Shown here: positions 1-64,000 of the stretch, piece after piece
Numbering within the stretch: position 1 is the stretch's first letter
Layout: every line of letters starts with the position of its first letter
Made by a program: the position numbers and the translations under genes
The notes under the pieces: generated by a model
What the model saw: the letters and a program-made list of their open reading frames with translations, nothing else
The model's database searches: none
What the model was told of the DNA's origin: nothing
Assembly: GCA_014654775.1 (NCBI GenBank)
Contig: JACVZW010000030.1
Location: 186,001 to 250,000 of the forward strand
Source: Paracoccaceae bacterium
Lineage (GTDB): Bacteria; Pseudomonadota; Alphaproteobacteria; Rhodobacterales; Rhodobacteraceae
Length of the DNA: 64,000 bases
Reading direction: 5' to 3'

Positions 1-713
1 AAACCGATATTGGCATCGCCGTTGATGGTGGAGATCACGCCGACCTTCTTGCCATCCGCGCCCAGCGCCACGACATCGGCCACGATCTTGGACCAGTCGG
101 AATGGCCGAAAGGCGTGTAGTTCACGAAGATGTCTTCCTTCGCGATGCCTTTGGAGATCAGGTAGGACTCAAGGATGTTGTTCGTGGTGCGCGGATAGAC
201 GTAGTCCGTGCCCAGAAGCGCGAATTTCTCGACGCCAAGTTCCTCGAGGAAGTAGTCGGTGGCCGGGATCGCCTGCTGGTTCGGGGCGGCACCGGTGTAG
301 AACACGTTCTTGGACGACTCCTCGCCCTCGTACTGCACCGGATAGAACAGAAGGCCGTTCAATTCTTCGATGACCGGCAGCACCGACTTGCGGCTGACCG
401 ACGTCCAGCAGCCGAACATCACGTCAACGTTCGACACGGTCAGCAATTCGCGCGCCTTTTCGGCAAAGAGCGGCCAGTCCGAGGCCGGGTCGACGACGAC
501 CGCCTCAAGCTGCTTGCCCAGCAGGCCGCCCTTGGCGTTCTGCTCTTCGATCAGCATCAGCATCGTGTCCTTGAGCGTCGTCTCCGAAATCGCCATCGTG
601 CCCGACAGCGAATGCAGGACGCCGACCTTGATCGTCTCATCTTGCGCCAGCGCGGTGGTGGCGAGGGCCATGCCCATCGCTCCGCCCAGCATCATCCCCT
701 TCAATCCGTTCAT
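1..713 (-). CDS. urtA: Urea ABC transporter substrate-binding protein UrtA (3' part outside window)
   Basis: The first 237 codons of a periplasmic binding protein of the branched-chain amino acid/amide class, UrtA subgroup. The start at 713 follows an AGAGAGGA ribosome site. Residues 1-23 are a signal peptide ending in ALA-Q. The mature part opens [17 protein letters not shown], the usual UrtA beginning, and later shows [15 protein letters not shown] and [20 protein letters not shown], both typical of urea binders. It should deliver urea to UrtBC, with UrtDE as ATPases, presumably encoded beyond position 1. It lies downstream of ureG on the same strand but 400 bases away, so it probably has its own promoter. 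The gene is cut only by the window edge; there is no sign of a frameshift. Confidence 0.93.
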
Positions 714-1116
714 GGATAATCCTCTCTCGAGGCCACCCGAAGGCACCCTTCCCTTTCCGGGATGGGGTGACTATCTTCGAGAGGCAACTCTGGTTGCACC
801 CCGTGCGGCGGGGGCGGACTTCCACATCATGTCCCCTGCCGCACATCTTTTCTTTCACGGCGGTCGCAGCGACCCCGCAAGGCAGAGAAGACCGCCAACG
901 CCGCGATGCGGCAACCGCTGCCGCGAGAACGAGCAATGCGGAATTTCAAACCCAAGGTTTCCGCACAAACCTTTCGCACATCCGGCCACTACGCCGCCTT
1001 TTTGGGCATTCACAAAGCCCCGACACCGCGACTCAGGCCGGATGCGGGCCATAATGCGTCGGAAATGCGAAAGGCCGGCCCCCTCGGGACCGGCCTCTCC
1101 GCATCCTGCCTGCAAA
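714..1116. other. Intergenic region ureG-urtA
   Basis: This 403-base stretch has no convincing gene; the open frames here lack family resemblance and ribosome sites. It holds the ureG terminator near 1069-1096 and should hold the urtA promoter. An inverted repeat GGCAAC-TCTG-GTTGCA lies near 782-798. A CGCC/GGGC-flanked T-rich stretch near 993-1007 loosely resembles an NtrC site, but I do not consider it proven. Confidence 0.5.
1069..1096 (-). terminator. Terminator after ureG
   Basis: A GGCCGGTCCC / GGGGCCGGCC stem (with one G-T pair) and a three-base loop lies just past the ureG stop on the minus strand and is followed by a short TTT run. It is a plausible, weakly T-tailed intrinsic terminator separating the urease genes from urtA. 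Confidence 0.6.
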
Positions 1117-1737
1117 TCAGGCAGCCAAGACCAGCCCGCCTTCGCGGCACAGGAAGTCCACGACATCCGGCACGCCCACGCCCTGCCGCAGCCGCGCCAT
1201 GACATAGGGCCGCTGTCCGCGCGCGCGCTTCGTATCTTCTTCCAGCAGCACAGGGTCCACGCCCACATAGGGCGCGAGGTCCGTCTTGTTCACCACCAGC
1301 AGATCGGACCGCGTCACGCCCGGCCCACGCTTGCGCGGGATATCCTGGCCGGCCGCAGTGTCGATCACGTAGATCGTGAGGTCGGCCAGTTCCGGGCTGT
1401 AAGTCGCCGCCAGATTGTCCCCCCCGCTTTCGATCAGGATCAGGTCAAGGTCCGGAAAGGCCCCGCGCAGATCGGCCACGGCGGCAAGGTTGATCGAGGC
1501 ATCCTCGCGGATCGCAGTATGGGGGCAGCCCCCCGTCTCCACCCCCCGGATACGCTCCACGGGCAAGACCTGCGCGCGCATCAGGTATTCGGCATCCTCG
1601 CGCGTGTAGATGTCATTGGTGATCACCGCCATGGAGCAGCGATGCGCCAGGGCGCGGCAAAGCTGTTCGGTGAGGGTCGTCTTGCCAACGCCCACCGGCC
1701 CTCCGATTCCGACTCGCAGGGGTCCGTTCGCTTTCAT
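1117..1737 (-). CDS. ureG: Urease accessory GTPase UreG
   Basis: SIMIBI-class GTPase of 206 residues, the normal UreG length. It supplies energy for loading nickel into urease with UreD, UreF and UreE. Visible motifs are the P-loop GPVGVGKT (residues 13-20), the nickel-binding CPH motif in [17 protein letters not shown], the ESGGDNL switch region and the guanine-specificity NKTD. Its ATG overlaps the ureF stop (ATGA), so translation is probably coupled. It is the last gene of the urease series before a terminator. Confidence 0.97.
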
Positions 1738-2369
1738 GTCTTGAAGATCCTCACATCCATGCCTTCATGCCGCATCGCGGCCAGATCGGCCCCCAAAGCC
1801 GCACTCGAGATGTCATCGACCGACAGAAGCGCCGCCTCTTCTGCCAATCGCGCGATCAGCGGGTGCAGGCGCGACAAAGCCGCCTGCCCGTCATTCTGGC
1901 CCAAGGGCACGAAGCGGACCGCCGCCGAGACAAGATTCGAGGCGAAGGCATGCAGGTAGAGCGCGATCACATCGCGCTTTTCCAGCCCCAGCCCCGCTGC
2001 GGCCGCCCCGACAGCCACCGGCAAGGGCCGCTCTGGCACCGCCTCGCCAGTCAGCGCGGCAACGGTGCGGGCGAAGGCTGCGCCTTGCTCGGCCACCTCG
2101 CGCAGCCGTTCCGCGGAAGGCTGGAGCGCCACGCACAAGGCGGCAAGACCGTCGTGATCCCCCCCCGGTTCAAGTGCGGCGGAGAGAAGGATCGCATCCT
2201 GCTTGCCCGCGCCAAAGCGCAGCACGTCCGACAGCCAGCCTTCGAGATCGGCGCCCGAGCGGATGCCGCCATCGGCGATCACCTGTTCCATGCCGTGCGA
2301 ATAGGCGAAGGCCCCCGTCGGGAATGCGGGCGAGAGCCATTGCACCAGTGTCATCAGGGCGGCGGTCAC
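1734..2369 (-). CDS. ureF: Urease accessory protein UreF
   Basis: All-helical chaperone of 211 residues that bridges UreD-bound apo-urease and UreG. It begins [24 protein letters not shown], where the S-P-x-FP-x-GAF-x-YSHG-x-E pattern is diagnostic for UreF. The start is a GTG at 2369 overlapping the ureE stop, and its own stop overlaps ureG, so ureE-ureF-ureG are tightly coupled. The length is normal for the family. Confidence 0.96.
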
Positions 2370-2932
2370 TCTTCGGCGACCTCTGGTTCGTCCTCGACGC
2401 GGCGGAAGGCATGGGTTTGAACATGCAGCGGTCCATGGGCATGCGGGAGCGAGAAGACATGCGGCACATGGCCGTGGCCATGGTCATGGCCCATGGTGCG
2501 CCCATGCCCGTAGGCCCCGCCTTCCGGTCGGAACGGGGCCATGGCGTGCGTGACCTGCGCACCAAGCTGCACCAGCATCGCCTTCAGCACATGATCGTCC
2601 CGGATCACCAGCCGATCCGACCCGATCTCGCAAGGCGTATGACGGTTTCCGATATGCCAGGCGAGGCGGGGCAGATCGCCCGTCACTTCCAGCACAGGTT
2701 CGGCGGCGGCTTCGATCGCGATCAGGCGGCCATCGAGTAGTTCGAAGGCATCCCCCGCCTCGGCGCTGATGGTTTCGGGAAGGTTCACCAGAACCCCAAG
2801 CCCGCCTTCGGTCACCAGCCGCTTGCGACGCAGGAAGCGGTCCTCATAGCCCAGCACCACCTTGTCGGCCACGGCGCGACCCGCAAGGTCCGCCGCGCGC
2901 ACGAGGGCCATCGCGTTGGGGTAATCTGCCAT
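2366..2932 (-). CDS. ureE: Urease nickel metallochaperone UreE
   Basis: Nickel carrier delivering Ni2+ to UreG and urease. I place the start at ATG 2932, eight bases after a strong GGAGGA site, giving 188 residues; upstream in-frame codons to 2974 look non-coding. The central part has GDAFELLDGRLIAIEA and WHIGNRHTPCEI, matching the UreE C-terminal domain with its conserved metal-binding His. The tail is very His-rich (GHDHGHGHVPHVF and further His), typical of nickel-storing UreE forms. It lies 480 bases from ureC, with a plus-strand ORF in between. Confidence 0.95.
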   Translation of the reverse strand: MADYPNAMALVRAADLAGRAVADKVVLGYEDRFLRRKRLVTEGGLGVLVNLPETISAEAGDAFELLDGRLIAIEAAAEPVLEVTGDLPRLAWHIGNRHTPCEIGSDRLVIRDDHVLKAMLVQLGAQVTHAMAPFRPEGGAYGHGRTMGHDHGHGHVPHVFSLPHAHGPLHVQTHAFRRVEDEPEVAEE

Positions 2933-3048
2933 AGTCCTCCTCCTTTCCTTTGCCATCTGCATCGATGCTATCACCCCGATCGGGGCGCGTCCTCACGCCT
3001 TGTTAATCCCGTCCTGCGACCCTTCGATCACCCAGAACGGAGTCGCTC

Positions 3049-3381
3049 ATGCACCCCATCGCCGCCGCCGACGAACTTGCCGAAATCCGCGCCGAAATCG
3101 CCCGCCTTCAGACGCGCGAGGCTGAGTTGCGCGCCACACTTGCTTCCGCCCCGCAGGACATGCTGATCGGTCGCTGGCACCGGGTCGAGGTGACGGAGCA
3201 ACGGGTGCTTCGGTTCGACAGCGCGCTCCTGCCGCGCGAGATCCGCGAAAATCCGGCTTTCTGGCGTGAAAGCCTGCGGACAGTCGTCCGCACCCTCCCG
3301 GTTCAGGCCCGTGGGCCGCGTCCCGGCTGGCCGATCAGGCGGTCGGGGCAGAGCACAGCCTCGGGGCGTTCGATGCATTGA
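3049..3381 (+). CDS. Small hypothetical protein between ureE and ureC
   Basis: A 110-residue protein of unknown family on the strand opposite the urease genes. The first 40 residues form an Ala/Glu/Arg-rich amphipathic helix (DELAEIRAEIARLQTREAEL), probably a coiled coil; the rest is basic and has no known domain. The start follows an ACGGAG ribosome site at good spacing, which supports real translation. If ureC-ureE are read through, this gene is antisense inside the operon. It may instead mark a break, with ureEFG having their own promoter in 2933-3048. Function unknown. Confidence 0.6.
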   Translation: MHPIAAADELAEIRAEIARLQTREAELRATLASAPQDMLIGRWHRVEVTEQRVLRFDSALLPREIRENPAFWRESLRTVVRTLPVQARGPRPGWPIRRSGQSTASGRSMH

Positions 3382-3411
3382 CGCCTGCTTTGTCACCGCC
3401 GCGCCCCAGTG

Positions 3412-5154
3412 TCAGAACAGGAAATAGCGCTGCGCGAGCGGCAGTTCCCGTGCCGGTTCGCAGGTAAGCAGAACGCCATCGGCCCGCACCTCGTAGGTTT
3501 CCGGATGCACCTCGATCGTCGGGGTCGCATCGTTCAGGCGCATGTCGCGCTTGCCGATGCCCCGGCAGCCTTCGACGGCCAGCAAGTCCTTGGCAAGACC
3601 CAGCGACCCCTTCAGATCCGCCTCCAGCCCCGCCTTGGAGACGAAGGTGACGGCATTCCTTTCCACGCTGCGGCCATAGGCGCCGAACATCGGGCGCGTG
3701 TGCACCGGCTGCGGCGTGGGGATCGAGGCGTTGGGGTCCCCCATTTGCGCCACCACTATACAGCCGCCGATCAGCACCATCTCGGGCTTGGCGCCAAAGA
3801 AGGCGGGCGACCACAGGACGAGGTCCGCGCGCTTGCCTTCTTCAACGCTGCCGATATGGGGGGAAAGGCCATGCGCGATGGCTGGGTTGATGGTGTATTT
3901 CGCGATGTAGCGGCGGACGCGCAGGTTGTCATTGGCGCCCTGCTCTCCCTCCAGCCGCCCGCGCTGCACCTTCATCTTATGCGCCGTCTGCCAGGTGCGG
4001 GTGATGACCTCGCCCACCCGGCCCATGGCCTGACTGTCGGAGGAAATCACCGAAAAAGCCCCGATGTCGTGCAGGATATCCTCGGCCGCGATGGTTTCGC
4101 GCCGGATGCGGCTTTCGGCGAAGGCCACATCCTCGGGCACCTTGCGATCAAGGTGGTGGCAGACCATGAGCATATCGAGATGCTCTTCGATCGTGTTCAC
4201 CGTGTAGGGCATGGTGGGGTTGGTGGACGAGGGCAGCACGTTCTGGCTGCTGACAACCTTGATGATATCCGGCGCATGGCCACCCCCGGCCCCTTCGGTA
4301 TGAAAGGCGTGGATCGTCCGGCCCCGGATCGCGGCCAGAGTATTCTCGACAAAGCCGCTTTCGTTCAGCGTGTCGGTATGGATCATCACCTGCACATCCA
4401 TTGCATCGGCCACCGTCAGGCAGCAGTCGATGGCGGCGGGGGTCGTGCCCCAATCCTCGTGCAGCTTCAGGCAGGAGGCCCCAGCGCGGACCTGTTCCTC
4501 TATCGCGGCGGGAAGCGAGGCATTGCCCTTGCCGGCAAAGGCGAGGTTCATGGGAAAGGCATCCGCCGCCATCAGCATGCGCCCGATATGCCAAGGCCCC
4601 GGCGTGCAGGTGGTGGCCAGCGTGCCATGTGCAGGCCCCGTGCCGCCGCCCAGCATGGTGGTGATCCCGGAATGCAGCGCGTCGTCGATCTGCTGCGGGC
4701 AGATGAAATGGATATGGGCGTCCATCCCGCCCGCCGTCAGGATGCGCCCTTCGCCGGCGATGATCTCGGTCCCCGGGCCCACGATCACATCCACGCCCGG
4801 CTGGGTGTCGGGGTTGCCTGCCTTGCCGATCTTGGCGATGCGCCCGTCGCGCAGGCCGACATCGGCCTTGTAGATGCCCGTCCAATCCACGATCAGCGCA
4901 TTGGTGATGACCGTGTCCATCGCCCCGCCCGCGCGGGTGATCTGGCTTTGCCCCATCCCGTCGCGGATCACCTTGCCCCCGCCGAATTTCACCTCTTCAC
5001 CATAGCGCAAAGCGTTGGCCCCGGAGGAGGACCGTTCTGCGATCAGGTCCCGCTCCACCTCGATGATAAGGTCGGTATCACCCAGACGGACCCTGTCCCC
5101 GACGGTGGGACCATACATATCGGCATAGGCGGCGCGGGGAATGGCGAAGGGCAT
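3412..5154 (-). CDS. ureC: Urease alpha (catalytic) subunit UreC
   Basis: Catalytic subunit of urease (urea + H2O to ammonia and carbamate), 580 residues. Dinickel ligands are visible: HIH at 147/149, the carbamylated Lys in LKLHEDWG, His in MIHTDTLNE and [11 protein letters not shown], and Asp in [11 protein letters not shown]. The flap with the catalytic His is MVCHHLD. It forms the (ABC)3 enzyme with the separate UreA and UreB encoded upstream. Unusually, ureB and ureC are separated by about 1.5 kb holding three non-urease ORFs. The length is slightly above the usual 567-570, with no visible truncation. Confidence 0.98.
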
Positions 5155-5204
5155 CGGGTGACTCCTTGGTCAGGAAAGGGCGTGAAGGGCGAAGGGGGAA
5201 GCGG

Positions 5205-5387
5205 TCATCCCTTGGTCCGCCGTCTGCCCGATGGCGCGCAGATGTTTCCTGCGCCGGGGGCTGCGGTGGCGACACCGGGCATCCACCATAGCGCCATCTG
5301 AAAGGCCCCGCTCACCATCTTTTGCTGCATGTCGAGCAGACCGAAGGCCATCGCCATCTGCATCCGCACCAGATCAACCGGCATCAT
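5205..5387 (-). CDS. Small ORF coupled to the AhpD-like gene
   Basis: A 60-residue ORF whose ATG-ATG start overlaps the stop of the preceding AhpD-like gene, an arrangement that suggests translational coupling. The first 40 residues are Met-rich and amphipathic (MQMAMAFGLLDMQQKMV), then it becomes Gly/Ala-rich with a basic end. It has no known domain. It ends 51 bases before ureC. It could be a real small protein or only a leader for ureC translation. Confidence 0.5.
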   Translation of the reverse strand: MMPVDLVRMQMAMAFGLLDMQQKMVSGAFQMALWWMPGVATAAPGAGNICAPSGRRRTKG

Positions 5388-5794
5388 CCTGCCCCCTCCT
5401 CTGCGAGAAACCGTTCATCGACCGGCACCTGAAGCGCGGTCGCAAGCGCATTGGTCTGCGCTGCCATGGCGATGACCGCCATCAGCTCGCCCTGCTGCGC
5501 CGCGGTCATTCCCTTGGCCTTGGCGGCGGCGGTGTGGGAATGGATGCAGTAGCTGCAGCCATTGGTGACGGAGACTGCGATATAGATCATCTCTTTGACC
5601 AAAGGGTCGAGGTGGCCCGGGCCCATCACCGCCTGCAGCCGGTCCCATGTCGCCTTAAGTAGGGCCGGGTCCGCCGCCAGCGCACGCCAGAAATTGTTGA
5701 CATAGTCCGTCTGCCGCTTGGCCCGGATGTCATCGAAGACGGCGAGGGCTTCCGCCCCCGCCGCTTCGTCCGAAAGGATCGGAACGACCGCCAT
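5384..5794 (-). CDS. Carboxymuconolactone decarboxylase/AhpD-like protein
   Basis: 136-residue protein of the CMD/AhpD alkylhydroperoxidase-like family. It shows the family's redox motif in VTNGCSYCIHSHTAAAKAKG (Cys-x-x-Cys followed by His), preceded by KEMIYIAVS. Such proteins are disulfide-dependent peroxidases or related enzymes; the substrate is unknown. The start at 5794 overlaps the stop of the cyclase gene (ATGA), and its own stop overlaps the next small ORF, so three genes form a coupled block between ureB and ureC. A direct role in urease is not established. Confidence 0.85.
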   Translation of the reverse strand: MAVVPILSDEAAGAEALAVFDDIRAKRQTDYVNNFWRALAADPALLKATWDRLQAVMGPGHLDPLVKEMIYIAVSVTNGCSYCIHSHTAAAKAKGMTAAQQGELMAVIAMAAQTNALATALQVPVDERFLAEEGAG

Positions 5795-6609
5795 CAGACG
5801 ACCGCCATCACGCGGGCCGGGCCACCCGTGCCGCCCTTGTGCTTGGGCGCGCCGACGAACACGGTCGCCCCTGCGGACGGCAGGCCGTCCAGCCCGGCGA
5901 GGTTTTCGATGCCGAAGCGCCCCCCCGGCAGCCAGCTGAAATGCACGGCGAAATCCGCCGAATTGCCGGGATCGAGCGAGAGCGTGTCCACCCCGATGCA
6001 AGCCACGTCCAGACCCGCCAGCATGTCCGTCGCGGCCTTGGAAAAGCCGGGGAAGGCGAACTTGCCGTCCGCGTCATTGCGGTAGGACGGATCGCCGACC
6101 TTCGCCGCCCAGCCCGAATTCATGGCGACACAGGCCCCGGCCGGAATGGCGCCATTTGCGCTGACATAGGCCTCGATATCGGCCGGTTCGACCATGCTGT
6201 TGGGGTCTTCCGCCGCCTTGGCCTTGATGTCGATGATGCAGAGCGGGCAGACCAGCCGATCAGGCGGCAGGTCGGCGACCGAGGTGCCATCTTCGGTAAA
6301 GTGGAGCGGCGCGTCGATATGGGTGCCGGTATGTTCGAAGATCGTAAGCTTCCAGAGCTGATAGCCCGAATCCGCGAATTTCACGGCCGGTTCGTAGATA
6401 ATGCCGGGATTGCCGTCGAAGGTGGGAAAGGACCCGTCATAGCTGTGGGTCAGGTCGACGACCTTGCCCGCTGCCTGCGCCAGTGCGGGCTTCGCCGTGG
6501 TCAGGCCGGAGGCCATGACCGCCGCCGTCGTCGCCGCCGCCCCGGTGAAAAGCGCGCGCCGCGACAGCATGGATTTCTTCACGGACTCGATCAGACAGGT
6601 ATCACACAT
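5794..6609 (-). CDS. TAT-exported cyclase-family (kynurenine formamidase-like) hydrolase
   Basis: 271-residue member of the cyclase family (COG1878; relatives include kynurenine formamidase and isatin hydrolase). The metal-binding signature HTGTHIDAPLHF lies near residue 98. The N-terminus has a twin-arginine export signal (SRRALFTGAAATTAAVMASG, AxA cleavage about residue 46), so the enzyme should act in the periplasm. The start MCDTCLIESVKKSMLSRR at 6609 is chosen because the Cys-rich leader is part of this family's usual beginning. It lies inside the urease gene series; its amide or lactone substrate is unknown, and a small imide or amide feeding urea or ammonia metabolism is only a guess. 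Confidence 0.85.
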   Translation of the reverse strand: MCDTCLIESVKKSMLSRRALFTGAAATTAAVMASGLTTAKPALAQAAGKVVDLTHSYDGSFPTFDGNPGIIYEPAVKFADSGYQLWKLTIFEHTGTHIDAPLHFTEDGTSVADLPPDRLVCPLCIIDIKAKAAEDPNSMVEPADIEAYVSANGAIPAGACVAMNSGWAAKVGDPSYRNDADGKFAFPGFSKAATDMLAGLDVACIGVDTLSLDPGNSADFAVHFSWLPGGRFGIENLAGLDGLPSAGATVFVGAPKHKGGTGGPARVMAVV

Positions 6610-6715
6610 TCCGCAGTCCTCTCTCTGTTGGTTGGGATCGGGGGTCTGCGGCCTTTCGCCATCTGTGCCCCCTGATCACAGCCTTTCACCTGCGCCACTT
6701 TCGCGTCAAGCGACG

Positions 6716-7021
6716 TCAGAGCCTGCCCATCACCTTGGCGTTGAATCCATAGACCGTGCGCCCGCCCGACAGCGGCACAAGCCGCACTTCGCGGCTTTGC
6801 CCCGGTTCGAAACGGACGGCGGTGCCTGCGGGAATGTCGAGCCGCTTGCCCATCGCGGCGTCGCGGTCGAAGGAAAGGCCCGGATTGGTTTCGGCGAAAT
6901 GGTAATGGCTGCCCACCTGCACGGGCCTATCGCCCGTATTCGCGACCATTAGAACCGTCACCTCGGCCCCGTCGTTGAGGATGAGGTCGCCCTCGCCAGG
7001 GATGATTTCGCCCGGGATCAT
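6716..7021 (-). CDS. ureB: Urease beta subunit UreB
   Basis: 101-residue structural subunit of urease. The start at 7021 gives [18 protein letters not shown], the standard UreB N-terminus; the longer frame to 7039 adds residues not seen in the family. The conserved [16 protein letters not shown] and [11 protein letters not shown] segments are present. The ATG overlaps the stop of the 54-aa peptide gene (ATGA), showing coupling. Separate UreA and UreB are normal in proteobacteria. Confidence 0.97.
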
Positions 7022-7182
7022 TTGCGCCCCCGGAACCATGTGATCGCAAGGCCGCCCGCGATGCCAATCAGGGCCGCGATGATCCAGCCATATTCGATGC
7101 CATGGGGATGGGGGTGGAAACCGTCATGGGCCAGCGCGGGCAGAGCGGTGAAGGTGAGGGCGGGGGCAAGGATGCGGGCCAT
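7018..7182 (-). CDS. 54-aa His-rich membrane peptide between ureA and ureB
   Basis: A short ORF with a signal-like hydrophobic start ([20 protein letters not shown]), a His-rich patch [13 protein letters not shown], one transmembrane helix ([15 protein letters not shown]) and a basic end. It begins 9 bases after the ureA stop and its TGA overlaps the ureB ATG, so it lies squarely in the operon. The HxHPHG pattern and location recall the first part of HupE/UreJ-type nickel permeases, but it has only one or two helices and cannot itself be such a channel. A nickel-binding accessory peptide is possible; the function is unknown. Confidence 0.75.
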
Positions 7183-7191
7183 GGGAACCTC

Positions 7192-7494
7192 TCAGCGGAT
7201 CGGGTGATGGACGGTCACGAGTTTCGTGCCGTCAGGGAAGGTTGCCTCGACCTGAACGGAATGGATCATCTCGGCGATGCCTTCCATGCACTGGTCGCGG
7301 GTTATGACATGGGCGCCCGCCTCCATCAGATCGGCGACGGAGCGTCCGTCGCGGGCGCCTTCCACGACGAAATCGGTGATGAGGGCAATCGCCTCGGGGT
7401 GGTTGAGCTTTACGCCACGGGCCAGCCGATTGCGCGCCACCATGGCGGCAAGGCTGACGAGCAGCTTGTCCTTTTCGCGGGGGGTGAGGTTCAT
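7192..7494 (-). CDS. ureA: Urease gamma subunit UreA
   Basis: 100-residue smallest urease subunit. [20 protein letters not shown] is the canonical start, followed by [21 protein letters not shown], then GMEE-like [24 protein letters not shown] and the terminal VHHPIR. Length and sequence are typical. Its ATG overlaps the ureD stop, so ureD-ureA are coupled. Confidence 0.98.
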
Positions 7495-8330
7495 CGCCCA
7501 TTCTCCTGAAACTGCCAGACGCGCGGCAGGACCGCCCCGCGCCGCAAGACCGAAAGCGCCCGCGCGATCTGCCGCCTGAGGGGCCAGCCGTCGCCCGCCA
7601 TGAGGCGCAGCACGAGACGCCCGTCGAAGGCGGAGGCGGCAGAGTGCACGCCCTCTTCGCCCAGCGCTTGCCGCAAGGGGGCAAGCGCATCTGCTGCGCC
7701 GGGGGCCACCATCACGAGGCTGGCAAAGCAGCGTGCGCCACCCAGAACCGCCTGCCCGGCCCCGAGCGCCGCATCGTCAAGCACCAAGGGCTCCAGATGG
7801 ACAAGACGCCCCTCGCGCCGGATTTCGCGCCGGTCACGAAAGGCGAGATGCGCGACCGTCTCGCCCATCGCGTGACGGCCAAGGACCACCGCCTCAAGCG
7901 CGAGGCAGCCTGCACCGGGGCCAAGGGCGATGCGCGTGCGGCGGTCGAGTGCGGAGGCGTCAAAGAGGATTGTCTCTTGCGGAAGCCAGTCGATCCAGCC
8001 GCCTGCGCCGACCTCGATATCCACATCGACGCGGGCCATGCCGGAGGCTGCCCGATAGGCGCGTTCGGCGGTCTGGGTGGTGGCGACGGCCTGCACGCCA
8101 TCGCCCAGCGCCACGGCATAGGACAGGCGATCCCCGCCCGTCAGGCCGCCCGACGTGTTGAGGAAGACCAGTTCCGGCACGCCCGCCACGCGCGGCAGAA
8201 TGGCCTTGGCCGATCCCTGCTGGCGCAGGTCAACCAGCCGGATGCGGCCCGCATCCTGACGCAGGCGCACCGCCGCTTCGCCACGGCTGCGCTGCATCTG
8301 GGGGGAAGGGATCGGGGTAAGGGCTGTCAT
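7491..8330 (-). CDS. ureD: Urease accessory protein UreD
   Basis: 279-residue scaffold protein (UreD/UreH) that binds apo-urease and recruits UreF/UreG. I choose ATG 8330 ([21 protein letters not shown]) because family similarity begins there; the frame stays open to a TTG at 8510 with sequence that does not look like UreD. Recognisable segments are [16 protein letters not shown], the TQTAERAYR motif and [12 protein letters not shown]. It is the first gene of the minus-strand urease series. Confidence 0.93.
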
Positions 8331-8734
8331 TTGCCATGCCGGACGGAGTGTCGGCCCCATCCAAGGCCCGCCCCGGATCAGGTTCAACGCAAGGCCGCGC
8401 AGCAGCAGCCCGGCGAGGGCGACCGGGGTGCATTGCGCCCGATTTAGAAGCATGTCGCCCAATTCATGGGCGACCAGAAAAACCACCTGCCATGGCGGTG
8501 CACCGCCCAAGGTGCGGATCAGCGGGTGGCGGGCGGCGAGGTTTTCCCACAGCCGCAGATCAGGGCCGCGACGCAGCTTCTGCGGAATCGTTAGTAAACG
8601 CTAACCGGGAGTAGAATTCGCCTTATTTTTGTGGATAACTGCCGTTAACGGGTGGATAACCGGGTCGCATACTCATTCGGTTTATCGCCCTTGTTCACCT
8701 TCCCTGTACTTTAGGCTGCATCCAAGATGTCTGT
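8331..8734. other. Region upstream of ureD
   Basis: This stretch should contain the ureD promoter and that of the antitoxin gene. On the minus strand the ureD frame remains open upstream to an in-frame stop at 8601-8603 but has no ATG or GTG start before ureD itself; the encoded peptide (for example WQVVFLVAHELGDMLLN) looks protein-like and may be a remnant of a lost gene or just chance. A near-palindrome GTTAGTAAACGCTAAC lies at about 8590-8605, followed by the DnaA-box-like pair. Confidence 0.45.
8630..8659 (+). promoter_or_regulatory. Tandem DnaA-box-like sites
   Basis: TGTGGATAA at 8630-8638 is the exact complement of the classical DnaA box TTATCCACA. GGTGGATAA at 8651-8659 differs by one base. 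They are in the same orientation and 21 bases (two helical turns) apart, upstream of the plus-strand antitoxin gene. They may bind DnaA as a regulatory site; nothing else here suggests a replication origin. Confidence 0.4.
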
Positions 8735-9061
8735 ATGCAGAACGGGGACAATTCGAGAATGAACCGCATGAGCATGAGGGAATTCCCGAAGACTGCCATG
8801 AACCGCAAGGCCAGCGACGTCTATGAGGCGGCGACGGTCGGGCCGGTGAGTCTGTCGGAACATGGGACGTCGCGCTTCGTCATCATGTCGCGACGCTATT
8901 ACGACGAACATTTCGGCCGGGGCGATGCACCGCTGCCGACTGAGATCACGCGGCATGGCATTGATCAGGTGAAGATCGAGAATGTCGATCTGACCGATGA
9001 GGAGGCGCAGCCGCTGGTCGAGGAGCTGGAGCGTCTGATCGGCGCTCGTGAATGGGGTTAA
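8735..9061 (+). CDS. Orphan Phd/YefM-like antitoxin
   Basis: Up to 108 residues; the real start may be the ATG at 8759 or 8768 (MSMREFPKTAMNRKASDVYE). The N-terminal half matches the DNA-binding fold of type II antitoxins of the Phd/YefM class: a REFPK-type first strand/helix, then GPVSLSEHGTSRFVIMSRRYYDEHF, the typical strand carrying a (F/Y)V(I/L)MS motif. The acidic C-terminal third would bind a toxin, but no toxin gene is adjacent on either side, so it is an orphan or serves as a stand-alone regulator. It is followed by a strong terminator. Confidence 0.7.
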   Translation: MQNGDNSRMNRMSMREFPKTAMNRKASDVYEAATVGPVSLSEHGTSRFVIMSRRYYDEHFGRGDAPLPTEITRHGIDQVKIENVDLTDEEAQPLVEELERLIGAREWG

Positions 9062-9092
9062 GTAACTGAAATATATTAACTTTTTTACGGAT

Positions 9093-9118
9093 GCCCGGGA
9101 TCGATTCCCGGGCCTTTC
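9093..9118 (+). terminator. Terminator after the antitoxin gene
   Basis: Perfect 8-bp stem GCCCGGGA / TCCCGGGC with a five-base loop at 9093-9113, followed by CTTTCTG. It lies between the plus-strand antitoxin gene and the converging mtlK gene and may serve both. Confidence 0.75.
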
Positions 9119-9121
9119 TGA

Positions 9122-10573
9122 TCATGAGGCGAGGAAATCCGCCAGCACCGCCCGCACGCCGCGCGCGCCCAGATCGGTGAGGAAGCCCGCGAAGGTCGCC
9201 TGAACGCGCGGATCGCGACCCAGATCGCCATAGATGTCTTCCATTCCGAGCCAGACAGCCGGATCGCTGGCGGCGGCACGGGCGGTGGCCTGCAGCCTGC
9301 TCCAGTTCGGATCATTCGGTTCGATCACCGTGCCGCCATCCGACAGGCCCATGCAGTAGCGGCACCACAGCGCAGATTCGAGAATCAACCCGCGCGGCAG
9401 GTGCCCCCGTGCCAGATTGTCGGCGATGGAAGGGATGATGAACTTGGGCTGGCGGTTCGACCCGTCGAGACAAAGCCGCCGTTCGGTATCGGCCACCTCC
9501 GGGTTGGAGAACCGCTCACGGATCAGGGTGTAATAGGCGTCGAGGTCGGTGCCGGGCACGGGCGGGACGATGGGAATGATTTCGTCCCGTTCCACCTTGT
9601 CGAGAAAACCGGAGATGAGCGGTTCGGCCATCGCCTCATGCACGTATTCGATGTCGAGCAGCCCGCCGGGATAGGCGATGATCGCATGGCCACCGTTCAG
9701 GATGCGGATCTTCATCGCCTCGTAGGCGTGGACATGGTCGGTGAAGGTGACGCCCACCTTTTCCAGCGGCGGGCGGCCTGCGGGGAAGTGATCTTCAAGC
9801 ACCCATTGGCGGAAGGGTTCGCAGGTCACGGGGACGGGGTCGTCGGCCAGACCGAAGGCGGCCGCCATGGCCCTTTCGCGGGGGCCAGTGGCGGGGGTGA
9901 TGCGGTCCACCATGCCGTTGGGGAAGGCGACCTCGGCTTCGACCCAATTGGCCAGCGCCGGGTCGGACAGGCGGGCGAGGCCCGCGACGGCAGCACGGGT
10001 GACGTGGCCGTTGCCGGGAAGGTTGTCGCAGGACATGACGGTAAAGGGGGCGATGCCTTTGGCGCGGCGGGCCTTCAGGGCGGCGAGGATCGCGCCGAAG
10101 GCGGTGGCGGGGCGGTCGGGATTTGCTGCATCGGCGCGGATGTCGGAATGGGTGGGATCAAAGCGCCCCGTGGCCGGATCGACGTAATACCCACCTTCCG
10201 TGACGGTGAGCGAGACGATGCGAATCTCAGGCAGCGTCATGGCGGCGATGAGGGCGCTGTTGTCGGGCTGTACCTCGATGAAATCCACCATCGCGCCGAT
10301 GCGGCGGGCAGTCTTTCCGGCGGGATCAAGCTCGATCACGGTGGAGAGGAAGTCCTGCGCCTTGAGCGCGTCCCGCATGCGGGAATCGGGGGCGCGGACA
10401 CCGGCGCCGAGGATCGCCCAATCCATCGCCTCTCCGGTCGCGAAGAGGTCGTCAAGATAGACGGCCATATGCGCGCGGTGGAAATTGCCGAGGCCGATAT
10501 GGACGATGCCGGGGGTCAGGCGGCTGCGGTCATAGGCGGGATGCGCGACGGGAACGGGGTCATGCGTGGTCAT
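9122..10573 (-). CDS. mtlK: Mannitol 2-dehydrogenase family polyol dehydrogenase
   Basis: 483-residue long-chain polyol dehydrogenase, normal length for mannitol 2-dehydrogenase. It oxidises mannitol (or arabitol/sorbitol) to the ketose with NAD+. The N-terminal Rossmann motif is IVHIGLGNFHRAH (about residues 24-36); the catalytic signature K-I-R-I-L-N-G-G-H lies near residues 290-300. It is the last gene of the smo cluster, 90 bases after a short-chain dehydrogenase, as in Rhodobacter sphaeroides, where MtlK is encoded with SmoS. The exact polyol preference cannot be read from sequence. Confidence 0.92.
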   Translation of the reverse strand: MTTHDPVPVAHPAYDRSRLTPGIVHIGLGNFHRAHMAVYLDDLFATGEAMDWAILGAGVRAPDSRMRDALKAQDFLSTVIELDPAGKTARRIGAMVDFIEVQPDNSALIAAMTLPEIRIVSLTVTEGGYYVDPATGRFDPTHSDIRADAANPDRPATAFGAILAALKARRAKGIAPFTVMSCDNLPGNGHVTRAAVAGLARLSDPALANWVEAEVAFPNGMVDRITPATGPRERAMAAAFGLADDPVPVTCEPFRQWVLEDHFPAGRPPLEKVGVTFTDHVHAYEAMKIRILNGGHAIIAYPGGLLDIEYVHEAMAEPLISGFLDKVERDEIIPIVPPVPGTDLDAYYTLIRERFSNPEVADTERRLCLDGSNRQPKFIIPSIADNLARGHLPRGLILESALWCRYCMGLSDGGTVIEPNDPNWSRLQATARAAASDPAVWLGMEDIYGDLGRDPRVQATFAGFLTDLGARGVRAVLADFLAS

Positions 10574-10663
10574 GGGAAGCCTCGGTCGGAAGGGCCCACA
10601 GGGGGCGGCGCAGGCAGGGGCCGTCTGGAGAAGGGTCTACAGGGGTCAGGTGAGACAGGGTCA

Positions 10664-11425
10664 TCATGCCATCCAGTTCCCCCCGTCGACGCCATAGCAT
10701 TGGGCCACGACGTAATCCGCCTCGGCGGAGGCGAGGAAGACGGCCATTCCCGCCACCTCGTCCGGCGTGCCGAAACGGCCGAAGGGGACGCCTTGGCCCA
10801 CCACGCGCTTCTTTTCGCCGATGGGCAGGCCCTCGGCCTTGGCAAACAGCGCGTCCACATGATCCCACATATCGCTTTCGATGACGCCGGGCGCGATGGC
10901 GTTGACGTTGATGCCATGGGCGATCAGGTTCAGCCCTGCTGATTGGGTCAGGCTGATCACCGCCGCCTTGGTCGCGCAATAGACGGCGCCGAGCGGTTCG
11001 CCCCGGCGGCCTGCCTGACTCGCCATGTTGATGATCTTGCCGCCCTGCCCCCGCGCGATCATGTGGCGCGCGACGGCCTGCATCGTGAAGAGCGTGCCCG
11101 CGACATTGACGGCGAAGAGCCGATCGAAGCTGTCGTGGGTGATGTCCGTGATGGGCGCGAGATCGTAGACGCCCGCATTGTTCACGAGGATGTCGATATG
11201 GCCCATATCCGCAATGGCCTGCGCGACGCCCGCATCGATGCTGTCCTGCCGCGTGACATCCATCTGCAGCCCCCGCGCGCCCATGGCGCGGGCGGCGTCA
11301 TGCACGGTTGCGCCAAGATCGGCCACTGTGACCACCGCCCCTTCCCGCAGGAAGGCACGGGCGAAGGCCGCGCCGATGCCGCGCGCCCCTCCGGTGATCA
11401 ATGCCGTCTTGCCCGCGAGCCGCAT
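10664..11425 (-). CDS. Short-chain dehydrogenase, SmoS paralogue
   Basis: 253-residue SDR using the ATG at 11425 ([13 protein letters not shown]), one base after the upstream gene's stop. It shows the cofactor motif TGGARGIG, NNAGVY, the catalytic Ser in NMASQAGR and the YCATK motif. It is very similar to the next gene upstream (same [17 protein letters not shown] and [10 protein letters not shown] blocks), so the pair arose by tandem duplication. The NNAGVYDLAP loop and the ESDMWDHVD segment differ, suggesting a different polyol or ketose preference. It is part of the smo operon. Confidence 0.88.
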   Translation of the reverse strand: MRLAGKTALITGGARGIGAAFARAFLREGAVVTVADLGATVHDAARAMGARGLQMDVTRQDSIDAGVAQAIADMGHIDILVNNAGVYDLAPITDITHDSFDRLFAVNVAGTLFTMQAVARHMIARGQGGKIINMASQAGRRGEPLGAVYCATKAAVISLTQSAGLNLIAHGINVNAIAPGVIESDMWDHVDALFAKAEGLPIGEKKRVVGQGVPFGRFGTPDEVAGMAVFLASAEADYVVAQCYGVDGGNWMA

Positions 11426-11426
11426 G

Positions 11427-12197
11427 TCAGGCCATCCAGTTCCCGCCATCGACGCCGAAGCATTGGGCGACGATGTATTTCGCTTCGGGGGTCGCGAGGA
11501 AGATCGCCATCCCCGTTAGGTCCGCGGCGGTGCCCATGCGCCCGAAAGGAACGGCGGCGCCGACCTCCTTCTTTTTCTGGCCCAGCGGCTTGCCTTCATA
11601 CTTGGCGAAGAAGGCATCGACGCCGTCCCAGTGTTCGCCATCCACCACACCCGGTGCAATGGCGTTGACGTTGATGCCATGGGAGATGAGGTTGAGCCCC
11701 GCCGACTGGGTAAAGCTGATGACAGCAGCCTTGGTGGCGCAATAGACACCCACCAGACCCTCACCACGACGGCCCGCTTGGGACGCCATGTTGATAATCG
11801 TGCCGCCCTGCCCCCGGTCGATCATGTGGCGCGCGGCGGCCTGCGTGCAGAACATCGTACCAGCCACGTTGACCGCAAAGAGGCGGTCGTAATCGGCGCG
11901 GGTAATCTCGACGATGGGCGCGGCGGTGAAGAGCGCCGCGTTGTTGATCAGGATGTCGATATGGCCAAGGGCGGCTATGGCCGAGGTGAAGCCCGCGTCG
12001 ATGCTGTCCTGCCGCGTCACGTCCATCTGCACCGCCACTGCCTGCGGGCCGAGGGAGGCGGCGGCCTTGGCGACGGCTTCGGCATTGATATCGGCCAGCG
12101 CGACCCGTGTGCCTTCGGCGATATAGGCGCGGGCGAATTCAAGCCCGATGCCCCGCGCAGCGCCTGTGATCAGGGCGGTTTTTCCTTGCAGCCTCAT
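11427..12197 (-). CDS. smoS: Sorbitol dehydrogenase SmoS (SDR)
   Basis: 256-residue SDR closely resembling Rhodobacter sphaeroides sorbitol dehydrogenase SmoS, which oxidises glucitol to fructose and galactitol to tagatose with NAD+. Motifs are TGAARGIG (cofactor), [16 protein letters not shown], Ser in [16 protein letters not shown], and [17 protein letters not shown], the last typical of SmoS. Its ATG overlaps the stop of the upstream ATPase gene. Expression is likely controlled with the transporter by the SorC-type regulator at 16576-17532. Confidence 0.92.
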
Positions 12198-13192
12198 GCC
12201 AGTGCCTTTCCGGAAGCATCGAAACGGTGGATCTTGCTTGCCTGCGGCGAAAGGGCCACGCGGTCGCCGTGATGCAGTGCCACGTCACCATTGGCGCGGA
12301 CGGTCACCACCTCGCCGCTGTCGAGCGTGACCTTGAGGAAGGTGTCCGACCCCAGATGTTCCGTCAGACCGACGGTGCCCTGCCACATGCCGCCCGCACC
12401 GATGTCGAGATGTTCGGGACGGATGCCGATGGTGGCGGCGTTGTGCTTCGCGGCCTCGGCCCCAGCCAGGAAGTTCATCTTGGGACTGCCGATGAACCCC
12501 GCGACAAAGAGGTTCTGCGGGTGGTGATAGAGGTCGAGGGGCGACCCCACCTGTTCCACCCGCCCGGCGTTGAGGACCACGATCTTGTCGGCCATGGTCA
12601 TGGCTTCGACCTGATCATGGGTCACGTAGATCATGGTGGTCTTCAGGGACTGGTGCAGTTCGGTGATTTCCTGCCGCATGCCCACGCGCAGGGCAGCGTC
12701 GAGGTTCGAGAGCGGTTCGTCGAAGAGGAAAGCCGAAGGTTCGCGCACGATGGCCCGCCCGATCGCCACGCGCTGGCGTTGACCACCCGAAAGCTGGCCG
12801 GGACGGCGGTCGAGATAGGAGGTGAGGTTGAGGACCTTTGCCGCCCGTTCCACCCGCGCGGCCTGCTCGGATTCGGACATCCCCGCCATCTTGAGCGGGA
12901 AGGCGATGTTTTTCCGAACGCTCATATGGGGATAAAGCGCATAGGACTGGAACACCATGGCCAGCCCCCGCTTGGCGGGGGGAAGGGTCGTCGCATCCTT
13001 GCCGTCGATGGCGATGGTGCCGGAGGTCGTATCCTCCAGCCCCGCGATCAGGCGCAGGAGGGTGGATTTCCCGCAGCCGGAGGGGCCGACGAAGACCACG
13101 AATTCGCCATCCTCGATAGACAGGTCGATGCCCGGGATGACATCCACCTCGCCAAAGGATTTGCGGACCTGTGTCAGCTGGATCTTTCCCAT
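12194..13192 (-). CDS. smoK: Polyol ABC transporter ATP-binding protein SmoK
   Basis: 332-residue ATPase of the MalK/UgpC subfamily (CUT1). Walker [10 protein letters not shown] is at residues 36-44, followed by the Q-loop [14 protein letters not shown], signature [15 protein letters not shown], Walker [16 protein letters not shown] and switch VTHDQVEAM. The C-terminal third is the regulatory TOBE/OB region. It energises uptake through SmoFG. Codon overlap with smoS and an 8-base gap from smoG place it in the operon. Confidence 0.94.
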
Positions 13193-13199
13193 CTCTTCC

Positions 13200-14030
13200 T
13201 CACTTCACCGCGCCGAAGGTCAGGCCGCGGACGAGTTGCTTTTGGCTGAACCAGCCAAGAATCAGGATCGGCAGGATGGCCATGGCGCTGGCTGCCGAGA
13301 GTTTCGCGTAGAACAGGCCCTGCGGGGCCGAGAAGCTGGCGATGAAGGCCGACAGGGGGGCGGCCTTGGTCGTGGTCAGCGTGATGGTCCAGAACGCCTC
13401 GTTCCAGGCGAGGATGATGTTCAGGAGCATGGTGGAGGCGATGCCCGGCAGAGCCATGGGCGTGAGAACATAGACGATCTCGCTCCAGAGGCTGGCTCCG
13501 TCCATGCGGGCGGCCTCGAGGATCTCGGCGGGGATTTCCTTGAAATAGGTGTAGAGCATCCAGATGATGATCGGCAGGTTCATCAGCATCAGCGCGAGGA
13601 TGAGGCCGAGCTTGGTGTCGAAGAGGCCGATGCGCTGAAACACCAGATACAGCGGGATGAGGACGGCCACAGCCGGCATCATCTTGGTCGACAGCATCCA
13701 CATCAGCAGGTCTTTTGTCCGCTTGCCCGGCACGAAGGCCATGGACCATGCGGCAGGGATCGCGATGGCGAGACCCAGCAGGGTAGAGCCGATGGAGATG
13801 ACGACGGAATTCCAGAAGAAGCGCGGATAGTCGGAGCGCTGCCAGACCTCGGCGTAATTCTCCAGCGTCCAATCCGCCGAGAGGAGTTCGGGCGGCATGG
13901 CGACGGCGGAGGCTTCGGTCTTGAAGCTGGTCAGGACCATCCAGAGGACGGGGAAGAAGATCGTCAGCGCAACGCCCCATGCGGCAAGCGTGGCGATCAG
14001 GCGACGGCGGGGGGATTGGGCGCGGGCCAT
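13200..14030 (-). CDS. smoG: Polyol ABC transporter permease SmoG
   Basis: 276-residue inner-membrane permease of the MalG type with about six helices. The EAA loop that docks on the ATPase reads [20 protein letters not shown] (about residue 185). The N-terminus is [20 protein letters not shown], usual for the second permease of CUT1 systems. It pairs with SmoF encoded just upstream and is followed by the ATPase gene. Confidence 0.92.
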
Positions 14031-14043
14031 GGTCTGTGTCCCC

Positions 14044-14916
14044 TCAGTTATCCAGATGCCGCCCGATGCCGCGCATCAGGAAGTAGGCCACGATATTGGC
14101 AAGGATGACGGCGATGATCCCGCCCGCGGCGGCGCGGCCGATATCTTTGGCCACGATCGCCTGCTTGAAGATCATGTAGGGCAGCGTGGTGGAGGCGGAG
14201 CCGGGGCCCCCTTGGGTGGTGGTGAAGATCTCGCCGAAGATGCCCAGAAGGAAGATGGTCTGGATCAGGATGACGACCGTGATCGCCCGCGTCAGATGCG
14301 GCAGGATGATGTAGCGGAAGCGGTTGAAGGGCGAGGCGCCATCCATTTCCGCCGCTTCGAGTTGTTCGGAGGACAGCGATTGCAGCGCGGTGAGGAAGAT
14401 CAGCGTGGCGAAGGGCAGCCATTCCCATGAGACGATGCCGATGACGGACCAGAGGGGATAATCTTCAAGGAACAGAATGGGTTGCATGCCGAAGCCGCGG
14501 GTGATGGCCGAAAAGAGGCCATTCTGCGGATGCATAAAGAGGTTTTCCCAGATCGACGCCGCCACCGGGGGCATCACGAAGAAGGGCGAGATGACGAGGA
14601 TGCGCAGCATCCCCTGCCCTTTCACCGGCTGGTCGATCAGAAGCGCGATCAAGACGCCGAGGATGACGGTGATCACCAGAACCCCGCCGACAAGGGCCAG
14701 AGTGTTGAAGATCGCGAGCCAGAAATCGGGCGAGTTCAGGAACCACAGGTAATGGTTGAACCCCACCCAGCCTGACCGTTCCGGCGTCAGCAGACGGTAG
14801 AAGCGGAACGAGAAGTAGAGCGTCATGGCCAGCGGCACGATCATCCAGATGAACAGGACGAAGACCGAAGGGGCCACCATCAGGCGCGCGGCGAGACGGG
14901 TGGATTGGGTGGACAT
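14044..14916 (-). CDS. smoF: Polyol ABC transporter permease SmoF
   Basis: 290-residue MalF-type permease. I use ATG 14916 (MSTQSTRLAARLMVAPSVFV), which has a GGAGAC ribosome site, rather than the longer frame to 14982. It has six predicted helices and the EAA loop QLEAAEMDGASPFNRFRYII. The permease genes are separated from the binding-protein gene by a terminator-like hairpin, which would lower their expression relative to smoE. Confidence 0.92.
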   Translation of the reverse strand: MSTQSTRLAARLMVAPSVFVLFIWMIVPLAMTLYFSFRFYRLLTPERSGWVGFNHYLWFLNSPDFWLAIFNTLALVGGVLVITVILGVLIALLIDQPVKGQGMLRILVISPFFVMPPVAASIWENLFMHPQNGLFSAITRGFGMQPILFLEDYPLWSVIGIVSWEWLPFATLIFLTALQSLSSEQLEAAEMDGASPFNRFRYIILPHLTRAITVVILIQTIFLLGIFGEIFTTTQGGPGSASTTLPYMIFKQAIVAKDIGRAAAGGIIAVILANIVAYFLMRGIGRHLDN

Positions 14917-15007
14917 GGGCGTCTCCGGGGGTCTTGGCTGGCCCGTCGGGCCGGGTTGGTGCGGGCAAAGGGCGCGAACCAAGCAAGCGTAACGTATTGG
15001 TCTGGAT

Positions 15008-15040
15008 AAAAAAACCGGGGACGGCCCGAAAGCCGCCCCC
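15008..15040 (-). terminator. Attenuating terminator between smoE and smoF
   Basis: On the minus strand a stem of about nine pairs (GGGGGCGGC / GCCGTCCCC, one G-T pair) is followed by GGTTTTTTT. It lies just after the smoE stop and before the permease genes. Such hairpins commonly keep binding-protein mRNA abundant while letting some transcripts continue. Confidence 0.8.
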
Positions 15041-15052
15041 GATCCGGGAGGA

Positions 15053-16363
15053 TCACTGGATGTAGCCTGCGGCCTTCATCTCTTCGGTCACGGCAGCCTG
15101 TGCCTCGGCCAGAGCTTCGTCCGAGGTCTTCTGGCCCGCCAGAGCGGCCGAGAAGATTTCGCCAACCGTCGTGCCCAGACCCTGGAATTCCGGGATGGCC
15201 ACGAACTGCACGCCGACATAGGGCACCGGCTTGACCGTCGGAGCGTTCGGGTCAGCGGCGTTGATGCTGTCGATCGTCATTTTGGCGAAGGGGATGTTCG
15301 CATACTCGGGGTTCGAGTAGAGCGAGGTCCGGGTGCCCGGAGGCACGTTCGCCCAACCTTCCTTGGAGGCGACGAGGGCCAGATAGTCCTTGTTGGTCGC
15401 CCAGTTGATGAAGGTCTTGGCCGCATCCTGCGCGTCGGACGAGGACGGGATGGCCAGCGACCATGCCCAGAGCCAGTTGCCGCGCTTGCCGAGGCCGTTG
15501 TCCGGCGCCAGCGCGAAGCCGACTTGATCGGCGACGGTGGAGTCCTTGCCGGTCACGAAGGAGGCCGCAACAGTGGCGTCGATCCACATGCCGCACTTGC
15601 CCTGCTGGAACAGCGTCAGGTTTTCGTTGAAGCCGTTGTTCGATGCGCCGGGGGGACCGTACTGGTTCATCAGGTTCAGATAGAAGTCGAGCGTGGCCTT
15701 CCATTCCGGCTGGTCGAACTGGGCGTTCCAGTTCTCGTCGAACCAGCGCGCGCCGAAGGAGTTGGACATGGCGGTCAGGAAGGCCATGTTCTCGCCCCAG
15801 CCGGCCTTGCCGCGCAGGCAGATGCCGTTGATTTCCGCATCGCGGTTGGTCATCGCGGCGGCGGCCTTTTCGATATCGGCCCAGGTCGGCGCGTCGGGCA
15901 TCGTCAGGCCGGCGGCTTCCATCAGGTCCTTGCGGTACATGACCATGGAGGATTCGCCGTAGAAGGGCGAGGCGAAGAGGTTGCCGTCGACCGTCAGGCC
16001 ACCCCGGATGGCGGGCAGCAGGTCATCCACGTCATAGTCGGCGGGCAGGTCGTTGAGCGAGGTCAGCCAGCCCTGCTTGCCCCAGATCGGAACTTCGTAG
16101 GTGCCGATGGTGATGACGTCATACTGACCGCCGCCGGTGGCGATATCGGTCGTCACGTTCTGGCGCAGAACGTTTTCTTCCAGCGTCACCCATTCGACCT
16201 TGATGTCGGGATGCTTGGCATAGAAGTCGTCCATCAGGCCCTGCATGCGGACCATGTCGCCGTTGTTCACCGTGGCGACGGTGATCGTGGTTTCGGCCAG
16301 CGCAGCCCCCGCGAGGGTGAGCGAAACCGTCGCGCCCAAAAGCGCGCGATGCGAGATTTTCAT
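15053..16363 (-). CDS. smoE: Polyol ABC transporter substrate-binding protein SmoE
   Basis: 436-residue periplasmic binding protein of family 1 (CUT1). ATG 16363 follows a GGAGGAACACA ribosome site and gives MKISHRALLGATVSLTLAG, a Sec signal peptide cut after ALA about residue 23. The mature part starts TTITVATVNNGDMVRMQGL, and FASPFYGESSMVMYRKDL and YLNLMNQYGPPGASNNGF are typical of mannitol/sorbitol binders. It is the first gene of the transporter operon. Confidence 0.94.
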   Translation of the reverse strand: MKISHRALLGATVSLTLAGAALAETTITVATVNNGDMVRMQGLMDDFYAKHPDIKVEWVTLEENVLRQNVTTDIATGGGQYDVITIGTYEVPIWGKQGWLTSLNDLPADYDVDDLLPAIRGGLTVDGNLFASPFYGESSMVMYRKDLMEAAGLTMPDAPTWADIEKAAAAMTNRDAEINGICLRGKAGWGENMAFLTAMSNSFGARWFDENWNAQFDQPEWKATLDFYLNLMNQYGPPGASNNGFNENLTLFQQGKCGMWIDATVAASFVTGKDSTVADQVGFALAPDNGLGKRGNWLWAWSLAIPSSSDAQDAAKTFINWATNKDYLALVASKEGWANVPPGTRTSLYSNPEYANIPFAKMTIDSINAADPNAPTVKPVPYVGVQFVAIPEFQGLGTTVGEIFSAALAGQKTSDEALAEAQAAVTEEMKAAGYIQ

Positions 16364-16386
16364 TGTGTTCCTCCCATTGAAGCGAC

Positions 16387-16415
16387 TGAGCATTTAATCG
16401 CCTAATGAGCAATTA
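16387..16415. promoter_or_regulatory. Putative SmoC operator (direct repeats)
   Basis: Two direct repeats TGAGCATTTA (16387-16396) and TGAGCAATTA (16406-16415), 19 bases apart, lie 24-52 bases upstream of smoE, in the short gap between the SorC-type regulator gene and the operon it likely controls. SorC-family regulators bind repeated AT-rich sites in such gaps; the assignment is inference. Confidence 0.35.
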
Positions 16416-16575
16416 CCCACATTTCGGGCGCAGCCGTCAAGTCTGTTCTTGCCCGCGATGTCGGCAAGCATGGAAAAAATGCGCCAAAAATTCCGGCAGG
16501 AACGCAACGGAAAGCCTAGGAGTGCTGGATTGAGAAAGGGTAAACGGGCCGCTCCACCGATGCCGCGGCGCGGCA

Positions 16576-17532
16576 TCAGCGCTGATCGAGAATCGCGCGG
16601 GCGGATGATTCGTCGGTCACGATGCCATTGAGGATGCCCGACTTGAGCGCGGCCCGCATGGCGGGAACCTTGGACAGACCGGCAGCCACGCCGATCGCGG
16701 GGCGGGTGAGGCGCGGGACGATCTGCACACCGCCGTTGCGGGTGGTCTCCGGCTCTTCCAGATAGCGGCCTTCGGCGTCGAAGACCCAACCCGCCACCTC
16801 GCCCACCGCGCCGCGTTTCTGAAGCGAAGAAAGCTCGGCCCGCGTGATGAAGCCATCCGCCAGAAGGGGGGCGTCGTCGCCCATCTGGCCCACGCCCACG
16901 AAGATCACATCGGCCCTTTGGGCGAGTTCACGGACGCGGGCGATCGGGGCAAGGGCGGTGAAGGCCTGAAACTCTGCGAGGCTGGACGAGATCACGGGCA
17001 TGGGCATCGGGTAATGCGGCGCGCGGATCTTGTCGGCGATACGCATGATCACGTCGAAGAACGAGGCAGAGCCGTCGGGAGCGATGTTTCCGATCATGGA
17101 AACAAGGCTGTGCTGGGGGGCGTCCATGGTGGTCATGGCATCCACCATGCCCCTGAGCGCGCGGCCCGTGCCGAGTGCGATGACCAGCGGGTCTGGCATG
17201 GCGAGGAAACGCTCAAGCTCTTGCGCGGCGGAGGGGGCGATGGCGCGGACGGCATCGGCGCCGGGGCCGAGGCCCGGGGCGACGCGGGCGCGGATCAGGC
17301 CGAAACGGTCGGTAAGTGCCTGTTCCAGTTCAAGACAGGCGGCGATAGGGTGTTCGATGCGGACATGGACCAGACCTTCGGCCATGGCGCGGCTGACAAG
17401 GCGCTGGGCGCGCTGGCGGCTGACGCCAAGCTCGCGGGCGATCTGGTCCTGTGTCATGCCCGCGACGTAATAGAGCCAGCCCGCGCGGGCGGCATCGTCG
17501 CTTTGGCTGGGTTCGGCATCGTTTAGGGTCAT
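16576..17532 (-). CDS. smoC: SorC-family sugar-binding transcriptional regulator
   Basis: 318-residue regulator. Residues 15-60 form a winged helix (YVAGMTQDQIARELGVSRQRAQRLVSRA), and the rest is the SorC sugar-binding domain with LGTGRALRGMVDAM, VFVGVGQMGDD and a terminal GIVTDESSARAIL. It probably senses a polyol or its phosphate and controls the smo operon. It overlaps the HAD gene by four bases (ATGA) and precedes smoE on the same strand by 212 bases, so HAD-regulator-smo may be a single functional unit. Confidence 0.9.
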   Translation of the reverse strand: MTLNDAEPSQSDDAARAGWLYYVAGMTQDQIARELGVSRQRAQRLVSRAMAEGLVHVRIEHPIAACLELEQALTDRFGLIRARVAPGLGPGADAVRAIAPSAAQELERFLAMPDPLVIALGTGRALRGMVDAMTTMDAPQHSLVSMIGNIAPDGSASFFDVIMRIADKIRAPHYPMPMPVISSSLAEFQAFTALAPIARVRELAQRADVIFVGVGQMGDDAPLLADGFITRAELSSLQKRGAVGEVAGWVFDAEGRYLEEPETTRNGGVQIVPRLTRPAIGVAAGLSKVPAMRAALKSGILNGIVTDESSARAILDQR

Positions 17533-18215
17533 GGCGTCACTCTCTGGGCATCGAACAGGGCCGGATGCGCGGTGCGCAAAGCGCGGAAACTGTCATAGCT
17601 CGCCTCAGGAATGGCATCTTCGGGCGGGGTCAGGTCAAGCCCTTTGAGATGGCTGCCTCCGGTAAAGCGCCAGACCCGCATGCCCGCAGCAAGGCCCGCG
17701 CGGACGCCGTTCAGGCTGTCTTCCAGCACGATGCAGGCGGCGGGATCAGCCCCCATCCGCGCGGCGGCATGCAGGAAGAGATCGGGCGCGGGCTTGCCGC
17801 GCGCGACTTCGGACGCGGTGAAGGCGAGGCCGTCGAACAGCGCGGAAAGCCCTGTGATTTCAAGGGATTTTCGCATCCGTTCGGGGCTGGAAGAGGTCGC
17901 GAGGCAATAGGGTATCGCCATGTCGCGGAGGGTGTCCACCACATCCGGCATCACGGCAAGGTCGCGTTCAAAGGCGGCCAGAAGACGGGCGCGATAATCG
18001 GCTTCGAAGCGGTCGGGAAGCTGTACTCCCCAGCGGTCGCGCACCTCTTGCAGGACCACCGGATAGGAGCGGCCGAGGAAATGACGGCTGACGAAGGCCA
18101 TGTCCATCTCGACGCCGTAGCCCTTGAGTTCTGCGATGAGTTGGCGCGCAGAGATGACTTCGGAGTCGATCAGGACACCGTCGCAATCGAAGATGAAGAG
18201 CTGCGGGATGGTCAT
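17529..18215 (-). CDS. HAD-superfamily phosphatase/phosphoglucomutase-like protein
   Basis: 228 residues from ATG 18215 (MTIPQLFIFDCDGVLIDSE). HAD motif I is FDCDGVLID, motif II is ATSSSPE, Lys in RGKPAPDLF and motif IV is IVLEDSLNGV, as in beta-phosphoglucomutase-like subfamily I enzymes. The cap domain is helical. The longer frame to 18275 adds only low-complexity sequence. Beside the polyol regulator it probably removes phosphate from a sugar or polyol phosphate; the substrate is not known. Confidence 0.88.
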   Translation of the reverse strand: MTIPQLFIFDCDGVLIDSEVISARQLIAELKGYGVEMDMAFVSRHFLGRSYPVVLQEVRDRWGVQLPDRFEADYRARLLAAFERDLAVMPDVVDTLRDMAIPYCLATSSSPERMRKSLEITGLSALFDGLAFTASEVARGKPAPDLFLHAAARMGADPAACIVLEDSLNGVRAGLAAGMRVWRFTGGSHLKGLDLTPPEDAIPEASYDSFRALRTAHPALFDAQRVTP

Positions 18216-18320
18216 GGCGGGAGAGTGCGGCGGGGCGGGCGGGGCTGTCAACGGGGCTGTGCGGGTGGCGGTCAAGTGTTTGTCGGTGCTGGATTAATTC
18301 TGCTTGGGGGCCGAAAACGG

Positions 18321-18369
18321 CTGTGCCCTGTTTTGTGCCGCCTTTTGTGCAGCAAACTGTGGCCACGCG
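18321..18369. repeat. 49-bp TGTG-phased repeat, copy A
   Basis: A 49-base element beginning CTGTGCCCTGTTTTGTGCCG and ending CACGCG. It has four TGTG cores about 11 bases apart. A second copy at 38554-38602 differs at only four positions. It sits in the 339-base gap between rbsK and the HAD gene; nothing else in this gap (18216-18554) is recognisable. Confidence 0.75.
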
Positions 18370-18554
18370 CGGTCAGGAAAGCGGGCGTTTACCATTCGTG
18401 CATGGGCGAAACTGCCACAAAGCCATAGGAATGGGTTATGGGCGCAAGCTAGGGCGACAAGCGGGGTGCGCGGAAACCGGGGGCGGCGGTCAGGCGCACC
18501 GCCCGTGTGCGGAAGGTGCGTCACATTCCGCCGCAGTTCCTGCGTCAAGAACCG

Positions 18555-19478
18555 CTATCCTTGGGCGGCCAGAAGCGCGTCGATCTCGGCCCGCGAGGGC
18601 ATGGCGGGGGCGGTGCCGGGGCGGGTCACGGAAATGCCCGCCGTGGCGCAGCCGAAGCGCACCGCCTCGACCACGTCGCGGCCTTCGGTCAGGGCCACGG
18701 CGAAGCCGCCGTTGAAGGCATCCCCTGCCCCGGTCGTGTCGACCACTTTGCCCGCGCTGATGACGGGCACATGGACCGACCGCGTCCGGTCGCGATAGAG
18801 CGCGCCGCGTTCGCCCAAGGTGATAAGGCACGCCCCTACCCCGCGCGCCAGCAGCGCGTCGGCAGCGGCCTCGGCTTCCGCGATGGTGGTGACGGGCAGG
18901 CCCGTCAGGCTTTCGGTTTCCGACTCGTTGGGGGTAACGATGTCGCAGAGCGCGAGAAGGTCGTCGTCAAGCGGCGCGGCGGGTGCGGGGTTGAGGATCG
19001 TGCGAACGCCTGCGGCCCGCGCGATCTCCAAGGCGCGCTTGGCGGCGGGGATAGGCTGTTCGAGTTGGGTGATGAAGACCTTTGCGCCTTCGATCAGGGC
19101 GCGATTGTCTTCGACATCCTGAACCGAGATGCGGCCAGCGGCCCCCGCAGCCACGATGATGGCGTTGTTGCCGGTGGCATTCTCGATGAAGATATAAGCG
19201 GCCCCCGTGTAGCTTTCGGCATCTTCGGTGACATGGGGCTGAACGCCCGCCTTGGCCCATGTGGCCCGTGCGATTTCGGCAAAGGCATCCTTGCCCAGAC
19301 GGGTGATGAGGCTGGTCTTTCCGCCGGCCATGGCGGCGGCGACGGACTGGTTCGATCCCTTGCCGCCGGGGCCAAGGATGAAGGAGGTGCCGAGGATGGT
19401 TTCCCCCATCTTGGGCTGGCGGTCGGCGCGATAGGCGGTATCGGCCACGAAAATGCCGAGGATGACGATGTCGGACAT
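18555..19478 (-). CDS. rbsK: Ribokinase-like PfkB sugar kinase
   Basis: 307-residue PfkB-family kinase. GGKGSNQSVAAA near residue 40 is the ribokinase substrate loop; the C-terminal signature with catalytic Asp is DTTGAGDAFNGGFAVAL; NPAPAAPL and TPNESE are also ribokinase-like. It phosphorylates ribose or a related sugar in the cytoplasm. It follows an RbsD/FucU gene and an ABC ATPase gene on the same strand, forming the left arm of the GntR-regulated sugar cluster. Confidence 0.9.
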   Translation of the reverse strand: MSDIVILGIFVADTAYRADRQPKMGETILGTSFILGPGGKGSNQSVAAAMAGGKTSLITRLGKDAFAEIARATWAKAGVQPHVTEDAESYTGAAYIFIENATGNNAIIVAAGAAGRISVQDVEDNRALIEGAKVFITQLEQPIPAAKRALEIARAAGVRTILNPAPAAPLDDDLLALCDIVTPNESETESLTGLPVTTIAEAEAAADALLARGVGACLITLGERGALYRDRTRSVHVPVISAGKVVDTTGAGDAFNGGFAVALTEGRDVVEAVRFGCATAGISVTRPGTAPAMPSRAEIDALLAAQG

Positions 19479-19494
19479 GGGTCTGGACCTTTTC

Positions 19495-19947
19495 TCAGGC
19501 GTCTGGCGGGATCACGCCCTTGCGGAACATGAAGCAGCCGTAGAAGCGACGCTCGCCCGTCTGGATGACGGCGTAGGACTGCCGCGCCATATCGTAGAAG
19601 GCGAAACGTTCGATGGAGGTCATCGGGCGGGGGCGGCCTTCGGCGCGGTCGATTTCGGCCTGCACCTCCTGCTGGACCGGGGGGATTTCGGCCGGGTTGC
19701 CGACCACTTCCATCCGACCTGCGAAATCATCGACAAAGGTGTCGAGCGGCAGGACGGAGAGGATGGCCTGCACGGCCTGAGCGCAGGTGAGATTCTCCAT
19801 CCGCAGGAGTTCGCCCGTTACGGTAGCGCGGGCGACGCTGTCGGAGGGGAAGTTGGTGTCCGCCACGATCAGCACGTCGCCGTGCCCCATGGCGCGCAGC
19901 ACGCGCAGCACATCGGCGTTGAGCCGGTTGTCTATTCCCTTGAGCAT
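19495..19947 (-). CDS. RbsD/FucU-family sugar mutarotase (copy 1)
   Basis: 150 residues from ATG 19947 (MLKGIDNRLNADVLRVL). The RbsD/FucU family interconverts sugar anomers or pyranose/furanose forms. MGHGDVLIVADTNFPSD contains the conserved catalytic His region, and FYGCFMFRKGVI is the usual C-terminus of FucU-like members. It lies between the ATPase gene and the ribokinase gene. A second, clearly related copy is at 28299-28757, so the cluster carries two mutarotases. Confidence 0.9.
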   Translation of the reverse strand: MLKGIDNRLNADVLRVLRAMGHGDVLIVADTNFPSDSVARATVTGELLRMENLTCAQAVQAILSVLPLDTFVDDFAGRMEVVGNPAEIPPVQQEVQAEIDRAEGRPRPMTSIERFAFYDMARQSYAVIQTGERRFYGCFMFRKGVIPPDA

Positions 19948-20037
19948 GTGATCCTCCCTTGGCGGTGGGCCGCCCTTTTGGCTGCGCAGGCTGCCGCGCC
20001 GGGGCGGCGGGGTCAAGCGGGCCGCTTCAGGTGACCC

Positions 20038-21090
<1,053 letters not shown>

Positions 21091-21154
21091 GCCACCCCTC
21101 CCAAGGTTCTGAACGATAGGTAGCGGCAAGGCGGGGGCCTGTCCACGGACTAAT

Positions 21155-21166
21155 CATACTAACATG
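21155..21166. promoter_or_regulatory. GntR operator site 1, CATACTAACATG
   Basis: One of four 12-base sites matching CATRCTARCATG. It is followed by TTAG, giving the palindrome CTAACATGTTAG. It lies between the divergent ATPase (start 21090) and binding-protein (start 21358) genes. Confidence 0.75.
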
Positions 21167-21357
21167 TTAGAAACTTGACAGGGGGCCGGGGCCGCGCCAA
21201 GGTTCACCTCAGGGAGTGCTGCCGCACGGGGTTGGGAGGCCCCATCGTCCTGCATCCGGGCCGCGTGAGGCGGACCGCGGCATTCCGAGCGTCACGATCA
21301 AACATCAAGAGCCGGGGCCAAGGCGCATCCGGCAGCCATCCTAGGGAGGATAACGAC

Positions 21358-22989
21358 GTGAAGGTTGGAGTGTATGAGATCATGCAGGGGCGGATGAGCC
21401 GCCGCCGCATGCTGCAGGGGGCGACGGCGCTGGGCGCCATGGCCGCCATGGGACCCGTGGCTGGCTTCCGCCCGGCCTCGGCGCAGGACAACGTCCGGGC
21501 CGAGATCCTGAAGATCCCCGGCGTGGGCATGGGGTCCCCGACCGATGCCGATTGGCAGAAGGTGGGCGAGCTGTGCCTTGGCGCGACCAAGGCGAGCGTC
21601 GCCGAGGGCGAGTTCGCGGGTGTCGAGCTGACCTTCATGGGTCTGAACAACCAGAACCTGCATAACTTCCTGTTCCGCGGCTTCCTCAAGCCGTGGGAGG
21701 CCTATACCGGCGCCAAGATCAACTGGATCGACCTTGCACAGGCCGATTACAACGCGCGTCTGCAGCAGTCGATCGCCACGGGCACCGTGGACTTCGACAT
21801 CCTCGAGATGGGCGCGCCCTTCGAGGGCGACACGGCGGGCAAGGGCCTGCTGGACGAGATGCCCGATTGGGTGAAGACGCAGATCGAGGCGGATGACCTT
21901 GTGGGCTATCTGCAGCCGCCGGTCGGCACGTGGGACGGCAAGTCCTACCGGATCACCATCGACGGCGACTGCCACACCTTCGCCTACCGGACCGACTATT
22001 TCGGCGAGGGCGCCATCGGCGGGGCGACCGTGCCCACGACATGGCAAGAGGTGAATGCGGTGACGAAGGCGCTGGTCGGGCAGACCGACCCGCTGACCGG
22101 GCAGCCCGCGCATGGCTATCTGGACCCGCTGAAGGGCTGGGGCGGCTTTGGCATGTACTTCATCGCCAACCGCGCTGCGGCCTATGTGAAGCATCCTGAC
22201 GATCCGGCATGGCTGTTCGACCCCGACACGATGAAGCCGCGCGTCAACAATCCGGGCTGGGTGCAGGCCATTCAGGACGTGATGGACCTGATCGCCACGG
22301 AAGGCGCCTATCCGGCCGACCAGATCAACGCGGACCCCGGCACCACCGGCTTCAGCCAGTTCCTGGCGGGCACCGGGTCGATGCTGATGTGGTGGGGCGA
22401 CATCGGGTCGTCGGCGCGGACCTCGGACACCTCGGTCGTGGGCGATGTGGTGGGCTTCGGGATCAACCCGGGTTCGACGCGCCGCTACAACTCGGCCGCG
22501 GGCGCATGGGAAGAGACGGCGAACGAAGCGCCGCTGATGGCCTATATCGGCTGGGGCGTCTATGTCACGAGCCGCGTGTCGGGCGACGAGAAGAAGCGCA
22601 AGGCGGCATGGTCGGCTGCGGCCCATCTGGGCGGCAAGGACCTGTCGCTGTGGACGGCGGCCTATCCGTCGGGCTTCCAGCCCTATCGCAACTCGCACTT
22701 CAACTATGAAGAGTGGGAAGCGGCGGGCTATGACCGCGCCTTCGTCGAGGATTACCTCGGCTCCAACGCGGACAGCTACAACCACCCGAACGCGGCCATC
22801 GAACCCCGCATCCCGGGTATCTTCCAGTACTATTCGGTGGCCGAGGACGAACTGTCCAAGGGCTTTGCCGGCCAGTATGCCAGCGCGCAGGAGACGGCGG
22901 ATGCCATCGCCGCTGCGTGGGAGAAGATCACCGACCAGATCGGCCGGGACAGCCAGATCGCGCTGTACAAGGCGTCGCTGGGGCTGTGA
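21358..22989 (+). CDS. TAT-exported sugar ABC transporter substrate-binding protein
   Basis: 543-residue family 1 binding protein, larger than average. The GTG at 21358 follows GGGAGGA at good spacing; upstream in-frame codons are not protein-like. The leader has a twin-arginine motif (SRRRMLQGATALGAM) and ends PASAQD, so it is folded before export. The mature part shows WIDLAQADYNARLQQSIATG and MLMWWGDIGSS. Its partners, two permeases, now lie 3.3 kb downstream, beyond the inserted puc operon. Substrate unknown; the context suggests an aldose or deoxysugar. Confidence 0.9.
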   Translation: MKVGVYEIMQGRMSRRRMLQGATALGAMAAMGPVAGFRPASAQDNVRAEILKIPGVGMGSPTDADWQKVGELCLGATKASVAEGEFAGVELTFMGLNNQNLHNFLFRGFLKPWEAYTGAKINWIDLAQADYNARLQQSIATGTVDFDILEMGAPFEGDTAGKGLLDEMPDWVKTQIEADDLVGYLQPPVGTWDGKSYRITIDGDCHTFAYRTDYFGEGAIGGATVPTTWQEVNAVTKALVGQTDPLTGQPAHGYLDPLKGWGGFGMYFIANRAAAYVKHPDDPAWLFDPDTMKPRVNNPGWVQAIQDVMDLIATEGAYPADQINADPGTTGFSQFLAGTGSMLMWWGDIGSSARTSDTSVVGDVVGFGINPGSTRRYNSAAGAWEETANEAPLMAYIGWGVYVTSRVSGDEKKRKAAWSAAAHLGGKDLSLWTAAYPSGFQPYRNSHFNYEEWEAAGYDRAFVEDYLGSNADSYNHPNAAIEPRIPGIFQYYSVAEDELSKGFAGQYASAQETADAIAAAWEKITDQIGRDSQIALYKASLGL

Positions 22990-22998
22990 GGCATTGGT

Positions 22999-23062
22999 GG
23001 CGCGCGACGAAGGTCGCGCGCCCCCCACCCCCAAGCAAACGGCGCGCGGTTGCCCGCGCGCC
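22999..23062. terminator. Paired hairpins between convergent genes
   Basis: Two strong GC stems, GGCGCGCGAC/GTCGCGCGCC at 22999-23022 and GGCGCGCGG/CCGCGCGCC at 23041-23062, separate the binding-protein gene from the converging puc-associated ORF. T-rich bases flank them on both strands (GTTTGCTT on minus, GTGTTTGTT on plus), so they can stop transcription in both directions. Confidence 0.65.
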
Positions 23063-23088
23063 GGTGTTTGTTGCGGCGGTGGGGGGGG

Positions 23089-23718
23089 TTAGATCTTGGT
23101 GTAGAGGTCGCGCGAGGGCCACTCGCGGATGATCGTGGGCAGGCCGAAAAGGGACGAGACCAGCCAGCCGCCCCGCATGGCCGAGTTCCGTTCCTTCGGG
23201 GCGGAGAGCAGCTTGCCGGGCCAGAATTTCGTGGACATGTAGCCGCCCCCCCGGATCGCCGACGTGCGCGGCTTGCTGGGCGAGATCGGGTTGCTGCCGA
23301 AGATGTGGCCATGGCCCGTCGGGCGATAGGGATTGGACATGAAGAAAGTCGTGCCCGAGTAGATCTTGCCCGTCAGATCGACCTTTGGGTCCTCACGGAT
23401 ATAGACATCCTCATTCGCCAGCCCGACCGACAGGGAGGGATAGCGGTTGACCGTCTTGATCGCGTGACGTGCCGTGCCCATCGGGGCGAAGGGCGCGCAG
23501 ACCACGAGAAGGGCGCGGCCCTCTGCGATGGCCGGGGCATAGGCCGCTGCCGAGGAGGAGGGCACGCGGGCCGCGCGCATCCGGTCCGTCGCGGCGGCGG
23601 GGCCTTCGCGCGTGATCACGTCGATGGTGGCAGGGTTGTGCCCGCTGCCCGTGAGCGCCGCGACCACCGCCTGTGCGGCGGTCACGTCAGTGTAAAGTCT
23701 GGTGATGATCGTCGTCAT
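23089..23718 (-). CDS. Hypothetical protein of the puc operon
   Basis: 209-residue protein 42 bases after pucC on the same strand. Residues 1-80 look like a compact alpha/beta domain of the general-stress type (MTTIITRLYTDVTAAQAVVAAL ... GRALLVVCAPFAPMGTAR). The second half is polar and rich in Ser, Pro, Gly and Arg (FMSNPYRPTGHGHIFGSNPI, KPRTSAIRGGGYMSTKFWP) without a recognisable fold. No membrane helix is seen. The position corresponds to pucD/pucE-type extra genes of other puc operons, but I cannot equate it with them. A role in LH2 assembly or stability is inferred from context only. Confidence 0.75.
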   Translation of the reverse strand: MTTIITRLYTDVTAAQAVVAALTGSGHNPATIDVITREGPAAATDRMRAARVPSSSAAAYAPAIAEGRALLVVCAPFAPMGTARHAIKTVNRYPSLSVGLANEDVYIREDPKVDLTGKIYSGTTFFMSNPYRPTGHGHIFGSNPISPSKPRTSAIRGGGYMSTKFWPGKLLSAPKERNSAMRGGWLVSSLFGLPTIIREWPSRDLYTKI

Positions 23719-23759
23719 GTCCTACCCTTCTGCTGAGCGGCCCGTGGGCGCTTGTCACG

Positions 23760-25226
23760 TCATGGTCTGGTATCGGCCAGCCCGTCCGGCCCGGCTGGGC
23801 TGCCTGTCGGAAGGGATGTAGTGGTGCGAAGCCCCGTGTCGATATCCTGCCGCCGCAAAGGTAGGGCGAGGATGAGGGCCAGAAGCAGCAGCCCCACCTC
23901 CAGCCCGAAGACGGGCAGGTAGGGGGCCGCCCCCTGTGCGCCATCGGGCGCGAGGAGCATCACGTCGCGGATGACGCCGCCCAGAGCGATGGCGGCACCG
24001 GCCGCCGTGGTCTGGACCGCGCCCCAAGCACCGAGCGCGAGGCCGATCTGGTCGCGCGGGGCCGCGCGCATCGTGGCCGTCAGCGTGCCATGGCCGAAGA
24101 GGCCCGCGCCGAAGCCTGCGATCAGGGTCGCCGCGATCAGAAGCGGCACGGTCAGAAGCACAGCCGAAGCCATCACCATCAGGAAGGCGGGAACGCCGAC
24201 GAAGGCGCCGAGGGTGGCCACGGTCATCGGCTGCAAACCGTCGCGGCCAAGCCAGCGGGAGGCGAGCGCGAAGCCCACGAGGCTGCCGCAGGCCAGCACG
24301 ACCGTCAGCCGCGTGGTCTGGGCCACGGTCATCTGCAGGACCTGCCCGCCGAAGGGTTCCAGCAGCACGTCGGCCATGCCGAAACCTGCTGTGCCCAGCG
24401 CGATGACGGCCAGAAGGCGCAGCATGCCCGGTCGCGCCGAGAGGCGCCGCAGGGCGGTCGAGAAGGCGATCTCGGACCGGGGGGCGAGGGCGCGGCTGCG
24501 GTTGCGCGCCTCTTGCTTCCACATGGCGAGACCGTTGAGGAAGATGGTGACGACCGCCGTGCCCTGGATCACCTGGATCAGGCGTCCGGGCGTGTAGGTC
24601 GACAGCAGCGCGCCATAGATGAGGGCGCTGAGGATCATGCCAACGAGGAGCATCACATACATCAGGCCCACCACCTTTGGCTGATCCTCGGGCGGGACCA
24701 GATCGGTGGCCAGCGCAAGGCCGACGGTCTGCACGATATGCATCCCCGCCCCCACCAGAAGGAAAGAAAGTGCCGCCGCCGTGAGGCCGATCCAACGCGG
24801 GGCGTCAACCGCCTCGCCATAGCCGGAGAGCACGAGAAGGGCGAAGGGCATGATGGCGAAGCCGCCGAATTGATACATCGTGCCCTTGAAGATCCATGGC
24901 AGGCGGCGCAGGCCGAGGGCAGAGCGGAACGTGTCGGACTTGAAACCGATGAGGGCGCGGAAGGGGGCGAAGACCAGCGGCAGGGCCAGCATCAGCGCCA
25001 CCAGCGTGGCCGGGACCTGCAATTCGACGATCATCACGCGGTTCAGCGTGCCCACCATCAGGACAAGCGCCATCCCGACCGTGATCTGAAAGAGCGACAG
25101 GCGCAGCAGGCGCGAGAGCGGCACCTCATCCGAGGCGGCATCGGCAAAGGGCAGGTATTGCGGCGCGATGGCCGCGAGGCGCCCGAGTGCGAAACGCTTG
25201 TAGTCGAACATCGTCGACACATCCAT
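23760..25226 (-). CDS. pucC: LH2 assembly/BCD-family transporter PucC
   Basis: 488-residue membrane protein with 12 predicted helices, of the bacteriochlorophyll delivery (BCD) branch of the MFS fold, which includes PucC, LhaA and BchG-associated proteins. Near the start FDYKRFALGRLAAIAPQYLP precedes the first helices; FAPFRALIGFKSDTFRSALG and LRRLPWIFKGTMYQFGGF are diagnostic for the family. PucC promotes LH2 formation, probably by supplying bacteriochlorophyll. It follows pucBA after an RNA hairpin, the classical pucBAC order. Confidence 0.95.
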   Translation of the reverse strand: MDVSTMFDYKRFALGRLAAIAPQYLPFADAASDEVPLSRLLRLSLFQITVGMALVLMVGTLNRVMIVELQVPATLVALMLALPLVFAPFRALIGFKSDTFRSALGLRRLPWIFKGTMYQFGGFAIMPFALLVLSGYGEAVDAPRWIGLTAAALSFLLVGAGMHIVQTVGLALATDLVPPEDQPKVVGLMYVMLLVGMILSALIYGALLSTYTPGRLIQVIQGTAVVTIFLNGLAMWKQEARNRSRALAPRSEIAFSTALRRLSARPGMLRLLAVIALGTAGFGMADVLLEPFGGQVLQMTVAQTTRLTVVLACGSLVGFALASRWLGRDGLQPMTVATLGAFVGVPAFLMVMASAVLLTVPLLIAATLIAGFGAGLFGHGTLTATMRAAPRDQIGLALGAWGAVQTTAAGAAIALGGVIRDVMLLAPDGAQGAAPYLPVFGLEVGLLLLALILALPLRRQDIDTGLRTTTSLPTGSPAGPDGLADTRP

Positions 25227-25269
25227 GTTCTGATCCGGCCACCATCTGCGGACCGGTCACGGGGGCAGG

Positions 25270-25304
25270 GTGAGGCCCGCCTGCCGGAGGACAGGGGGCC
25301 TCAC
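25270..25304 (-). terminator. Intercistronic hairpin between pucA and pucC
   Basis: Stem GTGAGGCCC/GGGCCTCAC with an inner CCTG/CAGG stem. On the puc (minus) strand it lacks a T tail directly after it, so it more likely blocks 3' decay and raises pucBA over pucC mRNA, as described for puc operons. On the plus strand a TTTTTT run follows seven bases later. Confidence 0.6.
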
Positions 25305-25354
25305 GCCCGATTTTTTGCCACGCGCAAGCTGTGCAGGACCTGCGCGCGTCAGGC

Positions 25355-25666
25355 TTAGTCGAGCGCCGCCATGGTTTCGGATGTTTGCAGCACGGCGCGG
25401 GCCGTGGTGCCATCCGGCATGGTGATCAGAACCTCTTGTGACCCGCCGGGGATATAGGCCGCCTTGGCGACCCCATCTTCCGGCAGCACGAGCGCGGCAG
25501 CTGCCGAGCCCGCTCCAAGCGGTTTGCCCGAAAGGAAATCCGCCACCCATGACGTGTTGCTGAGCACCGCGACATGGACGGCGAAGGACCCGACGGCCAC
25601 GGCCGACAGGAACAGGGGGACTCCAACGGTCGGCTTGACGACAAGCCACATCTTTGCGTTGTTCAT
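25355..25666 (-). CDS. pucA: LH2 antenna alpha subunit with C-terminal extension
   Basis: Single-helix antenna polypeptide that binds bacteriochlorophyll and carotenoid in LH2. ATG 25666 follows GGGGGAT. Residues 1-47 align without gaps to Rhodobacter PucA (MNNAKMWLVVKPTVGVPLF; ligand His31; Trp40). Positions 44-45 are Phe-Leu where B800-850 complexes have Tyr-Tyr or Tyr-Trp; Phe44-Leu45 is the pair found in B800-820 (LH3) complexes. The protein is 103 residues, about 50 longer than usual; the extra tail (ALVLPEDGVAKAAYIPGG and onward) is Ala-rich then strand-like, and recalls the extended PucA2 of R. sphaeroides. Confidence 0.96.
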   Translation of the reverse strand: MNNAKMWLVVKPTVGVPLFLSAVAVGSFAVHVAVLSNTSWVADFLSGKPLGAGSAAAALVLPEDGVAKAAYIPGGSQEVLITMPDGTTARAVLQTSETMAALD

Positions 25667-25676
25667 GCTATCCCCC

Positions 25677-25832
25677 TTAGCCAAGCCAAGGCGTTGTGAC
25701 GGCGACGAGAATATGCGCGAGGAGGGCAATGGCCCCGAACACGCGTGTGCCGTCGATCAGGTAACTGTGGACTTCTTCGGCTTCTCTCAAGGTCAGACCG
25801 GTCGGCCATACCTTGTCAGGATCGTTGGACAT
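25677..25832 (-). CDS. pucB: LH2 antenna beta subunit
   Basis: 51-residue beta polypeptide, standard length. VWPTGLTLREAEEVHSYLI carries the first conserved His, and TRVFGAIALLAHILVA carries the B850-type ligand His; it ends TTPWLG as in other PucB. It lies 10 bases before pucA and is the first gene behind the PpsR boxes. It pairs with PucA in the ring-shaped LH2 complex of the photosynthetic membrane. Confidence 0.97.
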   Translation of the reverse strand: MSNDPDKVWPTGLTLREAEEVHSYLIDGTRVFGAIALLAHILVAVTTPWLG

Positions 25833-25951
25833 TGCTGCTCCTCCGTGCCCTCGTCGTCGTGGGTATTCGGATGAGTTGACGACATTCCGCTCACCCCGGC
25901 CGGACAGCCGGTGAAAAACCTTTCCACAAGCGCCGGATCCCGATTGGAAGT

Positions 25952-25995
25952 TGTCATTTTTTGCTGACATTTTCAACTGTAACAAAAAACTTACA
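25952..25995. promoter_or_regulatory. Two tandem PpsR/CrtJ boxes in the puc promoter
   Basis: TGTCATTTTTTGCTGACA (25952-25969) and TGTAACAAAAAACTTACA (25978-25995) both fit TGT-N12-ACA exactly, separated by eight bases. This is the known arrangement for cooperative binding of the aerobic photosynthesis repressor PpsR/CrtJ. They lie 120-163 bases upstream of pucB. Confidence 0.9.
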
Positions 25996-26264
25996 CATAG
26001 GAGGTGGCGGTTTTGCCTGTCACTCCGGTCGCGCCAGATATCAAATTCATATTCTTGGTTTTTTTGCCGCTCCGCGCGGTGCGCGACGGCGGGTCAGGCG
26101 GCGGGAATGGGGGTCGATTCTGGCGCCATCCGCTGCAAAGCCTGCACCACCGGACCGCGACAACGCGCGTCGGGAGAGAGAGTCGGCGGTTGATTCGATC
26201 CAGGCAGACCCGGTCCTGCGCGGGCTTGGGAAAGGCACTTTCCAGAGCGGCTGCGGCAAGCTAA

Positions 26265-26276
26265 CATGCTAGCATG
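26265..26276. promoter_or_regulatory. GntR operator site 2, CATGCTAGCATG
   Basis: Perfectly palindromic member of the CATRCTARCATG set. Its last three bases are the start codon of the permease gene at 26274. The region 25996-26264 holds nothing else recognisable beyond the presumed permease promoter. Confidence 0.75.
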
Positions 26277-27377
26277 AGCAATGGTGATCTCCTTCACGTC
26301 GTCACGAACGACAACATCTCGGACGGGCGCAAGCGGTTCGGGCGCGCGATGATCTGGGGCACGGCAGGCCTGACAGCGGTGGTGGGCACCTTGCAGGTCA
26401 TGCAGGCCACGGGGCAGGCGGAATTCGGTTTCGCCAACTGGCGGCCCACACTTTATGCCTTCTGCACATGGGCGGTGGCGCTGTGCTGGGGGCAGGTGCT
26501 GATCCGGGGGGAGCATGGGAAGCGGACGCTGTTCGTGCTGCCTGCCGCGATCTTCGTGGCGGCGCTGACGATCTTTCCGCTGCTGTTCGGCCTGATCATC
26601 GCCTTTAGCGACTGGAACCTGTCCAGCCCGACAGGGCGGCAGTTCAACGGGTTGGACAATGTCCGGCAGATGTGGACCGATCCCTTCTTCTGGAACGCGC
26701 TGTGGAACATGGTGCTCTATTCCGCCGCGATCCTTGTGGAATATGCAGTCGCCTTTGGTCTTGCGCTGCTGTTGAATGCACAGATCCGGGCGCGGAAGTT
26801 CTTTCGCGTGGCCTTCCTGCTGCCGCTGATGCTGTCGCCTGTGGCGGTGTCGTGGATGATCGGGAAGTCGATGCTCGAGGCGCGATTTGGACCGCTGTCG
26901 CGGTTGGCGCGGTTCTTCGGGGTGGAGAATCCGTCCTTCTTCGGGTCCCCCGAGATCGCGCGGGCGACGATCATGATCATGGATGCTTGGACCTATATCC
27001 CCTTCATGATGATCATGATCCTTGCGGGGCTTCAGGCGATCCCCAAGGAGTTGAACGAGGCGGCCAAGGTCGATGGCGCGAATGCCTGGCGGAACTTCTG
27101 GGAGGTGACCTTCCCTTTGATGCTGCCTGTGTCGATCACGGCGATCCTGATCCGCATCATCTTCAAGCTGAAGCTGGCGGATGTGGTGATCAACGTCACG
27201 TCGGGTGGACCCGGAGGCGCGACGGATACGGTAACGAGCTTCATCTTCCGGGAATATCGTGAGCGGTCGAATGTGGGCTACGGCACGCTTCTGGCCTTCG
27301 TCTATCTGGTGATCATCGTGATCGCGATGACCTTCCTGATGAAACTCGCCGATCGCTGGATGAGGCCCCGGACATGA
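26274..27377 (+). CDS. Sugar ABC transporter permease (MalF type)
   Basis: 367-residue inner-membrane permease. Two extra N-terminal helices (residues about 25-80) precede the usual six; the EAA loop reads ELNEAAKVDGANAWRNFWEV near residue 265. The ATG lies inside operator site 2 and lacks a clear ribosome site, so an internal ATG (26344) is possible. It overlaps the next permease gene by four bases. Its natural partner, the binding protein at 21358-22989, is separated from it by the puc operon. Confidence 0.9.
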   Translation: MSNGDLLHVVTNDNISDGRKRFGRAMIWGTAGLTAVVGTLQVMQATGQAEFGFANWRPTLYAFCTWAVALCWGQVLIRGEHGKRTLFVLPAAIFVAALTIFPLLFGLIIAFSDWNLSSPTGRQFNGLDNVRQMWTDPFFWNALWNMVLYSAAILVEYAVAFGLALLLNAQIRARKFFRVAFLLPLMLSPVAVSWMIGKSMLEARFGPLSRLARFFGVENPSFFGSPEIARATIMIMDAWTYIPFMMIMILAGLQAIPKELNEAAKVDGANAWRNFWEVTFPLMLPVSITAILIRIIFKLKLADVVINVTSGGPGGATDTVTSFIFREYRERSNVGYGTLLAFVYLVIIVIAMTFLMKLADRWMRPRT

Positions 27378-28297
27378 CCGCCACCACCCAGATCTTCCGG
27401 GACAGCGAGGCCGACCGCCGCCACCGCGCGAAATGGTGGACAAGCCGGATCGCCATCTATGGCGTTTTGATCCTGTGGACGATCATCTGCCTGTTCCCGA
27501 TCTATTGGACGATCACGACAAGCTTCAAGATGGCGCCCAATGTGATGAAGGGGAACATGGTGCCCTTCGTGGATTATCAGCCCGCCTGGCTGGGCTGGCG
27601 GTCGTTGGGCCTGTCGCCCGACACGATCTGGGAGGAAAGCACGGTGCGGGCGGAGTTCATGAAGCGCTTCATGAATTCTGCGGTGATCTCGGTCACCTCC
27701 TCGGCGCTGGCGGTGGTGCTGGGCAGCCTTGCGGCCTATGGCCTGTCTCGGTTCAACTATCGCTTCGGCTTCATGAAGAATTCCGACATCAGCTTCTTCT
27801 TCCTGAGCCAGCTGATCCTGCCGCCCGTCGTGCTCGCCCTGCCCTTCCTCGTGCTTTACAAGGAATTGGCGCTTTTGGACACGCGGGTGGGGCTGATCCT
27901 GCTTTACACGCTGTCGGTGCTGCCCATCGTCATCTGGATCATGCGCGACCAGTTCGGGAGCATCCCGACCGAGTTGGAGGAGGCGGCGCTGGTCGATGGG
28001 CTGTCGGTCTGGGGGGCCTTTGCCACGATCATCCTGCCCATCGCCCTGCCGGGAATGGTGGCAGCCTTCATCCTGTCCTTGGTCCTGACGTGGAACGAGT
28101 ATTTCTTCGCGGCGCTGCTGACATCAACCCATGCCAATACACTCCCCGTGATGGTGGCAAGCCAGACGGGATCGCAGGGCATCTCGTGGTGGTCGATGGC
28201 GGCGCTGTCCTTCGCGGCGATCCTGCCGCTGATCGTGATCGGGGTCGTGCTGGAGAAATACATCATCAAGGGCATGGCGGCGGGCGCGGTGAAGTGA
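27374..28297 (+). CDS. Sugar ABC transporter permease (MalG type)
   Basis: 307-residue permease with about six helices. It starts by ATGA overlap with the upstream permease. FPIYWTITTSFKMAPNVM and the EAA loop ELEEAALVDGLSVWGAFATI are typical of the second CUT1 permease; it ends IIKGMAAGAVK. A periplasmic insert with KGNMVPFVDYQPAWLGW is longer than in maltose systems and occurs in several sugar-alcohol and aldose systems. Confidence 0.92.
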   Translation: MTATTQIFRDSEADRRHRAKWWTSRIAIYGVLILWTIICLFPIYWTITTSFKMAPNVMKGNMVPFVDYQPAWLGWRSLGLSPDTIWEESTVRAEFMKRFMNSAVISVTSSALAVVLGSLAAYGLSRFNYRFGFMKNSDISFFFLSQLILPPVVLALPFLVLYKELALLDTRVGLILLYTLSVLPIVIWIMRDQFGSIPTELEEAALVDGLSVWGAFATIILPIALPGMVAAFILSLVLTWNEYFFAALLTSTHANTLPVMVASQTGSQGISWWSMAALSFAAILPLIVIGVVLEKYIIKGMAAGAVK

Positions 28298-28298
28298 C

Positions 28299-28757
28299 GT
28301 GTTGAAGGGGATCGACCAGAGGCTTTCAGCCGAAGTGGTGCATGTGCTGATGCTGATGGGCCATGGCGACGATCTGGTGATCTGCGACGTGAACCATCCG
28401 GCGGCCACGATCGCAGCGGAGACGACCTATGGGCGGCTGGTGGATATGGCAGGATGCGATATCCCGACGGCGGCGCGGGCGATCCTGTCGCTGATGCCGC
28501 TGGATACCTTTGTGCCCGCGCCGGTGTCGCGGATGCAGGTGGTTGGGAACCCGGACGGGGTGGTGCCGATCTTTGCGCGGATGCAAGCCGTCGTGGACGC
28601 CGCCGAGGGGCGACGGGTGGAGATGCAAGCGCTGGAGCGGTTCGCCTTCTACGCGGCGGCGAAGCAGGCCTTCGCCATCATCCGGACGGCAGATAGCGGG
28701 CCGTACGGCTGCTTCATCCTGAAAAAGGGCGTGGTGGATTTGCCGGACCTGTCCTGA
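28299..28757 (+). CDS. RbsD/FucU-family sugar mutarotase (copy 2)
   Basis: 152 residues from a GTG at 28299, one base after the permease stop. MLKGIDQRLSAEVVHVLMLM and MGHGDDLVICDVNHPA place it with the FucU/RbsD mutarotases; the ending YGCFILKKGVV matches copy 1 at 19495-19947. It equilibrates anomers of the imported sugar before kinases or dehydrogenases act. It ends the permease operon, before a set of three hairpins. Confidence 0.9.
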   Translation: MLKGIDQRLSAEVVHVLMLMGHGDDLVICDVNHPAATIAAETTYGRLVDMAGCDIPTAARAILSLMPLDTFVPAPVSRMQVVGNPDGVVPIFARMQAVVDAAEGRRVEMQALERFAFYAAAKQAFAIIRTADSGPYGCFILKKGVVDLPDLS

Positions 28758-28785
28758 CGCGGCGGTGGCCCGGCTTTGCCGGGGG

Positions 28786-28862
28786 CGAAAAATCTTCGTA
28801 CGAAGATTTTTCGGACGCGAAGAATTTTCGGACGAAAATTCTTCGGGCCTCAGGTGAGGCCC
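28786..28862. terminator. Triple hairpin between convergent genes
   Basis: Three adjacent inverted repeats: a perfect 28-base palindrome at 28786-28813 (arms CGAAAAATCTTCGT), a 13-bp stem at 28818-28845 (arm CGAAGAATTTTCG) and GGGCCTCA/TGAGGCCC at 28845-28862, the last reaching into the creatininase stop. T-rich arms on both strands make it a strong bidirectional terminator. Confidence 0.75.
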
Positions 28863-29584
28863 AAGACATGGCGCAAATGGCTAAGCGCAAGTTGCACCCC
28901 GGCCTCGCCCTTCTCTGCGGTCGCACGGGGCGCGGTCTCGGTCCACCACGGATCGCCCTCTGCCACGCGGTCTATCGCCACGGTGTCGGGGGCGAGCGCC
29001 AGCATCAGCGCCGTTTCGCCCTCGCCTGCATGATCGAACGGAAAGACGTCGTTCTTGGGAAAGAGCGGATGCAGCCTGATCCAGTTGAACGGGTCCGCCC
29101 CATCGGCATGCTGCGCGTAGTAATCCGCCATGTCGCGGCGGCCCCACCAGCCCGCGCCCCGCTCGGCCTCAAGAAACCGAAAGATGGCGTTGCGGGCGGC
29201 CAGCCGGAAGGCGAGGTCGGTGGGCATGCCCTGCGCGATGTTTTCCGACTGGTGGTGGATGATGGCATGGACGTTGCGGAAGCCTGCGCGCAGAAGCCCA
29301 GTGCAGAGCGCCTCGAAGAAGGGCACAAGGGCAGAAGCGTCCACATGCAGCGTCGTGCCATGCTCGGGCCCCGCCACGGCGTGGCTGGCCGCGCCATAGG
29401 CGAAGGGGGGCAAAGTGACGATTTCATCCCCCAGCCGATCGAGGATCTCTGTCACGGCAAGCATGTCCACCCCGGCGGGGAGGTGGCCACCGTGATGTTC
29501 CATCACGCCGAGCGGCAGCACGACGGGCGTGCCCGCGGCGATGGCCGCCTGCACCTGATGGGGGCGCATGCGATCATAGTGCAT
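28850..29584 (-). CDS. Creatininase-family amidohydrolase
   Basis: 244-residue creatininase/MftE-like protein. The metal motif is visible as PLGVMEHHGGHLPAGVD (Glu, His, Asp) and in GEGETALMLAL near the C-terminus. The ATG overlaps the stop of the FGGY kinase gene. Members hydrolyse cyclic amides, lactams or related bonds; in sugar operons their role is unclear. It is the last gene of the BtpA-M42-kinase-creatininase operon. Confidence 0.87.
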   Translation of the reverse strand: MHYDRMRPHQVQAAIAAGTPVVLPLGVMEHHGGHLPAGVDMLAVTEILDRLGDEIVTLPPFAYGAASHAVAGPEHGTTLHVDASALVPFFEALCTGLLRAGFRNVHAIIHHQSENIAQGMPTDLAFRLAARNAIFRFLEAERGAGWWGRRDMADYYAQHADGADPFNWIRLHPLFPKNDVFPFDHAGEGETALMLALAPDTVAIDRVAEGDPWWTETAPRATAEKGEAGVQLALSHLRHVLGLT

Positions 29585-31077
29585 CAGCCCTGCCCCGCCC
29601 CCTGCCCCAGTTCATGCGCGATCTCGCGCGTCTGGGCATAGAGCCGTTTGAACAGCGGGTATTGCCGCCCATAGGCCGGGACGGTTTCGGGGCGCACGGT
29701 TCGCGCAACGGGATTCCACTCCACGATCTCGTCCGGCATGGCCTTGCCCACGGCGGTGGCGGCGAGGAAGGCATCACCGTAACTCGCCCCCACCGTCTTT
29801 TCGCAGACGATCTGGCCCGCCCCGCCGATATCCGAGGTGGCCTGCATCCAGACCGCGTTCTTCGTCCCGCCCCCCACGGCGAGGATGCGCTGGGGAAAGG
29901 CGTCGAGATCGCGATAGGTGTCCAGCACATGGGCGGTGCCGGAGGCGATGCCTTCCAGCACGGCACGAAACATGTCGCCGCGCGTATGCGTCAGGTCGAG
30001 GCCGAAGAAGGCGCCTTTGGCCAGCGGGTCATGGATGGGCGTGCGTTCACCGCTGAAATAGGGAAGGCAGATCAGACCCTTGGCCCCCTTGGGGCTGTTT
30101 GCAGCTTCGGCCGCCAGTTCGCCAAAACTGGTGTCGCGGGCGAATTGGTCGCGGAACCAATGGGTCAGCGTGCCGGAGGTCGCCAGCCCCGCCATGGAGG
30201 CATGCATGCCGGGCCAGAGCCAGGGCGCATACCACAGGCGCGGGTCGCGCACGGGGTCGGAGGTCACCTGAATGATGAAGATGGTGGAGCCATACATCAT
30301 CATCATCTCGCCCGGCCGCTGCACGCCGACGCTGACCGCCTCTGCCGCCGCGTCGATCGTGCCACAGGTCACGGGCGTGCCTTCCGCCAGACCCGTTTCT
30401 GCGGCAGCCTGCGCCGTCACATGGCCCGCGATATCAGTGGACCACATCAGGCGGGGCAGTTTTTCCAAGGGCAGAATGTCGGGGGCTAGCGCATCGGTCC
30501 AGTCGAGTGCATTCACGTCATAGAGCGGCGAAAAGTTCGCCGCCGTGTAATGGTCGATGACATAGGCTCCGGTCAGCTTCCATGTGATGTAGGAGGTGGA
30601 GCTGAGGACCTTCGCCGTCTTGGCATAAAGCTCGGGGTGGGTGTTCTTGAGCCACAGGATCTTGGGCCCCACCGACTGCGAGGTCAGCGCATTGCCGCAG
30701 GTCGCCATGATGCGGTCCGCACCGATCTCGGCGGTAAGTGTTTCGATTTCCACCGCCGCGCGCGTGTCGACACCATAGAGGACACCGTTCATCAGCGGCA
30801 CGCCTGCGGCATCCACGGGCAGCATGCAGGGGCCGATCGCGCTGGCCGCGACACAGGCGATGTCCTTCGGGTCGATCTTCGACTCGGCCAGCAGCGCGCG
30901 GGTGATGTGGACGAAATCGCCCCACCAATCCTCGTCCGCGCGGTGTTCGGCCCAGCCCGGGCGCGGCACGAGCATCTTGTGCGGCCGCGTGGCTGTGGCG
31001 ACGATCCGGCCGCTGCCATCCACCAGCACGCCCTTGGATTCGAAGGTTCCGATATCGATGCCGAGCGTGTGGGTCAT
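29584..31077 (-). CDS. FGGY-family carbohydrate kinase
   Basis: 497-residue kinase of the xylulokinase/fuculokinase class. The N-terminal phosphate loop is GIDIGTFESKGVLVD; the catalytic Asp region is YGVDTRA; the second ATPase domain shows GTIDAAAEAVSVG and LAVGGGTKNAVWMQ. It phosphorylates a ketose or polyol in the cytoplasm. It starts 7 bases after the M42 gene and overlaps the creatininase gene. Which sugar it uses cannot be told from sequence; a ketose made by the isomerase at 35275-36240 is a reasonable guess. Confidence 0.9.
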   Translation of the reverse strand: MTHTLGIDIGTFESKGVLVDGSGRIVATATRPHKMLVPRPGWAEHRADEDWWGDFVHITRALLAESKIDPKDIACVAASAIGPCMLPVDAAGVPLMNGVLYGVDTRAAVEIETLTAEIGADRIMATCGNALTSQSVGPKILWLKNTHPELYAKTAKVLSSTSYITWKLTGAYVIDHYTAANFSPLYDVNALDWTDALAPDILPLEKLPRLMWSTDIAGHVTAQAAAETGLAEGTPVTCGTIDAAAEAVSVGVQRPGEMMMMYGSTIFIIQVTSDPVRDPRLWYAPWLWPGMHASMAGLATSGTLTHWFRDQFARDTSFGELAAEAANSPKGAKGLICLPYFSGERTPIHDPLAKGAFFGLDLTHTRGDMFRAVLEGIASGTAHVLDTYRDLDAFPQRILAVGGGTKNAVWMQATSDIGGAGQIVCEKTVGASYGDAFLAATAVGKAMPDEIVEWNPVARTVRPETVPAYGRQYPLFKRLYAQTREIAHELGQGAGQG

Positions 31078-31084
31078 GATGATG

Positions 31085-32164
31085 TCAGCGGATCAAGTGG
31101 AAGTCGGGGGTGATGCGGGCGATGGCCGCCTGCAGAAGCGTGACCATCTGCGCCACATCGGCGGGGTCCACCACTTCCAGCGCGGAATGGGTGTAGCGCA
31201 TGGGGAAACCGACATCGAGGCAGGCCACCCCTTCCTCGCCCATGAACTGGATGTAGGACAGGTCGGTCAACGCCCCGGTATGGGCCGAGCGTTGCAGAGG
31301 CAAGCCTTCGGCAGCAGCCGTATCTTCCATCAGCGTGACGAGGGCGGGATGCGGGATCACGCCATTCAGCGTGCCGCGCCCATGGAAGGAATAAAGGCTG
31401 ATGCCGGGGCCACCGCCCAAGGTCACATCGCCCCGGGCGGTCATATCCGGCGTGTCGCAGGCCAAGAGCAGGTCGATCTGGAAGGCGATGTCGGGCTTCG
31501 CCGCCGCGGCGGCGGGCAGGACGCCACGCAGATTATACTCCTCCTGCACTGACCAGACCAGATGGACGGTCGGCCCGCTGCGGCGGTCCTTCAGACGGGC
31601 CGCAAGGTCCACCAGCGCCGCGCATCCGGCGCGGTCATCGGCAGAGGTCCCGGCAAGGCGGCCATTGGCCAGGTCCATTACATGCGGGCGATAGACCACC
31701 GGATCGCCGATGCGCAGGCCTGCGGCCTCGGCCTCGGCCTTGGAGGTGAAACCGGCATCGACGTAAAGCTCGGCATAGGGGACCACGCGGTATTTCTCTT
31801 CGGGCGTGGTGGCGTGATGGCTTTTGTTGGCGATCAGGCCCGGCACATCGCCTGCCCGCGTGCAGATCACCACCGCCTGCGCGGCCAGCGCCCGCTCTGG
31901 CACGCCGCCCAGCCGTTCCAGTCGGATCAGGCCGTTCGCTTCGATCTTTCGCAGGATGAAGCCGAGCTGGTCCATATGGGTGAAGACCAGCACGGACGGG
32001 GCCGCCGGATCGCCTTCCAGCGTGGCAGAGAGGTTGCCCAGACGGTCGGTCCGATGCGCGATGCCTAAGTCATCAAGATCGGCCTTGATACGGGCGCGGA
32101 TGCGGTCCTCGTGGCCCGCGAGGCCGGGGATCAGCATATAGTCGCGGATCAGGTCACGCAGCAT
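31085..32164 (-). CDS. M42-family aminopeptidase/SgcX-like protein
   Basis: 359 residues from ATG 32164 (MLRDLIRDYMLIPGLAGHED), with a GGAGGG ribosome site. Metal and catalytic residues of M42 dinuclear aminopeptidases are present: VFTHMDQLGF (His, Asp), GTSADDRAGCAAL (bridging Asp), QEEYNLRG (Glu-Glu) and AHTGALTDLS. E. coli SgcX, in a sugar operon together with a BtpA-type protein SgcQ, is a relative; here the same pair is adjacent. True substrate unknown: a peptide, or a sugar conjugate such as a glycosyl or amide compound. Confidence 0.88.
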   Translation of the reverse strand: MLRDLIRDYMLIPGLAGHEDRIRARIKADLDDLGIAHRTDRLGNLSATLEGDPAAPSVLVFTHMDQLGFILRKIEANGLIRLERLGGVPERALAAQAVVICTRAGDVPGLIANKSHHATTPEEKYRVVPYAELYVDAGFTSKAEAEAAGLRIGDPVVYRPHVMDLANGRLAGTSADDRAGCAALVDLAARLKDRRSGPTVHLVWSVQEEYNLRGVLPAAAAAKPDIAFQIDLLLACDTPDMTARGDVTLGGGPGISLYSFHGRGTLNGVIPHPALVTLMEDTAAAEGLPLQRSAHTGALTDLSYIQFMGEEGVACLDVGFPMRYTHSALEVVDPADVAQMVTLLQAAIARITPDFHLIR

Positions 32165-32190
32165 CACGCGCCCTCCCTGCCCTGCCCTTT

Positions 32191-32260
32191 TCATCTTGGC
32201 TCAAATACTCACAGGGGGTGAATGGGCCGAATGGCCCAGAGGGGGCGCGTGCGCCCCCTG
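32191..32260 (-). repeat. Structured intergenic repeat, copy 1
   Basis: Read on the minus strand: a GGGGGCGC/GCGCCCCC-type hairpin, TCTGG, a second hairpin GGGCCATTCGGCCC, then ATTCACCCCCTG and the conserved tail GAGTATTTGAGCCAAGATG. The same order is found at 38742-38813. It lies between btpA and the M42 gene. Confidence 0.75.
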
Positions 32261-32344
32261 AACGCGGAGGAGGCGCGCAGGCGCCGACGACAGGAAAGGT
32301 GCGCGCGTCAGCGCTCCGCTTCGGTGGCGTCAGCTGGGGGCGCA

Positions 32345-33154
32345 TCAGTAACCCCTCGCGGCGCGGGCGCGGTCCATGAAGTCCTTGGCACGTTCGGGGT
32401 CGACGGCGGCCCATGTGTCGCCCTCCACCTTCAGCGCGGAGCCCACGATGCAGCCATCGGCCACGCGCAGGACATCGGCGATAGTGGCGTGTTTCACGCC
32501 CGTATTGGCAAGGACGGGCGTCTTCGGCAGGACGCGCTTCACCGCCTCGAGATCGCGCATCTCGGCCGCTTCGCCGGTGATCGCGCCGGACACCAGCACG
32601 GCATCAGGGATAGAAGAGAAGACGGCAGACCGCGCGCGGTCAGGGAGCGAGCGGGGATCGAGCGAGCCCGCGAATTCCGCCGAGACGTTGTAGAGAAGCG
32701 CGCAATCCGTGTTGCCGAGGCGGTGCTGATAGCGCTGCGCGGCGCCTGCATCGGGGGCCCAGATCCCCATGTCGGAGGCGTAGGTGCCCGTAAAGATCTC
32801 GCGCAGGAAGGCCGCGCCCGTGGCGGCGGCGAGCGCGACGGAGGCCATCGGGTCCCACAGCACATTCACGCCGAAGGGCACGGTGATGCGGTCGCGCAGA
32901 CGGCCTATCACATAGGCCATCGTGGCGGTCGAGGCGGTGTCGACCTTCAATTCATAGGGGCGGTCATTCTCGTTTCCAAACATCACCGCGTCCACGCCGG
33001 CGGCCTGCAGCGCGGCAAGGTCCTTGGCCGCGCCCGCGATGATGGCCTCTACCCCGCCTGACGCATCATGCAGCGGCGTGCCGGGCAAGGCACCCAGATG
33101 CACCATGGCGATGACGGGCTTTTTCTGCCCGAAGACCCTTTCGAAACGTGACAT
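32345..33154 (-). CDS. BtpA/SgcQ-family protein
   Basis: 269-residue TIM-barrel-like protein of the BtpA family (COG0434), using ATG 33154 after GGGAGGA. Typical segments are PVIAMVHLGALPGTPLHD, DAVMFGNENDRPY, PFGVNVLWDPMASVALA and VLANTGVKHATI. The family was named from a cyanobacterial photosystem I biogenesis factor, but sugar-operon members such as SgcQ probably act on sugar phosphates or nucleotides. It is the first gene of the four-gene operon controlled by operator site 3. Biochemical function is unknown. Confidence 0.88.
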   Translation of the reverse strand: MSRFERVFGQKKPVIAMVHLGALPGTPLHDASGGVEAIIAGAAKDLAALQAAGVDAVMFGNENDRPYELKVDTASTATMAYVIGRLRDRITVPFGVNVLWDPMASVALAAATGAAFLREIFTGTYASDMGIWAPDAGAAQRYQHRLGNTDCALLYNVSAEFAGSLDPRSLPDRARSAVFSSIPDAVLVSGAITGEAAEMRDLEAVKRVLPKTPVLANTGVKHATIADVLRVADGCIVGSALKVEGDTWAAVDPERAKDFMDRARAARGY

Positions 33155-33212
33155 TCCATCCTCCCGAGATGGGCGAAGGCTAGACGGAAAGGGATTGGAC
33201 CGGAAGGGGGAA

Positions 33213-33224
33213 CATACTAGCATG
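33213..33224. promoter_or_regulatory. GntR operator site 3, CATACTAGCATG
   Basis: Member of the CATRCTARCATG set between divergent btpA (start 33154) and the aldo/keto reductase gene (start 33247). A single bound repressor could silence both directions. Confidence 0.75.
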
Positions 33225-33246
33225 TCAGCAGACAAGGGAGGCAGGC

Positions 33247-34269
33247 ATGCAGGAGCGGCGGCACTGGGACAGGCTGGGCAATGGCGGGCTTGATTTTACC
33301 ACCTTGGGATTCGGATCGGCGCCGATCGGCAATCTCTTCCGGGCCATTTCGGACGACGAGGCGCAGGCCGTGCTGGAACGGGCCTGGATGGGGGGCGTGC
33401 GCTATTACGATACCGCGCCCCTCTATGGCCTCGGCCTGTCGGAGACGCGGCTGAACCGGTTCCTTCGGGGCAAGCCGCGGGACGACTATGTGATCTCGTC
33501 CAAGATCGGGCGGCTGTTCCGCGTCACCACACCCGACAAGCGTGACGGGTTCGGGAAATGGTTCGACGTTCCCTCGCGCAACGAGGTCTATGATTACGGA
33601 TATGACGCCGTGTTGCGGTCGGTGGAGTTTTCGCTGGAGCGGTTGGGGATCGACCGGATCGATATCCTCTATGCCCATGACCTCGACCTCTTCAACCACG
33701 GCACGCAGGCGGCGCTGGATGCGCGGCTGGCGGAGTTCATGGCAGGCGGCTATCGCGCGCTGCTGCGGTTGCGCGACGAGGGGGTGATCCGCGCCTTTGG
33801 GGCGGGGGTGAATGAATGGGAGCCCTGCCGTTGGCTGCTGGACCGAGGGGATTTCGACATCTTCCTGCTGGCGGGGGAGTATTCGCTGCTGCGGACCGAG
33901 TCGCTGGAGGGGTTCATGAACCCGGCGGCGGAGCGGGGGGTGGGGGTCGTGGTGGGCGGTCCCTACAATTCCGGCATTCTGGCGACCGGGCCGCGCCCGG
34001 GGGCGCAGTATCGCTATGAGGATGCGCCCGACTGGGCGATGGCGAAGGCGGGACGTCTGCAGGCGCTGTGCGAGGCACAGGGGGTGCGGCTGGTGGATGC
34101 GGCCTTCCAGTTCTGCACGCGGCATCCGGCGGTGGTGTCGGTGATCCCCGGCGGGCAGCGGCTGGCCGAAATGGAAAGCAATCTTCAGGCGGCGGCGGCG
34201 GAGATTCCGCCCGCGCTCTGGTCCGCGATGAAGGCGGAGGGGCTGATCCACCCCGACGCGCCTGTCTGA
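33247..34269 (+). CDS. Aldo/keto reductase, L-fucose/D-threo-aldose 1-dehydrogenase-like
   Basis: 340-residue AKR. The catalytic tetrad is visible: Asp and Tyr in YYDTAPLYGLGLSE, Lys in VISSKIGRLF and His in LYAHDLDLF. Substrate-binding and cofactor parts follow, with GGPYNSGILATGPRPG characteristic of D-threo-aldose 1-dehydrogenase/L-fucose dehydrogenase. It would oxidise an aldose to its lactone with NAD(P)+. The start is preceded by GGGAGGCAGGC. The next gene encodes a matching lactonase, 12 bases downstream. Confidence 0.9.
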   Translation: MQERRHWDRLGNGGLDFTTLGFGSAPIGNLFRAISDDEAQAVLERAWMGGVRYYDTAPLYGLGLSETRLNRFLRGKPRDDYVISSKIGRLFRVTTPDKRDGFGKWFDVPSRNEVYDYGYDAVLRSVEFSLERLGIDRIDILYAHDLDLFNHGTQAALDARLAEFMAGGYRALLRLRDEGVIRAFGAGVNEWEPCRWLLDRGDFDIFLLAGEYSLLRTESLEGFMNPAAERGVGVVVGGPYNSGILATGPRPGAQYRYEDAPDWAMAKAGRLQALCEAQGVRLVDAAFQFCTRHPAVVSVIPGGQRLAEMESNLQAAAAEIPPALWSAMKAEGLIHPDAPV

Positions 34270-34281
34270 GAGAGGAAGGAC

Positions 34282-35115
34282 ATGCAGATCGACGCGCATC
34301 AGCATTTCTGGCACCCCGCGCGGGGGGATTACGGCTGGATGCCCAAGGACGACCCGGTGCTGTCGCGGCCTTATGGCCCGGCGGAGTTGTGGCCTCAGTT
34401 GCAGGCGGCGGGGGTGCAGGGCACGATCCTCGTGCAGGCCGCGCCCACGGTGGCCGAGACGGAATACATGCTGGGGATCGCGGATGCGACGCCTTGGGTT
34501 CTAGGCGTGGTGGGCTGGGTGGATTTCGAGCGGCCCGCCGATCTGGCCGAGATGCGGCGGCTGTCCGGGCATCCGAAATTCAAGGGCCTGCGCCCGATGA
34601 TCCAGGACATCCCCGATGACGGCTGGATGCTGCGCGAGGATGTGCAATGGGCCTTTCGCGCGATGTGCGATCTGGGCCTGCGCTTCGACGCCCTGGGCTT
34701 TCCGCGCCATCTGGAGAACTTCCTCACCATCTTGAAGCGCTATCCGCGTCTGCAGGTGGTGGTGGACCATTGCATGAAGCCGCAGATCCGCGAGAAGTCC
34801 GACGCGCATTTCCGCTTTTGGGCGGAGGGCATGAGCCGGATCGCAGGCGAGACGGCGGCGGTGGTGAAATTCTCGGCCCTGATCACCGAGGCCGATGCCG
34901 ATTGGACGGTCGAGGACCTGAAGCCTTACGTGGAGCATGTGTTCGCCGTCTTCGGCCCCGAGCGTGTGATGTGGGGGTCGGATTGGCCGGTCTGCCGGTT
35001 GCGGGGGGAATATGCCGATTGGCGCGCGGCGGCGCTGCGCTTAACCGAGGATCTGACGGATGTGGACCGGGCGCTGATCTATGGCGGGACGGCGGTGGGG
35101 TTCTACGGATTGTAA
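34282..35115 (+). CDS. Amidohydrolase-family sugar lactonase (L-fucono/L-rhamnono-lactonase type)
   Basis: 277-residue member of COG3618. The first metal motif is IDAHQHFWHP, followed by FKGLRPMIQDIPDD, VVDHCMKP, VVKFSALITEADADW and MWGSDWPVC, the pattern of L-fucono-1,5-lactonase and related sugar lactonases. It hydrolyses the lactone made by the preceding reductase. The acid product would go to the UxaA-type dehydratase at 37036-38550. Confidence 0.9.
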   Translation: MQIDAHQHFWHPARGDYGWMPKDDPVLSRPYGPAELWPQLQAAGVQGTILVQAAPTVAETEYMLGIADATPWVLGVVGWVDFERPADLAEMRRLSGHPKFKGLRPMIQDIPDDGWMLREDVQWAFRAMCDLGLRFDALGFPRHLENFLTILKRYPRLQVVVDHCMKPQIREKSDAHFRFWAEGMSRIAGETAAVVKFSALITEADADWTVEDLKPYVEHVFAVFGPERVMWGSDWPVCRLRGEYADWRAAALRLTEDLTDVDRALIYGGTAVGFYGL

Positions 35116-35192
35116 TTGAGCGGAGCGCCGCGCGAAGGGCGCGGCGCACGTCTTTTGCCTCGCCTGCGCGCGGGCGCGCTTCGGCTCAGAGG

Positions 35193-35244
35193 CGGGGGCG
35201 CTTCGCCCCCCGCACCCCCCGAGAGTATTTGCTGCCAAGATGAA
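35193..35244 (+). repeat. Structured intergenic repeat, copy 2
   Basis: A CGGGGGCGC/GCGCCCCCG-like hairpin (loop TTC), then CACCCCCCGA and a variant of the conserved tail, GAGTATTTGCTGCCAAGATG. It lies after the lactonase gene, between convergent genes, consistent with a terminator-like place. Confidence 0.65.
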
Positions 35245-35274
35245 ATGGGCGGGTTTTTACGTAATTTACGTATA

Positions 35275-36240
35275 TCAGGCGCCGTAGAGGGCGGTGGCGA
35301 TGCGGCGGGTGGCGGTTGCGGCGTCCTGTTTTGCCATCGCGGCCGTCAGGACAGGGTCGGAACGCAGGCCTGCCGCCACCGTGCGGAGGCGTTCGGTCAG
35401 GGCGAGATTGGCGCGCGATTCCTCGACCGGGTCCATGCCGCCGTGATCGGGGAAGGTGTCGAAATAGATCACCCCGTCATAGCCGAGGCGGTCGAGCACC
35501 CAAAAGAGTTCGACCGTCTGGATGGGGTGGACGGTGCCCGCGATGAGGCCATCGTCGCGCTTGGCATAGCCGTCGTTCAGATGGACGCCCATGATGCGGC
35601 AATACCGCGAGGCGAGCAGGGCGGATCTGGCCGGCATCTCTCCTGCAAAGAGCATATGGCAGAAGTCGAGCGTCACGCCGAGATTGGCGCGGCCAAGGTC
35701 GCGGATGGCATGCAGCGTCGTCGCCATGTCCGGCAGGACGGACCATGAGCGGGGTTCGTTGGGTTTGTATTCGATGGATATGTCGAGGGCGGGGTTGTGG
35801 TCGCAGACCTCGGCAAAGGCGGCGAGGGTGTCGTCCCACATGCGGGCGTAATCGCCCTGAAAGCTGTAATCGAAGCCGTCCTGACCAAGCCAGACGGTCA
35901 TCACCGTGCCGCCCATTCCGGCAAGCGCATCCAGACCGCGCTTGGTGATGTCGATGGCGGCGCGGCGGACGGTTTCGTCGGGATGGGTGAAGGCGCCGAG
36001 GCGGAAGCCGGGATCGGTATAGTAGCGCATGGCGAGGCCATTCAGGGCCATGCCGTTTTCCTGCAAGATCTGCGTCAGTTCTGCGGGGGAGTGATGATCG
36101 AAATGGTCGGGAAAGTTCAAGTCGGCGGCGTTCAACCCACCCACCTGCCCGGCCCTCGCGATCATCTGGGCCACGGTGTCGCCCTTTTGCTTGAAGGCAT
36201 TCAGGCGCGTCGCGTAGCGCGGGCGGTTCGGACGGGTCAT
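35275..36240 (-). CDS. Sugar phosphate isomerase/epimerase-type TIM barrel protein
   Basis: 321 residues, xylose isomerase-like TIM barrel. Metal-ligand segments can be placed: Glu in DISIEYKPNEPRSW, Asp/His in GVTLDFCHMLFAGE, His in IMGVHLNDGYAK and Asp in VIYFDTFPDHGG. It resembles sugar isomerases used in rhamnose-type catabolism. It lies 9 bases after the GntR gene on the same strand, so regulator and isomerase are co-transcribed. It should convert an aldose to a ketose, or epimerise a ketose; the substrate is unknown. Confidence 0.85.
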   Translation of the reverse strand: MTRPNRPRYATRLNAFKQKGDTVAQMIARAGQVGGLNAADLNFPDHFDHHSPAELTQILQENGMALNGLAMRYYTDPGFRLGAFTHPDETVRRAAIDITKRGLDALAGMGGTVMTVWLGQDGFDYSFQGDYARMWDDTLAAFAEVCDHNPALDISIEYKPNEPRSWSVLPDMATTLHAIRDLGRANLGVTLDFCHMLFAGEMPARSALLASRYCRIMGVHLNDGYAKRDDGLIAGTVHPIQTVELFWVLDRLGYDGVIYFDTFPDHGGMDPVEESRANLALTERLRTVAAGLRSDPVLTAAMAKQDAATATRRIATALYGA

Positions 36241-36249
36241 GGCTGCCTT

Positions 36250-36978
36250 TCAGGCCGGATCGAAAAGATCGGGCCGATCGCGTTCGAGCGGTTCGAGATA
36301 GGTGATCAACTGCCGCAGATGCGCGCGCGTGGCAAGGCGCGCAGCGTCGGGATCGCGGGCCTCGAGCGCGGCTAGGATAGCGCGGTGTTCGTCCAGCGTC
36401 GCGGCGATGCGGCCCGGGACGGGCAGGATCAACTGGCGCGCGCGGTTGACATGGAGCCATGCCGTCTCGCTGACCTGAGCCAGCTTGCGGAAGCCGGTGA
36501 AGGACAGGATCAGCTCGTGCATCGCGGCATCGGTCTGGTAGAAGCCCGGCACGTCGCCATCGGCGATCAGCGCGGCCTGCACGGTGAGATTGCGGCGCAG
36601 TTGGGTAAGTTGCTCTTCGGTGATCGCCTCGGCCACGCGTTCGATGGCGGCCACTTCGATCGCCTCGCGCAGGAAGGCGCCTTCGCGGATCTCTTCCATC
36701 GAGAAGCGGGCAACGAAGGTGCCTGCCTGAGGAACCACATCGACGAGCCCCTCGGCCGCCAGCCGCGCCACGGCATCGGCCACGGGGCTGCGCGAGACGC
36801 CGAGTGCTTCGCAGATCTCGGGCTTGCGGAGGATTTCGCCGGGGCGGTAGGCGAGCGACAGGATGGCCTCGCGCAGGGTCTGGTAAACGCGCTGGCCGAG
36901 CGAGCCCGTGAAACGGTCCAGAGGCGCGAGGCGCGCTTCGGAAGGCACTTGTGAAGGGGGTTCAGGGGGCTGTAACAT
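36250..36978 (-). CDS. GntR-family (FadR/FCD type) transcriptional regulator
   Basis: 242-residue repressor-like protein. Residues 28-92 form the GntR winged helix (RVYQTLREAILSLAYRPGE, EICEALGVSRSPVADAVARL), and residues 100-230 are the all-helical FCD ligand domain with metal-binding Asp/His (QTDAAMHELIL, DEHRAILAAL, THLRQL-like). Its own start codon lies inside operator site 4, so it should repress itself. The four CATRCTARCATG sites flank all transcription units of the sugar cluster, making this protein their probable regulator. The effector is unknown, likely a sugar acid or keto-deoxy acid. Confidence 0.9.
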   Translation of the reverse strand: MLQPPEPPSQVPSEARLAPLDRFTGSLGQRVYQTLREAILSLAYRPGEILRKPEICEALGVSRSPVADAVARLAAEGLVDVVPQAGTFVARFSMEEIREGAFLREAIEVAAIERVAEAITEEQLTQLRRNLTVQAALIADGDVPGFYQTDAAMHELILSFTGFRKLAQVSETAWLHVNRARQLILPVPGRIAATLDEHRAILAALEARDPDAARLATRAHLRQLITYLEPLERDRPDLFDPA

Positions 36979-36987
36979 GCTAACATG
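36976..36987. promoter_or_regulatory. GntR operator site 4, CATGCTAACATG
   Basis: Member of the CATRCTARCATG set, extended by TTAG into CTAACATGTTAG. It overlaps the start codon of the GntR gene (36976-36978) and is 49 bases before the dehydratase gene. Confidence 0.75.
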
Positions 36988-37035
36988 TTAGACATGTGCG
37001 GCCCCCTGTCAAGGAAGGGCTGGAAGCGAGGAACG

Positions 37036-38550
37036 ATGGCGGAAACGGGCGGCGTGATCCGGTTGCATGGGGCCGATAATGTGGTGATCGCGCTGGCCGA
37101 TCTGGGCAAGGGGGCCTTGGTCGAGGGGGTGGCGCTGCCAGACGCGGTGCCGCGCGGACACAAGATTGCGGCGCGGGCAATTGCGCGGGGCGAGAACGTA
37201 CTGCGCTATGGCCAGATCATCGGGCAGGCGACAGAGGAAATCGCGGCGGGGGCGCATGTGCATGTGCACAATCTGGGGATGGCGCCGCATACGGACGACT
37301 ATGCCATAGGGTCAGAATGCCACCCCCTGCCTGCGCTGCAACCGCTTGAATTCATGGGGTATCATCGCGCCGACGGGCAGGTGGGGACGCGCAACTATAT
37401 CGGCATTCTGACCAGCGTGAACTGTTCTGGGTCGGTCGCGCGCTTCATCGCGGAGGCGGCGGAGAAGGACCCTGTGCTGGCGGCGATGCCGAATGTAGAC
37501 GGGATCGTGCCCATCGTGCACCAGACGGGCTGCGGCATGTCGGGCACGAATGAGGGCTACCAGACCCTGATGCGGACGCTGAAGGGCTATGCGAGGAACG
37601 CGAATTTCGGGGGCATCCTGCTGGTGGGCTTGGGCTGCGAGGTGATGCAGGTGCCCGATCTGGTGGGTCAGGGGCGGCTGCGGCCGGATGGAAACTTCCG
37701 CTACATGACCATTCAGGGCACGGGCGGGACGCGGGCGACGATTGCCAAGTCCTTGGAAATCCTTCGGGAAATGGCAGAGGTCGCGTCGAAGGTGGCGCGG
37801 CGGCCGGCGCCTGTGTCCAAGCTGATCATCGGGCTGCAATGCGGGGGGTCGGACGGCTATTCCGGGATCACGGCGAACCCGGCTTTGGGCCATGCGAGCG
37901 ATCTGCTGGTGCGGATGGGGGGCACGACGATCCTGTCCGAAACACCCGAAATCTATGGCGCGGAGCATCTGCTGACCCGCCGCGCGGTGCGGCCGGAGGT
38001 GGGCGAGAAGCTGCTGGAGCGCATCCGGTGGTGGGAGGATTACACCGCGCGGAACGAGGGCGAGATGGACAACAATCCCAGCCCCGGCAACAAGAAGGGC
38101 GGGCTGACGACAATCCTTGAAAAGTCGCTGGGCGCGGTGGCGAAGGGGGGGACGGCCCCCTTGGCGGGGGTCTACAAGTTCGCGGAACCCATTGATACGA
38201 GTGGCTTTGTCTATATGGACAGCCCTGGCTATGACCCCTGTTCGGTGACCGGGCAGATCGCATCCGGGGCGACGATGATCGTCTTCACCACGGGGCGGGG
38301 ATCGGTGTCGGGGTACAAGCCTTCGCCTTGCATCAAGCTTGCGACGAATTCCGAGATGTATGCCCGGATGACCGAGGATATGGACATCAATTGCGGGGAT
38401 ATCCTGACCGAAGGGGTCAGCATCGCGGCCAAGGGGGAAGAGATCCTGCAGCGGATCGTCGCGGTCGCCTCGGGGCGGAAGACGCTGTCGGAGGAGCTGG
38501 GTTTTGGCGGGGCGGAGTTCGTGCCGTGGCAGATCGGGGCGGTGATGTAA
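37036..38550 (+). CDS. UxaA/GarD-family sugar acid dehydratase
   Basis: 504 residues from ATG 37036, with a GCGAGGAACG ribosome site. Residues about 10-85 form the SAF domain (VVIALADLGKGALVEG ... HVHVHNLGMAP); the rest is the altronate/galactarate dehydratase domain with YHRADGQVGTRNYIGI, QTGCGMSGTNEGYQTL, GLQCGGSDGYSGITANPALG and NPSPGNKKGGLTTILEKS. Such Fe-dependent enzymes remove water from aldonic or aldaric acids to give 2-keto-3-deoxy acids. Here it would act on the acid released by the lactonase. It is divergent from the GntR gene and shares operator site 4. Confidence 0.9.
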   Translation: MAETGGVIRLHGADNVVIALADLGKGALVEGVALPDAVPRGHKIAARAIARGENVLRYGQIIGQATEEIAAGAHVHVHNLGMAPHTDDYAIGSECHPLPALQPLEFMGYHRADGQVGTRNYIGILTSVNCSGSVARFIAEAAEKDPVLAAMPNVDGIVPIVHQTGCGMSGTNEGYQTLMRTLKGYARNANFGGILLVGLGCEVMQVPDLVGQGRLRPDGNFRYMTIQGTGGTRATIAKSLEILREMAEVASKVARRPAPVSKLIIGLQCGGSDGYSGITANPALGHASDLLVRMGGTTILSETPEIYGAEHLLTRRAVRPEVGEKLLERIRWWEDYTARNEGEMDNNPSPGNKKGGLTTILEKSLGAVAKGGTAPLAGVYKFAEPIDTSGFVYMDSPGYDPCSVTGQIASGATMIVFTTGRGSVSGYKPSPCIKLATNSEMYARMTEDMDINCGDILTEGVSIAAKGEEILQRIVAVASGRKTLSEELGFGGAEFVPWQIGAVM

Positions 38551-38553
38551 CGA

Positions 38554-38602
38554 CTGTGCCCTGTTTTGTGCCGCATTCTGTGCAGCAATCTGTGGGCACG
38601 CG
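38554..38602. repeat. 49-bp TGTG-phased repeat, copy B
   Basis: Copy of the element at 18321-18369 with four mismatches, beginning three bases after the dehydratase stop. The four TGTG cores and their spacing are kept. Confidence 0.75.
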
Positions 38603-38741
38603 GCGGGCGGTGGGGTGATACGCCGTTAAGGTTAACGCGGGCCGCGGGGGCGGAAGGTGATCCGGCGGAGCGCGCCCCCCATTCGGGGGACGCGCACGCC
38701 CTTTAGGTCGCGGGCCGCGCGGGGCGCGTCCCGCTCCACGT

Positions 38742-38850
38742 CAGGGGGCGTGCCGCCCCCTCTGGCCGCATACGCGGCCATTCACCCCCTGCGAGTATTT
38801 GAGCCAAGATGAAGGGACGGGTCTTCATCTTGGCCCAAATACTCATCTTG
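38742..38850. repeat. Structured intergenic repeat, copies 3 and 4 facing each other
   Basis: Copy 3 (38742-38813, plus) has hairpin GGGGGCG-TGC-CGCCCCC, TCTGG, hairpin GGCCGCATACGCGGCC, ATTCACCCCCTG and the tail GAGTATTTGAGCCAAGATG. Copy 4 (38823-38850, minus) is only the tail. Together the tails make a 22-bp inverted repeat with one mismatch and an 8-base spacer (arms 38793-38814 and 38823-38844), between the convergent dehydratase and phosphomannomutase genes. The rest of 38603-38741 is GC-rich and shows nothing recognisable. Confidence 0.75.
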
Positions 38851-38873
38851 CGACGGCTGGGCCGGGCGCGCGG

Positions 38874-40241
38874 TCAGGTGAGGAGGGCGGTGATCTCGGC
38901 CACCGCAGCCTCCACCAGATCGGGGCGGGCGCGGGATTCCACGTTGAGGCGGAGGAGCGGTTCGGTGTTCGAGCCGCGCAGGTTCATCCGCCATGTGCCG
39001 AAATCGAGCGAGAGGCCATCGGTCAGGTCGCGGCTTTCGGCGCGGGGGGTGTAGAGCGCGTCGATCCGGGCGATGGCGGCGGGGACGTCGGGGACGCGGA
39101 AGTTGATCTCTCCGGACGAGGGGAAGGCGGCGCGGCGGTCGGCCAGCAGGGCGGCGAGGGGCTGACCCGTGCGGCCGATGAGTTCGGCCAGCAGAAGCCA
39201 CGGGATCATGCCGCTGTCGCAGGCGTAGAAGTCGCGGAAGTAGTGATGGGCCGACATCTCGCCGCCATAGACGGCACCGGTGTCGCGGAGCGCCTGTTTG
39301 AGGAAAGCGTGTCCGGTGCGGGCCATCACGGCCCGCCCCCCGGCGCGGGCGATGGCGGCTTGGGTGGCGAGGATCACGCGGGGGTCGTGGATGATGATGG
39401 CGCCCGGTTCCTTGGCGCAGAAGACCTCGGCCAGAAGGCCCACGACATATTCGCCGGGGACGAAGCGGCCTTCGTGATCGAAGAAGAAGCAGCGGTCGAA
39501 ATCGCCGTCGAAGGCCACGCCCAGATCGGCCTTGGCGGCGATGACGGCCTGCGCGGTGGCGGGCTGGTTTTCGGGCAGGAGCGGGTTGGGGATGCCGTTC
39601 GGGAAGCTGCCATCTGGCGCGTGGTGCATCCGGGTGAAGCGGAGGGGGGCGCCCTTTGCCGCCAGCGCCCCGGCAAGCGCGTCGAAGCTGGGGCCTGCGG
39701 CCCCGTTCCCGCAATTGACGAGGATATGGAGAGGGCGCAGCGCCGCGATGTCGGTGAAGGAGAGGACGCGGTCCACATAAGCCGCACGGGTGGCGGCGGC
39801 ATCGGTGACCTTGCCACCCGGGCGGGGGGCGGCGAAGGCTTGCCTTTCGGCGAGGCTGCGGATCGCCGCCATGGTGGTGGCGGGGTCGAGGGGGGCGGCC
39901 CCGGCCTGCACCAGTTTCATCCCGTTGTAATCCATCGGGTTGTGCGAGGCGGTGACGCAGATGCCGCCATCCGCGCCGAGATGGCCGGTGGCGAAATAGA
40001 CCTCTTCCGTGCCGCAAAGGCCGAGGTCGAGCACCTCGGCCCCGGTCTGCATCAGCCCTTCGGCGACGGCTGTGGCGAGGCTGTCGGAGGAGGCGCGGAT
40101 GTCGCGGCCCAGCACCACGCGGCGCGCGCCAAGCGTTTCGCCATAGGCGCGACCGATGCGGCGGGCGATGCTTTCGTCGAGGTCGATCCCGAGACGGCCG
40201 CGAATGTCATAGGCCTTGAAGCAGGTCAGGGATGCGGACAT
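38874..40241 (-). CDS. manB: Phosphomannomutase/phosphoglucomutase
   Basis: 455 residues from ATG 40241 (MSASLTCFKAYDIRGRLG), length typical of ManB/AlgC/CpsG. Active-site phosphoserine loop TASHNPMDYNGMKL, metal loop DGDFDRCF, sugar-binding GEMSAHHYF and phosphate-binding RGSNTEPLLR are intact. It interconverts mannose 6-phosphate and mannose 1-phosphate, feeding ManC (44405-45838) for GDP-mannose. It lies at the edge of an envelope polysaccharide region. Confidence 0.94.
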   Translation of the reverse strand: MSASLTCFKAYDIRGRLGIDLDESIARRIGRAYGETLGARRVVLGRDIRASSDSLATAVAEGLMQTGAEVLDLGLCGTEEVYFATGHLGADGGICVTASHNPMDYNGMKLVQAGAAPLDPATTMAAIRSLAERQAFAAPRPGGKVTDAAATRAAYVDRVLSFTDIAALRPLHILVNCGNGAAGPSFDALAGALAAKGAPLRFTRMHHAPDGSFPNGIPNPLLPENQPATAQAVIAAKADLGVAFDGDFDRCFFFDHEGRFVPGEYVVGLLAEVFCAKEPGAIIIHDPRVILATQAAIARAGGRAVMARTGHAFLKQALRDTGAVYGGEMSAHHYFRDFYACDSGMIPWLLLAELIGRTGQPLAALLADRRAAFPSSGEINFRVPDVPAAIARIDALYTPRAESRDLTDGLSLDFGTWRMNLRGSNTEPLLRLNVESRARPDLVEAAVAEITALLT

Positions 40242-40440
40242 GGGGCGCGGCCTCCTTATGCACTCGGACACGGGCCTCGGTGGTAGCAGGCCATGGCGGT
40301 GGCGGAAAGGGGGCGGTGGCGGGTGAAAGAATCGGCTTGTGATTTCCGACTGTTTCTATAAGATAATATCCAGACGCTCAGCCAGACCACGCGGTCAGCC
40401 CGGTGCCCCCTTTCCCCCTTGCCAAGAGAGAGCCGGTTCC

Positions 40441-40590
40441 ATGATCCGATCCCTGACATCTCCGCCCTTCCTTCCCCCTGCCCTACAGGATGCGGGCGAA
40501 TGGTTGCGCCTTGCCCTGAGTGACTGGCTGCCGATGAGTGGCGGCCTTGCCCTTGAGACGCTGTTCGACAGGCTGGAGGGGCGGGCATGA
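40441..40590 (+). CDS. Small ORF upstream of hemP
   Basis: 49-residue ORF (MIRSLTSPPFLPPALQDAGE ...) whose stop overlaps the hemP ATG. It is rich in Leu and Pro, with no known domain. A ribosome site (AGAGAG) lies upstream. The preceding AT-rich stretch at 40340-40375 (TTTCTATAAGATAATATCC) looks promoter-like and may carry an iron-responsive site, but I cannot assign one. Confidence 0.55.
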   Translation: MIRSLTSPPFLPPALQDAGEWLRLALSDWLPMSGGLALETLFDRLEGRA

Positions 40591-40802
40591 CGCTGCATTC
40601 GGATCCGAGACGGTTGTCCTTTGAAGGTTCGCGCCCGGTTCTGTCAGGGGAGGCGGCGCTGCCGCGGTCGGGGCTGGAGGCGGCGCCCTTGCACGACGCG
40701 CGGGTGTTGACCCGGGGCGGGGTGCAGGCGCGTATCGCGCTGGATGGGCAGGTCTATGCGCTGCGCATCACGCGGGCGGGCAAGCTGATCCTGACCAAGT
40801 AG
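40587..40802 (+). CDS. hemP: Hemin uptake protein HemP
   Basis: 71-residue HemP-family protein. The diagnostic C-terminus is VYALRITRAGKLILTK (compare RLTRQGKLILTK in other HemP). HemP proteins accompany heme uptake genes and in some bacteria act as regulators of heme-receptor expression; no heme receptor gene lies in this window. Translation is probably coupled to the small ORF upstream. Confidence 0.85.
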   Translation: MTLHSDPRRLSFEGSRPVLSGEAALPRSGLEAAPLHDARVLTRGGVQARIALDGQVYALRITRAGKLILTK

Positions 40803-40855
40803 CGCAGGTAGCGGGCTCCCGTGACAGGGCGGGGATGGCGGTGTAAGGGTCGGGC

Positions 40856-42172
40856 ATGACCGATCCTTCCCCCCTGCCCCCGTCTTCCCTGCCGGATGCG
40901 CCTGCTCTGGCGTTGTGGCGCGGGGTGACTTGGGCGCTTGCCCCTCTCGCGCCACTGCTGCTGCGCTGGCGGCGGGGGCGGGGCAAGGAGGATGCGACGC
41001 GCTGGCGGGAGAAGCTGGGTGTGCCGCGTGCAGCGCGGCCTGCGGGCGAGGTGATCTGGCTGCATGCGGTGAGCGTGGGCGAGGGGCTGTCGGTGCTGCC
41101 CCTTGTGACGGCGCTGCTGGCGGGGCGGACGGGTGCGACGGTTCTGCTGACTTGCAGCACAGTGACAGCGGCGCGGCTGCTCGAAAGCCGGGTGCCGGAC
41201 GGGGTGATCCTGCAGTTCCTGCCGCTGGACCTGCCCGGGCCGGTGCGTCGGTTTCTGGATCACTGGCGCCCCGATGTGGCGGTGCTGGTGGAAAGCGAGT
41301 TCTGGCCGCGGCTGATGCGGGCGGTGGTCGCGCGGGGCGTGCCGCTGGTTCTGGCCAATGCGCGCATCTCGGACCGGTCGGCGGGGCGGTGGCGGCATGC
41401 AAGCGGGGTGGCGCGGGCGCTGCTTGCCCATTTCACGGTGATCGGCGCGCCGGATGCGGCGATGGCGGCGCGGCTTGTGTCGCTGGGGGCGGATACGGGG
41501 CGGGTGCGTATCTTGGGCACGCTGAAGCGGGCGGCGGCGCCTTTGGCGGTGGATGAGGGCGAACGCGCGCGGTTGGCGGCGGCCTTTGGGGAGACGCCGC
41601 TGTGGCTGGCGGCCTCGACCCATGCGGGGGAGGAGGAGGCGGTGGCCTCGGCACAGGTCGCCTTGCAGGCGGCTGTGCCGGGGGCGCGGCTGATCCTTGC
41701 GCCGCGTCATCCGGCGCGGGCGGAGGCGGTGGTGGAGGTGCTGCGCGCGGCGGGGCTGCGCGTGGCGCGGCGGTCTCTGGGGGAAAGCCCGGAGGGGGCG
41801 GAGGTCTATTTGGCCGATACGCTGGGCGAGATGGGCTTATGGTTCGCGCTGGCCCCGGTCAGTTTCCTTGGCGGGTCGCTGGTGGCGGATGTGGGCGGGC
41901 ACAATGCCTATGAACCGGCGGTGATGGGATCGGCGATCCTGCACGGGCCGGGGGTGGGGAATTTCGCGGACCTCTACGCGCGGCTGGGCGCGGCGGGAGC
42001 GGCAGAGGCGGTGGCCGATGGCGCGGGGCTGGCGCAGGCGGTGGCGGGGCTTTGGGCCGATCCGGGGCGGCGGGCGGCGATGGTCGCGGCGGCGCGCGGC
42101 GTGCTAGAGGCCGAGGCGGACGGTGTGGCGGCGACGGCAGGAATGATCCTGTCCTGCCTGCCCACGCGGTAG
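40856..42172 (+). CDS. waaA: 3-deoxy-D-manno-octulosonic acid (Kdo) transferase
   Basis: 438-residue GT30 enzyme that attaches Kdo to lipid A precursor at the inner membrane. IWLHAVSVGEGLSVLPLV contains the conserved Gly-Glu of the acceptor site, followed by LLTCSTVTAARLL, ESEFWPRLM, LVLANARISDRS and the CMP-Kdo-binding half with LAASTHAGEEE, LAPRHPARA and FLGGSLV...GGHNAYEPA. The N-terminal membrane anchor is present. It converges with lpxL; both belong to lipid A/core assembly. Confidence 0.94.
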   Translation: MTDPSPLPPSSLPDAPALALWRGVTWALAPLAPLLLRWRRGRGKEDATRWREKLGVPRAARPAGEVIWLHAVSVGEGLSVLPLVTALLAGRTGATVLLTCSTVTAARLLESRVPDGVILQFLPLDLPGPVRRFLDHWRPDVAVLVESEFWPRLMRAVVARGVPLVLANARISDRSAGRWRHASGVARALLAHFTVIGAPDAAMAARLVSLGADTGRVRILGTLKRAAAPLAVDEGERARLAAAFGETPLWLAASTHAGEEEAVASAQVALQAAVPGARLILAPRHPARAEAVVEVLRAAGLRVARRSLGESPEGAEVYLADTLGEMGLWFALAPVSFLGGSLVADVGGHNAYEPAVMGSAILHGPGVGNFADLYARLGAAGAAEAVADGAGLAQAVAGLWADPGRRAAMVAAARGVLEAEADGVAATAGMILSCLPTR

Positions 42173-42177
42173 AGCGG

Positions 42178-43068
42178 TCAGAAAATGCGGTTCGACATCT
42201 TCCAGCGGCGGTGGGTCCAGAGCCACTGATCCATATGGGCGCGGACCTGCGCCTCAAGGCTGTCGTTCAGGGCCTGAGTCATGGCTTCAGCGGTGGTGTG
42301 GGGGATCGGGGCCTCGATCCACAGGTCGAAGCCGCCATCGGGGCGGCGCAGGCCATAGGTGGGCAGAACCAGCGCGTCGTAGCGCAGCGCCATCTCGGCG
42401 GGCGAGAGGGAGGTGAGCGCGGGCTGGCCGAAGAAGGACAGCATGGCCCCGTCGCCCATCGACTGATCCAGCACCACGCCGACCATGCCGCCGCCTTTGA
42501 GGAAGCGGATCATCTCGGCCAGACCCTTGCGCCCGCGCGGGAAGAGCGGCGTGCCGATGCGCGAGATGGCGGCGATGTAATGTTCGTTGAAGAAGGCGTT
42601 GTCCATCGGGCGGTAGAGGCCGCCCACGGGATAGCCGCGCGCGATGAGCCCGCCGCGGATGGCGTCGTAATTGCCCAGATGCCCGGTGACGAGGAGGACC
42701 GGGCGGCGGGAGCGGAACGCCTGCTCCAGCGCAGGGACGCCGGGGCCTTGCAGGGGTTCGCGGGCCACGCGGGCGACGAAATCGGGGCCGGAGTACAGCT
42801 CGGCCAGCGTGCGGCCGATGCTGCGCGGCACCTCGCGTTCCAGCCGCGCGCGGTCGGCTTCGGGCAGGTCGGGGCGGACGAGGGCGAGGTTGTCGCGGAT
42901 GCGCCCGCGCCAGCCTGCGAGCGGGGCCACGACATGGGCCAGAAGGGCGGCGGCGACGCGACGACGGGCGTCGAACGGCAGGCGCAGGAGGAGCCAGAGC
43001 GCGCCACGGATCAGCCGATCCGTGACCCAGTCGGCCAGCCTTTTCCCCCTGCTTTGGATCAGCGCCAT
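42178..43068 (-). CDS. lpxL: Lipid A acyltransferase (LpxL/HtrB family)
   Basis: 296 residues from ATG 43068. An N-terminal membrane helix (ALWLLLRLPF) is followed by the catalytic HX4D motif in VTGHLGNYDAIRGG, then YRPMDNAFFNEHY and GVVLDQSMGDG. It transfers a secondary acyl chain to Kdo-lipid A. The longer frame to 43140 adds non-family sequence. Gene stops 42172 and 42178 face each other with only 5 bases between them. Confidence 0.92.
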   Translation of the reverse strand: MALIQSRGKRLADWVTDRLIRGALWLLLRLPFDARRRVAAALLAHVVAPLAGWRGRIRDNLALVRPDLPEADRARLEREVPRSIGRTLAELYSGPDFVARVAREPLQGPGVPALEQAFRSRRPVLLVTGHLGNYDAIRGGLIARGYPVGGLYRPMDNAFFNEHYIAAISRIGTPLFPRGRKGLAEMIRFLKGGGMVGVVLDQSMGDGAMLSFFGQPALTSLSPAEMALRYDALVLPTYGLRRPDGGFDLWIEAPIPHTTAEAMTQALNDSLEAQVRAHMDQWLWTHRRWKMSNRIF

Positions 43069-43239
43069 TCCCGGTTCCGCCTGATGGGGGCAGCGGCCCC
43101 CGGACCGGGGCGAGATATAGCCGCGCCGCCCTGCCGTCACAACCCGGCCCGCAGGGGCCGCGCGTTGACAGGGCGGCGGAAGCGGGGTCTATGAGGGCGG
43201 CCCAGAGAGACGGGCCGGACCAAGAGGCAGGACGAGCGG

Positions 43240-44307
43240 ATGACGGATCAGGCGCCCGAGCTTTATGTGACCAATCTGAACAAGCGGTTCACAGGCGTGT
43301 CGTCCACCCTGAGGGCGGTGTTGCAGCAGCATCTGGGGCGGTATCGCAGCGTGCTGGTGGGTGTGGGCCTGCCGGGACTGCCCGACCCGATCCGCAAGCG
43401 GGATGCGCTGCGCTTGTCACGGGAAACGCCTGCGGGGCGGCCCTTTGCGATCTGGCATGTGCGGCGCAATACCGAGATGCAATTGGCGATCTTTGCCCGT
43501 GACGTACTGCGGCGGCCGATCCGGACGGTGTTCACCTCGGCCGCGAAGCACAGGCATTCGGCCTGGCCGCGCTTTCTGATTTCGCGCATGGACCGGATCA
43601 TCGCGACCAGCGACGAAGCGGCGCGCTGCGTGGGGCGGCATGATGCGGTGATCCCGCATGGCGTGGATACGGTGCGGTTCTGCCCGCCGGAGGATCGGGC
43701 GGCGGAATGGGCGAAGACGGGCTATCCGGGGGAGTACGGGATTGTCACCGTGGGGCGCATCCGGCCGTCGAAGGGGAGCGACATCTTCGTGAAGGCGATG
43801 ATCCGGGCGCTGCCCGATCTGCCGGGGGCCGTGGCGGTGCTGGTGGGGCTGACCAAGCCCGAGGATCAGGGATTTCTGGCGAAGATGAAGGCCGAGATCG
43901 CCGAGGCGAGGATGGAGGATCGCATCTTCTTTTCCGGCAGCATTTCGGATGAGGCCTTGCTGACCCTCCTGAAGGGCGCGCGGCTTTTGTGCGCCACGCC
44001 GCGCTATGAGCCTTTCGGGGTGACGCCGCTGGAGGGGATGGCCTGCGGCCTGCCCATCGTGGCGACTGCGACGGGGCATTTCGCGGAATGCGTGGGCGAT
44101 CCGGGAAACCCGGAAGAGGCCGGGCGGATCGTGCCGGTGGAGGATGTGGCGGCGGTGGCGGATGCTGTGCGCTGGGCCCTGACAGATGAGGCGAAGTGGG
44201 CGGGGCTGTCGGCGCGGGCGCGGGCGCGGGTGGAGCGGCAGTTCAGCATCGAAGGCGAGGCGGCGGGGATCGCCGCGATCTACGAGGCGCTTTGGGCGCG
44301 GGGGTGA
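43240..44307 (+). CDS. Family 4 glycosyltransferase (LPS core type)
   Basis: 355-residue GT-B glycosyltransferase. The C-terminal donor domain shows IVTVGRIRPSKGSDIFVKA, AVLVGLTKPED and the E-x7-E motif in YEPFGVTPLEGMACGLPIVAT. The N-terminal part carries LYVTNLNKRFTGVSSTLRAV. Its position between lpxL and manC suggests transfer of mannose or another sugar to LPS core, with GDP-mannose as likely donor; this is inference. Confidence 0.9.
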   Translation: MTDQAPELYVTNLNKRFTGVSSTLRAVLQQHLGRYRSVLVGVGLPGLPDPIRKRDALRLSRETPAGRPFAIWHVRRNTEMQLAIFARDVLRRPIRTVFTSAAKHRHSAWPRFLISRMDRIIATSDEAARCVGRHDAVIPHGVDTVRFCPPEDRAAEWAKTGYPGEYGIVTVGRIRPSKGSDIFVKAMIRALPDLPGAVAVLVGLTKPEDQGFLAKMKAEIAEARMEDRIFFSGSISDEALLTLLKGARLLCATPRYEPFGVTPLEGMACGLPIVATATGHFAECVGDPGNPEEAGRIVPVEDVAAVADAVRWALTDEAKWAGLSARARARVERQFSIEGEAAGIAAIYEALWARG

Positions 44308-44310
44308 GGG

Positions 44311-44404
44311 GGTGCGTGCAAGCACGCACCCTACGGTTTGGCGGTAGGGTGCGTGCTTGCACGCACCGCTGGGCTGGAGGGGGTGGTGCGTGCAAGCACG
44401 CACC
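44311..44404. repeat. Three copies of a 20-bp palindrome
   Basis: GGTGCGTGCAAGCACGCACC at 44311-44330 and 44385-44404, and its loop variant with CTTG at 44348-44367. All three are flanked by CCTAC or GTAGG. Each is an almost perfect hairpin; they fill the gap between convergent genes and probably act as terminators or are a REP-like element. Confidence 0.85.
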
Positions 44405-45838
44405 CTACCCTTTCGCGCCCTGCCCGCGGGAATAGACATCCTCGTACCGGATGATGTCATCCTCGCCGAGATAGCTGCCGGTCTGCACCTCGATCAGGAC
44501 CATCGGCACCTTGCCGGGGTTTTCCATCCGGTGCTTTGCCCCCAGCGGGATATAGACGCTTTCATTCTCGGTCACGAGGCGGACGGTGTCATCCACTGTC
44601 ACCTTGGCCGTGCCCGTCACCACGATCCAGTGTTCGGAGCGGTGCATATGGGATTGCAGCGAGAGCGCGGCCCCCGGCTTGACCACGATACGCTTGACCT
44701 GAAACCTGTCGGAGAGCGCCAGCGTTTCGAACCAGCCCCAAGGGCGGTGATCGCGGGGGAAAAGCTCGGCCTGTTTCGCGCCCTTTCTCTGCAGCACCTC
44801 GACCGCCTTCTTCACATCCTGTGCGCGGGATTTGTGGGCCACGAGGACGGCGTCGGGGGTGGCGATGGCGATGACGTCATCAAGCCCGATGCCGACGAGT
44901 TCGACGCGGTCATCCTCGGACCGCAGGAGGCTGCCGCGGCAATCAATGGCCGTGGCGGACCCGGACAGCGCATTGCCGTCACTATCGCCGCCCATTTCTG
45001 TCGCGACAGCATCCCAGCCGCCCAGATCGGACCAGCCTGCGCCGAAGGGCACGGCGACGAGATTGGAGCTGCGCTCCATCACCGCATAATCGATGGAGAT
45101 GGCCTCGGCCCCTGCCCAAGCCTCGGGGGTGAGGCGGAGAAAGCCCAGATCGGCCTGCGCCTTGTCCACCGCCGCAGTGACTGGCGGCAAGAGGCCGGGG
45201 GCGTGTTCGGTGAAGGCCGCGAGGATGGCGCGGGCGGTGAAGAGAAAGATGCCCGCGTTCCAGAGATAGGTGCCGGCGGCGAGCATCGCCTCGGCCGCCG
45301 GGCGGGCGGGTTTCTCGACGAAGCGGGTGAGGGCGACAGGCTCGCCGTCCTGCGGGGGAGCGGTGAGTTCGAGCCAGCCATAGCCGGTTTCGGCCCGGGT
45401 CGGGCGGATGCCGAAGGTGACGATATGGCCCGCGCGGGCGGCAGGCAGCCCCGCCATGACGGCGGCGCGGAAGGCGGCGGCATCGGGGACGACGTGATCG
45501 GAGGGCGCGACGAGCATCAGCGCCTCGGGGTCGGATTTCGAGAGGTGGAGGGCGGCGGCCAGCACGGCGGGGGCGGTGTTGCGCGCGGAGGGTTCGATCA
45601 GCACGGGGCCGGGATCGACGCCCACGGCCGCGAGCTGTTCGGTGACGATGAAGCGGTAATCCGATCCTGTGATGATCACGGGCGGGGCGAAATCGGGGCC
45701 CGAGAGGCGGCGGGCCGAGGCCTGAAACAGGCTTTCATCGCCGATGAGACGGGTGAACTGCTTCGGGAAGCTCTTGCGCGAGAGCGGCCAGAGGCGGGTG
45801 CCGGAGCCGCCGCAAAGAAGAATGGGGTGGATCATCAT
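44405..45838 (-). CDS. manC: Mannose-1-phosphate guanylyltransferase/mannose-6-phosphate isomerase
   Basis: 477-residue bifunctional enzyme. The N-terminal nucleotidyltransferase shows LLCGGSGTRLWPLSRKSFPK and FVEKPARPAAEAML; the C-terminal type II isomerase cupin shows RPWGWFETLALSDRFQVKRI and KPGAALSLQSHMHRSEHW with metal ligands. It makes GDP-mannose from mannose 1-phosphate. Start at 45838 or the next codon 45835. The stop is immediately next to the palindrome repeats, which may end both this and the glycosyltransferase transcript. Confidence 0.94.
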   Translation of the reverse strand: MMIHPILLCGGSGTRLWPLSRKSFPKQFTRLIGDESLFQASARRLSGPDFAPPVIITGSDYRFIVTEQLAAVGVDPGPVLIEPSARNTAPAVLAAALHLSKSDPEALMLVAPSDHVVPDAAAFRAAVMAGLPAARAGHIVTFGIRPTRAETGYGWLELTAPPQDGEPVALTRFVEKPARPAAEAMLAAGTYLWNAGIFLFTARAILAAFTEHAPGLLPPVTAAVDKAQADLGFLRLTPEAWAGAEAISIDYAVMERSSNLVAVPFGAGWSDLGGWDAVATEMGGDSDGNALSGSATAIDCRGSLLRSEDDRVELVGIGLDDVIAIATPDAVLVAHKSRAQDVKKAVEVLQRKGAKQAELFPRDHRPWGWFETLALSDRFQVKRIVVKPGAALSLQSHMHRSEHWIVVTGTAKVTVDDTVRLVTENESVYIPLGAKHRMENPGKVPMVLIEVQTGSYLGEDDIIRYEDVYSRGQGAKG

Positions 45839-45914
45839 GATACTCTCGAAACGACAGGTTGCGCCATGGTTCGCAGGTTCGCGGGCCGGTGGCAATGATC
45901 CGGCTGAAGGGGGA

Positions 45915-46700
45915 TCAGCCCGCCAGTGTCACATCCAAGAAGAGCATGACCACGAGACCCAGCGCAAGGCCCAGCGTGGCGCGGTTCTGATGCCCGGATC
46001 GGTGGGTTTCGGGGATGATTTCGTGGCTGATGACATAGAGCATCGCGCCCGCAGCGAAGGCCAGCCCCCAAGGCAGGAGCGCGGTGGAGAGGGTGACGAT
46101 GCCTGCGCCGATCAGGCCGCCCACGGGTTCCACCAGCCCGGTGAGGGCGGCGACGGTCCAAGAGCGGCGGCCGGAATAGCCCTCGCCGCGCAGGGCGACG
46201 GCGACGGCAAGGCCTTCGGGCAGGTTCTGCAGCCCGATCCCGAGGCCGAGGGGCAGGCCGCCTTCCATGCCGCCCTGTCCGAAGCCCACCCCGACGGCGA
46301 GGCCTTCGGGGAGGTTGTGGATGGTGATGGCGATGATGAAGAGCCAGACGCGGCGCAGGCGGGGGGCCATCGGGCCTTCGGGTCCGGCGGCAAAATGTTC
46401 GTGCGGCAGTGCCTCGTTCAGCGCGGCGATGCAGCCCATCCCCATCAGCAGCGCAAGGCAGACGATCAGCGCGGGGATGGCACGGCCGTCATGCGTGATC
46501 TCGGCCTGCGCGAGCGCCGGGATGATGAGCGAGAAGAAGGCCGCCGCAAGCATGACCCCGGCAGCGAAGCCGAGCAGCATGTCGCGCGTTGCAGCGCGCG
46601 GCACCTGCCCCCGCAGCACCGGCAGCGCGCCGAGCGCCGTCATGCTGCCTGCCGCGAGACTGCCGAGAAAGCCGAGAAGGAGGGGGGGAAGCGTATCCAA
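45915..46700 (-). CDS. ZIP-family divalent metal transporter
   Basis: About 261 residues if it starts at the TTG at 46700 (LDTLPPLLLGFLGSLAAGS); the open frame continues to 46955, but that part is not membrane-like. Eight predicted helices. Metal-site motifs are HNLPEGLAVGVGF (helix 4) and QNLPEGLAVAVAL (helix 5), with a cytosolic His-containing loop before them (ALPHEHFAAGPEG). It imports Zn2+ or related divalent metal, as ZupT does. The start codon is uncertain. Confidence 0.88.
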   Translation of the reverse strand: MDTLPPLLLGFLGSLAAGSMTALGALPVLRGQVPRAATRDMLLGFAAGVMLAAAFFSLIIPALAQAEITHDGRAIPALIVCLALLMGMGCIAALNEALPHEHFAAGPEGPMAPRLRRVWLFIIAITIHNLPEGLAVGVGFGQGGMEGGLPLGLGIGLQNLPEGLAVAVALRGEGYSGRRSWTVAALTGLVEPVGGLIGAGIVTLSTALLPWGLAFAAGAMLYVISHEIIPETHRSGHQNRATLGLALGLVVMLFLDVTLAG

Positions 46701-47065
46701 AGGTGCCTGTCTGATGACTTTTAACCAGTACTTATTCGCAACTGTATGTGTTTGAAAAGCGGCCTGCACGGGGCAAAGATGGTGTCCTGCCCCCTGCCGC
46801 GCGGGGAATGGCGACACGGCGCGCCCCCTATGCGACCTGCGGCTGTGGCTGCGCAGCAACGTGGCGCCAGAACCATCCGTTCGCGCAAGAAAATTTCGCA
46901 TCGATCGGCAAACCTCTCTTCCAAAGTCAGGTTTCAGTTCCCATCTGGCGATCACGAAAAAGAGTGGTGGCCGACGGGGCCGCCGATGAGGTGGCCTCGT
47001 GGCGTGTTGCGCCGCGTGAGCCCGCCTGTCGGTCAGGCCAGCGGCGGCACCTGTGACAGCAGGGG
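46701..47065. other. Intergenic region between the ZIP and TRAP genes
   Basis: A divergent promoter region of 365 bases. Open frames here on both strands are Arg-rich, lack family resemblance and look accidental. An AT-rich patch near 46717-46750 (TTTTAACCAGTACTTATTCG) may be a promoter or metal-responsive site; I see no firm operator. Confidence 0.4.
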
Positions 47066-47605
47066 ATGCAGATGAGTCTGGAGGGTTTCGTCCGGTGGGC
47101 CGAGGGGCTTAACCGGAGTATAGGCAACATCGTGTCGTGGATGGCACTGGGCACGGTTCTGGTGTGCTTTTCCACGGTCTACACGCGCTATGCGCTGAAC
47201 ACCAATTTCACATGGTTGCAGGATCTTTATGTCTGGCAGCATGCGGCGGTGATCGTGTTGGGGGCCGGATACACGATGGTGATCGGCGGCTTCGTCCGGG
47301 TCGACATCTTCTATTCCAAGTGGAGCCCTCGCCGGCGGGCGCTGTCGGACCTGATCCAGACGGTGATCTTTCTGGTACCCTTCATGGCCGTCTGCGCCTG
47401 GGCCTTCTGGATCATGGTGGCCAATTCATGGGCGGCGGACGAGGCCTCGCCCAATCCGGGGGGATTGCAGAACTACTGGATCCTGAAGGGAACGCTCTTG
47501 GCCTTCGTCTCGCTGGTGCTGCTGCAGGCGGCGGCGATGGTGGCGCGGTCGATCCTTGTTCTGCGCGGGCGCGAGGACTTCGCCCCAGCGGCCAGCAGCC
47601 ATTGA
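47066..47605 (+). CDS. TRAP transporter small permease subunit (DctQ type)
   Basis: 179-residue four-helix membrane protein. Conserved parts are VYTRYALNTNFTWLQDLYVW and GAGYTMVIGGFVRVDIFY, with the Gly-x-x-Arg-Val-Asp motif typical of DctQ. It forms the membrane complex with the large subunit encoded 10 bases downstream. The ATG at 47072 has better ribosome-site spacing than 47066. By similarity of the whole system it may serve 2-oxo acids (TakQ), which is inference. Confidence 0.88.
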   Translation: MQMSLEGFVRWAEGLNRSIGNIVSWMALGTVLVCFSTVYTRYALNTNFTWLQDLYVWQHAAVIVLGAGYTMVIGGFVRVDIFYSKWSPRRRALSDLIQTVIFLVPFMAVCAWAFWIMVANSWAADEASPNPGGLQNYWILKGTLLAFVSLVLLQAAAMVARSILVLRGREDFAPAASSH

Positions 47606-47615
47606 GCCGGGGGTG

Positions 47616-49517
47616 ATGATGGATCCTGTCGTTCTGGGCCAGATTCTGGCCGGACTGTTCTTCTTCGCCATCCTTGCCACGCTGATGTTCGGATACCTTG
47701 TCGCCTTTGCGCTGGGGGGGCTGTCGATCGTCTTCGCGGTGCTGGGCTGGATGGTGGGGGCCTTTGACGCGAACCTGCTGTCGTCGCTGGCCACGCGGTT
47801 CTTTGGGGTGATCACCAATCCGGTGCTGATCGCGGTGCCGTTGTTCGTTTTCATGGGCGTGGTGCTGGAGAAATCGCGCATCGCCGAGGTGTTGCTGACC
47901 ACGATGGGGCAACTGTTCGGGACGCTGCGCGGCGGCCTTGGCTTTTCGGTGGTGATCGTGGGCACGATGCTTGCGGCCTCGACCGGGGTCGTGGGTGCGA
48001 CTGTGGTGACCATGGGCCTGCTGTCGCTGCCTGCGATGATGCGCGCGGGTTATGATCCGCGCATCGCCACAGGGGTGATCTGTGCCGCAGGGACGCTCGG
48101 CCAAATCGTGCCGCCCTCGACCGTGCTGATCTTCGTGGCCGACATCATGCAGGGTGCCAATGCGGCGGCGCAGATGGAGATGGGGAATTTCGCGCCTGAT
48201 ACCATCTCGGTGGGCGATCTGTTTGCGGGGGCCTTCATCCCGGGAATGGCGCTGGCGTTCCTTTACGGCCTCTACATCGCGTTCCGGGCCTTCATGAACC
48301 CGGCCGCTTGCCCTGCCCTGCCGATGACGCCGGAAGAGCGGCGCGGCCTTGGTCGGCGGACGGTGGTGGCGCTGGTGCCGCCTATGGCGCTGATCATCGC
48401 GGTGCTGGGGTCGATCATCGCGGGCGTGGCAACGCCGACGGAGAGCGCTTCGGTCGGGTCGCTGGGCGCGATCTTCCTGATGATCGTGAAGATGCTGGCC
48501 GACCATCACCTTGACGACGGGTCGGGCAATACCGAGGCGCTGGAAAAGCGGCTGATGACGTTCTGGCTGGGCTTTCTGGCGGTGCTGGTCGCGGTGGGCT
48601 TCTTCGCCGGGGCCTTCGGGTTGCTGACGCTGTTGATCGTGGCGGTGGCGCTGGGGTCGGTCGCGGTTCTGGCGACCGGCGCGCTGCGCGGCCGGTTCGC
48701 GGAGATCATCCGCGAGACGAACAAGGCCACCATGGCGATCACCTCGATGATCTTCGTGATCTTGCTGGGCGCGACGGCCTTTGCACTGATCTTCACGCGG
48801 ATGGGCGGCGGAGAGTTGGTGCAGGGGATGCTGGAGCAGATGCCCGGCGGGCAGTTGGGCGCGCTGATCTTGGTGATGGCGATCATGTTCGTGCTGGGCT
48901 TCTTCCTCGACACGTTCGAGATCGTCTTCATCGTGGTTCCGATCACGGCGCCGATCCTTCTGATGATGGGGCTGGACCCGATCCTTCTGGGGGTGCTGAT
49001 CGGGATCAACCTGCAGACATCCTTCCTGACGCCGCCTTTTGGCTTCTCGCTTTTCTACTTGCGAGGGGTGGCACCCAGGACGATCAGCACCGGGACGATG
49101 TATCGCGGGGTGGTTCCCTTCGTGATCATCCAGTTGTCGGTGCTGGCTGTCGTCTACATGTTCCCCAAGACAGCGACATGGCTGCCGGATTACCTGTTCC
49201 GGTCGCCCCCGGCGGTGGAGGCCCCAGTGGAACCGGCGGCCGAGCAGGGTGGCGCGGAGAGCGATGCGGGCGGTGGGTCCTTTGATCTGGATGGCGGGGC
49301 GCCGGAGGGTGAGGGCGGCGGGGCCTTCGACCTTGACGGCGGCGCGCCGGAGGGCGAGGGCGGCGGGGCCTTCGACCTGGACGGTGGCGCGCCCGAGGGC
49401 GAGGGCGGCAGTGGTGGCGCCTTCGACCTAGACGGTGGCGCGCCCGAGGGCGAGGGCGGCAGTGGCGGCGCCTTCGACCTGGACGGTGGCGCGCCGGAGA
49501 CGGACGGGGGCGGCTGA
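47616..49517 (+). CDS. TRAP transporter large permease subunit with repeat tail
   Basis: 633-residue DctM/TakM-type subunit with about 12-14 helices; it carries out Na+-coupled transport with the small subunit and a binding protein. Core features are GTMLAASTGVVGATVVTMGL, GTLGQIVPPSTVLIFVAD, AGVATPTESASVGSLGAI and INLQTSFLTPPFGFSLFYL. A cytoplasmic loop of about 50 residues after ML(A)DHH separates the two halves. From residue 555 the protein has a non-membrane tail of five near-identical FDLDGGAPEGEGG repeats, absent from ordinary DctM. Confidence 0.92.
   Translation: MMDPVVLGQILAGLFFFAILATLMFGYLVAFALGGLSIVFAVLGWMVGAFDANLLSSLATRFFGVITNPVLIAVPLFVFMGVVLEKSRIAEVLLTTMGQLFGTLRGGLGFSVVIVGTMLAASTGVVGATVVTMGLLSLPAMMRAGYDPRIATGVICAAGTLGQIVPPSTVLIFVADIMQGANAAAQMEMGNFAPDTISVGDLFAGAFIPGMALAFLYGLYIAFRAFMNPAACPALPMTPEERRGLGRRTVVALVPPMALIIAVLGSIIAGVATPTESASVGSLGAIFLMIVKMLADHHLDDGSGNTEALEKRLMTFWLGFLAVLVAVGFFAGAFGLLTLLIVAVALGSVAVLATGALRGRFAEIIRETNKATMAITSMIFVILLGATAFALIFTRMGGGELVQGMLEQMPGGQLGALILVMAIMFVLGFFLDTFEIVFIVVPITAPILLMMGLDPILLGVLIGINLQTSFLTPPFGFSLFYLRGVAPRTISTGTMYRGVVPFVIIQLSVLAVVYMFPKTATWLPDYLFRSPPAVEAPVEPAAEQGGAESDAGGGSFDLDGGAPEGEGGGAFDLDGGAPEGEGGGAFDLDGGAPEGEGGSGGAFDLDGGAPEGEGGSGGAFDLDGGAPETDGGG
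49281..49514 (+). repeat. In-gene tandem repeat encoding FDLDGGAPEGEGG units
   Basis: Five direct repeats starting at 49281, 49326, 49371, 49422 and 49473, with units of 45, 45, 51, 51 and 42 bases, always in frame (15 or 17 residues; the 51-base units add Ser-Gly). The DNA copies are almost identical, which suggests recent expansion by slippage or recombination. Confidence 0.92.
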
Positions 49518-49548
49518 CGCCCTGCTTGAACCGATTGGCAAAGCAGGA

Positions 49549-49663
49549 GGGCCCGCAGCGATGCTGCGGGCCCTTGTTCATGGCGGCGGGTCAGGCGGCC
49601 CTGTGACGGGAAAGGCCCCCTGCCCCGCCACAGGAAAGGCCCGCAGCGGGGCTGCGGGCCTTT
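49549..49663. terminator. Two terminators between convergent TRAP genes
   Basis: GGGCCCGCAGC/GCTGCGGGCCC with loop GAT at 49549-49573, followed by TTGTT, for the plus strand. AAAGGCCCGCAGC/GCTGCGGGCCTTT at 49635-49663 works in both directions. The two hairpins share the core GGCCCGCAGC. Between them there is no gene. Confidence 0.85.
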
Positions 49664-49688
49664 CGCTCGGTTCTTCCGGAAGGAGGTA

Positions 49689-50798
49689 TCAGGAGGCGGA
49701 GGGGAAGGTGAATTCCAGCGTCCGCGCGTTCAGGAAGGCCTGCTCGTTGAAGCGGAGCGTCCGCATCGTCATGGCGCGCGAGGCGAGGTAGGATTGCCAG
49801 ACCCGTTTGGTCAGGTCATCGCCCGTGTCCATCGATTCCTGCACCAGTTCGCCCGCCGCGTTGCCGAGGCCCTGCAGCACCTCGTTCGGGAGGCGCATGA
49901 ACTGCACGCCATGATCATTCGCCAGCGTGGCCATCGCCTCGCCCGAGCGGATGTCATATTCGGCCTTCATGTCGATATAGCCTTCGGCGCAGGCCGAGCG
50001 GATGACCTGCTGCAGGTCTTCCGGCAGTTCCTGGAACTTGGCCTTGTTGACCATGAGCTGCACCGCGCCGCCCGGTTCTTGGATGCCGGGGCCGTAGCAG
50101 AACTTGGCGACCTGATGGAAGCCGAGCGCAAGGTCGTTCAGCGGGCCGATGAATTCGGCCGCGTCGATCGCGCCGGACTGCAGGCCTGCGAAGATCTCGC
50201 CCGCGGGCATGACGACAGCGGAGCCGCCGACCTTCTTGATAAGCTCGCCCCCAAGGCCGGGGATTCGCATCTTCAGGCCCGTGAAGTCCTGCATCGAGGT
50301 GATTTCTTTCTTGAACCACCCGAAGGACTGGCAGGCGGTCTGACCCGCGGGGAAGGAGACGATGCCGAATTGATCGTTCAGCTCATCCCACAGTTCCTGC
50401 CCGCCGCCGAAGCGGAACCATGCCAGCTGTTCATCCGCCGTCATGCCGAAGGGCACGGCGAAGAAGATGGAGAAGGCGGGATGCTTGCCCGAATGGTAGA
50501 AGGACGCGTCATGGCCCATTTCGGCCGTGCCATCCATCACCGCATCCATGCACTGCAGCGCCGGGACGAGTTCACCGGCCGCGAAGGGGGTGATCTTGAG
50601 GCGGCCACCGGAGGCGCGGGTGATGCGTTCGGCAAGGCGTTCCGCACCTGCGCCGACGCCCGGCAGGTTCTTGGGCCATGAGTGCACCATGCGCCATTCG
50701 AAGACGGTCTGCGCGATGGCGGGTGCTGCAAGGGTCGTGGCGGCCGCGGCGGCGGCTACCCCGAAGGTGGAATTCCTGAGAAACTGGCGTCTCTCCAT
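49689..50798 (-). CDS. TAT-exported TRAP substrate-binding protein (TakP-like)
   Basis: 369 residues from ATG 50798 with GGGAGAG upstream. The leader ERRQFLRNSTFGVAAAAA is a twin-arginine signal cut after AIAQ about residue 30. The mature part (FEWRMVHSWPKNLPGVGAGA, AGQTACQSFGWFKKEI, SGAIDAAEFIGPLNDLALGF, CYGPGIQEPGGAVQLMVN) resembles TakP, the Rhodobacter 2-oxo acid binder. It faces the permease genes convergently rather than being in their operon. Exact ligand unproven. Confidence 0.9.
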   Translation of the reverse strand: MERRQFLRNSTFGVAAAAAATTLAAPAIAQTVFEWRMVHSWPKNLPGVGAGAERLAERITRASGGRLKITPFAAGELVPALQCMDAVMDGTAEMGHDASFYHSGKHPAFSIFFAVPFGMTADEQLAWFRFGGGQELWDELNDQFGIVSFPAGQTACQSFGWFKKEITSMQDFTGLKMRIPGLGGELIKKVGGSAVVMPAGEIFAGLQSGAIDAAEFIGPLNDLALGFHQVAKFCYGPGIQEPGGAVQLMVNKAKFQELPEDLQQVIRSACAEGYIDMKAEYDIRSGEAMATLANDHGVQFMRLPNEVLQGLGNAAGELVQESMDTGDDLTKRVWQSYLASRAMTMRTLRFNEQAFLNARTLEFTFPSAS

Positions 50799-50982
50799 TA
50801 TGGGCTCTCTCCCTGTTGGGTTGCTGTCGTCGTGTTGTGAACCATGCGCCGGGCGCGGCACTGGCTGCCGCCCCTTAGGAACGGCACGCTGGCATGTGGA
50901 GAGTGGTCGCGCCGTTTTGAAGATGGGCGCGCAACTTTATTTCATATTCAATTAAGCGTTTGTTTTATTATTTCATAAGGGT

Positions 50983-52749
50983 TTACGAGCCGGTGGTCGG
51001 GCGAAGGTGGCGCCGGGGGTCACCCCCGGTGCAGCGCCCGGTCAGCTTGCACCAGCCTTCGAACTGCGAGACGAAGACCTGACCGGAGAGATGGGCGAGG
51101 AAATCCGTCCGGCGCAGGCGATCCATGACCGGACCCTTCACCTCGGACAGGTGGAGGGTGACGCCCATGTCGCGCAGGCGATGGTCGAGGGAATCCAGCG
51201 TTTCGAGCGCGCTGAGGTCGATCTCGTTCACCGCCGAGCACATCAGGATGACATGGCGCAGCGCGCTGTCGCCGGGCACGCGGGCGAGAATGAGATCCTC
51301 CAGATGGCGGGTATTGGCGAAGTAGAGGCTTTCGTCCACGCGCAGGGTGAGGATGGCGGGGTCCGTCTCGACGGTGAAGCGGTGGATGTTGCGGAAATGC
51401 TCGGTCCCCGGGACGAGGCCGACTTCGGCCACATGGGGCCGTGCGGTGCGCAGGAGATGGAGGAGGAGCGAGAGGAGGACGCCCGCCGACACCCCCGCCT
51501 CGACCCCGGCCAGCAGGGTGACGGCCATGGTGGCGGCGACAGCGGCGAAATCGGCGCGGGAATAGGCGAAGGCGCGTTTGAGGATGGACAGGTCGACGAG
51601 GGACAGCACGGCCACGACGATGGTAGCGGCCAGCGTGGCCTTGGGCAGGAAGGCGATGAAGGGCGTGAGGTAAAGCGCGGCCAGCGCAAGGCCCAGCGCG
51701 GTGAAGGCACCGGCGGCGGGGGTCGCGGCACCGGCGTCGAAATTCACGACGGACCGCGCGAAACCGCCCGTGACCGGAAAGCCGCCGGTGACGGAGGCGC
51801 CCAGATTGGCCGCGCCGAGCGCCACGAGTTCCTGATCGGGATCGATCCGCTGCCGCCGCTTCGCGGCCAGTGTCTGGCCGACCGAAACGGATTCAACAAA
51901 GCCGATGAGCGAGATGAGCGCGGCGGGAAGGAGGAGGTCCTGCAGGAGGCGCAGATCAAAGCTCGGCAGGGTGAAGGGTGGCAGGCTTTGCGGCACCTGC
52001 CCCACCACCGCGACGCCCTGCGCGGCAAGGTCGAGCGACCAGACGGCAAGGCTGGTGGCGAGGATGGCCAGCACGGGGCCCGTCTTGGCGAGACTGTCCG
52101 CCATCCGGGGGCCGAGGCCCGCGCGGCCTAGGAGCGGTTTAAGACCCCAGCGGACCCAGAAGAGGAAGCCAAGGCTGGCGGCCCCGATGGCCAGCGTGGG
52201 CAGGTTGATCTGCGCCACCTGCGCCGCGAGGGAGTAAAGCTGTTCGGCCAGTGTATGGCCTTCGGCCTTTAGCCCCGTCAGTGGGCCGATCTGGCTGGCC
52301 GCGATCAGAAGCCCCGAGGCCGAGATGAAGCCCGCGACCACGGGGTGGGAGAGGAAATTGGCGAGGAAGCCCAGCCGCAGCGCGCCCATCAGAAGGAGGA
52401 TCACCCCGGACAGGAAGGCCAGCGTGAGGGCGGCTATGGCATAGCCTGCGGTGCCCGCCTCGGCCACCTGCCCGATGGTGGCGGCGGTCATGAGGGACAC
52501 CACGGCGACAGGCCCCACGGCAAGGACGCGCGAGGTGCCGAGCAGCGCATAAAGCAGGATGGGCAGGATGGAGGCGTAGAGGCCCGCTTCCGGCGGCAGC
52601 CCCGCCAGCAGGGCATAGGCGAGCGATTGCGGGATCAGCATGATCGTGACGATCACGGCGGCCAACAGGTCGCTGCCCAGTGTGGCGCGGTCGTAGCGCC
52701 GCCCCCAATCAAGGATCGGCAGCCAGCGTGCGAGGGGGGCGGGTGTCAT
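50983..52749 (-). CDS. SulP-family anion transporter with STAS domain
   Basis: 588 residues: about 14 helices (residues 25-420), then a cytoplasmic STAS domain (about 450-560; AVNEIDLSALETLDSLDHRL). The SulP signature PQSLAYALLAGLPPEAGLYA lies near residue 40. It imports sulfate or another inorganic anion such as bicarbonate. It follows the persulfide-dioxygenase-like gene by 10 bases and is thus under the SqrR-like operator, which suggests sulfur-oxyanion transport (sulfite or sulfate). Confidence 0.93.
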   Translation of the reverse strand: MTPAPLARWLPILDWGRRYDRATLGSDLLAAVIVTIMLIPQSLAYALLAGLPPEAGLYASILPILLYALLGTSRVLAVGPVAVVSLMTAATIGQVAEAGTAGYAIAALTLAFLSGVILLLMGALRLGFLANFLSHPVVAGFISASGLLIAASQIGPLTGLKAEGHTLAEQLYSLAAQVAQINLPTLAIGAASLGFLFWVRWGLKPLLGRAGLGPRMADSLAKTGPVLAILATSLAVWSLDLAAQGVAVVGQVPQSLPPFTLPSFDLRLLQDLLLPAALISLIGFVESVSVGQTLAAKRRQRIDPDQELVALGAANLGASVTGGFPVTGGFARSVVNFDAGAATPAAGAFTALGLALAALYLTPFIAFLPKATLAATIVVAVLSLVDLSILKRAFAYSRADFAAVAATMAVTLLAGVEAGVSAGVLLSLLLHLLRTARPHVAEVGLVPGTEHFRNIHRFTVETDPAILTLRVDESLYFANTRHLEDLILARVPGDSALRHVILMCSAVNEIDLSALETLDSLDHRLRDMGVTLHLSEVKGPVMDRLRRTDFLAHLSGQVFVSQFEGWCKLTGRCTGGDPRRHLRPTTGS

Positions 52750-52759
52750 GGCGGCGGCC

Positions 52760-53644
52760 TTACAGCCCGTTGACCGGCACCTTCAGCATGGGGCGACCGG
52801 AGGCGTCTGTCGGGATCTCGCCCGCGCGCATGTTGACCTGAAGCGAGGGGATGATGAGCTTTGGCATCCCGAGCGTCGCATCGCGTTCGGTGCGGAAGCG
52901 GATGAAATCCTCGCGCGTGCGGCCTTGGCCCACGTGGATGTTGTGGGCCTTTTCTTCGGCCACCGTGGTCTCCCAGCGGATATCACGGCCGTTCGGGCCG
53001 TAATCATGGCACATGAAGAGGCGCATCTGATCGGGCAGGGCCAGCACCTTCTGGATGCTGTCGTAAAGTTCGCCCGCATCGCCGCCGGGGAAATCGGCCC
53101 GGGCGGAGCCGCCATCGGGCATGAAGAGCGTATCTCCCACGAAGGCCGCGTCGCCGATGACATGGGTCATGCAGGCGGGGGTATGGCCGGGGGTGTGCGT
53201 CGCCACGGCCTGCATGGTGCCGATGGCATAGGTGTCGCCATCCTTGAAAAGCGCGTCAAACTGCGATCCGTCGCGCTGGAATTCGGTGCCTTCGTTGAAG
53301 ATCTTGCCGAAGGTTTCCTGCACGAGGGTGATGTTTTCGCCGATCCCGATCTTGCCGCCGAGCTTGCCCTGAATATAGGGCGCGGCGGACAGGTGGTCGG
53401 CATGGACATGGGTTTCGATCAGCCAGTCGAGCCGCCAGCCCTTGGCGGTGATGAAGGCGATGATCTCATCGGCATGGCCGTAGGTGATGCGGCCCGCCGC
53501 GTAGTCGATATCCATGACGGAATCGATCACGGCGCAGGCATCGGAGGCGGGATCGCGGACCACGTAGCTGATCGTGTTGGTGGCCGGATCGAAGAAGCCG
53601 TGAACCTCGGGGTGGAGGGACAGGGAAACGGGGGGGGATGACAT
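52760..53644 (-). CDS. Metallo-beta-lactamase-fold persulfide dioxygenase-like enzyme
   Basis: 294 residues from ATG 53644. The metal motif is IETHVHADHLSAAPYI near residue 80; further ligands are in THTPGHTPACM and FVGDTLFMPDGGSARADFPG, and a late His is in FMCHDYGPNGRDI. This set matches bacterial persulfide dioxygenase/Blh proteins, which oxidise glutathione persulfide to sulfite during sulfide detoxification. It is first in an operon with a SulP transporter, and a SqrR-type site lies 35 bases upstream. Confidence 0.9.
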   Translation of the reverse strand: MSSPPVSLSLHPEVHGFFDPATNTISYVVRDPASDACAVIDSVMDIDYAAGRITYGHADEIIAFITAKGWRLDWLIETHVHADHLSAAPYIQGKLGGKIGIGENITLVQETFGKIFNEGTEFQRDGSQFDALFKDGDTYAIGTMQAVATHTPGHTPACMTHVIGDAAFVGDTLFMPDGGSARADFPGGDAGELYDSIQKVLALPDQMRLFMCHDYGPNGRDIRWETTVAEEKAHNIHVGQGRTREDFIRFRTERDATLGMPKLIIPSLQVNMRAGEIPTDASGRPMLKVPVNGL

Positions 53645-53678
53645 GGCGACGGGCCTCACTCTGCTTCGGGCCAAATGT

Positions 53679-53694
53679 ATTCCTTAAATGGAAT
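53679..53694. promoter_or_regulatory. SqrR/BigR-type operator ATTC-N8-GAAT
   Basis: ATTCCTTAAATGGAAT matches exactly the ATTC-N8-GAAT pattern recognised by the sulfide-responsive repressor SqrR. It lies 35 bases upstream of the persulfide-dioxygenase-like gene. The repressor gene itself is not in the window. Confidence 0.7.
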
Positions 53695-53849
53695 ATTTCA
53701 AGACGCTCTGCATGAGGTTTTGGATCGCCGTGATGTCGGCGGTAATGGCGAGTCTGCGAAAGCCCTATGCAGGGGCGCGGCTTCTGAGGCAGGATTGGTT
53801 TCAGGTGGTGGTGGCCTGCGGGGTGCAGGCCGACGAACGGGGGGCAACG

Positions 53850-55811
53850 ATGGGTTGGAGCGACGAGGACAAGCGGCTGGGGATGGATCGCGGGATCACC
53901 CGGCGGGATTTTCTGGACGGGGTGGCGCTGGCCATCGGGGTGGCGGCCTTGGGCGGCTGGGGCGTGCGGCCAGCGGCGGCGCAGGCGGGGGCGGCCTATC
54001 CGCCCGCGGGCGCCGGGCTGCGCGGGCAGACGGATGCGGCGCAAAACGTGATGCATGCGATCCGCGATGGCGGGTTCTGGGAGGCGAACCCGGCGGTGGC
54101 CGAGACGGGGGAACGCTATGACCTTGTCGTCGTCGGGGCGGGCATCTCGGGCCTTGCGGCGGCCTACGCCTATCGCCAGCAAGTGCCCGGGGCCAAGGTC
54201 CTGCTGATCGATCCGTTGGAGGATTTCGGCGGCCATGCCAAGCGCAATGAATTCACGGCGTCGAACGGGCGGCGGCTGATCGGCTATGGCGGGTCGCAGT
54301 CGATGCAGACCCCCAGCTATTTCAGCCCTGCGGTCAACGCGATGCTGGCCGATATCGGGATCGAGCCCGCGAGGTTCGAAACCTATTACGATCAGGGTTG
54401 GGCCGAGGCGCGGGGGCTGAACAGTGCCATCTTCTTTGATGCCGCTGTCTGGGGCGTGGACAAGCTGGTCGTGCGGGCGGGCGAGACGAAGGATTGGGTG
54501 GCCCAGACGCCGTTGAACGACAAGGCTAAGGCCGACCTGATTGCGCTGATGGATGCGCCGGGGGATTACCTGCCCGGCATGACGCCGGAGGAGCGTCTGG
54601 AGACGCTGGCGAAGATCACCTACAAGGAATTCCTGCTGGATTACGTGAAGGCCGATCCGCAGGTGGTGGATTTCTTCCAGACCTCGACCACCGGATATTT
54701 CGGGGTGGGGATCGACGCGGTGACGGCACTGGATGCGCGCGGCAACTGGAACCCCGGTTTCGACGGGATGGATCTGGGCGAGGCGGTGTCGAAGTATCAC
54801 AGCCCGTCGGGGCGTTTGGCCTTCACCGATCCGGATGCCTACATCTACCATTTCCCCGACGGCAATGCGGGCATCGCGCGGCATCTGGTGCGCGCGCTGA
54901 TCCCCGGCGCGCTGCCCGGAACGACAATGGAGGATCAGGTCACCGCGATGGTGGACTACGGCCTGCTGGACCGGGCCGAGAACGAGGTGCGGCTGCGGTT
55001 GAATGCCACGGTGGTGCGGGTGGCCCATGACGGCGCGCCGGAAGCGGCGGAGACAGTGACGGTCACCTATGCAGGGGCGGACGGGCTGGCCTCTGTCACG
55101 GCGCGGCATGTGGTGCTGGCCTGCTGGCACCGGGTGATCCCCTATCTGACCGACGAGTTGCCGCCCGAACAGGTGACGGCGCTGAACGATCAGCAGAAGG
55201 TGCCGCTGATCTACACCAATGTGCAGCTGCGTAATTGGAAGGCGCTGGATGAGTTGAAGATCGATGGCGCGCGGGCGCGGGGGAATTTCTGGAGCGGGTT
55301 CGAGATCGATTTCCCGGTGTCGATGGGAGAGTACCGCTTTGCCGATACGCCGGAGGATCCGGTCATCCTGCATCTGTCCAAGGTTATGGTGAAGCCGGGG
55401 CTGTCCTCGCGCGAGCAGGCGCTGGAGGGCAAGCGGGCGATGATGGGCCTGAGTTTCGAGGAGATGGAACGGTCTATCCGCGAGCTTCTGTCCAAGGCGC
55501 TGGCGGGGACGAGCTTTGATCCTGCGGTGGATATCGAGGCGATCACCTGCAACCGCTGGAGCCATGGCTACGCCTATGAATACATGCGGCCTTGGGATGC
55601 CTTCTGGCCCGATGGCCCGCTGCCCATCGAGACGGCGCGAAAGCCGTGGGGGCGGGTGGCCATCGCCAATGCGGATTCGGGGGCCTATGCCTATGCCCAT
55701 TCGGCCATCGATCAGGCGGTGCGGGCGGTGCGCGAGTTGGTGGGCACGCCAGAGGGGGCACCGGCCTTCGCGCCCTTCCCCGGCCCCCCGCGCGAGATGA
55801 TCGGGCTTTAA
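53850..55811 (+). CDS. TAT-exported FAD-dependent amine dehydrogenase (spermidine dehydrogenase-like)
   Basis: 653-residue flavoprotein. I use ATG 53850; the open frame to 53688 runs through the SqrR-type operator and looks non-coding. Residues 16-44 are a twin-arginine leader (TRRDFLDGVALAIGVAAL, cut after AAAQ). The FAD motif VVVGAGISGLAAAYAYRQ lies near residue 92, and the C-terminal FAD segment is WGRVAIANADSGAYAYAHSA. Spermidine dehydrogenase SpdH of Pseudomonas has this plan. The periplasmic polyamine substrate is inferred by similarity. Confidence 0.82.
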   Translation: MGWSDEDKRLGMDRGITRRDFLDGVALAIGVAALGGWGVRPAAAQAGAAYPPAGAGLRGQTDAAQNVMHAIRDGGFWEANPAVAETGERYDLVVVGAGISGLAAAYAYRQQVPGAKVLLIDPLEDFGGHAKRNEFTASNGRRLIGYGGSQSMQTPSYFSPAVNAMLADIGIEPARFETYYDQGWAEARGLNSAIFFDAAVWGVDKLVVRAGETKDWVAQTPLNDKAKADLIALMDAPGDYLPGMTPEERLETLAKITYKEFLLDYVKADPQVVDFFQTSTTGYFGVGIDAVTALDARGNWNPGFDGMDLGEAVSKYHSPSGRLAFTDPDAYIYHFPDGNAGIARHLVRALIPGALPGTTMEDQVTAMVDYGLLDRAENEVRLRLNATVVRVAHDGAPEAAETVTVTYAGADGLASVTARHVVLACWHRVIPYLTDELPPEQVTALNDQQKVPLIYTNVQLRNWKALDELKIDGARARGNFWSGFEIDFPVSMGEYRFADTPEDPVILHLSKVMVKPGLSSREQALEGKRAMMGLSFEEMERSIRELLSKALAGTSFDPAVDIEAITCNRWSHGYAYEYMRPWDAFWPDGPLPIETARKPWGRVAIANADSGAYAYAHSAIDQAVRAVRELVGTPEGAPAFAPFPGPPREMIGL

Positions 55812-55830
55812 GCCCGGTCGTCGGGCGGGG

Positions 55831-57909
55831 TCAGGCGTTCAGGTCCTGCAACAGGCGGCCATGCTTGCGCACCTCGACCAGCACCTCTTCGAAGGTGCGG
55901 ATGTCGCGGCCGCGCAGCATGGTCAGCATCTTGAGGAAAGCATCCGCCGTGGCCACAGCGTCGCCCAGCGCGGTGTGGCGGGCCTCTTCCGAGATGGTGA
56001 TGCCGAGGCGATGGGTCAGCGCGTCGAGCGAGTGTTCGGCATGCTGGCTGAAGACCACGGCGGACAGGAGCACGGTGTCGAGGATCGGCATGTCGAAGCG
56101 CTTGCCGATGGCGGGTTCGGCGCGGCGCAAGAACGTCATGTCGAAGGGCGCGTTATGGGCCACGAGGACCGCGCCTTCGGCAAAGCGGTGGAAGCGGGAG
56201 AGTGCCTCGGTCACCGAGGGGGCGTCGACGACCATCGCGTCGGAGATGCCATGCACATCGGAAGAGGCGGCGGGGATCGCGCGGCCGGGATTGACGAGGG
56301 TGTTGAAGACTTCGCCTTCCAACCGTCGGCCGTTGACGATGCGGACGGCGGCGATCTGGACGATCTCATCGCCCTGATGGGGCAGAAGGCCGGTCGTTTC
56401 GGTGTCGAAGACGACGTAGGTGAGGGTGTCGAGTCCGCTTTTGAGCACATGGCCGCGCTTTTCCTGTGCGAGCAGGTCGAAGTCATAGGTGACGCGGCGG
56501 ATCACGGGTTCAGGGCGACGGACGGCGCGGCGAGCCTGCAGGATGGGCAAGCAGAGCGCCTCGGTCCCGTCGGGCAGGGTTTCGGGCCAGATGTCGGTCG
56601 CATGTTCGGCCAGCACGCTGCGCCCCGTCGCCTCGGGCAGGGTCGGATCGAGCGGGCGGTCGAGCAGGCGTTCCAGTGCCGTCACCGTCAGGTGCGGGCC
56701 AACCCAGCACAAGCGCAGGGAGGCGCCACCGAATTCCTCATCCAGCCGGAGCGTGAGGCCGTCGGGATTCAGGGCCTGCGCCACGCCTTCGCACAGCTGG
56801 GTGACGAAGGTGACCATCTCATAGGCGTTGCAGCCGATCAGCAGGTTAGAGGGGGCGACCGTGATCGCGAGCCCGGCCCCTTCGGCGCGGGCCTTGATGC
56901 TGTCGAGCAGATCTTCGCCACGCAGGAGGGTGAAGGGGAGTGTTTCGGGGCGGCGGTCCTGATTGGTGCTGCCGATTTCGCGCATTGTGGCGACGAGGGC
57001 GGCCACTTCGCGGTCGAGCGCCTGCGCGAGGGCCGGTTCGCCGGTTTCGGCGGTTGCGGCGCGCAGGCTGGCGATGCCTGCGACAGAGCGGCCGATGCGT
57101 TCCAGCGCCTCGGCGATGAAGGCCTCGCGGCGGGCGGAGACGGCATAGTCCTGCGTCACGTCGCGCAGGGTGAGGACGTAGCCCCCTGCCCCGCCATCCA
57201 AGAGCCGCATCCGGCCCGCGAGCAGGACATTGCCCCGGATCGCGGTGCAGAGCAGATCGGAGGCGGCGTCGGGCTGGCCGGTTTCGGTGAGGCGGTGCCA
57301 TGCGTCCTGCAGGGGGCCTTCGCGCAGATAGCCGAAGACGCTGCGCGCCAGACCCGGCTGATCGGCGACATCGAGGCTGCCCGCGCCGAGGAATTCGGCC
57401 GCCTGAGAGTTGTAGAAGACCAGCTGGTGATCGCCCGCGCAGATGATGACGCCAACGGGCACGTCGGAGAGCAGCCGTTCGAGACGGGTCTTTTCCTGCG
57501 TCAGCCGTGCGGTTTCGCGACCGATCGCCTCGGCCAGCGCGGAGCGGGTTTCGGTAAGGCTGGCGGCGGCGGCGAAGGCGGCGGGGGCGAGATCGCCGAG
57601 ATAGCGCGCGACTTCCAACTCCAGCGGGCGTTCGACATCGGAATGCGCGCGGGCGCGCAGGGCCCCGGCCAAGAGGTCGATGGGGCGGGCGACATTGGTG
57701 TCGAAGAGGAACCAGACCCAGGCGATCAGCCCGGTGATGAGGAAGCCTGCGATCAGACCGATCTGAACCAGCGCGTCGACCTCGGCCGCAAGGGCGGGAA
57801 CGCGTGAGAGTGCGACCCAGATGCCCAGACCTATCGCCACCAGTGCCCCGACCACGAGGGCCACGAAGAACAGCAGGACGCGCAGGCGCAGGCTGAGGCG
57901 GTGGATCAC
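55831..57909 (-). CDS. Membrane sensor-like protein fused to a DnaQ-type exonuclease
   Basis: 692 residues. Two N-terminal helices (about 12-34 and 45-65) and a HAMP-like segment (DTNVARPIDLLAGALRARAH) are followed by a PAS-like domain (VPVGVIICAGDHQLVFYNSQAAEFLG) and a helical/ATPase-like middle part that lacks a convincing kinase His and G boxes. Residues about 505-680 are a DEDDh exonuclease: VFDTETTG, HNAPFDMTFLRR, and the His/Asp motif RHTALGDAVATADAF. The GTG start overlaps the stop of the receiver gene. It is the last gene of the acetate-type block. It looks like a sensor kinase whose output is replaced by a nuclease. Confidence 0.88.
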   Translation of the reverse strand: MIHRLSLRLRVLLFFVALVVGALVAIGLGIWVALSRVPALAAEVDALVQIGLIAGFLITGLIAWVWFLFDTNVARPIDLLAGALRARAHSDVERPLELEVARYLGDLAPAAFAAAASLTETRSALAEAIGRETARLTQEKTRLERLLSDVPVGVIICAGDHQLVFYNSQAAEFLGAGSLDVADQPGLARSVFGYLREGPLQDAWHRLTETGQPDAASDLLCTAIRGNVLLAGRMRLLDGGAGGYVLTLRDVTQDYAVSARREAFIAEALERIGRSVAGIASLRAATAETGEPALAQALDREVAALVATMREIGSTNQDRRPETLPFTLLRGEDLLDSIKARAEGAGLAITVAPSNLLIGCNAYEMVTFVTQLCEGVAQALNPDGLTLRLDEEFGGASLRLCWVGPHLTVTALERLLDRPLDPTLPEATGRSVLAEHATDIWPETLPDGTEALCLPILQARRAVRRPEPVIRRVTYDFDLLAQEKRGHVLKSGLDTLTYVVFDTETTGLLPHQGDEIVQIAAVRIVNGRRLEGEVFNTLVNPGRAIPAASSDVHGISDAMVVDAPSVTEALSRFHRFAEGAVLVAHNAPFDMTFLRRAEPAIGKRFDMPILDTVLLSAVVFSQHAEHSLDALTHRLGITISEEARHTALGDAVATADAFLKMLTMLRGRDIRTFEEVLVEVRKHGRLLQDLNA

Positions 57910-58301
57910 ATTCCCTCCTCCGGGGCGACGATGCGCTTGATCTCTCCCCGCAGGGTGCCGAGGTCGAAGGGTTTGGACACGAAGCCATCCGCGCCGAGCG
58001 CCATCGCCTTGCGCTTTTCCAGCGCCGAGCCGCGCGCTGTCATCATCACGACCTTTACGTCCGACAGCGTGGGGTCGAGACGGATCTCCTGACAGATCTC
58101 GTATCCCGAGACGGAGGGGAGCATGATGTCCAAGAGCACCACCTCGGGGTGGCGACTGCGAATGAAGGGCATGACATCGGCCCCGTCCGCGATACGGGCA
58201 TGGCCGTAGCCTTCGCGCTTGACCACATATTCCAGCGCGACGGCGATGTTGTCCTCATCCTCGACGATAAGGACGAAAGGTGGTCTGGCCCGTTCAACCA
58301 T
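57906..58301 (-). CDS. Single-domain response regulator
   Basis: 131 residues forming one receiver domain. The acidic pair is LIVEDEDNIAV, the phosphoacceptor Asp is in VVLLDIMLPSVSGYE, then Thr in VMMTARGS and Lys in GFVSKPF. There is no output domain, so it acts through a partner. It overlaps genes on both sides (8 and 4 bases), which argues for joint function with the small membrane protein and the sensor-exonuclease. Confidence 0.92.
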   Translation of the reverse strand: MVERARPPFVLIVEDEDNIAVALEYVVKREGYGHARIADGADVMPFIRSRHPEVVLLDIMLPSVSGYEICQEIRLDPTLSDVKVVMMTARGSALEKRKAMALGADGFVSKPFDLGTLRGEIKRIVAPEEGM

Positions 58302-58824
58302 CGTTTGCCCTCCCGCAGGCGACCGTTGCCGAGGTATCGCCTTCGGCCATGGGTGCCCATTCCCCTCCGGTCAGGACGCCGGAGTCGTCGATCTTCATTG
58401 CAGCCGTCAGGCGGACCGATCGGTCGGTCGCGCAATCCACCACCAAAAGGGCCTGTTCGATCCCCTGCCAGCGCGCGAAGCCGTAGACTTCGGCGAGGAT
58501 CAGGTCGGGATCGCCCGGATGGGCGGCGAGCGAGCGGGTGTCCATGGCGAGGAAGCGGCTGGTCATCGGCACTGCCATCGTCCAAGGCCGCAGGGCCTGT
58601 GGGCGCTGGTCTTCCCAGACCACGACCACGCCTTCGGGCAAGGCTGCGGCCTGACGGCCAAACCAGCCGTATTCCATGACGACCGCAAAGCCGATCATGC
58701 CCGCGCCTGCCGCAGCCGGGACAAGCCATTTCGGCAGCCGTCCCCCCGACAGCTTGCGCAGGAGCATCCCGATGCCAGCGCAGGCGATGGCGGAGATGAA
58801 GGCGGCGATCAGTTCAAGGGCCAT
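58294..58824 (-). CDS. Hypothetical membrane protein of the acetate-type block
   Basis: 176 residues: two N-terminal helices (about 2-22 and 33-52: LIAAFISAIACAGIGMLL; LVPAAAGAGMIGFAVVMEYG), then a soluble domain (EGVVVVWEDQRPQALRPWTM ... LAEVYGFARWQGIEQALLVVDCATDRS). No known family. It sits between the DUF294 gene and the receiver gene with short spacing, as is usual for this locus type. Confidence 0.8.
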   Translation of the reverse strand: MALELIAAFISAIACAGIGMLLRKLSGGRLPKWLVPAAAGAGMIGFAVVMEYGWFGRQAAALPEGVVVVWEDQRPQALRPWTMAVPMTSRFLAMDTRSLAAHPGDPDLILAEVYGFARWQGIEQALLVVDCATDRSVRLTAAMKIDDSGVLTGGEWAPMAEGDTSATVACGRANDG

Positions 58825-58835
58825 TCAGGCATGCC

Positions 58836-60674
58836 TCAGCTTCTGGCGCCGCGGGCCTGACCCACGGCGGATTGCATGGTCCGCACGACGACAAAGGCGT
58901 CGCGCAGGTGGGATCTTTCGAAATCAGACAGGTCCGAGGGGGGCAGGAAATTGTCGGGCTTGCGGCCCGCGCGCACCTGCCGCGCCTGATGTTCCAGCCG
59001 GGTGCGGGCGATCAGGTCGTAGGCATCAAGCAGGTCACGCGCGCCGGAGGGCGAGATCACCCCGGCTTCGGCGGCAGCTTCGAGCCGTGCGCGCGTATTG
59101 ACGGCCGGAAGCCGCCCGATCAGCGCATAGACGCGGCCCAGATCGGTGACGGGAACGACGCCGTTATGCTTTAGATCGATCTGGTGCTTATGTTCGCCCG
59201 ACCGGATGGTGGCGAAGCCGCGCAAGAGCCCCAAGGGCGGGGCGTGTTTGAGCGAATTTGAAATCATATGCGCCACGAAGATGGAATTCCGCGCGGCCAT
59301 CTCGAGCGTGTCTTCTTGCAGGCTGCGGAAGAGCGAGGCATCGCCGCCGATCGGGCGCAGGTCGAACATCACGGAGGCGAGCATCTGCGCGGTGGGGTCG
59401 GGGGTGGCGACCCATCCGGCGAAATAGTCGCGCCAGACATGGAGCGGTTGGCACCAGCGCGGGTTGGTGGCCATCATGTCGCCGGGGCAATGGACATAGC
59501 CGCAGGCATCGAGCCCGTCCGAAACGAAGCGCGCCAGCGCGGCGAACCACGGCATCTGAGCCTCGGTCACGTCGTCGGACAGGATCAGGCAATTGTCCTG
59601 ATCCGAGACGCCGGTCTGTTCCTGCCGCCCCTGCGAGCCGCAGGCAAGCCAGAGATAGGGCACGGGCGCAGGGCCGAGGTGCCGTTCGGCCAACCACAGC
59701 AGGCGGCGCGTCACGGTATCGGCGATGTCGGTGATCAGACGGGTCACCACTTCAGGCGCGTTATGGGCACCGACGAGTTGCAGCAGCAGGCGCGGGATTT
59801 GCGCGGTGACGCGGGCCAGATCCTCTACCCCGTCCGCCGTCGCGGCATCGCGCACGAACTGGGCCGAGGAGACGGCCTGAAAACGGGTCAGGTCGGTCTG
59901 GGTGACCATGCCAATCAGGGTGCCGTCCTCGACCACCGGCAGGTGGCCGATGCGGCGTTCAAGCATGATGTGCAGCACGTCGGACCCCAGCGCGTCGGGC
60001 GGCAGGCTGATCGGATCGCGGGTCATCACCTCAGCCACTGGACGATCCGGTGAAAGGCCTGCGGCCAGCACCTTGCCCGTCATGTCGCGGGTGGTCACGA
60101 GGCCCGCGAAGCGGCCATCCTCGATCACGCCGAGGCTGGACACGCCCCGGTCGCGCATCCGTTCGGCGGCGGCGCGGATCGTGGTGCCCGCCGGGACCGT
60201 GATCGGGTCGCGGGCCATTAGGCGTTCCACCTTTTGCGAGGTGAGGTCGGCTTCGCGATGTTCGGCCCCGCGACCACGCTGGAAGAAGCGTTCGAAGGCG
60301 GCGTGATCTGCGATCAGGCGGCGAAACTCGGCCACCGGAAGCATCAGGAGGACAGAGGGTTGCGTCGTGCGGGCCGTGGTGACGGCCAGCCCGCTGCGCA
60401 TCAGCCCGCGTTCACCGAAGCTGTTGCGGGGACCGAGCAGCGAGACAACGCCGCCTGAGGGTTCCAGCACCTCGACCGCGCCGCGCTTGACCAGATAGAG
60501 GCCCTTGAGCGGTTCGCCCGCGTGGTAGACCTCTTCCCCGGCGGCGAATTCCCTGCGGCTGAAGGAACTGGCGACACGCGCCAACTCGTCCTGCGGCAGG
60601 CCATCATAGGGATGCACCGTCTCGAGAAAGGCGATGATGGTCGCGAGCCCGTCATCCATCGCAAATCCCCGCAT
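58836..60674 (-). CDS. cNMP-CBS-DUF294 nucleotidyltransferase-like signalling protein
   Basis: 612 residues (start at 60674 or 60659). Residues about 12-125 are a cyclic-nucleotide-binding domain (FAAGEEVYHAGEPLKGLYLV); about 155-275 are two CBS domains (MARDPITVPAGTTIRAAAER; VMTRDPISLPPDALGSDV); about 300-440 are a GlnD-like nucleotidyltransferase (ACGSQGRQEQTGVSDQDN, with Gly-Ser and Asp-x-Asp); the rest is DUF294_C. Such proteins accompany DUF4212/symporter genes and probably regulate acetate or other uptake through nucleotide signals or protein modification. Confidence 0.88.
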   Translation of the reverse strand: MRGFAMDDGLATIIAFLETVHPYDGLPQDELARVASSFSRREFAAGEEVYHAGEPLKGLYLVKRGAVEVLEPSGGVVSLLGPRNSFGERGLMRSGLAVTTARTTQPSVLLMLPVAEFRRLIADHAAFERFFQRGRGAEHREADLTSQKVERLMARDPITVPAGTTIRAAAERMRDRGVSSLGVIEDGRFAGLVTTRDMTGKVLAAGLSPDRPVAEVMTRDPISLPPDALGSDVLHIMLERRIGHLPVVEDGTLIGMVTQTDLTRFQAVSSAQFVRDAATADGVEDLARVTAQIPRLLLQLVGAHNAPEVVTRLITDIADTVTRRLLWLAERHLGPAPVPYLWLACGSQGRQEQTGVSDQDNCLILSDDVTEAQMPWFAALARFVSDGLDACGYVHCPGDMMATNPRWCQPLHVWRDYFAGWVATPDPTAQMLASVMFDLRPIGGDASLFRSLQEDTLEMAARNSIFVAHMISNSLKHAPPLGLLRGFATIRSGEHKHQIDLKHNGVVPVTDLGRVYALIGRLPAVNTRARLEAAAEAGVISPSGARDLLDAYDLIARTRLEHQARQVRAGRKPDNFLPPSDLSDFERSHLRDAFVVVRTMQSAVGQARGARS

Positions 60675-60689
60675 CCATCCTCGTCATTG

Positions 60690-60728
60690 AAAAAGGGGGA
60701 AGCCCCGGCCACGCGGGCCGGAGCTTCC
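60690..60728 (-). terminator. Terminator after the symporter gene
   Basis: On the minus strand a 13-bp stem (GGAAGCTCCGGCC/GGCCGGGGCTTCC, one G-T pair) with loop CGCGT, followed after CCC by TTTTT. It would reduce read-through from the symporter gene into the signalling genes. Confidence 0.8.
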
Positions 60729-60736
60729 GATCTTGA

Positions 60737-62686
60737 TCAGTGGGCCTGAGCCGCACCGGCGCCTTTCGGCACGCGGATCGACTGGATCAGGTCCTGCACG
60801 TCCTGCGGCGGAGCCTTGGTCATGCCGGACACGATGTAGGCCACTGCAAAGTTCAGCAGCGCGCCGATCGGGCCAAAGGCCGCAGGCGAGATGCCGAGGA
60901 AGTGCGCCGCCGGCGTGTTCGGGAACATGTTCGTGCCGGGGATGAAGAACCAGCCCAGGTAGAGGAAGATGTAGACCGAGGTCGTGATCAGGCCGACGAT
61001 CATACCAGCGATGGCGCCTTCCTTGGTGACGCGGGTGGAGAAGATCCCCATCATCAGCACCGGGAAGATGGTCGCAGCAGCAAGACCGAAGGCCAGAGCC
61101 ACCACCTGCGCGGCGAAGCCGGGCGGGTCGAGACCAAGCCAAGTGGCCAGGACGATCGCGAAAGCCATCGAGATCCGCGCCCAGAGCAGTTCGCCCTTTT
61201 CGCTGATATCGGGCTTGAGCGCGCCCTTGATCAGGTCATGGCTGATGGCCGAGGAGATGGCCAGCAGGAGACCTGCCGCCGTCGACAGAGCGGCCGCGAG
61301 AGCGCCCGCCGCCACGAGGGCGATGACCCAGCCCGGAAGCTTGGCGATTTCCGGATTGGCGAGAACCATGATGTCGTTGTTCACCGTGGTCAGTTCGTTG
61401 CCGACGATGCCCTGTTCGGCCAGCGTCTTGCCGCCCAGCGTGGCTTCGGCCAGAGCCGCGTCACGCGCAGCGGTGGCATCGGTCACAGCCTGTTCCAGCG
61501 GGGCCTTGTCGGCATCCGCGGCTGCATCGGCCAGGGCTTTCTTCGCATCGCCCAGCGCTTTGTTGGCAGCAGCCAGAGGCGCGGGTTCGTTGAAGTACTG
61601 GATGAGACCGTCGCCGTTCTTGTCTTCGAACACCAGAAGACCGGTTTTCTGCCAGTTCAGGATCCAAGACAGTTCCGGGTTGGTGTTGATCTCTTCGACC
61701 GAAAGCGCGGGCTTGTCGAAGGCGCTGCCCTCGATCGCACCCGGCCAGAAGGTCGTAGTGATGTTCAGACGCGCCATCGACCCCACCGCCGGAGCGACAG
61801 TGTAGAGCAGCGCGATGAAGACCAGAGCCCAGCCAGCCGACGTCCGTGCGTCCGAAACCTTCGGCACGGTGAAGAAGCGGATGATCACGTGCGGCAGACC
61901 GGCGGTGCCGATCATCAGCGACATGGTCACGAGGAACATGTTGAACATGTTCGTCGTATCGGCGGTGTAGGCGGCAAAGCCCAGTTCCGTCACGACCTGA
62001 TCCAGCTTCTGAAGGAAGTAGTCGTCCGGCGTGCTGCTCGGGGCGTAGCCGCCGATCAGGCCGAGCTGGGGCAGGAAGTTGCCGGTCAGCTGCAGCGAGA
62101 TGAAGAGCGCCGGGATCGTATAGGCGATGATCAGAACGACATACTGTGCCACCTGCGTATAGGTGATGCCCTTCATGCCGCCGAACACCGCATAGGCGAA
62201 CACGACCGCCGAGCCGATCAGAAGGCCCGTCGTCGTCGACACTTCGAGGAAGCGCGCGAAGGTCACGCCCACGCCCACCATCTGCCCGATCACGTAGGTG
62301 ATCGAGATGACGAGAAGGCAGATCACGGCCACCATGCGGGCGGAGGTCGAGTAGAAGCGGTCGCCCACGAATTCCGGCACAGTGAACTTGCCGAACTTGC
62401 GCAGATAGGGCGCAAGCAGCAGCGCCAGCAGCACGTAGCCGCCGGTCCAGCCCATCAGGAAGACCGAGTTGTTGTAGCCCCCGAAGGCGATCAGACCCGC
62501 CATCGAGATGAAAGAGGCCGCCGACATCCAGTCTGCCGCCGTGGCCATGCCGTTCATGACCGGGGGAACACCCTGGCTGGCGGCATAGAATTCAGCCGTC
62601 GATCCGGCACGTGCCCAGAAGGCGATCCCGAAATAGAGCGCGAAGGACGCACCGACGACGATGAGGTTAAGGGTAAACTGATCCAT
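60737..62686 (-). CDS. Sodium:solute symporter (VC_2705/ActP-like)
   Basis: 649-residue SSS-family symporter with about 13 helices. MNGMATAADWMSAASFISMAG is the conserved helix 2 region, and GTAGLPHVIIRFFTVP the sodium-site region. Between helices about residues 325-455 lies a soluble insert with an EF-hand-like loop DKNGDGLIQYFN and an Ala-rich coiled coil (ANKALGDAKKALADAAADAD). This layout is that of the VC_2705 subfamily, which works with the DUF4212 subunit encoded 8 bases upstream. Acetate or a similar small carboxylate is the likely substrate given acs nearby. Confidence 0.92.
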   Translation of the reverse strand: MDQFTLNLIVVGASFALYFGIAFWARAGSTAEFYAASQGVPPVMNGMATAADWMSAASFISMAGLIAFGGYNNSVFLMGWTGGYVLLALLLAPYLRKFGKFTVPEFVGDRFYSTSARMVAVICLLVISITYVIGQMVGVGVTFARFLEVSTTTGLLIGSAVVFAYAVFGGMKGITYTQVAQYVVLIIAYTIPALFISLQLTGNFLPQLGLIGGYAPSSTPDDYFLQKLDQVVTELGFAAYTADTTNMFNMFLVTMSLMIGTAGLPHVIIRFFTVPKVSDARTSAGWALVFIALLYTVAPAVGSMARLNITTTFWPGAIEGSAFDKPALSVEEINTNPELSWILNWQKTGLLVFEDKNGDGLIQYFNEPAPLAAANKALGDAKKALADAAADADKAPLEQAVTDATAARDAALAEATLGGKTLAEQGIVGNELTTVNNDIMVLANPEIAKLPGWVIALVAAGALAAALSTAAGLLLAISSAISHDLIKGALKPDISEKGELLWARISMAFAIVLATWLGLDPPGFAAQVVALAFGLAAATIFPVLMMGIFSTRVTKEGAIAGMIVGLITTSVYIFLYLGWFFIPGTNMFPNTPAAHFLGISPAAFGPIGALLNFAVAYIVSGMTKAPPQDVQDLIQSIRVPKGAGAAQAH

Positions 62687-62693
62687 TTTCCGC

Positions 62694-62951
62694 TTACTCC
62701 TCGACGCCGTGTTCTTTGTCGAGCTTGTTCATCTTTGCCGCGTAGGCGAAGATCAGCACGAGAAAGACGTAGATCGAACCGTTTTGCGCAAACCAGAATC
62801 CAAGATCGGCGCCGCCGACCGAGATTCCCGAAAGCGCCGGACGCAGGAGAATGCCCAAGCCGAAAGAGCAGACGAACCAGATCACCATCGAGATGGTGAT
62901 GACCCGGATATTCGCTGCCCAATAGGCGTTGGACGATGTCTTGTCCGCCAT
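62694..62951 (-). CDS. DUF4212 symporter small subunit
   Basis: 85 residues from ATG 62951 after GGGAGTAG. Two helices (IRVITISMVIWFVCSFGLGI; SIYVFLVLIFAYAAKM) with the typical FWFAQNGSIYVF segment and an acidic end. It is the small partner of VC_2705-type symporters and is encoded directly before one. Confidence 0.93.
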   Translation of the reverse strand: MADKTSSNAYWAANIRVITISMVIWFVCSFGLGILLRPALSGISVGGADLGFWFAQNGSIYVFLVLIFAYAAKMNKLDKEHGVEE

Positions 62952-63026
62952 GAGTGCTACTCCCTGAGGTTTCTTTGTCTCCACTTCCGCGCCCCCCTTA
63001 TTGGCGGGGGATGCGGCCTCCCTTCA

Positions 63027-63713
63027 TCAGGCTGAAACGCGGCTTACGATGGCGGAAAGCGCGCTGCGGATGTCGGCGATGGCACCCATCGCGTCGATCC
63101 GTTCCAGCACGCCCTTGCCTTCGTAATAGGCGATCAGCGGAGCCGTCTGGGCGTGATAGGCCTTGAGCCGCTCACGCACCGTTTCGGCGTTGTCGTCGGC
63201 CCGGCGCTTGAACGCCGTGCCGCCGCATTTGTCGCAAGTGCCCGCCACGGCGGGCTGCTTGAATTCGTCATGATAGCCTTCGCCGCAGGCGGCGCAGGTG
63301 TAGCGGCCTGCCACGCGAGCCACCATCGCCTCGTCATCCACTTCGAGGCTGATTGCGGCGGTGACCTTCTGGCCTGCCGCGGCAAGGAGGGTGTCGAGTG
63401 CGGCTGCCTGCCCGTCGGTGCGGGGAAAGCCGTCGAGGATGACGCCCTTGGCCACATCGGGGGCTGCCATGCGGTCCTTCAGAATGGCCAGAACGATGGC
63501 ATCGGAGACGAGCTGCCCCGCCTCCATCACCGCCTTGGCCTGACGTCCCGCCTCGGTGCCCGCGGCGACGGCCGCGCGCAAGAGATCGCCCGTGGACAGC
63601 TGGATCAGACCGAAATCCTCTTCCAGCATGCGGGCCTGCGTGCCCTTCCCGGCCCCGGGAGGGCCGAGCAGGATCAGGACGGCGGGTTGGGTGAGGACGT
63701 CAGACACGACCAT
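63027..63713 (-). CDS. adk: Adenylate kinase (zinc-lid type)
   Basis: 228 residues from ATG 63713 ([20 protein letters not shown]). P-loop GPPGAGKGTQ, LSTGDLLRAAV, ILDGFPRTDGQA and a LID with four Cys (CAACGEGY ... CDKCGG) that bind zinc. It converts AMP + ATP to 2 ADP. Its ATG overlaps the stop of acs, whose reaction releases AMP, so the two are metabolically as well as translationally linked. The long upstream in-frame extension to 63920 is the other frame of acs and is not used. Confidence 0.94.
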   Translation of the reverse strand: MVVSDVLTQPAVLILLGPPGAGKGTQARMLEEDFGLIQLSTGDLLRAAVAAGTEAGRQAKAVMEAGQLVSDAIVLAILKDRMAAPDVAKGVILDGFPRTDGQAAALDTLLAAAGQKVTAAISLEVDDEAMVARVAGRYTCAACGEGYHDEFKQPAVAGTCDKCGGTAFKRRADDNAETVRERLKAYHAQTAPLIAYYEGKGVLERIDAMGAIADIRSALSAIVSRVSA

Positions 63714-64000
63714 CAGCTCCGGTTCATCCGGTTCTCGATCAACTCGTCGACCACGGAAGGATCGGCCAGCGTCGAGGTATCGCCCAGCGCGGCGAAGTCG
63801 TTCTCGGCGATCTTGCGCAGGATGCGGCGCATGATCTTGCCCGAGCGGGTCTTGGGCAGGCCGGGGGCCCATTGGATGAGGTCGGGCTTGGCGATGGGGC
63901 CGATTTCGGTGCGGACCCAAGCCTCCAGTTCCTTGCGGAGTGCGTCAGTCGGTTCCTCGCCCTTCATCAGGGTGACATAGGCATAAATGCCCTGCCCTTT
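63713..64000 (-). CDS. acs: Acetyl-CoA synthetase, C-terminal end (5' part outside window)
   Basis: The last 95 codons of an acetyl-CoA synthetase. [36 protein letters not shown] and [18 protein letters not shown] are the family's C-terminal domain; the Lys in RSGK is the catalytic residue that is reversibly acetylated. The end ([13 protein letters not shown]) is canonical. It makes acetyl-CoA from acetate, ATP and CoA, releasing AMP and PPi. It is cut by the window edge. Confidence 0.96.

Follow-up and report, generated by a model that had tools for sequence, protein, structure and literature searches.

A Roseobacter-type LH2 alpha chain with Val41, Phe44 and Leu45, predicted to absorb in a single band near 805 nm

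In the window, that is, the whole stretch of 64,000 nucleotides of Paracoccaceae DNA analyzed here, pucA probably encodes the alpha chain of a Roseobacter-type light-harvesting complex 2 (LH2) without hydrogen bonds to the C3-acetyl groups of its strongly coupled bacteriochlorophyll (BChl) ring, and with a single absorption peak at 803 to 808 nm. We give this reading a probability of about three in four. A first-pass annotation of the same DNA had drawn attention to Phe44-Leu45 in this chain and predicted an LH3-like antenna absorbing near 820 nm. The two residues are present, encoded at 25532-25537 on the minus strand, and neither is a hydrogen bond donor, in agreement with the loss of donors at positions 44 and 45 that had been proposed. 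Features beyond that annotation are an alpha chain about 50 residues longer, the identity of residue 41, and a repeat gene located after pucC.

The puc operon and its single LH2 pair

The features are collected in Table 1. The translated open reading frame of pucA begins MNNAKMWLVVKPTVGVPLFLSAVAVGSFAVHVAVLSNTSWVADFLSGK, and its score against the Pfam LHC family is more than twice the cut-off (49.5 bits versus 23). Residues 1 to 48 align without gaps to PucA of R. sphaeroides (7PBW chain AA) with His31 and Trp40 in register, so that the gap-free alignment described in the first-pass annotation from Met1 through these two residues was borne out over a slightly longer stretch. The LHC match, His31 at the BChl ligand position, Trp40, and the adjoining pucB and pucC identify the product as an LH2 alpha subunit. 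The minus strand carries pucB, pucA, pucC and the repeat gene in this order, and pucB, pucA, pucC and the one downstream gene are presumably cotranscribed. Phe44-Leu45 is thus real and lies in a genuine pucBAC operon.

Table 1. Features of the puc operon in the window (coordinates within the 64,000 nucleotides)
Feature	Positions	Strand	Basis or remark
pucA, LH2 alpha chain, 103 aa	25355-25666	-	PF00556, 49.5 bits; core 1-46, linker, C-terminal hairpin
Phe44-Leu45 codons	25532-25537	-	Phe44, 25535-25537; Leu45, 25532-25534
Val41 codon	25544-25546	-	position of the single hydrogen bond donor of LH3, Tyr41
PucA C-terminal part, residues 47-103	25358-25528	-	extends about 50 residues farther than R. 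sphaeroides PucA
Predicted beta-hairpin, residues 77-93, turn Asp85-Gly86	25388-25438	-	AlphaFold2 and conservation
pucB, LH2 beta chain, 51 aa	25677-25832	-	PF00556, 41.6 bits
pucC, LH2 assembly/BChl delivery protein, 488 aa	23760-25226	-	PF03209, 470.9 bits
Unnamed fourth operon gene, 209 aa	23089-23718	-	ferredoxin-like N-terminal domain followed by about two repeats of 26 residues; candidate for a gamma-like partner of LH2
Strong RNA stem-loop between pucA and pucC	25263-25308	-	folding versus shuffles
Two PpsR/CrtJ-like TGT-N12-ACA sites	25952-25969, 25978-25995		upstream of pucB
Third PpsR/CrtJ-like TGT-N12-ACA site	25814-25831		overlaps the pucB start

In the genome, which comprises 4.52 Mb on 93 contigs and is listed as 100% complete, only two LHC pairs scored above the cut-off: pufBA at C30:136938-137190 and, 74 kb from it, the pucBA pair of the window. 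A second LH2 in this genome was therefore rejected, and the suggestion that this might be the organism's only LH2 held. A single pucBA pair is also what is found with the Roseobacter-type monomodal LH2. In the accessible text of a review, single-peak antennas of AAP bacteria are described as apparently the exclusive peripheral antenna and as constitutively expressed (PMC12654162), which leaves the further suggestion of a low-light or niche antenna without support.

Among 19 genomes of the same genus, 6 carry PucA of the window type. LHC pairs number two in 6 of the genomes, one in 12 and none in 1, indicating that LH2 is patchy within the genus; the lone pair in the 12 genomes is presumably LH1. 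The genus is that of Fuscovulum ytuae, as one member (G018) contains a stretch identical to a plasmid of this species over 5000 of 5000 bases. The PucA of that member is 95% identical to the window protein, and relatives with 95 to 96% identical PucA exist. No relative of PucA was found at E 1e-5 in the plasmid collection searched.

The motif TGT-N12-ACA, the PpsR/CrtJ consensus, occurs five times in the whole window against 3.94 expected, and three of these sites start at 25814, 25952 and 25978. In the relatives, sites were counted in the 470 bases lying between 620 and 150 bases ahead of pucA, which cover the pucB start and the region upstream of it; 78 of 80 loci were used, two having no room. 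At least one site was present in 74 of the 78 and at least two in 62, compared with 4.3% and 0.15% of 1307 control stretches from the same loci. This enrichment suggests that the operon is probably under PpsR-type control. Furthermore, the gap between pucA and pucC (25227-25354) folds at -71.6 kcal/mol (z, -4.70), and none of 200 shuffles folded as well; such a stem-loop would be expected if pucBA must outnumber pucC.

The operon is situated between sugar ABC transporter genes on the opposite strand, a binding protein (to 22989) and permeases (from 26274). At 19495-20016 and 28299-28757, flanking the transporter region, are two genes that we presume, by eye, to encode FucU/RbsD-like mutarotases. 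Among 18 genus genomes that have the binding protein, five of them left unassigned by the flanks covered, the binding protein and permease genes are separated by about 100 to 115 bases in 4 (G004, G006, G013 and G014) and by about 1.1 kb with other DNA in 5. In G014, LH2 is on another contig than this closely spaced pair. The 1.1-kb inserts were recognized by open frames in L196 (Abi-like by eye), L200 and L207 and by spacing only in L208 and L209. The junction looks like an insertion hotspot.

Residue 41 and the predicted absorption band

Across nine LH2 structures, two C3-acetyl bonds go with a band at about 850 nm, one with about 825 nm, and none with about 800 nm, according to the available text of PMC9618040. 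LH3 of Rbl. acidophilus 7050 (1IJD) retains one acetyl bond, with alpha-Tyr41 as the donor (PMC9618040, Table 1; PMC9897067; both as accessible in part). Its PDB chain reads Y41-A-A-F44-L45, and the window protein reads V41-A42-D43-F44-L45. No known acetyl donor is left in the window PucA, because Val41 replaces Tyr41 next to Phe44 and Leu45. As none of these three residues can donate a hydrogen bond, the B850 band should move onto the B800 band and give one peak at about 803 to 808 nm rather than at 850 or 820 nm. Membership in LH3 as defined by 1IJD was accordingly rejected: the non-donors at 44 and 45 are present, but Tyr41 is missing. The best PDB match to the window PucA is 7ZE3 (E, 1.4e-14), which reads V41-A42-K43-F44-M45. 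This is the PucD-LH2 of Rps. palustris, described in the accessible text as having a single band at 803 nm and no hydrogen bonds (PMC9618040); that text once gives Met44/Phe45 for PucD, but Phe44 and Met45 appear in its figure legend and in the PDB chain.

The peripheral antenna of R. denitrificans absorbs at 806 nm. We examined three genomes with two LHC pairs each, one of them pucBA: one taken as R. denitrificans OCh 114 (G412; identical to plasmid pTB1, with matching coordinates, over 2000 of 2000 bases), one taken as D. shibae DFL 12 (G053; identical to pDSHI01 over 2000 of 2000 bases) and one taken as R. litoralis (G415; puf genes at the coordinates of pRLO149_94, with chromosome length as a further guide). 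In all three, PucA reads V41-S-D-F44-L45 and has a long tail, and the window PucA carries the same combination of V41-F44-L45 and hairpin tail that marks the Roseobacter-type monomodal LH2. The peripheral bands listed for these species are at 804 nm in D. shibae and 806 nm in R. litoralis, with R. denitrificans placed in the same single-peak group, and the F44L45 motif is named for this group (PMC12654162); the spectra are those quoted in the accessible part of this review, not in the original papers. The link between F44L45 and a single band near 800 nm is thus already in print for the Roseobacter group, as far as that part of the review goes. A spectrum of this organism or of any near relative did not come up in our literature search.

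These observations bear on the earlier forecast of a B800-820 antenna, according to which loss of the bonds at 44 and 45 would by itself place the band at 820 to 826 nm. The 1IJD complex, a B800-820 antenna, does have Phe44-Leu45, and an R. sphaeroides double mutant with Phe-Leu in place of Tyr44/Tyr45 is B800-826, with a shift of 24 nm at 77 K (PMC9618040, accessible text). Nevertheless, we regard a true LH3-like complex as unlikely, because the Tyr41 bond of 1IJD is impossible with Val41 and the bands listed for species that share both V41-F44-L45 and this tail are single peaks at 804 to 806 nm. The blue shift that was forecast is therefore supported by comparison with these species, whereas the peak at about 820 nm and the LH3-like label are probably wrong. 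The accompanying statement that LH3 complexes have exactly Phe-Leu applies to 1IJD but not to 9DWZ, a second PDB chain bearing the name B-800/820, in which Phe41, Phe44 and Gln45 are found. With Phe41 in 9DWZ, Tyr41 is not the sole route to 820 nm.

The double mutant deserves attention in its own right, as Leu41 and Ser27 are present in it (PMC9618040, accessible text). Ser27 is also kept in the window PucA and its relatives. Since the mutant absorbs at 826 nm without a Tyr41 donor and with Ser27, more than residues 41, 44 and 45 must separate 826 nm from about 805 nm. Candidates for the difference are Val versus Leu at position 41, Asp43, Ser46, the beta chain and the tail. With the same Phe-Leu pair, the band lies at 820, 826 or about 805 nm, according to context.

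We consider it very improbable that the complex is an ordinary B800-850 antenna whose acetyl groups are bound by residues elsewhere, for instance in the beta chain or the C-terminal tail. Beta-chain donors do have a precedent in the beta-Trp of Phs. molischianum and Mch. purpuratum (PMC9618040, accessible text), and the conserved tail of PucA should share a side of the membrane complex with the B850 ring. However, the species absorbing at 804 to 806 nm have the same residues and the same tail, and no B800-850 species carrying V41-F44-L45 came up in the literature surveyed. The single band near 805 nm thus remains our preferred prediction.

The residues on which this prediction rests are common among the relatives. 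Hairpin-tailed chains, a class assigned by sequence pattern, make up 106 of 128 distinct PucA sequences collected by likeness to the window protein, so that the proportions describe its lineage and not all LH2. Val41 with Phe44-Leu45 is found in 96 of the 106; the remainder have Phe41 with Phe-Ala (5), Tyr41 with Tyr-Leu (4) or Val41 with Tyr-Leu (1). The other 22 sequences are mixed at residues 44 and 45 (YY, YH, YW, FF, FI, FL and others). At the level of loci, where the best 80 of 230 were kept, 77 have Phe-Leu (71), Tyr-Leu (4) or Phe-Ala (2), and the other three have Phe-Ala; Val41 is present in 73 of 78 aligned sequences. Judged from this conservation, the Phe-Leu motif is not due to chance and is usual in the lineage. 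Natural variants also occur in cultured strains, Y41-Y44-L45 in Thetidibacter halocola KMU-90 (L076) and V41-Y44-L45 in Tateyamaria pelophila DSM 17270 (L084). The hydrogen bond rule of PMC9618040 could thus be tested in existing strains.

The hairpin tail and the repeat gene after pucC

The window PucA is about 50 residues longer than the 54-residue PucA of R. sphaeroides. The end of this tail is conserved around MPDGT, with Asp85 and Gly86 in all 78 aligned sequences. From this alignment, AlphaFold2 predicts strands at residues 77-82 and 88-93; the block at 81-90 has a pLDDT of 79 in an otherwise weak model (mean pLDDT, 62.3; pTM, 0.24). Pooled dN/dS over 101 non-independent pairs is 0.026 in the core, compared with 0.23 in residues 47-75 and 0.13 in residues 76-96. 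Given the conserved end and the latter two values, the protein maintains its tail. Other LH2 alpha chains with C-terminal extensions have been described, as polyproline/polyalanine in Rhodopseudomonas and, with an apparent role in assembly, in Rubrivivax (PMC5069747, accessible text). A literature search limited to titles and the starts of abstracts, with most subscription papers outside its reach, returned no report on a PucA hairpin.

The repeat gene starts after a gap of 41 bases downstream of pucC. Its 209-residue product matched nothing in Pfam or NCBIfam at E 1, and in the PDB nothing scored better than E 0.41; Pfam searches with the R. denitrificans and D. shibae proteins returned nothing beyond one match at E 0.18. 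AlphaFold2 builds a firm domain at residues 1-110 (block pLDDT, 88 to 98) and leaves the remainder without confident structure. Foldseek listed 721 matches to the model at E 10 and none at E 0.001 or better, and the N-terminal domain weakly resembles proteins of the ACT, CutA and PII types (best E, 0.24); only a general ferredoxin-like class was therefore assigned. The C-terminal half repeats at an offset of 26 residues, with a self-identity of 0.163 against a shuffle maximum of 0.084 (51 relatives, 200 runs). The unit can be written as S-A/V-I-R-G-G-x-x-M-S-x-x-F-W-P-M-P-L-L-S.

Length varies among the homologs. The protein has 349 residues and eight repeats in both Roseobacter species (in R. 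denitrificans, eight units of 25 residues, such as PRHARMANFPIPLLSKRKP), 228 residues in D. shibae, and 209 residues with about two repeats in the window. A pattern count over 20 long forms gave eight units in 17, of which 16 are evenly spaced by 25 residues, nine units in 1 and a 15-residue spacing in 2. By eye, the relatives at L097, L101 and L111 carry units about 15 residues long that are rich in His, such as VPGHKFMAKFPFGHI; in length these come near the units of the Rps. palustris gamma chain, which have 16 residues.

The gene is closely associated with the hairpin-tailed LH2. In a draw of 394 family genomes, it is present in 44 of 44 with a hairpin-tailed PucA and in 3 of 12 with another or unreadable PucA (one, G313, weak). 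Of the 338 genomes that lack a PucA match, 3 have it (weak partial matches in G076 and G373, a split one in G143). It starts 1.8 to 2.0 kb after the pucA start, directly after pucC, in 82 of 93 hairpin-tailed loci, a set that includes some genomes twice. In the other 11, a profile finds it in 6, L049 and L088 have no room, and 3 are without a match. L070, L080 and L084 have a complete pucBAC and more than 5 kb downstream with no match to the profile at the locus, which speaks against an obligatory partnership; the last of these is T. pelophila, in which no repeat gene follows pucC. In G523, an alphaproteobacterium outside the family with a long PucA, no repeat gene was found in the 4.2 kb from pucC to the contig end. 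Thus, a protein without a Pfam, NCBIfam or PDB match accompanies the hairpin-tailed LH2 in every one of the 44 family genomes sampled that have it.

We know of no LH2 partner of a comparable style other than the gamma ribbon of Rps. palustris. In that ribbon, on the cytoplasmic side, a Ser in each repeat binds an extra BChl, and in the accessible text it is reported from Rhodopseudomonas only (PMC9618040). The window gene shares with it the layout of short tandem repeats in an LH2-linked protein, the repeats lacking a confident structure and most units offering a polar residue as a candidate ligand. Homology of the two was rejected, since phmmer searches of the PDB at E 10 with the window protein and two relatives gave no gamma match.

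By analogy with this ribbon, the antenna might be a three-component LH2, in which the repeat protein would form a cytoplasmic-side ribbon holding extra 800-nm BChls through Ser or His, and the hairpin would be a second lineage-specific part. We offer this as a speculative proposal. It would mean that part of the Roseobacter High-800 band comes from an unrecognized partner, and the long form, with its eight units of 25 residues and a further half unit at the C terminus, could span a ring of nine members; the alpha-chain hairpin would help explain why Phe-Leu gives 826 nm in R. sphaeroides and about 805 nm here. If the repeat protein does sit on the ring, it would be an unrecognized part of a well-studied marine antenna, including that of R. 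denitrificans.

The chances are about even that the repeat protein instead serves in assembly or regulation, acting through the ferredoxin-like domain at its N terminus, with the repeats as a tether. The well-defined N-terminal 110 residues with their weak ACT, CutA and PII likeness, the adjoining pucC, itself an assembly gene, and the three pucBAC loci that lack a repeat gene after pucC are in line with such a role, as is the variation in repeat number, about two in some organisms and eight or more in others that have the same type of PucA. This role fits less well with the regularity of the long forms, most of which have eight evenly spaced units, or with the selection on the repeats: their dN/dS is 0 to 0.18 in six pairs from four genus genomes, and purifying selection is as strong as or stronger than on the N-terminal domain in four of these pairs (one equal to two decimals) and weaker in two. 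A literature search of titles and the starts of abstracts found no report on the repeat protein.

Comparison with known antenna systems

The B800-850 LH2 of R. sphaeroides (7PBW) shares with the window PucA the gap-free region 1-48 together with His31, Trp40 and Ser27, but it has Tyr44-Tyr45 and Leu41, and the hairpin tail is absent. A genome whose PucA equals that of 7PBW over residues 1-48 (G069) contained nothing that matched the repeat gene. LH3 of Rbl. acidophilus 7050 (1IJD) has Phe44-Leu45 in common with the window and differs in its Tyr41 acetyl bond, its low-light expression and a 53-residue chain without the hairpin tail.

PucD-LH2 (7ZE3) resembles the window PucA in having Val41, Phe44 and no donor at 45. 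It differs in its 59-residue alpha chain without a hairpin tail and in being one of several LH2 types in Rps. palustris. It also carries the gamma ribbon 7ZCU_S, which has no sequence match to the window repeat gene. Like the window repeat protein, this 97-residue chain is LH2-linked and has short tandem units that carry a Pro-Leu-Ile/Leu stretch and, for the most part, a Ser or His; unlike the window family, it has a period of 16 residues rather than 25 to 26 (about 15 in three relatives) and no N-terminal domain.

The most similar systems are the monomodal LH2 complexes of R. denitrificans, R. litoralis and D. shibae, known as LH4, High-800 or B800-806. They have the same V41-F44-L45 residues and the same long tail with a PDG turn, and in each of these species, as in the window, there is one pucBA pair and the order pucA, pucC, repeat gene. 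Both Roseobacter species differ in having the long repeat gene of 349 residues, in contrast to the short form of 209 residues in the window.
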